In this document: one piece after another, positions 1 to 42,621 of the stretch
Numbering within the stretch: position 1 is the first letter of the stretch
Layout of the letters: the number at the start of each line of letters is the position of its first letter
Assembly (NCBI GenBank): GCA_028708605.1
Contig: JAQVYS010000010.1
Location: 1 to 42,621, forward strand
Direction of reading: 5' to 3'
DNA from: Bacillota bacterium
GTDB lineage: Bacteria > Bacillota > DTU065
DNA: 42,621 nucleotides
Notes under the pieces: generated by a model
What the model was told of the DNA's origin: nothing
Database searches by the model: none
What the model saw: only the letters and a program-made list of their open reading frames with translations
Program-made: the position numbers and the translations under genes

Positions 1-246
1 CTAAGTGGGTTTGAAACTAAAGAGCAGTTTAAACGGATGTTTTTAGGCAGACTCTTAATCACAGGTGTACTTACTTGGCTTTATATCGAATCAAGAAGCA
101 TTTGGCTGGTTGTGACTATTCATGCTCTACAGGATCTTGGAACGTATTTGCTGGTATATCATTATACAAAAAAACTAGGTAGTCAAAGACTACCTAGCAC
201 TATGACCAGTCAAGAATCTAGGACTGATATTGAGTCCTCGAGCTAG
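1..246 (+). CDS. CPBP (CAAX/Abi) intramembrane protease, C-terminal part
   Basis: The reading frame is open from the first base, so only the last 81 codons are present and the start lies outside the window. The fragment has two hydrophobic segments and the motif IHALQDL, which matches the third conserved CPBP motif (HxxxN/D, here HALQD) that helps bind the catalytic metal in these membrane proteases. The preceding segment with W-L-Y-I-E and S-I-W-L-V-V is typical of the last helices of the family. The EExxxR motif would lie upstream and cannot be checked. The tail beyond about residue 60 is polar and overlaps the 3' end of the convergent gene by 57 bases. Family assignment is from motif and hydrophobicity only. 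Confidence 0.6.
   Translation, partial: LSGFETKEQFKRMFLGRLLITGVLTWLYIESRSIWLVVTIHALQDLGTYLLVYHYTKKLGSQRLPSTMTSQESRTDIESSS
168..197 (-). terminator. Rho-independent terminator of the TM2-XRE gene
   Basis: A perfect 10-bp stem (CTAGGTAGTC at 175-184 and GACTACCTAG at 188-197) with a 3-base loop is followed on the minus strand by seven Ts (168-174). The stop codon of the minus-strand gene (190-192) lies inside the stem. It also falls within the coding sequence of the convergent CPBP gene. Confidence 0.85.
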
Positions 247-843
247 AATATTGATAGTAGCATCATCAGGATTTGATCCTTTTAGATAGCCAGCTATCTC
301 TAACTCTGAGATGCCAGTAATTTCTGCAAGATCTTTTACTCCCATACCTTTAAGATCCATCAATTCAGCTAAGGTAGCAGCAAATGATGAATTGAGTTCA
401 GGTTTGGTTTCTTCTTTAACAAGGGTTTCATAAGATGTGGTTTTTTCAAGTGCTGATGCTGATTCGTTAGCAGATTGAGAGGCTTCAGAAAGATAGTCTC
501 TTCTTGCTGCTTCGACTAAGCCAGCAATGTCCTTAGATTCGCTCTCTTCGGATTCTTTTTGAGCGGCTGTTAAGAAAGACCAGATCCAGTTACCAATGCT
601 AAGAAATAAGATGCCAAAAGCTATTCCCATATTGGAAGGTGAACCAAGCCATGCTACAAGCCTCTGTACAAACGATCCTTCAGAGGAAATGAGTGGATAG
701 ACTATTGTTAATCCAACAATACCTAAACCAATGTGAGCTAAGAAGTGAAATATACCCCATCCCATTTTACCTATATAAATCTGGCCTAAACCTGGGACTA
801 CAAATGAAAAAACAGATGCCAGACCTGGGTCGCGATTTTTCAT
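190..843 (-). CDS. TM2-domain membrane protein fused to a C-terminal XRE-like helix-turn-helix
   Basis: A 217-residue protein. Residues 1-30 carry a TM2-like motif (PGLASVF...PGLGQIYIGK), and about three hydrophobic segments fill residues 8-95. Residues 95-150 are acidic, Ser/Ala-rich and probably disordered. Residues 155-217 look like an XRE-type DNA-binding domain: AATLAELM, then VKDLAEITGISELEIAGYLKG, then INILARGLNISPRFL, the spacing of a five-helix XRE fold. The ATG start fits TM2 homologues, which begin just before the PGL motif, although no good Shine-Dalgarno lies within 12 bases; a GGAAGGGGG stretch sits about 27 bases upstream with a GCTGCA/TGCAGC hairpin between. A membrane-tethered regulator is the simplest inference; its target is unknown. 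Confidence 0.7.
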   Translation of the reverse strand: MKNRDPGLASVFSFVVPGLGQIYIGKMGWGIFHFLAHIGLGIVGLTIVYPLISSEGSFVQRLVAWLGSPSNMGIAFGILFLSIGNWIWSFLTAAQKESEESESKDIAGLVEAARRDYLSEASQSANESASALEKTTSYETLVKEETKPELNSSFAATLAELMDLKGMGVKDLAEITGISELEIAGYLKGSNPDDATINILARGLNISPRFLTGHSAR

Positions 844-1033
844 ACAAACGCTGCACGAATTTTCTGCAGCTACCCCCTTCCTCTTCAGTGTACTTAATAA
901 TTATTTCTCTTAGAAGTGTATAACTCCTGCTTACATTGTTTGTGTGACAACTGAGAAAGAATTAGGTTACATCAAGAGAAAGTTGTTTTGTTGGAGATTT
1001 TTGGGATTAAAAAAGCTACAAAAACGGAAAAAG

Positions 1034-1062
1034 TTGAGTAGATAAGACTTAAGTGATATATT
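1034..1062 (+). promoter_or_regulatory. Candidate promoter of argS
   Basis: TTGAGT (1034-1039), a 17-base spacer and TATATT (1057-1062) resemble a housekeeping promoter, 66 bases upstream of argS. I see no T-box AGGGTGG-type motif in the 844-1128 gap, so tRNA-responsive attenuation is not supported. Confidence 0.4.
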
Positions 1063-1128
1063 ATTTAGAAGGATAAATAATGAACTGAGAAAATATAGAT
1101 CTAAAGTGTATTTATAAGGAGCGTAATT

Positions 1129-2817
1129 ATGGGTATAGCAAAAGATATTGTGGCGGAATCCATTTATACCGCATTACCACAATTAAGTTTACAAGAGATA
1201 GATGAGCTCTTAGAGGTTCCACCTAACCAGGATTTAGGTGATTATTCTTTTCCCTGTTTTACTTTAGCAAAGAAACTGAAGAAATCCCCTGTACTTATTG
1301 CTAGTGACTTAGCTGAAAAGATGCCAGAAAACAAGCTTTTTGAGAAAATTGATGTTGTTTATGGCTTTGTAAACTTTTCTCTAAATAAAGGCTATCTTGC
1401 GTCCAAACTTTTACCTAAAATCATTTCAGAACATAAAGAGTATGGCAAAAGTGCTGAAGGAGCAGGAAAGACTGTAGTACTAGACTTTTCTTCTCCAAAT
1501 ATAGCCAAGCCATTTAGTGTTGCCCATCTTAGGTCAACGGTTATTGGGCATTCGTTGGCCCGGATTTGGGAGCACATGGGATATAAAGCAGAGAGAGTTA
1601 ATCACCTTGGTGATTGGGGAACTCAGTTTGGTAAGGTTATTGTCGCCTATAAAAAATGGGGCGATGAACCAAGTGAGCATTCCAAAGGCTCAATTAGGCA
1701 TTTGTTAGAGCTTTATGTGCGCTTTCATAAAGAAGCCGAAGACCAACCTGATCTCGATGATGAGGCAAGGCTATGGTTTAAGAAATTAGAAGACGGGGAT
1801 AAAGAAGCGTACTCTCTATGGCAACAGTTTAGAAAGACGAGCTTAGATAATCTCCGAGAAGTATATGAGTTAATGGGCGTTGGCTTTGATCATTATACCG
1901 GAGAAAGCTTTTATAATGATTTAATGCCAAAGGCAATAGAGAAGCTAGAGCCGTTTATGGAGGTTAGTGAAGGCGCCGATATTGTATCCTTGGGTGAGGA
2001 TATGCCTCCTTTTTTGGTACGTAAATCAGACGGCGCGACCTTGTATGGAACAAGGGATCTAACAGCAGCTATCTATCGTTTTGAGACCTTTAACTTTGCA
2101 AAATGCTTGTATGTGGTAGGTGGCGAGCAGGCTCTACACTTTAAGCAGGTTTTTGCTGTACTCAAAAAGCTTGGATACGACTGGGCTGATAGTTGTGAAC
2201 ATGTGCCTTTTGGTCTAATGAGATTTGGAGATATGAAACTATCTACAAGGCAAGGTAATGTAATTTTTTTAGAGGATGTTTTAAATAAGGCTATTGATTT
2301 AACTAAAGAGATTATTGAAGAGAAAAATCCAGACATCGAAAATAAAGATGATGTTGCAAGAATGGTTGGAGTTGGAGCGGTAATCTTCAACGACTTGCGC
2401 AATAACCGCATTAAAACCATTAATTTTGAGTGGGATGATCTTCTTAATTTCCAAGGAGATACAGGCCCTTATATCCAGTACACTCATGCTAGAGCATGTA
2501 GCCTTCTCTCGAAAGCTGAGGAGGTCACAACGGTTAATTTGGAACTATTACAAGAAGTAGAAGAAGAGGTTCTAGTAGCTGAATTAGAGCGTTTTCCTGA
2601 TATTGTAAAGCAAGCAGCTAGAGCTAATGAGCCTTCTACAATCGCAAGATATCTTCTGAGTCTCGCAAGGGATTTTAATAAGTTCTATCAAGCACATCGG
2701 ATTTTAGATGTAGAAGAAGAACTTAAAAAAGCAAGGCTAACCTTAGTCGATGCGATTAGAAAAACTATTGATACAGGACTTTTCCTATTAGGGCTCGAAG
2801 CTCCTGAAAAGATGTAA
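1129..2817 (+). CDS. argS: Arginyl-tRNA synthetase
   Basis: Class I synthetase that charges tRNA-Arg with arginine using ATP. At 562 residues it has family length. The N-terminal additional domain (1-110) is followed by the ATP-binding signature around residues 121-140, SSPNIAKPFSVAHLRST, where the usual HxGH reads S-V-A-H. The family-typical INHLGDWGTQFGK equivalent follows (here VNHLGDWGTQFGK). The KMSK-equivalent loop is MKLSTRQGNV near residue 369; many ArgRS lack the canonical lysine here. The C-terminal DALR anticodon-binding domain ends near ...LFLLGLEAPEKM. AAGGAG lies 8 bases before the ATG. A strong terminator follows directly, so this looks monocistronic. A tRNA-Arg gene lies 360 bases downstream. 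Confidence 0.97.
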   Translation: MGIAKDIVAESIYTALPQLSLQEIDELLEVPPNQDLGDYSFPCFTLAKKLKKSPVLIASDLAEKMPENKLFEKIDVVYGFVNFSLNKGYLASKLLPKIISEHKEYGKSAEGAGKTVVLDFSSPNIAKPFSVAHLRSTVIGHSLARIWEHMGYKAERVNHLGDWGTQFGKVIVAYKKWGDEPSEHSKGSIRHLLELYVRFHKEAEDQPDLDDEARLWFKKLEDGDKEAYSLWQQFRKTSLDNLREVYELMGVGFDHYTGESFYNDLMPKAIEKLEPFMEVSEGADIVSLGEDMPPFLVRKSDGATLYGTRDLTAAIYRFETFNFAKCLYVVGGEQALHFKQVFAVLKKLGYDWADSCEHVPFGLMRFGDMKLSTRQGNVIFLEDVLNKAIDLTKEIIEEKNPDIENKDDVARMVGVGAVIFNDLRNNRIKTINFEWDDLLNFQGDTGPYIQYTHARACSLLSKAEEVTTVNLELLQEVEEEVLVAELERFPDIVKQAARANEPSTIARYLLSLARDFNKFYQAHRILDVEEELKKARLTLVDAIRKTIDTGLFLLGLEAPEKM

Positions 2818-2821
2818 CATG

Positions 2822-2844
2822 GCTCGGCGAAAGCCGAGCTTTTT
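2822..2844 (+). terminator. argS terminator
   Basis: GCTCGGC, GAAA tetraloop, GCCGAGC, then five Ts, beginning 5 bases after the argS stop. Confidence 0.93.
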
Positions 2845-2959
2845 GTAATTTGGAGTAATGTATTTATAGAGGGAAGATATATAAAGTATCTATGGAAAGG
2901 CCTGTATAGAACCTTAGCAGAGAAGTCCTTAGTGTGAAGTTATTGTAGAAAACAAGAAA

Positions 2960-3022
2960 GAGAATAGTTCCCCATGTTATGATTAAGGTGCAAATAATAA
3001 TCGACAGAAGGGAACTACTCTC
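2960..3022. repeat. Inverted repeat next to the transposase remnant
   Basis: GAGAATAGTTCCC (2960-2972) and GGGAACTACTCTC (3010-3022) are inverted copies matching at 12 of 13 positions, separated by 37 bases. The right arm ends at the ATG of the transposase-like fragment. It could be a relic of an insertion-sequence end or a translation-controlling hairpin of the old element. Confidence 0.5.
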
Positions 3023-3142
3023 ATGAACATTATATCGCAACTTCAAGAATTTATCAGCAATAACATCAGCAGCATTTTCGAACAGTGCTTAGAAGGTACT
3101 AGCTTTACTGAATTAGTCGGAGAAGCCCGATATTCTTTACAG
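3023..3142 (+). pseudogene. N-terminal remnant of a transposase (ISLre2/UPF0236-like)
   Basis: An ATG-initiated frame encodes about 40 residues resembling the amino-terminal helix of ISLre2-family (UPF0236) transposases: short hydrophobic-amphipathic helices and a segment EGTSFTELVGEA, like the family's FxxLxxEA-type start. The frame then runs into the tRNA-Arg promoter and stops inside the tRNA gene (TAG at 3206-3208), so the rest of the transposase is missing. The resemblance is from memory of the family; I could not align it. Confidence 0.4.
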
Positions 3143-3165
3143 TGGCCGATTTATTGTGCTATAAT
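3136..3165 (+). promoter_or_regulatory. Promoter of tRNA-Arg
   Basis: TTTACA (3136-3141), an 18-base spacer and a consensus TATAAT (3160-3165) place the transcription start about 5 bases before the mature tRNA 5' end. It lies at the junction with the transposase remnant. Confidence 0.75.
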
Positions 3166-3176
3166 ATTTAAGAAAT

Positions 3177-3253
3177 GGCCCCGTAGCTCAGTAGGATAGA
3201 GCAACGGTTTCCTAAACCGTGTGTCGGACGTTCGAGTCGTCTCGGGGTCACCA
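3177..3253 (+). tRNA. tRNA-Arg (anticodon CCT)
   Basis: A complete 77-base cloverleaf with encoded CCA. The acceptor stem pairs GGCCCCG with CGGGGTC (one G-U), the D arm is GCTC/GAGC, the anticodon arm is ACGGT-TTCCTAA-ACCGT with CCT at positions 34-36, and the T arm is GGACG-TTCGAGT-CGTCT. It reads AGG codons. Confidence 0.96.
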
Positions 3254-3627
3254 TCTTGAATATCAAGGGAGGAGTTGTCAGAGCCTTACACAAAACTTGG
3301 TGAAGGGTTAGGATAACTAAGCTGTATTTTTGTCTGAGGTTTCAAAAATTTAATATGGAATTATTTGAAGCTCTAGAGTAATCTAGGGCTTTTTTACTAC
3401 GCGAAACCCTCTATTGTGCACTAGCAGATAGCAAAAGTTGTGTTGCGAGAATCGATTGGAGGGGTTCGTGTTTAGAAAGTGGCATGTTGTGTGAGTATTC
3501 TAGAAAGTGCAGCCTTTTTTTGTTTTAACAGAAATTCGGAAATAATGAAGCTATGCATATCTAGCAGGGAATAATACCTAGCACAACAAATAATACAGTA
3601 AGACTAATTTACAAAGGATGGAATCAA
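3254..3627. other. Non-coding gap after tRNA-Arg
   Basis: 374 bases. It contains a terminator at 3369-3395 and a seven-T run at 3516-3522 without a convincing stem. No reading frame with a ribosome-binding site is visible. The last 60 bases are AT-rich and presumably hold the promoter of the solute-binding protein gene, but I cannot pick a clear -35/-10 pair. Confidence 0.5.
3369..3395 (+). terminator. Terminator downstream of tRNA-Arg
   Basis: AGCTCTAGA, loop GTAA, TCTAGGGCT (one G-U pair) followed by a T run. It ends a transcript that would extend about 115 bases past the tRNA. Confidence 0.75.
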
Positions 3628-4926
3628 ATGAAAAGGAAATATTTAGTTTCATTAAGCTTACTGTTCTTATTGTCTGTATTTGTATTTTCTAAGACTCTCA
3701 CAGTATGGCTTACAGGGGTAAACAATGAAGTGCTCAACATCTACAAGGATTTAGTTGATGAGAGTTTTACAGCTAAAACCGGAATCGAAGTTAGGTTTAC
3801 TAATTTAAGCTGGGGTGACTTTGAAAACAGGTTCATTTTGGCAGCTGCTTCAGGCGAAGCACCAGATGTTGGTGGCATGGGGCCGTTGTTTGCCCCAGAG
3901 TTAGGCATTAGAGGAGCCGTTATTGACCTCAAAGCAACTTTCGATGACTTTGATGAGGTAACCAAGAATCTTTATCCTGCCGTATTTAGATCTTTAAGTT
4001 ACCAAGGTTCGGTTTTTGGTGTTCACTATGATGCCAACTTTTCAATGACAGGATTCCAAAGAGATGATATTTTGCAGCAACATGGGGTTGGAAGTCTTGA
4101 AACTTGGGAAGAGGTAAGAAGGGCTTTACCAAAACTCCAAGCAAATGGTAGTAATCTATCTTTAGCTTGGCAGTTAAGCACGGATCTTTACGAAGATGCA
4201 AATATGTTCATGTGGCAGCATGGCGGAGATGACTATACTTCAGATCTTAAAGCTTCGGGTTATTATGAGCCAGAAGCGATTAGAGGCTTTACAGAATATG
4301 TTGAACTCTATACAAAATACAACATTGATAGAGCTTCTCCAGTTGTTCAGGCGTTTTCAGATGGTAGCCTCTTCTATTTCATTCAGCAACCACCTTGGTA
4401 TTCTAACCTTTTACTTGCTCATCCGCAGCTCCAAGGCAAATGGAGTATTGTTCAAGTTCCAGGCACATTACGTGATGGGGTTATTCATAGGGAATCATCT
4501 GTTGCGGGCAATGCTTTAAGTATCTTTAAGACGTCCGAAATGAAAGAGGAAGCATGGGACTTTATTAAATGGATAATCTCTGAACCAATTCAGGTTGAGA
4601 TCGCAACACGTACCATAGCATCATCAGGAGGACACTTAGCACTTCCTGCTGATCTTAATGCAATTACTAAAGTAAATCTCCCTGAAAGGGACATTTTAGT
4701 GTACCAAAGAGCACTTGAAGAAGGTACTACTTCTGTTTATGGACTTGTAGCACCAAGACACAGAAGACGTTATCTGCAATTTGCTGCAGAAGAAGCTATT
4801 TTAATGAATGTACCACCAGAAGAAGCATTGATGAAATATGCACAAGAGCATAGTTTTGAGATTCGCAAAAAAGAGACTGAATATGCAAGATTTATTCAAA
4901 GAATGCTAGAAGAACAACGTAAATAA
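3628..4926 (+). CDS. Extracellular solute-binding protein, family 1 (sugar type), paralogue A
   Basis: A 432-residue periplasmic binding protein of the maltose/multiple-sugar class. A signal peptide spans residues 1-21 (MKRKYLVSLSLLFLLSVFVFS) with no lipobox cysteine, so it is likely released into the periplasm. The mature protein starts with the KTLTVWLTG strand and has the family pattern FTAKTGIEV, then APDVGGMGP, W-rich hinge segments and a C-terminal RKKETEYARFIQRM helix. The same features recur in the proteins at 8012-9307 and 32165-33454, so the three are paralogues. No permease or ATPase gene is nearby. It has its own ribosome-binding site (AAAGGAT) and a strong palindromic terminator. 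The ligand cannot be read from sequence. Confidence 0.88.
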   Translation: MKRKYLVSLSLLFLLSVFVFSKTLTVWLTGVNNEVLNIYKDLVDESFTAKTGIEVRFTNLSWGDFENRFILAAASGEAPDVGGMGPLFAPELGIRGAVIDLKATFDDFDEVTKNLYPAVFRSLSYQGSVFGVHYDANFSMTGFQRDDILQQHGVGSLETWEEVRRALPKLQANGSNLSLAWQLSTDLYEDANMFMWQHGGDDYTSDLKASGYYEPEAIRGFTEYVELYTKYNIDRASPVVQAFSDGSLFYFIQQPPWYSNLLLAHPQLQGKWSIVQVPGTLRDGVIHRESSVAGNALSIFKTSEMKEEAWDFIKWIISEPIQVEIATRTIASSGGHLALPADLNAITKVNLPERDILVYQRALEEGTTSVYGLVAPRHRRRYLQFAAEEAILMNVPPEEALMKYAQEHSFEIRKKETEYARFIQRMLEEQRK

Positions 4927-4932
4927 AAAAAC

Positions 4933-4970
4933 AATAGGTGGTTCTAGAGATCTCTAGAACCACCTATTTT
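4933..4970. terminator. Bidirectional terminator (36-bp perfect palindrome)
   Basis: Positions 4933-4968 form a perfect inverted repeat: the left arm is AATAGGTGGTTCTAGAGA and the right arm its exact reverse complement, with no separate loop. A-rich sequence to the left and Ts to the right let it terminate both the binding-protein gene and the convergent ddh gene. Confidence 0.88.
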
Positions 4971-4974
4971 AAAG

Positions 4975-5958
4975 TCAAAGTAATTCTTTTCTTAACAAAG
5001 CGTTAGATTTTGGTGATAGGTAAGATGGAGCGACATCTAGTACACTTTTAGCTCCAACTTGGCCTTCTTTGTTTAGCCTAAATGCAGCTCTGGCATAAGC
5101 TACTAATACACTAGATGTAAAGCCTGGATTTGAGGCTAGATTTAGTGAAAATTCAACAATTTGGCTACTTTCTCTTTCAGTTTGACCGCTTCTAATAACA
5201 AAACCGCCATGTGGCATTTTTGCATGGTTTTCTTTTAGCTCTTCTTCTGAAATAAAATGTACTATAGTAGTGTAATCTGCAAAATAGTTGGGCATTTTTT
5301 TTATAGTTTCTTCAATTTTACTCTTATCTGAGCCTTCCTCTGCGACAACAAAGCATTCTCTAAGATGCTTCTCTCCTGTCTTAAGGTCTGGTCTTTGACC
5401 GCTTCTTACCCTGTTTAGCGCACCTTCAATAGGTATAGTGTATTGGATAGCACCCTTTACCCCTTCTACTCTACGAATGGCATCAGAGTGACCTTGGCTG
5501 ACACCTTTGCCCCAGAAGGTGTAGGTATCACCGTCAGGCAAAATAGCTTCTGTCATTGTGCGCATAATAGAAAATAGCCCTGGGTCCCAGCCAACAGAGA
5601 TTATACTGGTTTTGCCATTAGACCTTGCAGCTTCATCCATTTTTTGAAAATACTCGGGAATCTTTGCGTGAGTATCAAAGCTATCAATAGTATTAAAGAG
5701 CCTTGCAATTTCGGGACCTTGCTTAGGTAAGTCAGTAGCAGACCCGCCACAGAGGATCATTACATCGATTTTATTTTGAAATTTACATATGTCACTAATG
5801 TGATAAACTGGAGTTTTTGTCTCAGTTTTAATTCTAGATGGATCGCGGCGGGAGAAGACCCCAACAAGTTCCATATCTTTGTTTTGCTCAAGTGCTAGTA
5901 AAGCACCTTTACCTAAATTCCCATATCCAACAATTCCGATCTGAATAAGTTTAGTCAT
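4975..5958 (-). CDS. ddh: Meso-diaminopimelate D-dehydrogenase
   Basis: NADP-dependent enzyme (EC 1.4.1.16) making meso-diaminopimelate in one step from tetrahydrodipicolinate for lysine and peptidoglycan synthesis. The 327 residues match family length (about 326). The N-terminal Rossmann motif is IGIVGYGNLGKGAL, followed by VFSRRDPSRI (NADP 2'-phosphate binding). Substrate-site family segments include CGGSATDLP, NTIDSFDTHAKIPEY, SVGWDPGLFSIMR and WGKGVSQGHSDAIRR. I chose the ATG at 5956-5958 because a perfect GGAGGAG lies 5 bases upstream and homologues start at this Met; an upstream in-frame ATG at 6042 would add 28 residues with no homology. It is convergent with the upstream binding-protein gene and divergent from the gene at 6164. 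Confidence 0.95.
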   Translation of the reverse strand: MTKLIQIGIVGYGNLGKGALLALEQNKDMELVGVFSRRDPSRIKTETKTPVYHISDICKFQNKIDVMILCGGSATDLPKQGPEIARLFNTIDSFDTHAKIPEYFQKMDEAARSNGKTSIISVGWDPGLFSIMRTMTEAILPDGDTYTFWGKGVSQGHSDAIRRVEGVKGAIQYTIPIEGALNRVRSGQRPDLKTGEKHLRECFVVAEEGSDKSKIEETIKKMPNYFADYTTIVHFISEEELKENHAKMPHGGFVIRSGQTERESSQIVEFSLNLASNPGFTSSVLVAYARAAFRLNKEGQVGAKSVLDVAPSYLSPKSNALLRKELL

Positions 5959-6083
5959 ATAATCTCCTCCAGAAAAAAGGCTTGTAATCTGTGTTTTTGG
6001 TGATTTTTCTTTAATGGTATCTTTTTTTACTGCGTATTGCAAGGTCGAGCGGTTTTGGATACTTTAGTTAATGTCAGAAATTG

Positions 6084-6099
6084 TTTGCAAAAGTGCAAA
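6084..6099. promoter_or_regulatory. Palindromic operator candidate
   Basis: TTTGCA-AAAG-TGCAAA is a perfect 6-4-6 inverted repeat in the 205-base divergent region between ddh and the secreted lectin-like gene. The size suits a dimeric repressor. The regulator is unknown. Confidence 0.35.
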
Positions 6100-6163
6100 A
6101 ATATGCAGGTTAGTTACAGCAAGTGCAGAAACATTGAAGTAAAAGGGTAAAGGAGGTTTTTTC

Positions 6164-6808
6164 GTGAAGAAAAAATTGTTGGGTTTATTAATTGTTTTGC
6201 TCTGCTCAGTGGGAGTTTTTGCCGAGGTTTACACACAGGATTTTTCAGACAATAAAATGCCAGCTGATTTTACCGTAGTCGATGGAGTTTGGAGTGTTAC
6301 AGGTGGTCGTATAGTTGGTGAAAGTGCAACAAATAGCATTCAGGGTAGAGTAGTCTTTGGCCCTGTAATGGATAGTTTTGTTTATTCAGTGGATGTAACC
6401 TTCCTTTCAGCTGTAGAACAGAGTCGTTGGTTTTCAATCTTTTTTAGAGCGACAGAAAATGGCGATCCACCTTACCATATGTTCACTCTAAGAAAAAACA
6501 CCAGTGCTAAAAACGGTACTGAACTTGCATTTAGACATCCTGCAGGTCATTGGGATGTAAGGAGGACACAGCCACACTATAAAGCCTTTGATTTTGATGA
6601 AACATTTACGTTAACTGTTGCAGTTGATGGTGATCTTTATCTTTACTTCATCGATGGGGATCTTCAATTTGCAGCATATGAAACTGGATTCCTAGATGAG
6701 GGAGTCTTTGGTCTTCATGTAAATGGCTGCAAAGTTGCATTTGATAATATTAAGATAGAACCATACGATAGAGCAAAATTTAGAGAGTATGAAAGAGAAG
6801 CTTATTAA
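6164..6808 (+). CDS. Secreted concanavalin-A-like (LamG/DUF1080-type) domain protein
   Basis: A 214-residue protein starting at GTG with a near-perfect AAAGGAGG 9 bases upstream. Residues 1-20 form a signal peptide ending VFA. The rest is one beta-sandwich: FSDNKMP...DGVWSVTGGRIVG, an IFFRATENG strand, VAVDGDLYLYFIDGDLQF, and a closing VAFDNIKIEP strand. This pattern (a smeared F-D-G-W-x-V start and a D-N-I-K-I end) is typical of LamG or 3-keto-glucoside hydrolase-like folds that bind carbohydrate. No catalytic residues can be assigned. It resembles the N-terminal domain of the DUF4434 protein at 30670-32190. Inference: a periplasmic sugar-binding module. Terminators follow. Confidence 0.6.
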   Translation: MKKKLLGLLIVLLCSVGVFAEVYTQDFSDNKMPADFTVVDGVWSVTGGRIVGESATNSIQGRVVFGPVMDSFVYSVDVTFLSAVEQSRWFSIFFRATENGDPPYHMFTLRKNTSAKNGTELAFRHPAGHWDVRRTQPHYKAFDFDETFTLTVAVDGDLYLYFIDGDLQFAAYETGFLDEGVFGLHVNGCKVAFDNIKIEPYDRAKFREYEREAY

Positions 6809-6819
6809 TTTATAGATCT

Positions 6820-6847
6820 AAAAAGAGACTGGTCCCAGTCTCTTTTT
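6820..6847. terminator. Terminator after the lectin-like gene
   Basis: AAAAAGAGACTGG, a 2-base loop, then CCAGTCTCTTTTT: a perfect stem with T and A tracts on both sides, so it could work in either direction. Confidence 0.9.
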
Positions 6848-6895
6848 AGGTGGTAACCTTAGTAGAGGTTTTTTACTTTCGCTAAAACTATCTCT

Positions 6896-6934
6896 AGCCT
6901 ATATTTATCAGTCATAGATAAATATAGGCTTTTT
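6896..6934 (+). terminator. Second, isolated terminator-like hairpin
   Basis: AGCCTATATTTATC and GATAAATATAGGCT form a perfect 14-bp stem with a 7-base loop, then TTTT. It lies 49 bases after the previous terminator, with no gene between, and 86 bases before the lipoprotein start. It may serve as back-up, or it may attenuate the lipoprotein transcript. Confidence 0.7.
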
Positions 6935-7020
6935 GCTACAATTTAAGCAAAGGCTTAAAGGGCCATATTCTTGAACTCTAAGAAGTAATTTAAAGGTAAT
7001 ATCTAGTTGGAGGGAATACT

Positions 7021-7581
7021 GTGACAAATAGGCTTTGTGTCTTGCTTGGTCTTTGTATACTCAGTGTTGTTTTTGTAGGATGTACAAATACCCCGGAAAA
7101 TACCATCAATTCTTTTGTAAAAGCCTTGAGAAAAGTAGATTTTGAAGAAGCTGCAAGCTATGTAGATGGGAAAATAATTTTCGAACCGATTGACAAAGAC
7201 CAAAAGGATGTATATAGATGGCTATTTAACAAATTCACATATACTATTAAAGACATCCAAGTAGATGGGGACGTAGCAAGCGCCACTGTTGACATTGCCA
7301 ATTTGGACTTTGTGGTAATCGGTGGGAAACTCTTAGGTGAGGTTACAAGCTTAAAACTAGCTACACTTTTTAATGACGAGGAGCTGACAGATTTAGATAT
7401 AAACGAGCTTATAATAAAGCGCTTTCGAGACTCTAATGCTCCTAAGAAAACTGATACTTTGACTCTAGAACTCAGAAAAATAGATGGAGATTGGAAAATA
7501 GCTTCAACAAAAGAGCTAGAGCGTGGTATCTTAGTAGAGATTAAGCTACTAGCTGATCTTTATGAAGAGTTGAAACAGTGA
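7021..7581 (+). CDS. Lipoprotein of unknown function (DUF4878/NTF2-like appearance)
   Basis: A 186-residue protein starting at GTG with GGAGGG upstream. The signal peptide ends in a lipobox VFVGC with the acylated cysteine at residue 21. The mature part begins TNTPENTINSFVKALRKVDFEEAASYV, the opening helix pattern of NTF2-like lipoproteins (DUF4878/DUF5105 type), continues with alternating strands (TIKDIQVDGDVASATVDI) and has the DGDWKIAS motif common at the end of that fold, followed by a long C-terminal helix. Function is unknown. It is the only clear lipobox protein in the window, in contrast to the solute-binding proteins. No operon partner is evident. Confidence 0.7.
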   Translation: MTNRLCVLLGLCILSVVFVGCTNTPENTINSFVKALRKVDFEEAASYVDGKIIFEPIDKDQKDVYRWLFNKFTYTIKDIQVDGDVASATVDIANLDFVVIGGKLLGEVTSLKLATLFNDEELTDLDINELIIKRFRDSNAPKKTDTLTLELRKIDGDWKIASTKELERGILVEIKLLADLYEELKQ

Positions 7582-7798
7582 CAGGACTTGCGTTCAGGCT
7601 TTTTTATAGCAGATAAGCTTTGTCTTTGAGAGTTGCATCTATATCATGAAAAAACTTAATACAGTGAGACTTATGTAATTTTTTAGCTAGCCTCTTCTTT
7701 TTTGGTTAAAACCTGTTAAAACTAAGCTGGAATCGGCATCGATTTGTGTTCATACAAATGCTATCTTGGAATCAAGAGAGCGTGAAGGAGGGGCACAC

Positions 7799-7882
7799 AT
7801 GACAGGAAAAGATTCCAAAAAAGTTGAACCTCAACCAAAACCAAAAGAAACTAAAAAAGCACCTAAGAAAGAAAAGAAGTAA
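7799..7882 (+). CDS. 27-residue Lys/Pro-rich small protein
   Basis: A short gene with an excellent ribosome-binding site (GAAGGAGGGG, about 6 bases before the ATG), stop at 7880-7882, and its own terminator 8 bases later. The product starts MTGKDSKKVEPQPKPKET and ends KAPKKEKK; about 11 of 27 residues are Lys, with Pro and Glu filling most of the rest, so it is highly charged and probably unstructured. There is no signal peptide or membrane segment. Such peptides may bind nucleic acid or membranes, but no function can be assigned. Signal spacing is the main evidence that it is translated. Confidence 0.6.
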   Translation: MTGKDSKKVEPQPKPKETKKAPKKEKK

Positions 7883-7890
7883 TAGACTGC

Positions 7891-7923
7891 AAAATAGTGA
7901 GGATAGAACCTCACTATTTTTTG
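7891..7923 (+). terminator. Terminator of the small Lys/Pro-rich gene
   Basis: AAAATAGTGAGG and CCTCACTATTTT pair perfectly (12 bp) around a 6-base loop and are followed by further Ts. Confidence 0.9.
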
Positions 7924-8011
7924 TGATAGGAAGTGTAATCTGATATTGCCATAAAAGGAAATAGTTTGATCTTACAGAATACATACCCTAAGGATCAAAG
8001 GAGGGGAAAGT

Positions 8012-9307
8012 GTGAAAAAAAGAGTACTTATGGTAGTAATTTTTCTTATTTTAATGTCAGTGAGTAGCTTTGCAGTTAAAATTAGTGTATGGCAAGTTGG
8101 CTTTGCTAACGAGACTGCTAATATCATTAAGGATCTTATTGCAGAAGACTTCACTCCTAGAACTGGTATAGAGGTTGAATTCAGCAACTATGCTTGGGAA
8201 GGTATGTTTAATAAAGTTTTACTGGCAATGGCCTCTAATGATACACCTGATATTATTGCAGGTGCACCTGATCACTTAGTTGAGTACGGTGTACGAGGTG
8301 GTGTAATAGACCTTAAGGACATAGCAGGAGAAGAGCGTGTAAGAGCGGTCGAAAAAAACTTATATCCTGGTACAACAAGAGCGCTCAATTTCCGGGGCAA
8401 CACCTTTGGTTTTGTCCAATCCACAGGCGTTATTATCGGTTATTATCGCACAGATATTTTAGCTGATCTTGGTATGGCTAAGCCGGAAACATGGAACGAT
8501 TTACACGAAATACTACCAAAACTCCAAGCAAAAAACATGAATGCAGGATGGGGTTATGGTGGAATCGGTAGCGTACCTCAGTATGGAAGCTATATGACGA
8601 TTAAACAAGCTGGTGGAAACTGGGTAGATGGTAATAATTTTAAGAGCGAACTTATGAATCCAGAATCTATTCAAGGCTTTAGTAATTATGTAGAGTTATT
8701 TACTAAGCATGGGATGCCTAAAGAAGGCGGCGTTTCTTTCCAGATGTTTAGAACTGGTGAATGGCCTGTCTTGTTAGATATCAGTGCCTTCTATGCTAAT
8801 ACCTATCTTGGAGCACCTGAGATTACCGGTAAATGGGAAGTGGGATTGGTGCCTGGTACTGTTCACGCAGATAGTACTGTAAGCCACGAAAGCTTTATGG
8901 GTGGCACTGTTCTTGGTATTCCTCAATATTCCCAATACAAAAAAGAAGCATTTCTGTTTCTTGAGTGGTTGCTTTCTGATGAAGTTCAAAGCCAGTTTGT
9001 AGCACAGATACCTGAGAGAATTCCTGGTTCAATGCTTTTTTCAGGTAATATGCAGGCTACGATGTCTCTGCCAATTCCGCAAGAAGACAAAGAAACCTTT
9101 TATAATCAGTTAAATGTCTCTAATCCATTTAGTTACTTCCCAGGTGGAGCAGCTGTAACTAGAGAATTAGAATTTGCTGTACACAACGTTCTACAAATGG
9201 GCATGACACCACCTCAAGCACTAGAAGTAGCTCATAAGTCTACAGAATCAGAGCTCTCTAGAAAGCAAAAAGAATATTCAAGATATATTGAAAACATTAC
9301 CAAGTAA
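8012..9307 (+). CDS. Extracellular solute-binding protein, family 1, paralogue B
   Basis: 431 residues starting at GTG with GGAGGGG upstream. The signal peptide (1-21, ending SSFA) has no lipobox. It shares landmarks with the proteins at 3628 and 32165: KISVWQVG start, EDFTPRTGIEVEF, DTPDIIAGAP, YGVRGGVIDLKD, ETWNDLHEILPKLQAKN, GKWEVGLVPGT, and the C-terminal SRKQKEYSRYIENI. This is the ligand-capturing part of an ABC sugar importer or a stand-alone periplasmic binder. It has its own terminator and no neighbouring transporter genes, so it is an orphan. Substrate unknown. Confidence 0.87.
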   Translation: MKKRVLMVVIFLILMSVSSFAVKISVWQVGFANETANIIKDLIAEDFTPRTGIEVEFSNYAWEGMFNKVLLAMASNDTPDIIAGAPDHLVEYGVRGGVIDLKDIAGEERVRAVEKNLYPGTTRALNFRGNTFGFVQSTGVIIGYYRTDILADLGMAKPETWNDLHEILPKLQAKNMNAGWGYGGIGSVPQYGSYMTIKQAGGNWVDGNNFKSELMNPESIQGFSNYVELFTKHGMPKEGGVSFQMFRTGEWPVLLDISAFYANTYLGAPEITGKWEVGLVPGTVHADSTVSHESFMGGTVLGIPQYSQYKKEAFLFLEWLLSDEVQSQFVAQIPERIPGSMLFSGNMQATMSLPIPQEDKETFYNQLNVSNPFSYFPGGAAVTRELEFAVHNVLQMGMTPPQALEVAHKSTESELSRKQKEYSRYIENITK

Positions 9308-9313
9308 GTTACG

Positions 9314-9342
9314 ATAGGCCTTAAACAAGGCCTATTTTTTTT
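9314..9342 (+). terminator. Terminator of solute-binding protein B
   Basis: ATAGGCCTT, a 4-base loop, AAGGCCTAT, then a T run to 9342. Confidence 0.92.
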
Positions 9343-9343
9343 G

Positions 9344-9371
9344 CTTGTTTTTGTTTCGAGAGTTGTATAAT
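9344..9371 (+). promoter_or_regulatory. Candidate promoter of the yhaO-yhaN operon
   Basis: A consensus TATAAT at 9366-9371 lies 61 bases before yhaO. The -35 region is poor (CTTGTT at 9344-9349 with a 16-base spacer) and abuts the preceding terminator's T tract. Confidence 0.4.
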
Positions 9372-9432
9372 AAAGGGATAAGAATTGATTTCAAGAATCA
9401 GTTAATTACTACATAACCCAGGGGGAAAGAGA

Positions 9433-10635
9433 ATGTTACGTTTTATTCATGCAGCTGATCTTCATTTGGGAAATAGTGGCCCTAGTACAACAGGGTTTTC
9501 TAGTCATTGGAGTGAGTTAATCTACCAAGCGTCATATACAGCTTTTCAAAACCTAGTCAGAAAAGCGATTGAGCTAAACGTGGATTTTCTGCTCCTATCT
9601 GGTGATGTTTTAGATACTCTAAATCCCACCCTAAACTCCCAACTTGAGCTAATTAATGGACTGAAGGAACTAAGTAAGGCAGGTATTAAAGTTTTTATGG
9701 TTGGCGGAAACCATGACCCTCTTAGTTTGAAAAAAGCTCAAAGTAGTCTGCCAGAGGGAGTCCATTTCTTTGGAGCTCAGGCAGAGACAATTTCCTATGT
9801 TAAAGGCGGTTTAACACTTGCAGAGATAACCGGAATTAGTTTTCCTGTTGCAAAGGTCTCTGATGATTTAAGCAGACTTTTAAAACCTGGGACAAAAGGA
9901 TTTCAAATCGCCCTTTTGCATTCAAATGTTGAAGGCGCAGGTAAAAAAGAAAACTATGCACCTTCAAACCTCGACTACTTAACAAAAAGTGGCTTTGATT
10001 ACTGGGCACTTGGCCATGTACACACAAATGCTGTGTTATCTGAAAAACCCCATGTTGTATATTCTGGGACTACGCAAGGTCAGCATGTTAACGAAACTGG
10101 CAAAAAAGGTTTTTATCTAGTAGAGGTTGATAAGGATAAAGTGGATCTCGAGTTTATAACAACATCAGCCTATATTTGGGAAAGACTTGAAGTTAAAGCT
10201 CCAGAATCATTAAATGAGCTAATTGAAATATTAGAGAGTCTTGACTCGAGTGGGAGCAAGATTCCAAGGGTCTATCGCTTAAAAATCGCCGGTAGAACTC
10301 CACTTTATAATGAGCTCTTAAGCCAGGTTGGGGATCTTGAAGAAAGATATAAAGAAAAAAAGAGTTATGCCTTGGAGTCAATAGAGCTTGACATTCTTCC
10401 GGATATCGATTTTGAAGAAGTTAAATTAGAAGATAGTCTTCCTGGAGAGTTCTTAAGAGAAGCAGAAAAACTAATAGCTGCGGGTAAAAGCGAGGAATTT
10501 GAAGGGCAAGTCGCTCCTCTTTATGATCGATTAGGTGGTATTTTAGACGACTTAGATGAAGAAGAAATAGAGTCGATAGTAAATGGGAGTATAGCTCTAG
10601 GTCTAGATCTTTTTTGGAGGGGTGAAACTAAATGA
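9433..10635 (+). CDS. yhaO: DNA repair exonuclease of the SbcD/Mre11 metallophosphoesterase family (YhaO-like)
   Basis: 400 residues, the length of Bacillus YhaO. It has the ordered metallophosphoesterase motifs: AADLHLG (D9, H11), SGDVLD (D58), GGNHDP (N92, H93, D94), the H of LLHSN and GHVHT. These bind two metal ions for nuclease activity. The C-terminal 130 residues form the capping and partner-binding region. The stop codon overlaps the start of the next gene (ATGA), so it is translationally coupled to its AAA partner, as SbcD is with SbcC. Inference: a double-strand-break processing complex with the adjacent large ATPase. The YhaO name rather than SbcD rests on the YhaN-like partner. 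Confidence 0.88.
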   Translation: MLRFIHAADLHLGNSGPSTTGFSSHWSELIYQASYTAFQNLVRKAIELNVDFLLLSGDVLDTLNPTLNSQLELINGLKELSKAGIKVFMVGGNHDPLSLKKAQSSLPEGVHFFGAQAETISYVKGGLTLAEITGISFPVAKVSDDLSRLLKPGTKGFQIALLHSNVEGAGKKENYAPSNLDYLTKSGFDYWALGHVHTNAVLSEKPHVVYSGTTQGQHVNETGKKGFYLVEVDKDKVDLEFITTSAYIWERLEVKAPESLNELIEILESLDSSGSKIPRVYRLKIAGRTPLYNELLSQVGDLEERYKEKKSYALESIELDILPDIDFEEVKLEDSLPGEFLREAEKLIAAGKSEEFEGQVAPLYDRLGGILDDLDEEEIESIVNGSIALGLDLFWRGETK

Positions 10636-13600
10636 GAATTAGAGAAATAGGCATAGAAAATTTTGGCCTTTTTAATAATTGTAAACTTCGCCTCTCGCCA
10701 AACATGAATATCATTCAAGGAGAAAATGAAGCTGGTAAGAGTACTCTGTTGACTTTTATTCGCTGGGTTCTTTTTGGCTTTAATAGAAATGAGAAGCTAG
10801 CTCCATTTAGTGGTGGGGATCCTAGTGGATATCTGCTACTTGAGTTAGAGGACAAAGAGTGCGTAATTAGAAGACAAGGAAGAACCCTCAAAGGAGAGTT
10901 TTCTGTTTTACTTGAAGGGGAAAACTTAACTGGCAGAGATGCTGAAAAGCTTCTTAGAGAACTCTTAGGGTCGATTACAGATAACGTCTACAAAAATGTT
11001 TTTGCGTTTGGTCTAAATGAGCTACAGACAATAGGCACATTAAATGACAGTGAAGTAAGTAGCTTTCTCTATTCTAGTGGCTTATATCCAGGTAAGCTTT
11101 CTCTTTCTGCGATAATGAAAGAATTAGACGATGAGAGTGGTCGCCTCTATTCGGCAAGCAAAATTGCTAAAAAACCACTGATAAATCAAGACTTGCTAAC
11201 CTATGAAGAGATCGAAAGCCAATTAGAAGACTATAGCAAAGAACCCGAACAATACAACAAGTGCCTTGAAGAAATGGAAACCACCAGAGAACAGCTTCAA
11301 ACTATCAGGGCGAAAATAGCGGGTTTAGAAAAAAAGCGTGACTGGCTAAATGTACTATCTAAAGGCTGGCCAATCTGGAACAAAAAAAGAGAGAGTGAAA
11401 GACTAATAGAGACTATAGAAGTAAGTGATGACTTCCCTGCCGAGAGCTTAGGGGATTTGGAGCTTCTTAAAAAAGAAATCGAAAGCTATAATGAGCAGTT
11501 AATTGAGCTGGAAACAAAGTTAGGAAAGACAGAAGAAAACATTAAGGAGATCTCAGTTGATTATAGATTTTTAGAAAATGGAGCGGAGATAGAGGCTCTT
11601 AATAGCGAGCTTAGTAGATTTAGCGATTGGAAAGTAAAACTAGATGAACTAGATAGGCAGATTGCTGATCTAGAAAGCGCCATTAAAAATAAGCTTGAAG
11701 AACGACTAGGCGAAGGATATACTCTTGAGCTTTTACTCGACAATCCGCTTTCGTTTTCATATGAATTAAATAATACAGTTAGAAATACTCAAGATAAGTT
11801 AGTTGACGAAAGAGTAGCTATAAAGCAAACAGAAGAAAAAATCGCGGATGTTATTTATAAGGAAAAACAGCTCACGCTAAGACAAAAAGACTGTGAAGAA
11901 GAGTTAGACAAAATAAGTGTGCTCAAGAATTTACCTGAAATAAAGCAAGCATATGAGACTTATAAACAGCTTGCACCAACTAGAGGACTCTTAGAAAGGC
12001 AGATTAAAGACAAAGAAAAACCTAGTGCTAAGCCTATTGAGCCGAGCCCTTTAATTCATTTAATCTCGATACTTGCTGCAGCTCTTCTTGCAATAGTTTT
12101 TGCTGTATTTGAAAACTGGCCTGTTGTAATCATAGGGGCAGCGCTAACAGTAGCTGGTTTAGCAATGTATCTTAACAAAAACCGTCACTATAAAGAGGCA
12201 AAAAAACTCTGGGATGCCAACGAAAAAGAGCGAGTGGCAGAGTTGCTAGATCTCAAACGACAAATGGAAGAGATACAAAATCAGCTCCTTGTTGCAAAAC
12301 AGATCTTGTCAGATAACGATCACACTGAAGAGGATGTCTTAGATCTTGTTTGGCAAGAGATTCAAAATGAGGACGAGAAATGGGCTCGAACTGAAAACTT
12401 AAAAAACGAAATTAGAGTTATTGAAAAGCAAAGAGCTATTCTGAAAGAGGAACTAGATACGACAAACATAAGCCTACAGGAAAAGATAGATACTAATGAG
12501 AAAACCAAACAGCAGTGGAGCTCATTTTTGGATGAAAACAAGCTCCCAGATATGGAACCACTAAATATTCTAGAGTGGCTAAGCGCTTATAGAGAGCTAA
12601 AGATGCAAGCTGAAGAGCTTGCAAAAAAGAGAAAAGAACGAGGCGTTACTCAAAACAGTGTTAACGAGTTTCTTGAAAAAGCAAACGGTCTTGCGGAGGT
12701 ATTAGGAAAAACTTTAGAAAATACTGAAGTGGATGTTATCTCATGGATAAAAGAACTTAAAGACAACAATAGGAACCTAAATACACTAAAAGAACTAGAA
12801 TCAGACCGTAATGAAATACAGACTGAAAAGAAAATCGTTGAAGAGAAAAAGAAGCATGCCATGGGAAACCTAGATGCTATTTTGTTAAAGGGCAAGGCTA
12901 GTTCTCTAGAAGAATTCCGTGTTCTTGCAAAAAAGAAAGAAGAAAAAGAACAGCTGCAGAGAGATATTACTATCTTAGAGATTAACCTCTCTTCTCTTGT
13001 TGGGACCGAAGATCTTAAAGAAAGACTTTTTGAGGACTTGAAAAAATGTAGTGAAGAGATGCTTTTAGGTACCATTCAAGATAGTGAAAACGAGCTTCGT
13101 GTAGTTCTTGAAGATGAAAGACAAACAAATGAGCATCTTGGTGGGCTCCGAGAAAAGCTAAGTCAACTAGAGACAAGTAAAGAAACAGAAAAGTTTCTAA
13201 AGGAAAAAGCTAAAGTCAAGCAAAAGCTAAACAGTAATGCCAAAAAATGGATAGAGGTTGTCATCTGTAGATACCTTATAGAGAAAGCTCGTACAACTTA
13301 TGAAAAAGAGAAGCAACCTGGTGTAATAAGAGCAGCATCAAACTACTTTAAAACGATCACAGATGGAAAATATATTAAAGTGATGTCTCCACTTACAGAG
13401 CAGAGATTTGAGGTTCTAAGTGAAGATCAAATGGTTAAAAAGCCAGAGGAGCTTAGTAGGGGCACACTAGAACAGCTACTCCTTTGCCTCAGGCTTGGTT
13501 TGATATCAGAATTTGCCAAGCATCAAGCACCACTTCCGCTTGTTGTTGATGATATTCTGGTAAATTTTGATCCACAACGAGCAGTTAATACCTTAAAAAT

Positions 13601-13739
13601 ACTATCAGATCTCGAATCGATGCACCAAGTTTTGTTTTTTACCTGTCAGACTCATTTAGTTAGGCTATGTGAAGATAATAATATTGAATACAGTCTTACG
13701 ATCTTAAAAAATGGAGTTCCAGTTAAAAGCGGAGCTTAA
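10632..13739 (+). CDS. yhaN: SMC-like AAA ATPase with coiled coils and two membrane segments (YhaN-like)
   Basis: 1035 residues. The N-terminal Walker A is GENEAGKST (residues 30-38), within the AAA_27-type opening IENFGLF..., NIIQGENEAGKST, FIRWVLFGF. Long charged coiled coils fill roughly 190-460 and 530-880. Two hydrophobic helices at about 473-515 (ISILAAALLAIVFAVF and VVIIGAALTVAGLAMYL) replace the Rad50 zinc hook region, as in Bacillus YhaN. The C-terminal signature LSRGTLEQLLL (near 940) and Walker B LPLVVDDILVNFD (near 968) complete a bipartite ATPase head. It overlaps the nuclease gene by 4 bases. Likely role: ATP-driven partner of the YhaO nuclease, perhaps membrane-anchored. Confidence 0.88.
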   Translation: MRIREIGIENFGLFNNCKLRLSPNMNIIQGENEAGKSTLLTFIRWVLFGFNRNEKLAPFSGGDPSGYLLLELEDKECVIRRQGRTLKGEFSVLLEGENLTGRDAEKLLRELLGSITDNVYKNVFAFGLNELQTIGTLNDSEVSSFLYSSGLYPGKLSLSAIMKELDDESGRLYSASKIAKKPLINQDLLTYEEIESQLEDYSKEPEQYNKCLEEMETTREQLQTIRAKIAGLEKKRDWLNVLSKGWPIWNKKRESERLIETIEVSDDFPAESLGDLELLKKEIESYNEQLIELETKLGKTEENIKEISVDYRFLENGAEIEALNSELSRFSDWKVKLDELDRQIADLESAIKNKLEERLGEGYTLELLLDNPLSFSYELNNTVRNTQDKLVDERVAIKQTEEKIADVIYKEKQLTLRQKDCEEELDKISVLKNLPEIKQAYETYKQLAPTRGLLERQIKDKEKPSAKPIEPSPLIHLISILAAALLAIVFAVFENWPVVIIGAALTVAGLAMYLNKNRHYKEAKKLWDANEKERVAELLDLKRQMEEIQNQLLVAKQILSDNDHTEEDVLDLVWQEIQNEDEKWARTENLKNEIRVIEKQRAILKEELDTTNISLQEKIDTNEKTKQQWSSFLDENKLPDMEPLNILEWLSAYRELKMQAEELAKKRKERGVTQNSVNEFLEKANGLAEVLGKTLENTEVDVISWIKELKDNNRNLNTLKELESDRNEIQTEKKIVEEKKKHAMGNLDAILLKGKASSLEEFRVLAKKKEEKEQLQRDITILEINLSSLVGTEDLKERLFEDLKKCSEEMLLGTIQDSENELRVVLEDERQTNEHLGGLREKLSQLETSKETEKFLKEKAKVKQKLNSNAKKWIEVVICRYLIEKARTTYEKEKQPGVIRAASNYFKTITDGKYIKVMSPLTEQRFEVLSEDQMVKKPEELSRGTLEQLLLCLRLGLISEFAKHQAPLPLVVDDILVNFDPQRAVNTLKILSDLESMHQVLFFTCQTHLVRLCEDNNIEYSLTILKNGVPVKSGA

Positions 13740-13797
13740 CAAAAGAGACGCAACTTAACAAACAAACTTACTTGAAGATTTAAAGAGGTGGTACTTG

Positions 13798-15180
13798 ATG
13801 TTAAACAAACTTCAAAAAGAGATTAGCACATTAATGCCTGAACTAATTGAGAGTGTTAGTGAGATGATTAAGATCCCTAGTGTTGAGGATCCTACGACCC
13901 AAACACCTCAAAAACCACAAGGTGAAGGTTGCTATAGAGCTTTGAAGAAGATGGCAGAAAAAGCAGAAGCCCTTGGGTTTTCGTTTAAGAACGTTGAAAA
14001 CGTAGCAGGTCATGCTGAGTGGGGGCAGGGCGATGAGATTCTTGGTATTTTGGGACACTTAGATGTTGTTCCAGCAGGTACTGGCTGGGATGATGACCCT
14101 TTTAGTGGTAAGGTTAAAAATGGTTATATCTGGGGTAGAGGTGCTATTGATGACAAAGGACCGACTTTGTCGTGCTTATATGCACAGAAGGCGCTGATGA
14201 ATTTAGGTTTTAAGCCTAAAAAGAAAATCAGAACAATCATTGGTACCGCGGAAGAAACGAACTGGAAATGTATGAAGGCCTACTTTGAGTCTGAAAAGAT
14301 GCCTACTTACGGATTTACTCCTGATGGACAGTTTCCTATTATCCAAAGTGAAAAAGGAATTTTGCATTTAGAGATTTATGGTCCTTTAACTGATAAATTC
14401 AGAGCCTACGCCGGTGAGAGAGCTAATGTAGTGCCAAACAGAGCATTTGCAAAGGTTCCTGCTGATCTTGAAGTGAGAGAACCCTTAGAACTAGTTCCGC
14501 AATCTAGATTAGATGAGCCAGTCTCTTTACTGGGACAAACCGAAGGTAGCTATAAGTTTGTTTGGGCAAAGGGTTTAGAAGCTCATGGTTCTACGCCACA
14601 GCAGGGACATAACGCTATAGTTGATCTATTAGTTGGGCTAGATAAAGCTGGTATAGATCATCCTTTGATCAGATTCTTTGCGAAAGTGGGTCAGAGCCCT
14701 GATGGTGCTCCACTTGATATCGATTACGAGCATGAGATTGCTGGGCGCCTTTCGTGGAACCCTGGCATGCTACGTGTTACAAAAGACCAATGTAAAGTGA
14801 CTGTAGATATTCGCTACCCATATGGGGTAACAATTGAAGAGATTGTAGATAAAATAAAGAGACATCTGACTCCTGGATTAGAGATAAACTCCTTATCAGT
14901 TGGAGGGGACAAAACTAAAGCACCTCTTTTAGTAGAAAGTGATCATCCACTAATTAAGAGTTTACAAAAAGCTTATAATGAAGTAACAGGTGAAGAAGCG
15001 GATCTATTAGCCATAGGCGGAGGAACCTATGCTAAAGCGATTCCAAACACGGTGGCATTTGGAGCAGAGTTTCCTGGAGAGCCTATGCTAGCGCATAAAG
15101 CCAACGAAAAGTTAAGCTTAGAGTCGTTAGAGAAAATGACTTTAATCTATGCATATGCGATTTACCTCTTGAGTAAATAA
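13798..15180 (+). CDS. pepV: M20 family dipeptidase (PepV-like)
   Basis: 460 residues. It shows the zinc-ligand motifs of M20 peptidases in order: GHLDVVPAG (H87, D89), GRGAIDDKGP (D118, D119) and GTAEETNW (E152 as catalytic base, E153 as ligand); a later GGGTYAKAI and the closing GAEFPGEPMLAHKANE supply the last ligand. The large lid insertion and the W-D-DPF substrate segment fit PepV, a dinuclear-zinc aminodipeptidase. I chose the ATG at 13798; a TTG one codon earlier is also possible, with AGAGGTGG upstream of both. It starts 58 bases after yhaN and could be co-transcribed. Cytoplasmic; no signal peptide. Confidence 0.9.
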   Translation: MLNKLQKEISTLMPELIESVSEMIKIPSVEDPTTQTPQKPQGEGCYRALKKMAEKAEALGFSFKNVENVAGHAEWGQGDEILGILGHLDVVPAGTGWDDDPFSGKVKNGYIWGRGAIDDKGPTLSCLYAQKALMNLGFKPKKKIRTIIGTAEETNWKCMKAYFESEKMPTYGFTPDGQFPIIQSEKGILHLEIYGPLTDKFRAYAGERANVVPNRAFAKVPADLEVREPLELVPQSRLDEPVSLLGQTEGSYKFVWAKGLEAHGSTPQQGHNAIVDLLVGLDKAGIDHPLIRFFAKVGQSPDGAPLDIDYEHEIAGRLSWNPGMLRVTKDQCKVTVDIRYPYGVTIEEIVDKIKRHLTPGLEINSLSVGGDKTKAPLLVESDHPLIKSLQKAYNEVTGEEADLLAIGGGTYAKAIPNTVAFGAEFPGEPMLAHKANEKLSLESLEKMTLIYAYAIYLLSK

Positions 15181-15190
15181 CGCTAAAATA

Positions 15191-15227
15191 GAAGAAGAGA
15201 CTTCTCAGATGAGTCTCTTCTTCTTTT
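15191..15227 (+). terminator. Terminator of pepV
   Basis: GAAGAAGAGACT and AGTCTCTTCTTC pair perfectly (12 bp) around a 9-base loop and are followed by TTTT. Confidence 0.9.
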
Positions 15228-15400
15228 ATACTATTTTATCTACTTTTTGAGTTTGGATATCGTAGAGATCTTTAGGCTGACTTTTGTGACCATGAGTGTT
15301 ATTTTCTAAAAGGGTGTACGAAATGAGGTTTAGAGCATACTTTTCGTGGCTACATCGGTGTTTAATCTAGCATAATCTGACTTAGTATGGAGGTGAGTAT

Positions 15401-16423
15401 ATGAAAGTTTTGCTCTTAAACCATTTTTTTAGATGTGGCCAGTCTGTGCATGTGGAAATGCTCGCTAAAGCCTTAGCTAAAAGAGGTTATGAAGTCAGCG
15501 TTTACTTTAATAATAACTTTAAATATTTAAAAGCGCTAACAGATACAATTGAGGCATTTAGGATTCATATAGCAACACTTGCGGAAGCTGGTGTAACTGT
15601 TTTAGGATCTTTGCCAAAACCCTCTCAAGATACGATTATTCATGCACATTCTGCACTTACGTGGAGAAAGGGTTTAGAGTTAGCAAGAGAAAGTGGCTGC
15701 CCTTTTGCAATCACGATTCATGGCAAAGGGCTAGAAGGTTATCTAGACGTAATGCAGGAGGCAGATCTTGTGCTTTCTGTCGCAGAGGTGTTTGCATCTC
15801 CATATAAAAGTCATGTTGATAAGATAGTTGTATTAGGTAATGCCGTAGAGTTAGACGTTCACAAGCCTCGTAAAAAGAATAACAATAAAACTATCGTCGC
15901 CTACCTTGGTAGATATGCCGACAGCAAACATGATGGCCTTGTGGCATTAAGTCATGCCATAAAGGAGCTGAGACAAGAACACCACGTAGAGGCTAGGATA
16001 ATTGGTAACATTCCTAGAGGGATCTTTGGCAATGTTTCATACATTAGGTTAATGGGATGGCAAACAGATCGGGCGAAATGGTTAGGAGATTCAGATATTG
16101 TTATTGGTACTGGGATGGCGATAAGAGAGGGTATGGCTGCAGGTAATGCTGGATATGTGATGGGTAAATACATTGACGGTATAGTAGAGCCAGATCTACT
16201 TGCACCAATTCCAGAATTTACTGGACGTGAGTCCAAGATAATACCTTCTTCTCTTGTTATTTACAATGATTTTTCTCCCTTATTAAAAAATCGGGAAATG
16301 TTAAGGCAATTACAGTATAGAAGCTATAAGTTTGCGAAAGATCACTTTGATTTTGAAAAGTTTATGGAAAAAATTGTTGAGCTTTATGAGTCTTCATTTG
16401 GTCATAGAAAAAGAACCTGTTAA
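15401..16423 (+). CDS. Glycosyltransferase, GT-B fold (family 4-like)
   Basis: 340 residues with the GT4 pattern. The N-terminal half opens with MKVLLLNHFFRCGQSVHVEMLAKALAKRGYEV-type start (glycine loop, donor/acceptor helix), then IHAHSALTW and ITIHGKGLEGY. The C-terminal half starts near KTIVAYLGRYADSKH and carries GTGMAIREGMAAG, corresponding to the E-x7-E nucleotide-sugar region, in which the second Glu is not obvious. The protein is short for GT4 but complete. Ribosome-binding site GGAGG lies 9 bases before the ATG. It stands alone between terminators. Acceptor and donor sugars cannot be predicted. Confidence 0.72.
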   Translation: MKVLLLNHFFRCGQSVHVEMLAKALAKRGYEVSVYFNNNFKYLKALTDTIEAFRIHIATLAEAGVTVLGSLPKPSQDTIIHAHSALTWRKGLELARESGCPFAITIHGKGLEGYLDVMQEADLVLSVAEVFASPYKSHVDKIVVLGNAVELDVHKPRKKNNNKTIVAYLGRYADSKHDGLVALSHAIKELRQEHHVEARIIGNIPRGIFGNVSYIRLMGWQTDRAKWLGDSDIVIGTGMAIREGMAAGNAGYVMGKYIDGIVEPDLLAPIPEFTGRESKIIPSSLVIYNDFSPLLKNREMLRQLQYRSYKFAKDHFDFEKFMEKIVELYESSFGHRKRTC

Positions 16424-16441
16424 AATGCAGGTCCTTTTTTT
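16412..16441 (+). terminator. Terminator overlapping the glycosyltransferase stop codon
   Basis: AGAACCTG and CAGGTCCT pair with one mismatch around an 8-base loop that contains the TAA stop (16421-16423), followed by seven Ts. Confidence 0.7.
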
Positions 16442-16693
16442 GGTGCTAAGAGAGTGCCACTGATTTTTAATTATCGTCTTACAAAAGTATAGATCATTAA
16501 AAGTCATTTTGCGTTTTCGAATAAAAGTGGTAACCATAAGGAACTAAAGCAACCAGTAATAGTTTTTTTACCGGTTCCACTGTAAAAAATACCCCGACTA
16601 GTAGATTGTCGCGGCACTCATAGTCTGTGCATCTAATATTTACGACAAATCAAACATGAAGGTCGGGATAAGTGTGTTAAGTCTCCTAGACAA

Positions 16694-17503
16694 TTAAAAC
16701 TTATAGCGGCTATATTGTATAGTATTTTCGAGCCAGTTTGAAGAATCGATTTCAGATACTTGAACAACGGGCTTAAGATGCGTTGTTGCGTGTATAAAAG
16801 AGAAGTGTGAGATGGCCATTCCAACATGACCATAGTCTTTGAAGAAGATTAAGTCACCTGGCAGGACATCTTCCCTTTTAATGTTTTTAAGATACTTTCC
16901 TTGGCCCATTTGAGAAGCATCTCTTTCTAGGGGAAGATCATGCAACCTATATATATGTTGCACAAATCCAGAGCAATCTATTCCAAATGATGATGTTCCT
17001 CCCCATAGGTAAGTAGTCGCACCTTCAAACTTATTAGCCCAGCTTACAAGGCTTTGTCTAAGAGATGAAAGATTGTTAAATTTAAATCGATCGGGGAAGC
17101 AGATATCGCCTACTTGAATAAACCCAACTAAACCATTACAGAGCATAACATTAAGCCAACTAGGTTGGTGATCTTTATTTGAACCAAGAAGTTTTATTTT
17201 AATACCTAAAGGGAGTCTTGCGATAATCTGTGCTTGGACTTTAGGGCTACTATATACAAGATTTGTCAATGAAGCTGTGATAATACTTGGTTCTGGGCTC
17301 CAAGTGCCCGCCTCTTTATCTACACTTTTTTTCTGTACAAAACCAGTATAGTTGTCCCATAAGGTTTTAATCAGATAAAAGTCTGTGCGAGATTTATCTT
17401 CTATAATATCAATAGGTTCTCCCATTTTGGCCTGGCTAACTGTTTCTGACAAAAGGTCTGGACATTTATACATTGTAACTATAGGCTCTATTAGAGCTGG
17501 CAC
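16694..17503 (-). CDS. SH3-like plus NlpC/P60 cysteine endopeptidase
   Basis: 269 residues starting at GTG with AAAGGAGG 8 bases upstream. Residues 1-135 contain two SH3-like segments (MYKCPDLLSETVSQAKMGEP; a second near LPLGIKIKLLG). Residues 140-269 are NlpC/P60: catalytic Cys177 in GIDCSGF, His226 in DYGHVGMAI and a polar third residue near His238 in FIHATTH. The domain order matches YkfC-type gamma-D-Glu-diaminopimelate endopeptidases. No signal peptide is visible, which points to cytoplasmic muropeptide recycling rather than wall cleavage, although the two upstream genes encode secreted proteins. It starts 21 bases after the preceding gene's stop, so all are probably one operon. Confidence 0.85.
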   Translation of the reverse strand: MPALIEPIVTMYKCPDLLSETVSQAKMGEPIDIIEDKSRTDFYLIKTLWDNYTGFVQKKSVDKEAGTWSPEPSIITASLTNLVYSSPKVQAQIIARLPLGIKIKLLGSNKDHQPSWLNVMLCNGLVGFIQVGDICFPDRFKFNNLSSLRQSLVSWANKFEGATTYLWGGTSSFGIDCSGFVQHIYRLHDLPLERDASQMGQGKYLKNIKREDVLPGDLIFFKDYGHVGMAISHFSFIHATTHLKPVVQVSEIDSSNWLENTIQYSRYKF

Positions 17504-17524
17504 AATATACCTCCTTTAAAGCTT

Positions 17525-18343
17525 TTAAATCTTAATATTCAAGATGCTTTCAGGTAAGGTTTCTACTTCGACATAGATTTCGAGATCCAACTCTCCTGCC
17601 GGTACAACAGTAAAATCCTCAATGTATAGTACTAGAGTAAAAATTGCTTCATTATTCGTTCTACCTATTGTTAGTGGTGCATCAAATATGGTGGTTAACG
17701 TATCACTTACTTGAACGTTTCTATGAGTTGTCAGGACCTGAGGTTCTTTTTCAAATAAAACAGCATGCAAGCCTTCGCAGATTTGGATACCTTGCAAAGA
17801 AAACTGCCAATCGTCGTTAGAGGTTACTCTAAGGGTGTGTCTTGAGACTATGTTAGATTCCCAGGGCTCTCCGGTTACTGGGGGAGTCCACAAAGAAATT
17901 TCCTTAAGAGTTAAGCCAGATAAAATTTGAAACTCGTACTCAATCTCTTGGGTAGAGCCCCACGCGGGGTACTGGTTGTTTATGTTCATTACATAAGTTC
18001 TGATTGAAAATGAATATTCGCCTGCCGGAGCATCATTATCACAAGAGAGAAAAAGCTGAAAAGATGAAGATCTTGCAGGAACTGGTGCGATAACTGGGTC
18101 TGTAAAGTTGACTATTTCTCCATCAGAAGTTTTAAGATAGATGGGAGCACCATCAAAGTTGTTTTCAAGAAAAATTACCGCAGGCTGATGATTTTTGTTT
18201 TTAATATGATCGGGATTTACTGTAATAGTAATAGGAATTACTATGTCAGACTCAAGGATTCCGAGATGGATAGGAGTGCCGATAGCAAAAACTGAAGTAA
18301 TGTTAACTGCCAAAAGAAGAATTACAAAAAAGATCCTCTTTAT
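17525..18343 (-). CDS. Secreted all-beta protein of unknown family, paralogue 1 (non-standard ATA start proposed)
   Basis: About 272 residues of predicted beta-strands resembling Ig-like or CARDB-like sandwiches (IPITITVNP, PAGEYSFSIRTYV, ESNIVSRHTLRVTS, LQGIQICEGLHAVLF). I do not recognise the family. The C-terminal half is strongly similar to the product of 18712-19512. The first standard start in frame (TTG at 18313) falls inside the signal peptide and has no ribosome-binding site. Reading back, the frame continues IKRIFFVILLLAVNITSVFA, a good signal peptide, from ATA at 18341-18343, which sits 9 bases after GGTGG, exactly where the paralogue has its ATG. Upstream in frame are two ACG codons and then a stop. 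Translation from ATA is inferred. Confidence 0.6.
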   Translation of the reverse strand: MKRIFFVILLLAVNITSVFAIGTPIHLGILESDIVIPITITVNPDHIKNKNHQPAVIFLENNFDGAPIYLKTSDGEIVNFTDPVIAPVPARSSSFQLFLSCDNDAPAGEYSFSIRTYVMNINNQYPAWGSTQEIEYEFQILSGLTLKEISLWTPPVTGEPWESNIVSRHTLRVTSNDDWQFSLQGIQICEGLHAVLFEKEPQVLTTHRNVQVSDTLTTIFDAPLTIGRTNNEAIFTLVLYIEDFTVVPAGELDLEIYVEVETLPESILNIKI

Positions 18344-18711
18344 CGTCGTTCACCACCTTTTACAAGGATTTTATACCATTTTTTAATGGCTGTCAAAGAT
18401 TAGTATAAAGGTTGGAATAAGTTGGAAAATTCAACTTACTGACTTTTCGAAGCGAAGAATTTAACAACGTAGTTTAAAAACTGTACTATCTGCATCGAGC
18501 TTTTGCTTTAGTTCTTAGCCCTAACAATGGAGCTGTCTTCTTTTATTAGATTATAAAACCTTAATCCTTGCTAATAAAGGAATTCAGGCAGGTTATTTTT
18601 TTAATAAGTTGTAGCAAAAGGTTTATAGTTAGAATCAAAGTCTCTTTTATCCTTTAGGAAATCTTGTCAGAGTTATGCAAAAAACTCAAGGGTAAGATAG
18701 CTTCAAAGCTT
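18344..18711. other. Non-coding gap between the two paralogues
   Basis: 368 bases, AT-rich, with no convincing reading frame, stem-terminator or promoter that I can support. The last bases before the stop of paralogue 2 (AAAGCTTTTAAAT near 18706) match the sequence just past the stop of paralogue 1 (near 17517), showing that the duplicated unit extends beyond the coding region. Confidence 0.5.
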
Positions 18712-19512
18712 TTAAATCGTAATGTTCAAGATGCTTTTAGGTAAGGTCTCCGCTTCAACATAAATGTTAAGGTCGATTTCTCCTGCCGGCACGACAGAAA
18801 AATCGTCAACATATAGTATCACTGTAAAGATTGCTTCATTGTTTGTCCTTTTGGTGGTATTTGGTGCATCAAATACTATGGTTAGATCATCTTTAACTAG
18901 GATATTTCTATGCGTCGTAAGAACGACCGGATCTCTTTCAAATAAGACTGCATGCAAACCTTCGCAGCTTTGAATACCTTGCAAGGAAAGCTGCCAATTT
19001 TCGGTAGAAGTAACTCTAAGAGTATGAGTGGACACTATATTAGACTCCCAGGATTCTCCAGTTTTGGGGGGGTGCCACACTTCGATTTCTTCTAAAGTTA
19101 AAACAGGAGCAATTTGAAATGTAAAGTTTAAGTTTTGAACAGTCTTCTCATCAATTTTTCCACTGTTGGGGTTGAGAGCATAAGTGTGAATTGTAAATTG
19201 ATACTCCCCTGCTAAAGTGCCAAAATCGCAGGAGAGATAAAGTTTATAAGTACTATCGTGTTTTTCTACAGGTACTCTAGTTTCATCATAAGAGACTACT
19301 TTGTTATCAGTGGTGTTTAGATATATGGGCGGAGTCTTAAAGTTCTTTGAAGTAAACATTACATAATGCTCTTCGTATTGCCTAGCATCGTGATTGAGAT
19401 AAACAACAACCTCTATGTAGTTTTCAGGTCGAGGTTTCAGGATCTCTAAATCAAAAGCAAAAGCAGTCTGTATGCTAAATGCAATAAGAAATATAATAAT
19501 TATCGATCTCAT
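18712..19512 (-). CDS. Secreted all-beta protein of unknown family, paralogue 2
   Basis: 266 residues. I chose the ATG at 19510-19512: GGTGGTG lies just upstream and the product then starts MRSIIIIFLIAFSIQTAFA, a signal peptide; an in-frame upstream ATG at 19527 lies within the ribosome-binding site. The mature protein is all-beta, with EVVVYLNHDARQYE, PIYLNTTDNKVVSYDET, GEYQFTIHTYALNP and a C-terminal half nearly parallel to paralogue 1: SWESNIVSTHTLRVTS, LQGIQSCEGLHAVLFE, LTTHRNILV, TNNEAIFTV, PAGEIDL. A shared single Cys in CEGLHA may be structural. Function unknown; exported, probably periplasmic. It is the first gene of the presumed operon with paralogue 1 and the NlpC/P60 gene. Confidence 0.65.
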   Translation of the reverse strand: MRSIIIIFLIAFSIQTAFAFDLEILKPRPENYIEVVVYLNHDARQYEEHYVMFTSKNFKTPPIYLNTTDNKVVSYDETRVPVEKHDSTYKLYLSCDFGTLAGEYQFTIHTYALNPNSGKIDEKTVQNLNFTFQIAPVLTLEEIEVWHPPKTGESWESNIVSTHTLRVTSTENWQLSLQGIQSCEGLHAVLFERDPVVLTTHRNILVKDDLTIVFDAPNTTKRTNNEAIFTVILYVDDFSVVPAGEIDLNIYVEAETLPKSILNITI

Positions 19513-19732
19513 AATTTTCACCACCATTGTTAAAAAGGTTTAATGAAATCGCGTTTTCACCCCGATTATACTTCCTGAGCATGTTACTGTCAAAAAATGG
19601 GCTAAACAGGTATTCGATGTCTTGTTTTAAGTGTCCCACCAAGAAAGTACATTGCTGAAAAGTTTTTCTCTGCATACGAAATTCATTTCTTACAAACATT
19701 AGCTTAGGGCCTTTATGTGATGCTATCAACCA

Positions 19733-19761
19733 TTGACAAAGATGGTATCCTTTGCTAAAGT
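19733..19761 (+). promoter_or_regulatory. Promoter of the thiamine transport operon
   Basis: A perfect TTGACA (19733-19738), a 17-base spacer and TAAAGT (19756-19761), directly upstream of the TPP riboswitch. Confidence 0.75.
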
Positions 19762-19786
19762 AGAGTCACAGTAAAATTAAACAAGA

Positions 19787-19862
19787 CGAACGGGGGTGCT
19801 CCTTAGGGGCTGAGATCATACTCCGATACCTGATCTAGGTAATGCTAGCGCAGGGAGATTCG
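19787..19862 (+). promoter_or_regulatory. TPP riboswitch (THI element)
   Basis: The conserved aptamer blocks are all present in order: GGGGGTGCTC, then GGGCTGAGAT, then ATACC-TGATCTAGGTAATGC and GCGCAGGGA. The closing P1 stem pairs CGAA (19787-19790) with TTCG (19859-19862). It lies upstream of a terminator and the thiBPQ-type genes, so it should switch transcription off when thiamine pyrophosphate is abundant. Confidence 0.96.
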
Positions 19863-19880
19863 AGGTAGATGTGTTTTCTT

Positions 19881-19917
19881 GGCCTTTTCCCTTTGGGAAA
19901 GGGCCTTATTGTTTTAT
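19881..19917 (+). terminator. Riboswitch expression-platform terminator
   Basis: GGCCTTTTCCC, a 3-base loop and GGGAAAGGGCC form a stem (one internal G-T) followed by a T-rich tail. It starts 18 bases after the aptamer, as expected for a transcriptional OFF switch. Confidence 0.85.
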
Positions 19918-19948
19918 CTGGATCCCCGTAAAAATCTGAGGAGGGTTT

Positions 19949-20962
19949 TTGTTGAAACGATATTCTGCAGTCTTTATTAGTGTCTTACTGATTGTTGTTC
20001 TTCTGTTTTCCTTTGTTGCAAATGGAAAGGAACTAGTGATTTATAGCTACGACTCATTTGGTCAGACTCTTATGGAAATGATGGAACAACACTTTGAAAA
20101 AGAGTATGACTCTAAAGTTCGCTTTGTACTTTTTGAAGATACTGGTGCAATGTACACTAGACTTGTCTTAGAAAAAGACAAGCCCAAAGCTGATTTAGTA
20201 ATCGGTCTTGATGAGGTTTATGTAATTGATGCTAAAGCGGATGATCTTTTTACAGCTTATCGACCAAAAGAGGCTGATAAAATCCGTGAGGAGTTAGTGT
20301 TTGATGAAGATTTCTACATGACTCCATATGATTTTGGGTATATAACCTTTAACTATGACTCGCAGCTTCTTCCTAATCCACCAAAGACGCACAAAGCGCT
20401 AGCCGATAGTAGTTTAGGCAAGAAAATTATTATTCCAAATCCTACAACGTCATCTCCTGGTCAGGCATTCTTGCTCTCGACTATTGCTTATTTTGGTGAA
20501 GATGGTTATTTGGACTTTTGGAAGGAATTGAAAAAGAACATTTTAGTTATGCCATCAAGCTGGTCCATAGCCTATGGCATCTATTCTAATGGCGAGGCAC
20601 CTATTGTCTTAAGCTACGGAACTAGTCCAGTGTTCCATCTGCTCGATGAGAACACAGAAAGATACCAAGCACTTGTTTTAGATGGTGTTGCTTGGGCCCA
20701 AATTGAAGGTGCTGCCATTGTAAAAGGTGGCAAGAATCATGAACTAGCTAAGGCTGCTCTTGACTACCTAATAAGTGTTCAAATGCAGGAAGCCCTTACT
20801 GAATCACAGTTTATGTACCCTGTAAGAATCGATGCAAAGCTACCTGAATCATTTAGAATTGCTGCTCATGTGCCAGAGATACTAAATCCTCGTATCGATC
20901 TAAAAGACGTTCATGACAAGCTCGGTACTTGGATCAAAGATTGGGAAAATGTTATGAGATAA
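19949..20962 (+). CDS. thiB: Thiamine ABC transporter, substrate-binding protein
   Basis: 337 residues. It begins with two adjacent TTG codons (19949, 19952); GAGGAGGG spaces better to the second. A signal peptide (about 1-27) has no lipobox. The mature protein has the TbpA/ThiB pattern: KELVIYSYDSFG, FEDTGAMYTRLVLEKDKPKADLVIGLDEV, MTPYDFGYITFNYDS, IIPNPTTSSPGQAFLLSTI, WSIAYGIYSNGEAPIVLSYGTSP and QFMYPVR near the end. In the family these aromatic and acidic residues cage the thiazolium and diphosphate. The upstream TPP riboswitch supports thiamine or its phosphates as ligand. It is the first gene of a three-gene operon. Confidence 0.93.
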   Translation: MLKRYSAVFISVLLIVVLLFSFVANGKELVIYSYDSFGQTLMEMMEQHFEKEYDSKVRFVLFEDTGAMYTRLVLEKDKPKADLVIGLDEVYVIDAKADDLFTAYRPKEADKIREELVFDEDFYMTPYDFGYITFNYDSQLLPNPPKTHKALADSSLGKKIIIPNPTTSSPGQAFLLSTIAYFGEDGYLDFWKELKKNILVMPSSWSIAYGIYSNGEAPIVLSYGTSPVFHLLDENTERYQALVLDGVAWAQIEGAAIVKGGKNHELAKAALDYLISVQMQEALTESQFMYPVRIDAKLPESFRIAAHVPEILNPRIDLKDVHDKLGTWIKDWENVMR

Positions 20963-21001
20963 ACTAGAAATCTATTTTTTACCAGAAAGGAGGGCTCTAG
21001 A

Positions 21002-22615
21002 TTGAAGGTACTGCGCATTTTGGCTTTAGTTATTCTTGCTATAATAATTTATCTGCCTCTAGCAGGCCTTGTCTCTAAGTTAGTAGCCCTCCCTAACCTC
21101 TTTGAGCTAAGTAAAGAATTAATTCAAGACCCAGCAATTGGGCATATCATAAGGTTTACTTATACACAGGCGTTTATAAGTGCTTTAATTAGTTTAGTTG
21201 TTGGTCTCCCAGCAGCCTACTTTTTCTCACATTATAACTTTAAGGGCAAAAAGTTTATTCGAAATCTTACCATGATTCCTTTTATTTTACCTAGTATCTT
21301 AGTTGTACTAGCAATGATCGTCTACTACGGCCAACAGGGCTTTTTTTCCAGAACATTTAATACAGGAACATTTATATATGGCTACGTTGGTATTATCTTT
21401 GCACACGTTTTCTATAACTTTTCGCTTAGCATTAGAATTGTTGGAGGCTCATGGGAAAAGTTAAATGAAAAACTCACAGAATCAGCATATGTGTTAGGAG
21501 ACTCTAAACTTAAAGCCTTTTTCCGTATAGAACTGCCTCTTTTGTGGCCTTCTATAGCTTATTCATGGCTACTAGCTTTTTTATATTCCTCTCTTAGTTT
21601 TGCCATCGTTTTAGTCTTTGGGGGAGTCTCATACAACACACTAGAGGTTTATATCTATACTTTGACAAGAAGACTCCAAATGGATAGAGCTCATTTACTT
21701 GCATTTGTGCAGCTTTTGATCTCCTTTTTCTTTATTTTGATAGTAAATGGGGTGTCTAAGAGAACAGATAAAGTAAACAAAGCCTTTACAATCTCTAGAG
21801 CCAGACCCCTTTGCTTAGAAAGGCGAAAACTAATAAAAATCGTACTTGTCTTGTATTTTGCCTTACTGCTAATACTGTTTGGAGGACCACTGTTTAGTCT
21901 TTTCTGGCGTTCTCTTGCTCCAAAGGGTGATAGTGTGGGTATTTCTTTGGATAACTACCATAGTCTATTTGGCTCAAGGGTAGAGCGCACTTTGGGTACT
22001 CCCCTTTGGCAAGTGTTTGTAAACAGTTTACTTTTGTCTAGCGTAAGTAGCTTAATAGCGGTTTCGCTTTCCTATGTTCTTGCTCGGTACTATCCCAAAC
22101 TGCGACCATTTTTCTTAGTACCTTTAGGAGTTTCCATGATGAGTTACGGATTTGGTGTCTTAGTTACCTTGAAAAACTGGGTGCCAACCCCAATTTTGAT
22201 GCTGTTTACCCAGATATTTATTACCTTTCCAGTAGTCTACTCGATCGTAAGTCTTGGTATTGAAGAAATAAATCCAGAATATCGGTTTGCGGCATCGACA
22301 CTAGGCTCTTCAGAAAGTGAGATAACCAGGAGAATTTATCTGCCACTTCTAAGACCAGCTTTGAGCTCCGCTTTTGCATATGGCATGGCCCTTTCTCTAG
22401 GGGATCTAACTGGAGTAATGTTAGTTGGAGAAGGACAATTTGTGACCTTTACAGTAGCTTTATATCGACTAATAGGTCACTACAGTTTCCCCGAGGGTAC
22501 TGCATTAGGAACTCTAGTGTCATTTCTTTTTATCGGACTTTTTATACTTATTGAATCTGGAGGAGGGGAAAAAAGCTATGCTAAAGATAGACCATCTTCT
22601 AAAAAGCTATCCTAA
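21002..22615 (+). CDS. thiP: Thiamine ABC transporter, fused permease
   Basis: 537 residues with about 12 membrane segments in two homologous halves, each with an ABC-permease EAA loop: near residues 165-185 (ESAYVLGDSKLKAFFRIELP) and 435-455 (RFAASTLGSSESEITRRIYL). This two-in-one form is the ThiP/FbpB arrangement. It starts at TTG with AAAGGAGGG upstream, 39 bases after thiB, and its end overlaps thiQ. Thiamine specificity comes from the operon's riboswitch and from ThiB; the permease alone resembles iron transporters too. Confidence 0.92.
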   Translation: MKVLRILALVILAIIIYLPLAGLVSKLVALPNLFELSKELIQDPAIGHIIRFTYTQAFISALISLVVGLPAAYFFSHYNFKGKKFIRNLTMIPFILPSILVVLAMIVYYGQQGFFSRTFNTGTFIYGYVGIIFAHVFYNFSLSIRIVGGSWEKLNEKLTESAYVLGDSKLKAFFRIELPLLWPSIAYSWLLAFLYSSLSFAIVLVFGGVSYNTLEVYIYTLTRRLQMDRAHLLAFVQLLISFFFILIVNGVSKRTDKVNKAFTISRARPLCLERRKLIKIVLVLYFALLLILFGGPLFSLFWRSLAPKGDSVGISLDNYHSLFGSRVERTLGTPLWQVFVNSLLLSSVSSLIAVSLSYVLARYYPKLRPFFLVPLGVSMMSYGFGVLVTLKNWVPTPILMLFTQIFITFPVVYSIVSLGIEEINPEYRFAASTLGSSESEITRRIYLPLLRPALSSAFAYGMALSLGDLTGVMLVGEGQFVTFTVALYRLIGHYSFPEGTALGTLVSFLFIGLFILIESGGGEKSYAKDRPSSKKLS

Positions 22616-23582
22616 TTTTAGAATATCAGTAGATTTTTATGTAAATAAAGGCGAGTTTTTCTCTCTCCTTGGACCGAGTGGTTGTGGAAAGACAACCACG
22701 CTGAGGCTAATATCTGGGTTAGAAGACAGTGATAGTGGACGTATTTTCCTTAACGGTGAGGATATAACTAGGCTTTCTCCTCAAAAAAGACAATTTGGCT
22801 TAGTCTTTCAAGACTATGCTCTTTTTCCGCATCTAAACGTTGAAGAGAACATCCTCTACGGGATTAGTAAAGAAAATAAGACCTTAAAGAAACAACGCTT
22901 AGAGGAGCTTTTAGGGTTGTTTCGTTTGGAGCATTTACAAAAGAGATCAGTTAGGCATCTCTCAGGAGGGGAGCAACAAAGAGTTGCACTTGCTAGGGCA
23001 CTTGCTCCAAGCCCGCAGCTACTCCTTCTAGATGAACCTTTTGCAGCCCTAGATCCATCTCTTCGGCAATCCTTAAGAGAAGAGCTAAAAGAGTTGCAGC
23101 AAAAACTCCAATTAACAATTATCTTTGTAACTCATAACCAAGAAGAGGCCTTAAGCCTATCTCATCGCATAGCCATTATGGATAAGGGTACAATTACCCA
23201 GATTGCAGAGCCTTTTGAACTCTATACAAAGCCGGAATCTAAAGATATTGCAAGTTTTTTTGGGGAAGTTAATTTTGTAAAGCTTTCTGTCTCAAATAAC
23301 GAGGTTAAATGGGGAGAAAAAGGCTTTCTTTTAGAGGAGGCAGTTGAAGATGGAGACTATCTTTTTGCCATAAGACCAGAGTACCTCCTAGAAGGAAAAG
23401 GTGTTGAAGCAGAGGTTACCTCCAGCAGTTTTTTAGGTTTTGGTGTTTTGTACCTTGTTAAAACTAAGTACGGAACGTTAAGATATTTAGAAACTGCTCC
23501 ATCTAAGATAAAGACTGAAGGGACAAAACTAGAACTGACTATACAAGCTAAAAATCTAATACCAATAAAAGGAGCGTTTTAG
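22578..23582 (+). CDS. thiQ: Thiamine ABC transporter, ATP-binding protein
   Basis: 334 residues, longer than enteric ThiQ because of a C-terminal TOBE-like domain (RPEYLLEGKG... onward). ATPase motifs: Walker A GPSGCGKTTT (near 34), Q-loop VFQDYALFPH, signature LSGGEQQRVALARAL, Walker B LLLLDEPFAALD and switch His THNQEEA. I chose the ATG at 22578 with GGAGGAGGGG upstream; an in-frame TTG at 22551 would add residues and lies in the ribosome-binding site. It overlaps thiP by 38 bases, so translation is coupled. In domain layout it resembles FbpC/PotA, so relabelling from iron-type transport is possible, but the riboswitch argues for thiamine. Confidence 0.9.
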   Translation: MLKIDHLLKSYPNFRISVDFYVNKGEFFSLLGPSGCGKTTTLRLISGLEDSDSGRIFLNGEDITRLSPQKRQFGLVFQDYALFPHLNVEENILYGISKENKTLKKQRLEELLGLFRLEHLQKRSVRHLSGGEQQRVALARALAPSPQLLLLDEPFAALDPSLRQSLREELKELQQKLQLTIIFVTHNQEEALSLSHRIAIMDKGTITQIAEPFELYTKPESKDIASFFGEVNFVKLSVSNNEVKWGEKGFLLEEAVEDGDYLFAIRPEYLLEGKGVEAEVTSSSFLGFGVLYLVKTKYGTLRYLETAPSKIKTEGTKLELTIQAKNLIPIKGAF

Positions 23583-23667
23583 CAGGAATCTTAAGTAAGT
23601 TAGCTAAAATATATGTAAAGACAAACATCTTAGAATAAGCACCGATAAAACCAGAGGAGGAAAAGAA

Positions 23668-24309
23668 ATGAAAAACTGGTTAGTAAAGGGGCTTATTTTT
23701 TTATTGCTTTTTGGAGTTTACGCTAGTGCAGAGTGGCAGTTTATGCTCTCGCCAAAACAGGAAAAATTGCCCCAATTTTGTTTAGTTGGCTATAGCTGGG
23801 ATGTAGAACCGTTTGTTATTGCTCTTTCTGTTGGAGCAAGCGCTGAAGCAGAGGCAATGATCTGGCAGAGGAATGATTACATTGACACCTCAGAGGAACA
23901 CTATTTTGATAGCCTTTCTGCTGTTTTGGCTCCAGCGGTAAACTTAAGGATTGAAAAGTTAGATTACAAAAAGAAAACAGTGCCATTTTTGCAGGTCAGA
24001 TATGTGCGGGATTTTTTCCGGACAGGTGAAGCGGAGTTAGATCTACCATGGGTACCTGGCTTTGACGATGAGGGTACGGATTTAGAAGGCGTTGATGCAA
24101 GACTGATATGGGAATTTTTGAGAGTTGGAGGAGGCGTAAGGCTTAAAGTCTCAGAGTCTCTTAGCCTGCTTGCAGATTATGGTTTAGAGGCATCCCTACT
24201 AAGAAAAGATGTCCTGTGCTATGATAACAACGCTTTAGGCTATGAAGAGCGCATTAGAAGATTGTGGCCAAATAGCTATGGTGGAGTAAGCCTAGTTTGG
24301 CACTGGTAG
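23668..24309 (+). CDS. Secreted protein, probable small outer-membrane beta-barrel
   Basis: 213 residues with a signal peptide (1-21, ending ASA) and GGAGG upstream. The mature part is a series of amphipathic strands with tight turns (PFVIALSVGASAEAEAMIW, LSAVLAPAVNLRIEKLDY, VPFLQVRYVRDFF, RVGGGVRLKVSESLSLLADYGLEASLL), and it ends YGGVSLVWHW with a terminal tryptophan, the usual outer-membrane sorting signature. Size suits an 8-stranded barrel. I do not recognise the family. It follows thiQ by 85 bases with no clear terminator between, so co-transcription is possible, but relevance to thiamine is not supported. An outer-membrane location is inferred. Confidence 0.55.
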   Translation: MKNWLVKGLIFLLLFGVYASAEWQFMLSPKQEKLPQFCLVGYSWDVEPFVIALSVGASAEAEAMIWQRNDYIDTSEEHYFDSLSAVLAPAVNLRIEKLDYKKKTVPFLQVRYVRDFFRTGEAELDLPWVPGFDDEGTDLEGVDARLIWEFLRVGGGVRLKVSESLSLLADYGLEASLLRKDVLCYDNNALGYEERIRRLWPNSYGGVSLVWHW

Positions 24310-24333
24310 GATAGTTTTTAGAATCCTTGCAAA

Positions 24334-24347
24334 TTGATTTAAGTTAA
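24334..24347 (+). promoter_or_regulatory. Weak FNR/CRP-like site upstream of ric
   Basis: TTGAT-TTAA-GTTAA matches 8 of 10 positions of the FNR consensus TTGAT-N4-ATCAA. It lies about 65 bases before ric, with a TATAAA box at 24381-24386 downstream. Confidence 0.3.
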
Positions 24348-24411
24348 AGTAGGTGTTAAATCTCTTTAATATGACCAAATTATAAAGGAATAGATGCAAG
24401 GAGGATTTTAA

Positions 24412-25116
24412 ATGGCTACTACTACCTTAGAACAATCGGTTGGTCAAATTGTTACTGAGTACCCAATGGCAGTTTCAGTATTTTTAAGTTACGGTATAGA
24501 TTTTTACTGCCGAGGAGATACGCCTCTTGCTGAAGCATTAAAAGACACAGATATTTCAGTAGATGAGATTATTGATGAGATAGAAAAGGCAGAAATTGCT
24601 GAAGGAGAAAAATATGCCAAAAAAAGGCAAATAGACACAAAGAACCTTAACGAGCTTGTAGATTACATCGAAAATACTTACCATAAGTATCTTAAAAGAT
24701 GGCTCCCTGAAATCTCTCAATATCTTAAGGTTGTAAGAACCGTCCATGGAAATCACCACCAAGAGCTCTATGAAATCTATGACAATTTTATTAGACTAAA
24801 AGAGGAACTTACAGACCATCTAAAGAAAGAAGAAGACCAGATCTTTCCTTTGATTAAAGAGATTGAAGAGAAGAAATCGCTAGACAACAAAGAGATTGCT
24901 CTTGTCTTAAAAGAGATAGAAGACAGGCATGAGAAAACCAGAGACTTACTGATGCTAAATAAGATGCTTAGTAAGTCCTGGGAGATTCCCGATGGTGTTT
25001 GCACTAGTTATGCTTATGTCTATAAGCTACTAGCTGATTTAGAAGCAAATACTGCAGAGCATATTCATGTAGAAAATAATCTTCTTCATCCTAAGGTAAG
25101 AGACAAACTCTCTTAA
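24412..25116 (+). CDS. ric: Iron-sulfur cluster repair di-iron protein (RIC/ScdA/YtfE)
   Basis: 234 residues. The N-terminal ScdA_N (DUF542) domain includes GIDFYCRGD with Cys33. A hemerythrin domain follows, with iron-ligand candidates H91 (YHKY), the HGNHH cluster (112-116), H136 with EE (DHLKKEED), the H of DRHEK and the HIHVENN segment near the end. RIC proteins repair Fe-S clusters damaged by nitric oxide or peroxide. It starts at ATG with AAGGAGG upstream. The FNR-like regulator gene follows by 18 bases, and a second hemerythrin gene lies beyond it, so this is a nitrosative/oxidative defence cluster. Confidence 0.93.
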   Translation: MATTTLEQSVGQIVTEYPMAVSVFLSYGIDFYCRGDTPLAEALKDTDISVDEIIDEIEKAEIAEGEKYAKKRQIDTKNLNELVDYIENTYHKYLKRWLPEISQYLKVVRTVHGNHHQELYEIYDNFIRLKEELTDHLKKEEDQIFPLIKEIEEKKSLDNKEIALVLKEIEDRHEKTRDLLMLNKMLSKSWEIPDGVCTSYAYVYKLLADLEANTAEHIHVENNLLHPKVRDKLS

Positions 25117-25134
25117 CAAATAAGGAGTGAGTCC

Positions 25135-25863
25135 ATGGCAGGTAAAAAGAGCATAAATTGCCAAGAATCTGGCTGTTTGAAATGCCATGGAGGGTTTTGC
25201 GGCCAAAGAGTACCGATCTTTAGCGGTTTAAAAGAGTCAGATTACGCTAAAGTGGCAGGTCTTATTGTGCATAAAGACTATGATAAGGGTGAAATGATTT
25301 TTCGAGAAGGTGATTTGTTTCCTTATTTAGCAATCGTGAGAACAGGTCTGATTAAGACCTTTAAATACACAATAGAAGGTCGCGAACAGATTTTAGGTAT
25401 GTTTGGAGAAGGCGATTTTGTTGGCGAGATCAATCTGCTTTCAGGTAAACCTTGTAGTGCAAACTGCGCTGCGATTAATAAGACAGGGCTTTGCCTTATT
25501 CCGAGAGACAGCTTTCAAGCACTCTTAAAACAGCACTCAGATATTATGTTTCTTATTCTTGAAGAATTGGCGACTAGGGTTGGACGGCTAGAGTCTTTAG
25601 TACAGCAACTTGGAACACAAAATGCTGACTCAAGGCTTATAGCCCTACTAATTCAGCTTGGAGAACGCTATGGCAAAGACCAAGGCGAAAATCTACTGGT
25701 AGAACTGCCTCTCTCAAGAGAGGGATTGGCCAACTATATAGGAGTAACACGTGAAACGGTAAGCAGAAAGCTGAACCAGCTAAAAGAAGATGGTTTGATT
25801 GAGTTAATTGGCAATCGCAAAGTGTTAATCAAAAATTTAGTTATTTTAAGAGAAAGAGCTTGA
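25135..25863 (+). CDS. Crp/Fnr-family transcription regulator with N-terminal cysteine cluster
   Basis: 242 residues: a cyclic-nucleotide-binding-like barrel (about 30-150), a dimer helix, then a winged HTH (LSREGLANYIGVTRETVSRKLNQLKEDGLIEL, about 187-218; the recognition helix has R-E-T-V-S-R). Cys9, 14, 17 and 22 lie at the N-terminus, and Cys107, 111 and 120 in the barrel. The C14-x2-C17-x4-C22 spacing plus C120 closely mirrors E. coli FNR (20, 23, 29, 122), suggesting a redox- or NO-sensitive Fe-S cluster. The R-E-T-V-S recognition residues suit TGTGA-type half-sites. It is likely co-transcribed with ric and probably controls this cluster, including the operator at 25889-25904. Confidence 0.9.
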   Translation: MAGKKSINCQESGCLKCHGGFCGQRVPIFSGLKESDYAKVAGLIVHKDYDKGEMIFREGDLFPYLAIVRTGLIKTFKYTIEGREQILGMFGEGDFVGEINLLSGKPCSANCAAINKTGLCLIPRDSFQALLKQHSDIMFLILEELATRVGRLESLVQQLGTQNADSRLIALLIQLGERYGKDQGENLLVELPLSREGLANYIGVTRETVSRKLNQLKEDGLIELIGNRKVLIKNLVILRERA

Positions 25864-25889
25864 GGAGATTTAATCCTGAAGCTCTTTTT
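25855..25889 (+). terminator. Terminator of the Crp/Fnr gene
   Basis: AGAGCTT (25855-25861) pairs with AAGCTCT (25879-25885), with a partial inner AGGA/TCCT stem, then TTTT. The stop codon lies in the stem, and the T tract abuts the next operator. Confidence 0.7.
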
Positions 25890-25904
25890 GTGATTTGCAT
25901 CACA
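25889..25904. promoter_or_regulatory. CRP/FNR-family operator, perfect palindrome
   Basis: TGTGA-TTTGCA-TCACA is an exact TGTGA-N6-TCACA site, also symmetric in its spacer (TGCA core). A TAAATT box at 25926-25931 would put the transcription start about 41.5 bases from its centre, the spacing of class II activation. The gene it faces is the DUF438-hemerythrin gene, and the upstream gene encodes the matching regulator class. Confidence 0.75.
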
Positions 25905-26033
25905 GATTTCCGGATTCTTGTTTGGTAAATTTATATCGAAGGAAAAACCGTTAAGGTTTGTGTTTTTAATAAAGTTTCTACTATTAAGATGGCTTCTAGT
26001 AAGAAACACTTGTTCTTGAAGGGGGCATTTAGA

Positions 26034-26774
26034 GTGAGTAAAATTGAAAAATTAGTTGGACTTTTAAAGAGACTTAACTCTGGAGAAAAGATTGAAGAAG
26101 TAGAAAAAGACGCTGAAAATTTCTTAAGCCAAATCAACGCAACAGACCTTTCTATTGCTGAACAACAATTGATGGATAACGGTATGGAAGCTGAGGATCT
26201 TCGCGGTCTTTGCGTAATTCATATGCAGATGCTTGAAGGTGAAGTAGAAAAGATGACTGCAGAGTTAGAAGAAGGTCATCCTGTAGCAATAATGGTCCAA
26301 GAACACGGGGTTTTACTTGAGACGCTAGAAGAGCTTGAATCACTAAATGCGACTCTACAACAAAATATACTAACACCTAAGTTACAAAGCGAGCTATTAA
26401 GAATCGTCCGTATTCTAACTGGGGCAGAATTACATCACCAACGCGAAGAACAAGCGTTGTTTCCTATTTTAGAACAGAGAGGCATTTCAGGTCCTCCTAC
26501 AGTAATGAGACTAGAGCATGAGAGTCTTCGTCCTAAAAAGCACGGTCTTGAGGTATTAGCTACGAATGCTTTAGAGATAGAACATGAAGAGTTTAAAAAG
26601 CAACTAGCAGAGCTTTCTAGGTACATTATTTTTAATCTCAGAGATCACATCTTTAAAGAAAACCATATTCTTTATCCTAGTGCTATTGAAATAATAACTG
26701 AAAGAGAAGTGTGGGCAAAAATCTCAGAGCAATGTGACAAAATTGGCTATACTCCATATACAAAGGGTAAATAA
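26034..26774 (+). CDS. DUF438 and hemerythrin domain protein
   Basis: 246 residues. I chose GTG at 26034 with GAAGGGGG upstream; an in-frame ATG at 25989 would add 15 residues lacking homology. The N-terminal DUF438 segment runs KLVGLLKRLNSGEKIEEV and LSIAEQQLMDNGMEAEDLRGLCVIHMQML. A hemerythrin-like bundle follows with ligand-like residues in VQEHG, GAELHHQREEQALFP, RLEHESLRPKKHGL, EHEEFKK and RDHIFKENHILYP. The C-terminal PAS domain found in many DUF438 proteins is absent. It probably binds O2 or NO at a di-iron site; the exact role is unknown. It sits behind the palindromic FNR-type operator, so it is probably induced by the adjacent regulator. Confidence 0.88.
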   Translation: MSKIEKLVGLLKRLNSGEKIEEVEKDAENFLSQINATDLSIAEQQLMDNGMEAEDLRGLCVIHMQMLEGEVEKMTAELEEGHPVAIMVQEHGVLLETLEELESLNATLQQNILTPKLQSELLRIVRILTGAELHHQREEQALFPILEQRGISGPPTVMRLEHESLRPKKHGLEVLATNALEIEHEEFKKQLAELSRYIIFNLRDHIFKENHILYPSAIEIITEREVWAKISEQCDKIGYTPYTKGK

Positions 26775-26783
26775 CTAAATGCA

Positions 26784-26815
26784 TAGACCTTAAGTCTAGA
26801 TAGGCTTAAGGTCTA
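26784..26815. repeat. 11-bp perfect inverted repeat after the DUF438 gene
   Basis: TAGACCTTAAG and CTTAAGGTCTA pair perfectly around a 10-base loop, 10 bases after the stop. No T tract follows, so it is a transcript-end hairpin at best, not a standard intrinsic terminator. Confidence 0.5.
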
Positions 26816-26976
26816 ATGTAGTCAAAAATGTCATTTTGCTCCAAAGATAGTTAGCTTATGATCTTGTGAATTACTCCTAGCTTTCTTGCATATACTAAGA
26901 GATAACAGTCTGCAAAAAATAGTCGGTAAAGCAATAGTTTTAATTTATTGTCATATAAAGGAGAGCTAGGAGCAAG

Positions 26977-27348
26977 ATGGTTAATCGCATCAAGATCTTT
27001 GAAGAAAGTAGTCAAAATGTTGTAGGAGTCTATGGATCGATAAATGAAGTCTTGGTTGTGGAAAAAAATGAGCCTCTTGATACAAAAACTAAAAGCACAC
27101 TCTCAAGCCTTAGGGGAAAGTGTGTTGTTTCTGTTATCGACAGTAATCTAGCCAGTTTTAATACCAAAATTCACAGCATGGTTTTGGATATCAGCGGTGA
27201 AGACGAGCTTCAAAGGTTCTATAAAGCAATTAGTAAAGATGGTAAAGTCAAGTTTGAACTACAAGAGACTTCTTTAGGTGTCTATCAGGCGATTTTTTCC
27301 GATTCCTTTGGAGTTACTTGGAACTTAAAATACTCAGTAGACAAGTAG
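26977..27348 (+). CDS. Small VOC/PhnB-like protein
   Basis: 123 residues starting at ATG with AGGAG nearby. The ending FSDSFGVTWNLKYS matches the DxFGVxW motif that closes PhnB-type glyoxalase/VOC proteins, and the preceding GEDELQRFYKAISKDGKVKFELQETSLGVYQAIF fits their conserved helix-strand pair (DGKV...W/GxxxF). The N-terminal half is diverged, with no obvious metal ligands, so it may be non-catalytic. It has its own terminator. Homology is inferred from the C-terminal half only. Confidence 0.55.
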   Translation: MVNRIKIFEESSQNVVGVYGSINEVLVVEKNEPLDTKTKSTLSSLRGKCVVSVIDSNLASFNTKIHSMVLDISGEDELQRFYKAISKDGKVKFELQETSLGVYQAIFSDSFGVTWNLKYSVDK

Positions 27349-27379
27349 TTTAAATCAAATTTAAGCCTATTTTTGTTGT

Positions 27380-27410
27380 GACAGCTCTAGAAATTATAAG
27401 AGCTGTCTTT
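27380..27410 (+). terminator. Terminator after the VOC-like gene
   Basis: GACAGCTCT and AGAGCTGTC pair perfectly around a 10-base loop, followed by TTT and a T-rich stretch. Confidence 0.8.
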
Positions 27411-27796
27411 TGATTTTTAAAATAGTATTTAGAAGCTGACCTGATAAGAACGGAAGACGGTAAGGCAGATATAAAATAGTCAAAAAACGTGCAAAAACAA
27501 GCCAGTAAGAGACCGCTTGAAAACCCATTTTTTGTAGTAGAGAAAAGCATTCTATTAAGGACAATGACGCCGTTTCTTGGAGGAGTTATCCACGATAGCG
27601 ATGATCTGGCAGTTATTCTTGACTGAGGCATTCTGCCCTGAAGTAAGTAGTACCAATCGTTTTTGAAATGAGAGGCTACTTACGATAAGATAATTTGATA
27701 GTTGGTTCTATGCGGCTGATGGCCTTTTTAAGTTCCGGCTTGGTGAAAAAGAGAGATGTATTAACAGATGTAGCAGCATTAACAAGGAGAGATTAA
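27411..27796. other. Upstream region of the opuC operon, with possible gene debris
   Basis: 386 bases without an assigned gene. A plus-strand frame at 27489-27626 (GTG start, 45 codons) has plausible codon use and the piece PFLGGVIHDSDDLAVILD, but no ribosome-binding site and no family I recognise; it may be decayed coding DNA. An 8-bp inverted repeat (GTAAGTAG 27643-27650, CTACTTAC 27676-27683) lies in the probable opuC leader. No clear promoter is visible. Confidence 0.4.
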
Positions 27797-28930
27797 ATGC
27801 TAGAAATTAAAAACCTAACCAAAGTATTTGGTGAGGGCGAAGACAGTTTTGTTGCTGTCAACAAAATAAACTTAAAGGTTAATCAAGGAGAATTTGTAGT
27901 TCTTATTGGTCCTAGTGGTTGTGGCAAGACTACTACCCTTAAAATGATTAACCACTTAGTCGAACCAACTTCAGGTGATATTTTGATCAATGGAACTTCA
28001 ACTAAAGAAAAAAACGTCGTTGAACTGCGCAGAGCAATTGGTTACGTGATCCAAAATATCGGTCTATTTCCTCACTTAACAATTGCTGCGAATGTAGAGA
28101 TCGTACCTAAGCTAAACAAGATGGATAAAGTAAAGCGAAGAAAGAAAACCTTTGAGCTATTAGAAATGGTTGGCTTAGACCCAGATATCTATGCTAACCG
28201 TTATCCTACAGAGTTAAGTGGAGGGCAGCAACAAAGAATTGGGGTATTGCGTGCTTTAGCTGCTGATCAAGATTTAATATTAATGGATGAACCCTTTGGG
28301 GCGTTAGATCCAATTACTAGAGTTCAATTACAAGATGAGATGAAAGATCTGCAAAAGCGCTTAGATAAGACTATAATTTTTGTAACTCATGATATCGATG
28401 AAGCTATAAAGGTAGCAGACAAAATTGTGCTAATGAAAGATGGTAAGATTGTGCAAGCTGCATCTCCTAAAGAGATGTTAAAAGAGCCAGCTAATGAATA
28501 TGTCCGTGAATTTATTGGAGAAGAGAGGCTAGTGCCAGAGCCTGATACTACACCAGTTTCTGAGGTGATGGTGCTTGAACCCCTAATTGTCAATATAGAT
28601 TCTACTGCGAAAAACGTTTTTAAAAAGATGCAAAAATATAGCGCAGATATTGCCGTAGCAGTAGATGATAACAAACGTTTTACTGGGCTAGTTTCAGCTA
28701 ATCAGATTCAAATCCAACAGCGAAAAAACACTACTTTACAACAAATAATCCAAGGAAAGCCACAATCTGTACGGAGTAATACAACAATTCGTGATGCAGC
28801 AGAAACGCTTGCAAATGAAACGAGAGTTCTCTGTGTTGTGGACAAAAAGCAACGGCCCGTGGGTTTAGTTAGTCGCACAACATTACTTCGTGGTATAGTT
28901 GACATTTGGGATGAAAGTAATGCTGGGTAA
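27797..28930 (+). CDS. opuCA: Glycine betaine/carnitine/choline ABC transporter, ATP-binding protein
   Basis: 377 residues. ABC motifs: Walker A GPSGCGKTTT, Q-loop VIQNIGLFPH, signature LSGGQQQRIGVLRAL, Walker B LILMDEPFGALD and THDIDEAIKVAD. The C-terminal 120 residues form two CBS domains (VMVLEPLIVNIDS...; QGKPQSVRSNTTIRDAAETL...), as in OpuCA/ProV, where they sense ionic strength or nucleotides. GGAG lies 7 bases before the ATG. It is the first of three genes; the permease follows after 23 bases. Confidence 0.94.
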   Translation: MLEIKNLTKVFGEGEDSFVAVNKINLKVNQGEFVVLIGPSGCGKTTTLKMINHLVEPTSGDILINGTSTKEKNVVELRRAIGYVIQNIGLFPHLTIAANVEIVPKLNKMDKVKRRKKTFELLEMVGLDPDIYANRYPTELSGGQQQRIGVLRALAADQDLILMDEPFGALDPITRVQLQDEMKDLQKRLDKTIIFVTHDIDEAIKVADKIVLMKDGKIVQAASPKEMLKEPANEYVREFIGEERLVPEPDTTPVSEVMVLEPLIVNIDSTAKNVFKKMQKYSADIAVAVDDNKRFTGLVSANQIQIQQRKNTTLQQIIQGKPQSVRSNTTIRDAAETLANETRVLCVVDKKQRPVGLVSRTTLLRGIVDIWDESNAG

Positions 28931-28953
28931 AAATCATGTGGAGTTGATCGATA

Positions 28954-29610
28954 GTGTTAGTTAAGTTTTTTGAGCTGTTAATAAGTAGATGGGATGAAGT
29001 GTTATTTGCTCTTCAGGAACATCTCATTCTAGTAATCATCCCAGTTGGGTTAGCTGCAATAGTTTCAATTCCTTTGGGAATTTTAGCGACTAGATACCGC
29101 TTTATAGAATTGCCTGTGATGGGAGTTGCTAATATCTTGCAGACTGTGCCAAGTCTTGCACTGCTTGCTTTGATGATCCCACTAGGTTTAGGAATTGGGC
29201 GAACACCTGCTTTGGTTGCTTTGTTTTTGTATTCTCTGTTACCTATTCTCAGAAACACTTATCTTGGGATTCGTAATGTGGACGATTCTGTGAAAGAGGC
29301 AGCAACGGGAATGGGTATGACATATTTTCAAAGACTCTATATGGTAGAGCTACCACTAGCGCTATCTGTAATCATAGGTGGTATAAGAACTGCCACAGTT
29401 ATTGTCATCGGTACAGCAACCTTGGCCGCTATGATTGGCGGTGGTGGGTTAGGAGATTTTATTATTACTGGCCTTGGTATGGTTAGGGATGAATTGATTT
29501 TATTAGGTGCTATTCCCGCTGCACTACTTGCTTTACTTGCTGATTTTCTCCTAGGCAAGCTTGAGCATCTGTTGACACCACGGGGACTTAGAGTCGCTCG
29601 TGAAAAATAA
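28954..29610 (+). CDS. opuCB: Glycine betaine/carnitine/choline ABC transporter, permease
   Basis: 218 residues starting at GTG with GGAG about 10 bases upstream. About five to six membrane segments and the EAA loop (DDSVKEAATGMGMTYFQRLYMVELPLAL), followed by TATVIVIGTATLAAMIGGGGLGDFI, a hallmark of OpuC/ProW-type permeases. Firmicute OpuC systems often have two permeases (CB and CD); only one gene is here, so it would act as a homodimer. Confidence 0.93.
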   Translation: MLVKFFELLISRWDEVLFALQEHLILVIIPVGLAAIVSIPLGILATRYRFIELPVMGVANILQTVPSLALLALMIPLGLGIGRTPALVALFLYSLLPILRNTYLGIRNVDDSVKEAATGMGMTYFQRLYMVELPLALSVIIGGIRTATVIVIGTATLAAMIGGGGLGDFIITGLGMVRDELILLGAIPAALLALLADFLLGKLEHLLTPRGLRVAREK

Positions 29611-29629
29611 TGAAGGAGTTGCTTTTGTT

Positions 29630-30514
29630 TTGCGCAAAGCATTAATGTTAATCTTAGTTGGTCTGCTATCTGCCGGAGCAGCAATACCGGTTATGGGAGA
29701 GACTATAACGATTGCTTCTGGTAATTTTGCAGAACCACAGATTCTTGCTGAAACAGTCAAATTGCTTATTGAAGAGCAAACTGACTTGGAAGTCGATCAC
29801 GTTAGAAATTTTTCCGGATCGAGTCTATTGCATGCAGCATTTCTTTCCGGAGATGTTGATATGTATATAACCTACACCGGAACTCAGTTTACTGGAGTTT
29901 TAGGCATGGAAGTAACTGAAGGATGGAAGAATAGGGACAGGGTTGAGGATTATGTTCAGGAGCAATTTGCAAAGCAATTCGGTGCTCATTGGTTCGATGG
30001 CTTTGGCTTCGAAAACACCTATGCAGTTGCTGTCAGGAAAACTTTTGCTGAAGAACACGATATAAAAAAAGTATCCGATTTAAGGAAATTATCCAATCAA
30101 ATGACTATTGCCATGGACAATACTTTTCGCGAACGAGCTGGAGATGGCTATGATGATTTCCTAGATCTCTATGATATGAGTTTTCGTCGCCCTGTAAGTA
30201 TGGATTATGGAATGATGTATAGAGCAGTAGGTGCTGGAAACGTAGATGCTGCAATTGTCTACTCAACTGATGGACGTGTTGCGGCTATGGATTTAGTGGT
30301 ATTAGAAGATGACTTGGGGTTTTTTCCACCTTATGATGCTGCTCTAGTAGTAAGCCATGATCTTTTAGCTAGGTATTCTGGTATCAAAGAGATAGGAGAA
30401 AGCTTAGCTGGAAAAATCGACGTTGAAACAATGCAGCGCTACAATAAGCTTCTTGAAGTAGATTACGAAGATTTGAGAGATGTTGCTCTAAAATTAACCG
30501 ATGAGATAAGGTAA
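29630..30514 (+). CDS. opuCC: Glycine betaine/carnitine/choline-binding protein
   Basis: I chose TTG at 29630: it gives MRKALMLILVGLLSAGAAIP, a clean signal peptide ending VMG, with AAGGAG upstream. GTG at 29600 (overlapping opuCB by 11 bases) would add a polar 10-residue leader. The mature protein has the OpuAC/OsmF type II pattern: ETITIASGNFAEPQILAE, NFSGSSLLHAAFLSGDVDMYITYTGTQ, GFGFENTYAVAVRK, DNTFRERAGDGYDDF, YRAVGAGNVDAAIVYSTDGR and DDLGFFPPYDAALVV. No lipobox is present, unusual for monoderm Firmicutes and consistent with a periplasm. It imports compatible solutes under osmotic stress. Confidence 0.92.
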   Translation: MRKALMLILVGLLSAGAAIPVMGETITIASGNFAEPQILAETVKLLIEEQTDLEVDHVRNFSGSSLLHAAFLSGDVDMYITYTGTQFTGVLGMEVTEGWKNRDRVEDYVQEQFAKQFGAHWFDGFGFENTYAVAVRKTFAEEHDIKKVSDLRKLSNQMTIAMDNTFRERAGDGYDDFLDLYDMSFRRPVSMDYGMMYRAVGAGNVDAAIVYSTDGRVAAMDLVVLEDDLGFFPPYDAALVVSHDLLARYSGIKEIGESLAGKIDVETMQRYNKLLEVDYEDLRDVALKLTDEIR

Positions 30515-30615
30515 AAACTTTAGAAAAGAGCTAGAAAGTCTCTAACTCTTCTTTGTGTGTGAAGCTTTTATACCAATGGAAATAGTGGGTTTAGACAAAA
30601 AAATAGACGAAACAA

Positions 30616-30667
30616 AAAGCCCCACAGACCAGATTCTACTTAAATAAGTAGCGTGGTTTGGGGCTTT
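30616..30667. terminator. Bidirectional terminator with compound hairpin
   Basis: An outer stem AAAGCCCCA/TGGGGCTTT, a middle GACC/GGTT and an inner CTACTT/AAGTAG form a long hairpin between the convergent opuCC and DUF4434 genes. A tracts on the left and T-rich sequence on the right suit both directions. Confidence 0.82.
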
Positions 30668-30669
30668 CT

Positions 30670-32190
30670 TTATTTAATCCAGTCTACGTAATCATTGTAA
30701 AGCTTCTTTGATCTTGCGTTTTTATAAGGGTTCATATAATGGTTAAACTCAAAAACAATAACTTTTTCTACATAGGGTTCAACAGCGAAAAGCTGTTTTT
30801 TTACTAGCTCTAATTCTGCTGGGTGCCAGGTATCAATATCAAAGATCTCTACATCAGCCCACAGTTGTACATCATGTTTTTGACAGGCCTTAAGAAATGC
30901 TCTGTAAAACTTAGAGGCAGCTTCTGGAGTAGAACGTTTCGCACCAACACTATCTTGTGGCCCAAGAATATCGACTTTTACAACCTCTAGAAACTTATCA
31001 AATTTTTCTTCCCACCAAATCGGAGAAGTCCCAGCTTCATAAGATGGCGATAGTAGAATCGGTTTTCCTGGTGTTAGTGATTTTATATGGTTTATCTGCT
31101 CGCTATAGTACCAAGTAGTTAGTGAAAATTTACTAGGGACTAGATCCTTTTCATCGATTTCGTCTGAAAGATACCAGCCATAAAAGGCATTATTTTCGCC
31201 GTAGCGGTTATAAAGCTCAGTTACATCGGCTTTTAGATTATCTAAGACTTTAGTAAGGTGGCTCTTAGATAGGTTAGTCCAATTGTAATTTCGGTTTGAT
31301 AAGGTGCCAATCATAATTGAGATACCCTGTTTATTTGCCTCTGCAAACAGCTCATCTAAAACGTCATACAAAGGACCTGTTTCGTTAGCATACGCAGGTA
31401 CAACTAAGAGATCTAAACCGGCATCTTTCATAGCTTTTAATTCATTTTCCCATGAGCCTTTTGAGTTACGAATGTTAGTGTAATCAAGCTGTAAGAAGCT
31501 TCCGGTAATGGCAGCGTTAGCATGTACTACTCGATCAGGGGTAAGGTCTACAAGTGGTACATTTGAAACTCTAAGTGCAGGCTTGTTTTCAGCTGTTACT
31601 TCAACGTTTCTGATTTCTGCTTTAGAATTAGCTACTCTAATTACCAGAGAGCCTTTATTATACACTCTGTTTTGATCTTCAAATTGCCCCATCTGTTTAC
31701 CGTCTAAATAATAAGTGTAAACCTGATCTTTACAGGTCAAGCGGATATGGTGCCAATTGCCAGGCTTTATTGCTCCGTTGATATTAGCTAGCCACTGATA
31801 GTCATTCCAGTAGCCGTGCCTCCTCATTACGGTTGCTCTGTTTTGATCGATAGCAACTGAGTAGCCAGCATACGTGTCTTGTTCGTGGAGAATCAACATA
31901 ATGCTCCCGTGAGTTCCATATTCATTAACCTTTGCTTCAAAGCTGAGATCAAAGTCCTCAAAGTTGTAAAGAATTTCTACTCGAGAATAAGCAACTTTAG
32001 TTGAAAGGAAACCATCATCTGTAAACTGTAGAGTCTCGAGTCCATCTAGGCTAAGCCAATTCACCTCAGCTGTAGCCTTGTTGATCTGAGGAACCTTAAA
32101 TGCAGATGCGGGTTCAGGAAAGACCAAAAAGAGTGCTAGTAAGAGACACAGTATAGTGATTATCCTATAGTTTACTGATAAATCTAGCAT
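30670..32190 (-). CDS. Secreted lectin-like domain plus DUF4434 glycosidase-like barrel
   Basis: 506 residues. A signal peptide (about 1-30, ending ASA) is followed by a LamG-like beta-sandwich (about 40-205; GFLSTKVAYSRVEILYNFEDF, GNWHHIRLTCKDQVYTYYLDGKQMG, SLVIRVANSKAEIRNVEV). Residues about 222-506 resemble DUF4434: ITGSFLQLDYTNIRN...WENELKAMKDAGLDLLVV, then GWYLSDEID, ILLSPSY, VDILGPQDSVG and LWADVEIFD. The barrel-end acidic residues (SDEID, DVEIF) could be catalytic, as in GH5-like enzymes. Start at ATG overlaps the upstream solute-binding gene by 26 bases, so the two are translationally coupled. Inference: processes a glycan whose product is bound by the partner. Confidence 0.78.
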   Translation of the reverse strand: MLDLSVNYRIITILCLLLALFLVFPEPASAFKVPQINKATAEVNWLSLDGLETLQFTDDGFLSTKVAYSRVEILYNFEDFDLSFEAKVNEYGTHGSIMLILHEQDTYAGYSVAIDQNRATVMRRHGYWNDYQWLANINGAIKPGNWHHIRLTCKDQVYTYYLDGKQMGQFEDQNRVYNKGSLVIRVANSKAEIRNVEVTAENKPALRVSNVPLVDLTPDRVVHANAAITGSFLQLDYTNIRNSKGSWENELKAMKDAGLDLLVVPAYANETGPLYDVLDELFAEANKQGISIMIGTLSNRNYNWTNLSKSHLTKVLDNLKADVTELYNRYGENNAFYGWYLSDEIDEKDLVPSKFSLTTWYYSEQINHIKSLTPGKPILLSPSYEAGTSPIWWEEKFDKFLEVVKVDILGPQDSVGAKRSTPEAASKFYRAFLKACQKHDVQLWADVEIFDIDTWHPAELELVKKQLFAVEPYVEKVIVFEFNHYMNPYKNARSKKLYNDYVDWIK

Positions 32191-33454
32191 ATTCGCTTTG
32201 TTTCCTTTCCAACTCAGAATTCATCTCTCGTGCTGCTTCCAAAATAGCCTCCATTGGATCACCTTCGTGAAGAACTACCTTAGCGCATGCATTATTGATA
32301 AATCTATGAGTTACAGTTTCAGGGGCGAGAGCGTAGGCCGGAGCGATACTGTGTTGAGCTTGTTTCATATAAGCCTCTAAGTGATCTTCGGGGAGAGGAA
32401 TGTTAGCGATTGCATGGATGTTTGCTGGAATAACAATACTTCCAGGTATTTTTTCAGGAACTACAGTGGCGAATTCTGATTGAGTCTCTGCAGAAAGCCA
32501 CCATTTGAGCCACTTAAAGGCATTGTCGATCTGTTTACCTGTCTTAAACATGACAAATGTGTTACCACCGATATATGCAGCATGATTAATTGAACCATCT
32601 TCTCTAATAGTACCAGGGACAACTGTCACTCCCCACTTGCCATGCAACTCTGGGGTTGCCAGGAGAAACGACGAATACCACCAGTTTGTAAGCTGTAAGA
32701 GAGGTATCTCGCCTGTTTTAAAGCCCATAAAAGAGTTTACAGCTTTAGGTACGTTGTGTTTTGTATAAAGTTCACAAAACTCAATAAACCCTGCAATAGC
32801 TTCTGGTGAATCTAGACCAGATCTAGTGCGGTTTTCTGTATACCAGTCCCCGCCATGTTGCCAGATAAGCATTGAGACGTCAGCGTAAACCATCGTACCT
32901 GAACCATCTGAAAATCCAAAAGCTGTAGAAAAGTTCAGGTTATTTGCTTGTAGCTTTGGAAGCATTTGGTAGAGTTCGTCCCAGGTTTTAGGGACAGTCA
33001 TTCCCATCTCTGTTAGGATATCTAACCTATAGCCTAAAGGATATAAAGCGATATCTACAGGAAGCCCAAAGTCGGTACCGTTATAATCAAAAGAACGCAT
33101 TAGTCCGGGGTACATTTCTCGCTTAATTTCTAGATATTCTTCACCAAAACGTTCTTTTAGATCGATTGCAGCTCCGCGAATGCCAAGATCCGCAGGCCCT
33201 AAAGAGCCTGTAATACCGATATCTGGAGTATCCCCAGAAGCTGCGGCAAGAAGATACTTGCTTTCTTTCCCAACACTAGGGATTGTGTAAATTTTTACTT
33301 CAATTCCGGTTCTTGCGGTAAATTGTTCATCTGTAATTTGTTGCATGATTTTCGTGCGTTCCACTGATAGTGGCGACCAAATAGTAACTGGATGGGCATA
33401 TGCAGCTGAGGTAAAGATGAGAAAAACAGCAATAAACAACAAACCTTTTTTCAT
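32165..33454 (-). CDS. Extracellular solute-binding protein, family 1, paralogue C
   Basis: 429 residues from ATG 33454, with GGAGG upstream; an in-frame ATG at 33469 overlaps that ribosome-binding site. The signal peptide ends AAYA without a lipobox. It shares the family landmarks with the proteins at 3628 and 8012: EQFTARTGIEVKIY, DTPDIGITGSLGP, ADLGIRGAAIDLKE, TWDELYQMLPKLQANN, HGKWGVTVVPGT and the C-terminal LERKQSEYARFISKL. It differs in having a coupled downstream gene (DUF4434). No ABC permease or ATPase gene adjoins. It probably binds an oligosaccharide released by the partner enzyme. Confidence 0.88.
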   Translation of the reverse strand: MKKGLLFIAVFLIFTSAAYAHPVTIWSPLSVERTKIMQQITDEQFTARTGIEVKIYTIPSVGKESKYLLAAASGDTPDIGITGSLGPADLGIRGAAIDLKERFGEEYLEIKREMYPGLMRSFDYNGTDFGLPVDIALYPLGYRLDILTEMGMTVPKTWDELYQMLPKLQANNLNFSTAFGFSDGSGTMVYADVSMLIWQHGGDWYTENRTRSGLDSPEAIAGFIEFCELYTKHNVPKAVNSFMGFKTGEIPLLQLTNWWYSSFLLATPELHGKWGVTVVPGTIREDGSINHAAYIGGNTFVMFKTGKQIDNAFKWLKWWLSAETQSEFATVVPEKIPGSIVIPANIHAIANIPLPEDHLEAYMKQAQHSIAPAYALAPETVTHRFINNACAKVVLHEGDPMEAILEAAREMNSELERKQSEYARFISKL

Positions 33455-33571
33455 CTTGTAATCCTCCATTCAAGAAAATTAACAAAATCAACAGATTTAC
33501 CTATAAAAAAACCCTTCTTGGAAGAGAAATTTATTCCTTCGTAAGGATTTTGTTCTTTAACGGTAAAATTT

Positions 33572-33608
33572 AAAAAAGACGTGACAACTACTTAGATGTA
33601 GTGTCACG
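33572..33608 (-). terminator. Terminator of the peptidase-barrel gene
   Basis: On the minus strand CGTGACA...TGTCACG with an inner CTAC/GTAG stem is followed by TCTTTTTT. Confidence 0.82.
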
Positions 33609-33618
33609 GTACTTTTAA

Positions 33619-36183
33619 TTAAAATTTAATTACAGGGCTGATCATAACTCTATTTAGCCGCGGGTAGTACATCGCCTGTATGCCAAGATCTAAAGTGGCT
33701 GCGCCATACATCAGGGCTGTAGTGTTTGCAAACTCCAGGCCAGCTACGATTTCCCAATTTGTATCTCCTATTAAAAGAGCTACATTTGGACTAACAGTCA
33801 TTTTTTCAGACCACATAGTAGGAGATGCTCCTCTTATCCACATAGGTCTTGCGAAAATCCAATTTAAGGAAGACTCTAAAAATAGAACGCTTTGCCCTAG
33901 CGGGTAATTTTCTATTGATAAATAGCCAGCTTTGTGGTGGTTAAAGGAAACTCTTAGTTGGTAATCTAAATTTCGGCTCGCTTTTAAGCTGTGGCCATAA
34001 CCAAGACTATACTCGTAGCTAGAAGCATCTTTTAGCCCTAGATCAAAGCGTGTTCTTCCAAAACAGAAGTTGTTGCCACTGATTTTTTCTCGGCCCCAAG
34101 GTAGATTCACTTTAGCGTGTAAAGAAAGGACACCTTTAGTGTTTGCAGAGGTAGTTAGATTCAGAGAGTTTTTGCCAAGAGGGATCTTGCCAGAGTAGAT
34201 AGTGTTAAGTGTGAAACTTTTTAAGTCAGACTCTAGACTAACTGAGAGGCTATGCAGAGGATTTAGAAAATAATCAAAGGTAGCATATAGATTGTGGTTG
34301 GCTTGCGCCAATTCTGCAAAGGGGTTAAAGTTGTAGCCAAAAGAATAGAGAAAACTTTGGAGAGGGTCAGATCCCATAGCACTTGCTCCAAGTACAGATG
34401 GTATCCAGAAAGTTGGCTTAAGCCAGTTTAGACCACTGTATTTTTTTAAAGTATAGCCTTCCTCTGATAAAAGTTCATCAAGTGTTGGGTAGGTGCTTCT
34501 TTCAGGCAGCGTTTCCTTTTGCAAAGGCATCCACGAATTCTCTTCGCATAGGTTATGCACACCAAGTTTTAGTCCCTGATCGGTATAGGTTATAAAGGCG
34601 AGCTGCCTTGGCATTGAAGGATTACTTATAGGCTTAAATGCTCCATAATGATTAACTACGACAGGAGCAACTTTAGCTGTCTTTAGATCGAGGACCCAAA
34701 TCCCGTAGCGGCCACTTCGGTTAGATTGGAAGTAAAGTTTTGTCTCATCACTGCTTAAAACCGGATAGGTATCACTGTAGTGGTCAGTTGTAAGAAAGGT
34801 AATTTTGTTACCGATAATGAGACCTAAGTCGACAAATCCGCCTTCCCTCCAAAGGGATACATAGACTTCATCGTGGCTTGAAACTGTAAATTGGAGGATC
34901 TCTTCGCCAGGCTTTGATAGATAGACTAAAGTTAGATTACCTGACAGGTCTCTTTTGTAGATAGCATTACCTTCTGGGTGCTTCTGGCTTAGATAATAAA
35001 TGCCACTACTTGTAGAAAGCGGGGCAGATGCCCTTTCCCCTTTTATAATTGGTTCACTTTTATGTTGCGAGTATCTATAGATATTGAAGAAGGAATTTCC
35101 CTTTTGATCTAGCTCTAACGCAGTATATAAAAGCTTACCAGAGTTATCTTTACTGATATTTCCATAAATATTAGGAATGTATTTTACTAGTTCTTCTTTT
35201 TCGGTTTCGAGGTTAATGCGGTATATCCCACCAGAGTCTCCGCTCTTTGCATAATAAAAGTACTCTTGGTCAAAAAAGCCAGGGTAGATAGTTTGGCCTG
35301 AGTTTTGAAGGATCTTCCCTTCTGGCTCTAAGTTAGGTAAATTATAGTTTTGTCTTAGCCACACATACCACTCATCTGTCAGGTCTTTGTAACTCTTTCC
35401 TGTTAGATCCCTTAAAGCCGAATCATATTTTGGTACAAAAAACCTGCCAGGATTATTAACAAAGATCTCTTGCAATGCTAAAGGTGCATTTTCACTGTAG
35501 TTTTGAGATAAAAACTCTAAGAAATTCCAGCCATAGAGATAAGGAAAACCTGCTAGGTCATAATAGTCTAAGTCGTAATTTCCAAGTGTGAATCTTGGAT
35601 CAGGTAGATGATCTGCATCTATTGCCGCATCCAGAATCATGGGATAGATACTATCAGATCCGCGTCCTATCTTTTGATACTTTGTTTCGTTAACGACTGC
35701 AAGGCCTTCAATGTTGGCCGTAGGTGAGGACCAGATGGGATAAAAAAGTGGATACCTTCCAAGGATCCGAGAGAGGTAATAGTTGGTCTTGGTTGTCATC
35801 TCAATATGATAGAGGTGAGTGCCTTCATGCCACAAAAGAGTTTCAAACCAATCGTTGTTAGGTCCAAGCCCACCTAAAAGTGTGTCTCCTGGAAAAACGG
35901 GGAAGAAGGTAATTGATGGATAAAAAACATTAGTTGTGTAGCCGTTTGGAAGGTCAATCTTATCTTCAATAATAAAGTGGCTTTTACCATTTATTTGCAA
36001 GTCCATCTCGTCTTTAAGCTCAGCCATTATTTTTTCTGATTGGACCATCAACTTACTTGCGAGATTTTCATATCCTTTAGGAAAGTGAACATAAAGATAA
36101 GGCCCTTCAAGGGTGTAATAATCTGCACAAACAGGTAGTACTATTAATAAACTTGTAATTACAAGCAATAAGATTTTTTTCAT
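33619..36183 (-). CDS. Secreted gluzincin metallopeptidase with beta-propeller and C-terminal beta-barrel
   Basis: 854 residues from ATG 36183 (a TTG at 36198 is a weaker alternative; neither has a good ribosome-binding site). Signal peptide 1-20. Residues about 20-290 form a peptidase MA-like domain with zinc motif HEGTH (H119, E120, H123) and third ligand E159 in NIEGLAVVNE. Residues about 295-560 have repeated WD40/TolB-like propeller blades (ILQNSGQTIYPGF, YYAKSGDSGGIYRI, SSDETKLYFQSNRSGRYGIW). From about 600 the sequence is amphipathic strands and ends MYYPRLNRVMISPVIKF, with a terminal Phe typical of BAM-dependent barrels. Inferred: an outer-membrane-anchored protease with the catalytic and propeller parts on one face. 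Confidence 0.75.
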   Translation of the reverse strand: MKKILLLVITSLLIVLPVCADYYTLEGPYLYVHFPKGYENLASKLMVQSEKIMAELKDEMDLQINGKSHFIIEDKIDLPNGYTTNVFYPSITFFPVFPGDTLLGGLGPNNDWFETLLWHEGTHLYHIEMTTKTNYYLSRILGRYPLFYPIWSSPTANIEGLAVVNETKYQKIGRGSDSIYPMILDAAIDADHLPDPRFTLGNYDLDYYDLAGFPYLYGWNFLEFLSQNYSENAPLALQEIFVNNPGRFFVPKYDSALRDLTGKSYKDLTDEWYVWLRQNYNLPNLEPEGKILQNSGQTIYPGFFDQEYFYYAKSGDSGGIYRINLETEKEELVKYIPNIYGNISKDNSGKLLYTALELDQKGNSFFNIYRYSQHKSEPIIKGERASAPLSTSSGIYYLSQKHPEGNAIYKRDLSGNLTLVYLSKPGEEILQFTVSSHDEVYVSLWREGGFVDLGLIIGNKITFLTTDHYSDTYPVLSSDETKLYFQSNRSGRYGIWVLDLKTAKVAPVVVNHYGAFKPISNPSMPRQLAFITYTDQGLKLGVHNLCEENSWMPLQKETLPERSTYPTLDELLSEEGYTLKKYSGLNWLKPTFWIPSVLGASAMGSDPLQSFLYSFGYNFNPFAELAQANHNLYATFDYFLNPLHSLSVSLESDLKSFTLNTIYSGKIPLGKNSLNLTTSANTKGVLSLHAKVNLPWGREKISGNNFCFGRTRFDLGLKDASSYEYSLGYGHSLKASRNLDYQLRVSFNHHKAGYLSIENYPLGQSVLFLESSLNWIFARPMWIRGASPTMWSEKMTVSPNVALLIGDTNWEIVAGLEFANTTALMYGAATLDLGIQAMYYPRLNRVMISPVIKF

Positions 36184-36444
36184 TGCATTTACGACCAACT
36201 TTCAGAAAGATGTAACTTTATTTTGAGCAATCCTCACCAAACATTTCTCTTTAATTGATACGTATCCTTCATAAAGAAAAGTGTCAATACCCAAATAGTA
36301 TGTCAAGGGATTTAGAGTTTGTGAATAAATCGGCAAAGGGCCTGGTTTTGTAGCAGGAAAAGACTAACTAAAAATGAAGATATATAGTTAGGAAGACAAA
36401 AGCAAAGAAGTCGTCTAGCGATTTAGATAAACGGAGGTTTTAGG

Positions 36445-37506
36445 ATGTCAGATAAGGTTGCAGTCGTTGTTCTTGCTGCAGGAAAAGGTACACGAATGAA
36501 AAGCAAACTACCTAAGGTTTTACATAAAATTGGCAGTAGAAGCATGATTGAAGAGGTTTTAGCGACAGCAAATAAGCTTAATCCTGAAAAAGTGATTGTT
36601 GTAGTTGGTTATGAAGCTGAGAAAGTAAAAGCTATACTGCCTGAAAACGTAACACCTGTTATACAAAGCTCTCAGCTTGGCACTGGACATGCAATGAAAC
36701 AGGCTATACCTGAGCTTGAAGGGTTTCATGGGCATGTAGTAACTCTCTATGGTGACGTTCCTCTATTAACGGCTGAGACTCTTAAGGAACTGCTTAAAAA
36801 GCATAAAAAGAGCGATGCAGCAGTTACAGTTCTTACTGCAAAGGTAGATGATCCTACAGGTTATGGTAGGGTTGTCCGTAATGGTGATAGCACTTTCTTT
36901 AAGATCGTTGAGCATAAAGATGCATCTCAAAAGGAAAGAAAGATAAATGAAATTAACTCTGGAGTCTATTGTTTTACTTCAGATGCTCTACATGATTATC
37001 TACCTCAACTCACTCCTCAAAACAAACAAGGGGAATATTACCTAACTGATGTTTTAGCTTTGGCTTGCAAAGATGGAAAGACTGTCGAAATAGTTGTAAC
37101 CAATGATCAAATGGAGATTAGTGGTGTTAATGACAGGAAACAGCTAGCAGATCTTTTCAAGGTTAAAAATGAGAGAAAGCTTAACAAACTCATGCGCTCT
37201 GGAGTTACTGTAATCGATCCAAACAATACCTATATTGATGATGATGTGGAAATTGGTATGGATACAACCATTGAACCGGGAACTATTTTGCTTGGGAAGT
37301 GCCAGATTGGAAGTAATGTAATCATTGGTCCTTATACTACAGTTGTTGAAAGTGATGTGTTAGATCATGCAACTGTTGAAAGATCAGTATTAGAAGAGGT
37401 TATAGTCAAATCTGGAGCAAAGATCGGCCCGTTTCTAAATATTAAAAAAGGTAGTACTAGCTTAGAGAGCTCAGATCTAGATAAAGTCATAGAGTTTAAA
37501 AACTAA
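36445..37506 (+). CDS. glmU: UDP-GlcNAc pyrophosphorylase, GlmU lacking the acetyltransferase active site
   Basis: 353 residues, about 100 short of typical GlmU (about 455). The N-terminal uridylyltransferase domain is intact: LAAGKGTRMKSKLPKVLH, QSSQLGTGHAMKQA, LYGDVPLLT, GYGRVVRNGD, EINSGVYCF and EYYLTDVLALA. The left-handed beta-helix starts near residue 250 (GVTVIDPNNTYID...IEPGTILLGKCQIGSNVIIGP) and breaks off soon after GPFLNIKKG. The catalytic block of the acetyltransferase (the His/Tyr/Asn stretch after N-V-N-I-G-A-G-T) is absent, and the 174 bases after the stop do not encode it in any frame. UDP-GlcNAc synthesis would need another GlcN-1-P acetyltransferase. Ribosome-binding site GGAGG. 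It precedes prs, as in Firmicutes. Confidence 0.93.
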   Translation: MSDKVAVVVLAAGKGTRMKSKLPKVLHKIGSRSMIEEVLATANKLNPEKVIVVVGYEAEKVKAILPENVTPVIQSSQLGTGHAMKQAIPELEGFHGHVVTLYGDVPLLTAETLKELLKKHKKSDAAVTVLTAKVDDPTGYGRVVRNGDSTFFKIVEHKDASQKERKINEINSGVYCFTSDALHDYLPQLTPQNKQGEYYLTDVLALACKDGKTVEIVVTNDQMEISGVNDRKQLADLFKVKNERKLNKLMRSGVTVIDPNNTYIDDDVEIGMDTTIEPGTILLGKCQIGSNVIIGPYTTVVESDVLDHATVERSVLEEVIVKSGAKIGPFLNIKKGSTSLESSDLDKVIEFKN

Positions 37507-37508
37507 TG

Positions 37509-37558
37509 TAGAGACACACCTTAAGTTTTTAGGCTTTAAAAAAGCGTCTCTAAGAGAC
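37509..37558 (+). promoter_or_regulatory. Possible alternating hairpin leader before prs
   Basis: AGAGAC (37510-37515), GTCTCT (37546-37551) and AGAGAC (37553-37558) allow two mutually exclusive pairings. No T tract follows. It could be an attenuator or simply a glmU-prs intergenic hairpin. Confidence 0.25.
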
Positions 37559-37680
37559 CTTAGAATTAGAGAAAAAATACAGAGGACTTACAGTTATTTT
37601 AGCGAACCTTTATCAGCGGTTTGTTCTTTTATATAAGTAATAAGCGAATGTGTTTTAATAATAGACTGGAGGTCAAATCT

Positions 37681-38634
37681 ATGTCTTTAGTGCATAAAAA
37701 GATGAAGATTTTTACAGGAAATGCAAACCCATCACTTGCCAAAGAGATAGCGCAAAATCTAGGAATGAATTTAGGCGAATCTTCTGTAGCGCGTTTTAAG
37801 GACGAAGAGATATCTGTAGATATCAACGAAACAGTTAGGGGCGCCGATGTCTTCTTAATTCAACCTACCTCAAAACCTGTAAACGATAATTTAATGGAGC
37901 TTTTAATTATGATAGATGCGTGTAAGAGAGCATCTGCAAAATCAATCACAGCAGTAGTTCCCTACTATGGATATGCAAGGCAGGATCGCAAAACCAAACC
38001 TCGCGAGCCTATCGCTGCAAAGCTTGTAGCTAATTTACTTACAGCAGCCGGTGCAAGTCGTATACTAACGATGGATTTGCATGCAAGCCAAATCCAGGGT
38101 TTTTTTGACATTCCAGTAGATAATCTAAAGGCATTACCAATTCTTGCCAATTACTTTACGAAAAAAGGTTTAAAAGGGGAGGATGTTGTTGTTGTATCCC
38201 CTGATGTTGGTGGTGTTACAAGAGCAAGAGAATTGTCTCATTATCTGGGGACAAGCCTTGCAATTATAGATAAACGTCGCCCTAAAGCTAATGTTGCGGA
38301 AATTATGAACATCATTGGTGATGTAAAGGGTAAAACAGCTATTATGATCGACGACTTGATCGATACTGCAGGAACCATTGCCCAAGGCGCACAAGCTCTT
38401 AAAGACGCAGGAGCAAAAGATGTTAAGGCTTGCTGTAGCCACGCAGTATTTTCATCCCCAGCAATTGAAAGGTTAAGAGATTCTGTTCTATCAGAGGTTG
38501 TTGTCACAAATTCCATTCCTCTTTCAGAGGCTGCTGCAAACCTAGAGAATGTTAAGGTTCTCTCAATTGCATCTTTACTAGCAGAAGCTATTCGCCGGAT
38601 CTATGAAGAACTCTCAGTAAGTGTACTCTTTTAA
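37681..38634 (+). CDS. prs: Ribose-phosphate pyrophosphokinase
   Basis: 317 residues; makes PRPP from ribose 5-phosphate and ATP for nucleotide, His and Trp synthesis. I chose ATG 37681 with TGGAGG 9 bases upstream, which matches family starts ([16 protein letters not shown]). Conserved pieces: [34 protein letters not shown] with the ATP loop, [35 protein letters not shown] and the PRPP loop [17 protein letters not shown]. The methyltransferase starts 14 bases after its stop. Confidence 0.97.
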
Positions 38635-38648
38635 AAGAGGAGGATATA

Positions 38649-39566
38649 ATGCGAGAAGAACTTTACAAACAAAAGCGCTGGTCAAGTCGGAACAAAACAC
38701 TTTACATGGAAGTTGGAGAAGAAAAAATTTATGTTCCAAAGGCTCTTCCAGGTAGTAATATCGAGCCCGGGATCTATTTTGGAGAAGGTTTAGTAGCTTT
38801 AAAAAGGCTTGAAGAAGAATCAATTCAGTTAATCTTTGCAGATCCACCATACTATGGTAAACAGAAAGCGTTTGGACGAAGTGTACCCAATGTTTGGGAG
38901 GATTATTCTTCGTGGACTCTAGCGTGGTTAAAAGAGGCTTATAGAGTTTTAAAAAATACTGGTTCAATTTATGTCTGCTGCGATTGGACTTATTCAGGAA
39001 AGATCCAAGACATTCTTGAAGAAGCAGGATTTACAATCATCAATCGTATAACCTGGAAAAGAGATAAAGGCCGTGGTGCCGCCAAAAACTGGAAAAATAA
39101 TATGGAAGATATTTGGTTTGCGGTAAAAGATGAAAACGAGTATTACTTTAATGTTGAGAGCGTAAAGATCAAGAAAAAGGTAATTGCTCCTTACAGAGAT
39201 TCTACCGGCAAGCCAAAGGACTGGGTAGAGGAAGATGGTAATAGATACCGTCTAACTTCGCCACCGAATATTTGGATCGACATCACTGTGCCGTTTTGGT
39301 CAATGGCAGAGAACACTCCCCATCCGACACAAAAACCAGAAAAGCTTGTAGACAGGTGCCTAAGACCTGTACTACAGCCAGGGGATATTGTCGTAGATCC
39401 ATTTCTTGGTTCTGGAACGACAGCTATTGTAGCCGATAGAATAGGTGCTAAGTGTATTGGTGTAGAATTAGATCCTGATTATGTAAGCCTAGCTATGAAA
39501 CGTTGGGATCTGCGCCACGAAATTGCAGCTAAATCTAATCTGGACTATAATATGGAAATAGACTAA
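38649..39566 (+). CDS. Beta-class DNA methyltransferase (orphan, probable adenine-N6)
   Basis: 305 residues. The catalytic motif IV ADPPYYG (D65-Y68) comes before the SAM-binding motif I DPFLGSGTT (about residue 250), the order of beta-class enzymes; HPTQKPEKLVDRCLRP sits between them. DPPY is usual for N6-adenine and some N4-cytosine enzymes. A W-rich central stretch (WKNNMEDIWFAVKDENEYYF) is the probable target-recognition region. No restriction endonuclease gene adjoins. It is 14 bases from prs with its own AGGAGG, so it sits inside a housekeeping operon, consistent with a regulatory orphan methylase. The recognition sequence is unknown. Confidence 0.88.
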   Translation: MREELYKQKRWSSRNKTLYMEVGEEKIYVPKALPGSNIEPGIYFGEGLVALKRLEEESIQLIFADPPYYGKQKAFGRSVPNVWEDYSSWTLAWLKEAYRVLKNTGSIYVCCDWTYSGKIQDILEEAGFTIINRITWKRDKGRGAAKNWKNNMEDIWFAVKDENEYYFNVESVKIKKKVIAPYRDSTGKPKDWVEEDGNRYRLTSPPNIWIDITVPFWSMAENTPHPTQKPEKLVDRCLRPVLQPGDIVVDPFLGSGTTAIVADRIGAKCIGVELDPDYVSLAMKRWDLRHEIAAKSNLDYNMEID

Positions 39567-39581
39567 AAAAATTTATTGGCT

Positions 39582-39610
39582 AAAAAAGTCCCTGTGAAGG
39601 GACTTTTTTT
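39582..39610 (+). terminator. Terminator of the prs-methyltransferase operon
   Basis: AAAAAAGTCCC and GGGACTTTTTT form a perfect stem with a 6-base loop and a T tract. Confidence 0.92.
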
Positions 39611-39747
39611 ACTTAATTTCAAGTGCTACTTGATTTTGAGTTTATAAAGACTTAATCTCGTGATATACTCATAACTGGAAATATCTTAAAGCTGCAGAGA
39701 GCAGGAGTTTTTTTTAAAAATCACTTTTTTTCAGAAACTAATATCGC

Positions 39748-39774
39748 GGGTCGAGTTACTACTCGGCTCTTTTT
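39748..39774 (+). terminator. Terminator-like hairpin in the pth leader
   Basis: GGGTCGAG, a 6-base loop and CTCGGCTC pair through 8 bp (two G-T) and are followed by TTTTT, 27 bases before pth. A possible attenuator. A TATACT box (39664-39669) and a small CTGC/GCAG hairpin with eight Ts (39692-39715) lie upstream, so a short leader RNA may end here. Confidence 0.55.
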
Positions 39775-39800
39775 GTGATAGATAAAGAGGTGTCTTATTG

Positions 39801-40355
39801 ATGAAGATGATTGTTGGTCTAGGAAACCCAGGCCCAAGATATCAGCATACCAGACACAACGTGGGTTTTATGGCTGTAGATGGGTTTGCACGTAGGCTTG
39901 AAACAGATATTATAAACTTAAAATTTAAGAGTTTATACACAAAAAAGGGCGAGATTCTGCTTGTAAAACCTCAAACGTACATGAACCTAAGCGGAGAGGC
40001 TGTCGTGCCCTTTTATAATTATTTTAAATTAGAGTCACAGGATCTGATGGTAGTCTATGATGACATGGACATTCCTCTAGGGCAGATGCGCATTAAACCT
40101 AAAGGAAGCAGTGGAGGACATAAGGGCATGGAAAGCATCATCACCCTCCTTGGTAGAGATGATTTTCCGAGACTTAGAATTGGTGTAGGAAGGCCAAACC
40201 CTACTCAGGAAGTCGTAGACTATGTTTTGCGGATTTTCGAAAGAGATGAAATACCGATAATCTCTGAAACCTTAAAAGAGGTTTTAGATGCACTGGAAAC
40301 TTGGACAAAAGATGGTTTAGACTTGGCTATGAATAAATATAATCAAAGGGCATAA
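39801..40355 (+). CDS. pth: Peptidyl-tRNA hydrolase
   Basis: 184 residues; hydrolyses peptidyl-tRNA released from ribosomes. Conserved: VGLGNPGPRYQHTRHNVGF with the catalytic His of RHNVGF, KPQTYMNLSGEAV, VVYDDMDIPLGQMRIKPKGSSGGHKGMESI and FPRLRIGVGRP. I chose ATG 39801 with AGAGGTG upstream; TTG one codon earlier is possible. The stop overlaps the proposed start of the next gene, and mfd follows, the standard Firmicute pth-mfd neighbourhood with one extra gene inserted. Confidence 0.96.
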   Translation: MKMIVGLGNPGPRYQHTRHNVGFMAVDGFARRLETDIINLKFKSLYTKKGEILLVKPQTYMNLSGEAVVPFYNYFKLESQDLMVVYDDMDIPLGQMRIKPKGSSGGHKGMESIITLLGRDDFPRLRIGVGRPNPTQEVVDYVLRIFERDEIPIISETLKEVLDALETWTKDGLDLAMNKYNQRA

Positions 40356-40783
40356 TTAATAAGAGTAAGAATAGTTTAGGTCAAGAAAGGGCTGAAGGGC
40401 ATATAGATGTCATAATAACTAAAACCCTTAGTGCCGGTATTATCTCGGCACTACTTGCGCTTTTTATTAATAATCATTTACCAAAAAGAGCAGATCTGGT
40501 AATTATTCCTTTACTAGAGGAATCATTAAAAAACGGGCTGGCATATCTCTTTAATGTCAGCCCTCTACCTGTTAACCTCATATTTGGGCTTGCAGAAGGT
40601 CTTGTAGAAAGCTTAGGCAGCAAAAATTTTTGGCTCTTAGGCAATGCACTTTTAGGACATGGTATCTATGGCGCAGTTGCTTATCTACTCTGGAGCAGAC
40701 CGCTTTTGGCATTTTTGGCTGCTTTTGTGTTACATGCGCTTTATAATATTGCGACTACAAAGCTCTTTAGGATTTCTAGGTAG
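40355..40783 (+). CDS. PrsW-like intramembrane protease, short, with non-standard start
   Basis: A 142-codon open frame that fills the whole pth-mfd gap but has no ATG, GTG or TTG in its first 110 codons. Possible starts are ATT 40355 (4 bases after AAAGGG and overlapping the pth stop), ATA 40352 or ATA 40406. About four hydrophobic segments are visible. Motifs in order: LLEESLKN (EExxK, residues 55-59), FGLAE (FxxxE, 77-81), a GHGIYG helix (H102) and LHALYN (HxxxN, 127-131), the pattern of the PrsW/CPBP-related membrane proteases. It is shorter than typical PrsW (about 200). It could be a decayed gene that lost its 5' end, but the rest of the frame is intact. Confidence 0.6.
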   Translation: MNKSKNSLGQERAEGHIDVIITKTLSAGIISALLALFINNHLPKRADLVIIPLLEESLKNGLAYLFNVSPLPVNLIFGLAEGLVESLGSKNFWLLGNALLGHGIYGAVAYLLWSRPLLAFLAAFVLHALYNIATTKLFRISR

Positions 40784-40822
40784 AAACATCAGCTTGTATC
40801 TTAAGCTAAAGGAGGCGGGCAA

Positions 40823-42621
40823 ATGCTTAATATTAAACTTAGACAGATGCTAAAAACCCCTACACAAAACAAAATTGAGGAAGTCTTAACTCAAATTGCA
40901 GATGCCAAAGCCCATATGGTTATTCCTTCTGGAAGTGGCAGGTCTCTAATTTATAGCTATCTATGCCAAAACTTGAGTTCTACATTGATTATCTGCCGCA
41001 ATGAGGATAAAGCCTATAGATTGGCTCAAGATTTAGAGACATGGCTAGGTGAAAAAGTCTTTGTCTTTCCGCAACGCGAGATTTTGCCTTTTGAGACAAT
41101 ACCAGAGACTCCTCAGGTTAGAGGGCAAAGGATAGAGGTCCTTTATAACGCTCTAAAGAGCGAGGATGAAAGAGAAGGTAGAATCTTTATAACTACAACG
41201 CAAGCTGTGGAGACAACCTTAGTTCCGCCTAATGTACTAAAAGAAGCAACAAGGAAAGTTAAAGTTGGAGATAGATTACCGTACGAGGAAACGATATCCT
41301 ACCTTGTAAAAATTGGTTATAAGAGACTACCTCAAGTAGAAGGCCCAGGAGATTTTAGCGTACGTGGTGACATTCTTGATATTTTCCCTTTGCAAGGTCA
41401 GCCAGTTCGTCTAGAGCTCTTTGACGATGAAGTTGATTCTATCCGGTATTTTAACCCTGAAGACCAAAGGTCGATAGAGTCTATATCAGAAGTTACAATT
41501 CTTCCTGCTAGAGAGTTCTTTTCTACTAAGGAAAAATTTACTGAAGTAAGAAAAAGCATTTTATCCGAACTAGAGAACCAAATTCAGAGAATGAAAAAGC
41601 AAAATCTCCTTAAAGAGGCTGATGAACTAGAAGCTAAGGTAAAGGGAGATATAGATAAGCTTGAAAGTGGACAGTCTTTTGACGGAGAGCTTGGCTATCT
41701 GCCTCACTTATACGGTAGAGACCATCTCTTTTTTGATTATTTTAAGCCAAGGCTCGTCGTCTTTGAGGACAAAGACGATCTAGTACGCAATACTGATTAT
41801 TGGTTAAAGGAAATTGGCGAATCCATGAGCCTTCTAATGGAAAAGGGCAGAGCCCTTCCTAGCGTCTTTGACAATTTTCACAGTTTCGATGATGTTGAAA
41901 AGAAGACCAAAGGTCTTAAAACAATCGATGTTGGTGAAATAGAAGGACTAACTCGAGGCGCAGAATTCCGCTTTAGACGGCCAAACATCTATCAAGGTCC
42001 TGTAGAAATTCTTTTAATAGATGATCTTGTGCAACACCTTGAAAATAAACGGGAATTGGTATTAATTGTATCGACTGATGAGAGATTCGAGAGAGTCTTA
42101 AAGCTCCTTAGGGAGGAAAACATTCCCGTCTCTTTCGAATACCAAAAAGGCAAGGTCTTGCTTTTAATGGGCAACCTTGAGTCTGGTTTTGAAAGTTTAG
42201 AAGATAATTTGATAGTTATTACAGATAGAGAACTATTCGGCGGCGCCAAAAGACGCAAAAAGCCGATTTTTACTCAAGGAAAAGTCTTACAGTCAATTGA
42301 TCAGCTACAACCTGGAGATTATGTAGTCCACATTAACCATGGTATTGGTCGCTATACTGGCATGAATACCTTGGAAATAAATGGAACTCATAAGGATTAT
42401 CTTGCGCTTGAGTACGCTGGCGAAGGTGAAAAACTCTATATTCCTACTGAACAGATTCAACTGCTACAAAAATACTCCGGTGTTAGTGATGACTTCCCTA
42501 AACTCAATAAATTAGGTGGCGGCGAATGGCAAAAAGTTAAGCAACGTGTTAATGCATCAGTACAAGCTATGGCAGAGGAGCTGATCGAACTCTATGCAGC
42601 AAGAGAGGCTTTAAGAGGCCA
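40823..42621 (+). CDS. mfd: Transcription-repair coupling factor Mfd, N-terminal part
   Basis: Open to the window end: 599 codons of an expected 1100 or more. GGAGG lies 8 bases before the ATG. The start covers the UvrB-like region: VIPSGSGRSLIYSYL (a degenerate, inactive nucleotide loop), FPQREILPFE, QRIEVLYNAL, GPGDFSVRGDILDIFPLQGQPVRLELFDDEVDSIRYF. The RNA-polymerase-interacting domain is near 490-560 (GDYVVHINHGIGRYTGM, DYLALEYAGEGEKLYIPTEQIQLLQKY). The translocase motor would lie beyond the window. Mfd removes stalled RNA polymerase and recruits UvrA. It follows the PrsW-like gene by 39 bases. Confidence 0.97.
   Translation, partial: MLNIKLRQMLKTPTQNKIEEVLTQIADAKAHMVIPSGSGRSLIYSYLCQNLSSTLIICRNEDKAYRLAQDLETWLGEKVFVFPQREILPFETIPETPQVRGQRIEVLYNALKSEDEREGRIFITTTQAVETTLVPPNVLKEATRKVKVGDRLPYEETISYLVKIGYKRLPQVEGPGDFSVRGDILDIFPLQGQPVRLELFDDEVDSIRYFNPEDQRSIESISEVTILPAREFFSTKEKFTEVRKSILSELENQIQRMKKQNLLKEADELEAKVKGDIDKLESGQSFDGELGYLPHLYGRDHLFFDYFKPRLVVFEDKDDLVRNTDYWLKEIGESMSLLMEKGRALPSVFDNFHSFDDVEKKTKGLKTIDVGEIEGLTRGAEFRFRRPNIYQGPVEILLIDDLVQHLENKRELVLIVSTDERFERVLKLLREENIPVSFEYQKGKVLLLMGNLESGFESLEDNLIVITDRELFGGAKRRKKPIFTQGKVLQSIDQLQPGDYVVHINHGIGRYTGMNTLEINGTHKDYLALEYAGEGEKLYIPTEQIQLLQKYSGVSDDFPKLNKLGGGEWQKVKQRVNASVQAMAEELIELYAAREALRG

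Follow-up and report, generated by a model that had tools for sequence, protein, structure and literature searches.

A putative outer-membrane-anchored metallopeptidase with a TolB-like propeller and an apparently shortened Omp85-derived barrel in a Bacillota genome

The window, by which we mean the whole stretch of 42,621 nucleotides that was analysed, carries on its minus strand a gene of 854 codons (33619..36183) that runs from an ATG at 36183 to a TAA at 33619-33621. This assignment is based on the open reading frame together with its orthologues; a plus-strand reading of 33619-36183 was ruled out, because stops occur throughout and no ORF is found. Full-length orthologues of 51-59% identity were recovered by genome search from three genomes (G001, G002 and G004), which indicates that the ORF is more than a product of chance, and an orthologue fragment lies at a contig edge in a fourth (G003). 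The gene was found in 5 of the 5 searched genomes of the window's family, f1 (in one as a fragment), and the nearest named records are Bacillota MAGs (Clostridia bacterium DTU065, UBA4881 and SL1-B34.1). A single-sequence search of the PDB with the window protein gave one insignificant match only, so that profiles were needed, and none of the NCBIfam models reached its cut-off on the six proteins of the wider family that were scanned. The full-chain structure prediction that the initial annotation had proposed as a check was made with AlphaFold2 from an alignment of 76 homologues, and it produced a confident model of three domains (mean pLDDT 88.4, pTM 0.90).

Two co-directional genes lie downstream, encoding an ABC solute-binding protein (32165-33469) and a DUF4434 protein with a 3-keto-disaccharide-hydrolase/laminin-G-like domain (30670-32190). 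We considered an operon with these genes, and did not take them as partners because neither was seen next to the orthologues of G002 and G004; in G001, a similar solute-binding protein, not seen in the other two genomes, is located beside the orthologue. The glmU gene is the divergent neighbour in 4 of the 4 complete loci; since core genes make up this neighbourhood, the arrangement was not counted as functional evidence. Promoter- and terminator-like sites at the locus were no more frequent than in shuffled sequences. Elsewhere in the window, a DNA methyltransferase (38649-39566; N6_N4_Mtase, E=6.5e-46) is located between prs-like and pth-like core genes, with no obvious restriction partner alongside.

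The protein begins with the sequence MKKILLLVITSLLIVLPVCA, a signal peptide that by inspection is of the Sec type (residues 1-20, ...LPVCA/DYY; 36124..36183, minus strand) and forms a helix at residues 2-14 in the model. A lipoprotein anchor was dismissed by eye, since the cleavage pattern is the ordinary ...VCA-DYY. The signal peptide is followed by a mostly helical, peptidase-MA-like domain (residues 21-282; 35338..36123, minus strand) with pLDDT mostly >80 in the AlphaFold2 model. The HEGTH motif and downstream Glu that had been noticed in this N-terminal domain are indeed present. HEGTH (residues 119-123; 35815..35829, minus strand) would supply two putative zinc-binding His residues and the catalytic Glu; Glu159 (35707..35709, minus strand), within the motif EGxAxxxE, is the putative third zinc ligand of the gluzincin type; and Tyr215 (35539..35541, minus strand) is a possible transition-state tyrosine by analogy with other gluzincins. 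All five residues (H119, E120, H123, E159 and Y215) are kept in 76/76 aligned homologues, whose identity is mostly ~20%, and E166 is kept in 74/76. The homologue loci were found partly via the motif HE..H, so that H119, E120 and H123 were partly selected for, whereas E159, E166 and Y215 are free of this selection; a chance HEXXH was rejected on the invariance in 76/76, which for E159 and Y215 lies outside the search motif. The window protein therefore contains the HEXXH motif and downstream Glu by which the gluzincins of the Peptidase MA clan are recognised. It matched neither Peptidase_MA_2 (PF13485) nor any other curated MA-family model in the Pfam scan; among 46 homologues, 10 matched Peptidase_MA_2 at E<=0.01, and some homologues match Peptidase_MA_2, BSP, M1 or M48. 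That these residues persist in sequences with so little identity overall argues for catalysis, and we infer that the N-terminal domain is a putative zinc-dependent, catalytic peptidase. In the literature searched, the invariance of the gluzincin residues in all 76 homologues appears to be undescribed.

The second domain is a TolB-like beta-propeller (residues 298-545; 34549..35292, minus strand), predicted as continuous beta strands with pLDDT mostly >90. The repeated blades described in the initial annotation were borne out by a PD40 repeat (PF07676) at residues 470-497 that exceeds the Pfam cut-off (E=2.8e-5) and by a Foldseek search of the PDB with the full model, whose top matches are mostly TolB via the propeller (E ~1e-7 to 1e-6); the PDB match of the family profile for this part is likewise closest to TolB. 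PD40 was matched by 35 of the 46 homologues in Pfam. The TolB model TIGR02800 matches the window protein at E=1e-6 with 28 bits, under the equivalog cut-off of 343 for the TolB of Tol-Pal.

A linker (residues 546-591; 34411..34548, minus strand) carries the signature Y582...K589-P590-x-x-W593-x-P595, which reaches into the first strand of the following domain. In the 76-row alignment, Y582 and P590 reach a conservation of 90% or more, as does P595 in the 46-row alignment, and the linker aligns with the equivalent segment of Omp85-type members at E=1.3e-5 (hhalign). The remainder of the chain is a predicted beta-barrel (residues 592-854; 33622..34410, minus strand), for which AlphaFold2, run on the full chain and on the C-terminus alone, gives about 15-16 strands within 263 residues, as compared with the 16-stranded Omp85 barrel. 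The C-terminal 280 residues folded alone reached a pLDDT of 79 and a pTM of 0.71; model confidence is low around residues 690-715 in the full chain and around 737-755 in the isolated domain. The strands ending VMISPVIKF on which the initial annotation had based its proposal of an outer-membrane-type barrel are present, and the barrel itself gained support from Foldseek: the isolated domain matched nearly only outer-membrane barrels (FusA, FhaC, BamA, TamA, PelB and porins), weakly and with poor superposition (best E 0.006), and no soluble sandwich, the fold that had been named as counting against the proposal, occurs by description among the top 50 matches. The last strand (33622..33651, minus strand) ends in Phe854 and resembles a beta-signal, both in the model and by the statistics of the family: Phe is the last residue in 50/76 homologues and in 24/421 of the remaining ORFs at these loci (Fisher p=4e-31, kinship ignored), and homologue C-termini are hydrophobic at positions -1, -5, -7 and -9.

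What is the origin of this barrel? No match to Omp85 (PF01103) was found in the window protein by Pfam, and no POTRA (PF07244) was detected either in it or among the families matched by the 46 homologues; with the identical library, the genome's own BamA does give POTRA matches. Omp85 was matched by 6/46 homologues, however, and at the level of the family the relationship is recognisable: the C-terminal part of the whole-family profile matches BamA (E=9e-11) and TamA (E=6e-7) in the PDB, the C-terminal family profile matches the genome's own BamA at E=7.5e-11, and the consensus C-terminus of the homologues is Omp85-like (LRGY...G...ExRxPL...FxDxG...GxEL...F), most homologues having the LRGY/F-type motif. 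These matches point to a POTRA-less Omp85 barrel as the ancestor of the C-terminus, an origin that is unnoticed in the initial annotation. The window protein itself lacks the (V/L)RG(Y/F) motif of the Omp85 superfamily and aligns well with canonical members over the first ~62 columns only. Gly753-Tyr754 (33922..33927, minus strand) is, according to the alignments, a remnant of the RGY/RGF motif; in 4/4 members of f1 the Arg is absent (AGY, DGY, FGF and IGY) and the Gly-Tyr/Phe pair is kept. For this reason, we filed the protein as a divergent descendant and not as a canonical Omp85 protein. In the window's branch, the stretch that starts at the linker tyrosine and closes the chain is 273 residues long, as compared with ~340-400 residues in most members from Proteobacteria and Myxobacteria; several members from other Bacillota, Thermotogota and Campylobacterota have short C-termini (250-320 residues) as well. 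The window's family thus appears to possess a shortened Omp85-derived barrel that has lost the RGY Arg, a form apparently undescribed in the literature searched, and it seems that the Omp85 barrel has been reduced in these diderm Bacillota.

To judge from its genes, the window's genome is diderm. A genome without BamA had been named as a second ground for abandoning the barrel, and this situation did not arise: one BamA is encoded, with two POTRA matches and an Omp85 barrel (Pfam E=6.7e-52). The window protein accordingly combines a signal peptide (by inspection) and a C-terminal aromatic beta-signal with the presence of BamA in its genome, as is characteristic of outer-membrane proteins inserted by BAM. 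Across the phylum, an Omp85 match was found in 29/29 genomes with a family match >100 bits (14 families), versus 101/399 genomes overall (hypergeometric p=1.6e-19 among the 399 genomes, kinship ignored); the best of these Omp85 matches are nearly all BamA-sized ORFs, and a few could be the family's own barrels. In the window's genome, the locus L118 (15-13655) is an outer-membrane biogenesis cluster with TamB-like, BamA, Skp-like and LpxD-like ORFs, two small outer-membrane-like proteins, and LptF/G-, LptD-, LptC- and LptA-like ORFs, in which BamA was identified by the profile library and the remaining ORFs were named by reading.

In one Bacillota family, f20, the module occurs in two pieces. 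An upstream gene of 558-618 codons, with Peptidase_MA_2 and PD40 matches, aligns with the family at E=2e-37 (hhalign), and directly after it follows a separate barrel ORF of ~380-430 codons with an Omp85 match and the LRGY motif. Seven such split loci were taken (L119, L120 at 924-3730, and L121-L125), in six of which the ORFs were paired by script; in L120 the two genes occupy 924-2612 and about 2612-3730. Measured from the last base of the upstream stop codon, a candidate start of the barrel gene in these six lies at -8 to +13 bases, and twice the two genes overlap as ATGA. Peptidase_MA_2 (PF13485) was matched by 3/3 split peptidase genes scanned, those of L121 and L125 exceeding its cut-off, and the split barrel genes that were scanned showed no POTRA. 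Genomes of f20 also carry the fused form (G290, L105 fused and L119 split; G138, L094 fused and L120 split). We regard the adjacency of the split genes as an independent line of genomic evidence for a joint function of peptidase-propeller and barrel. The encoding of this module by two adjacent genes appears to be undescribed in the literature searched. A CheB-like ORF (VLVVDDSAFMRQ) lies near most split loci of f20.

The family profile detected homologues far beyond the Bacillota: in Myxococcota, Gamma- and Betaproteobacteria, Acidobacteriota, Aminicenantes, Edwardsbacteria, Schekmanbacteria and Nitrospirota, and further in Spirochaetota, Bdellovibrionota, Campylobacterota, Thermotogota, Halanaerobiaceae and other Bacillota, mostly in MAGs and with taxa taken from the record titles; L059 holds a homologue from Photobacterium and L079 one from Nannocystis. 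On these sequences, the three-part layout is widespread over many phyla and is not peculiar to diderm Firmicutes; the search for the same domain order that the initial annotation had suggested did find it in other Bacillota. In a tree of the peptidase-propeller part, the window's family is placed on a long branch (1.82) within a supported group of 14 rows, all of them from Bacillota or the window's phylum. In genome G070 (L006/L109), a related protein with the sequence IIHEFTHAV lies inside an unusually long open frame, 1691 codons, whose length may be an effect of GC content alone.

How might such a protein work? We start from the parts supported by sequence and prediction, namely the three domains, the invariant putative catalytic residues, the homology of the family barrel to Omp85 and the diderm genome, and add to them, by inference, catalysis, zinc, periplasmic topology, dependence on BamA, gating and substrates. 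We consider it reasonably probable that the gene encodes a metallopeptidase anchored in the outer membrane, whose enzyme domain and propeller are periplasmic. After export of the chain through Sec, BamA would insert the C-terminal barrel, a reduced and POTRA-less Omp85 descendant, into the outer membrane; gluzincin domain and TolB-like propeller would remain on the periplasmic side. The propeller may dock on or gate the peptidase, as do propellers in other propeller-containing peptidases, and the probable role would be quality control or maturation, by cutting envelope proteins that are misfolded or still maturing close to the outer membrane. In BAM-inserted barrels with an even number of strands, both ends are periplasmic. 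In PlpD, the one fusion of an enzyme to an Omp85 barrel that has been put to the test, the patatin domain stays periplasmic, contrary to the long-held assumption of surface export (PMC11116518). By analogy, the even-strand geometry and this precedent favour a periplasmic placement of enzyme and propeller; the surface location, which the initial annotation had named beside a periplasmic one, is not supported.

Several other explanations were weighed against a periplasmic, membrane-anchored peptidase. The barrel, or the separate Omp85 barrel of the two-gene form, might instead export the peptidase-propeller for extracellular work, in the manner of two-partner secretion, whose layout a dedicated Omp85 partner directly downstream does resemble; FhaC is also among the weak Foldseek matches. 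Two-partner transporters take up their substrate by POTRA, however, whereas the split barrel genes scanned have none, the shortened barrel of the window protein would need to pass a folded propeller, and PlpD, long thought to export its enzyme, was shown not to do so (PMC11116518). We therefore regard a surface protease as unlikely. An outer-membrane assembly factor, in effect a BamA-BamB-like fusion whose N-terminal domain would serve for binding and not for catalysis, would agree with the homology of the family barrel to Omp85, with the TolB-like propeller and with what was proposed for WD40-Omp85 in the main text of the 2014 paper (PMC4104836). We hold this to be rather unlikely, in that a scaffold would hardly be expected to keep five candidate active-site residues invariant over many phyla at ~20% identity, POTRA domains were not found, and the window's family is without the RGY Arg that most relatives keep.

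That the C-terminal segment is a soluble beta domain, and the whole protein a periplasmic peptidase, is very improbable. The weak Foldseek E-values of the isolated domain and its lack of a Pfam match would fit such a domain, but the top Foldseek matches are nearly all outer-membrane barrels with no soluble sandwich in the top 50, and the statistics of terminal Phe and of strand alternation, the co-occurrence with Omp85 in the phylum and the homology to BamA through intermediates all oppose it. Beyond the window, we tentatively suggest, as a possibility that falls short of being probable, that peptidase-MA, propeller and POTRA-less Omp85 barrel together form an old and widespread machine of envelope proteolysis in diderms, fused in most lineages and encoded by two adjacent genes in others. 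If this is true, the 'WD40-Omp85' proteins would be outer-membrane metallopeptidases and not assembly factors, and the window's family would represent the form in which the barrel is reduced to an anchor.

Among known systems, TolB is the best PDB match of the window protein and shares the propeller fold; it differs in being a soluble component of Tol-Pal without gluzincin domain or barrel. BamA and TamA are homologous in the barrel at the level of the family, whereas peptidase and propeller here take the place of POTRA, and LRGY is degraded in the window's branch. Peptidase_MA_2 (PF13485) shares the HEXXH...E gluzincin-type domain, but the window protein does not match the model. Patatin-Omp85 (PlpD of Pseudomonas aeruginosa) likewise has an enzyme domain ahead of an Omp85-type barrel; in contrast to the window protein, its enzyme is a patatin lipase and not a gluzincin, it has one POTRA, and it has no propeller. 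The name of the Omp85 subfamily 'Metallo' hints at a metalloprotease-Omp85 fusion, but in the main text of PMC4104836 it is defined by PF00149, which according to Pfam is a calcineurin-like phosphoesterase and not a HEXXH peptidase. No described peptidase-propeller-Omp85 protein was found in the openly accessible literature. The closest precedent is WD40-Omp85, presented by Heinz and Lithgow in the main text of their 2014 paper as a TolB-like propeller with an Omp85 barrel and without POTRA, and proposed there as reminiscent of a BamA-BamB fusion (PMC4104836); in 2024, the WD40-like subfamily was still among those poorly characterised (PMC11116518). The wider family shares with it the N-terminal TolB-like propeller, the lack of POTRA and the C-terminal Omp85-type barrel, and, on the main text of the 2014 paper, it is likely to be the same protein set. 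The differences are the shorter barrel without the RGY Arg in the window's branch and the peptidase, a word that is absent from that main text. The initial annotation had regarded the layout as unusual and as the best candidate for an undescribed system in the window; this view does not survive the occurrence of the same domain order in many phyla and the cataloguing of propeller-Omp85 proteins in 2014 under the name 'WD40-Omp85' (PMC4104836, main text). The window protein is a divergent relative of a catalogued, little-studied family and not a new kind of system, and the invariant metallopeptidase site and the two-gene form set a hypothesis of outer-membrane-anchored proteolysis against the idea of a 'BamA-BamB fusion'.
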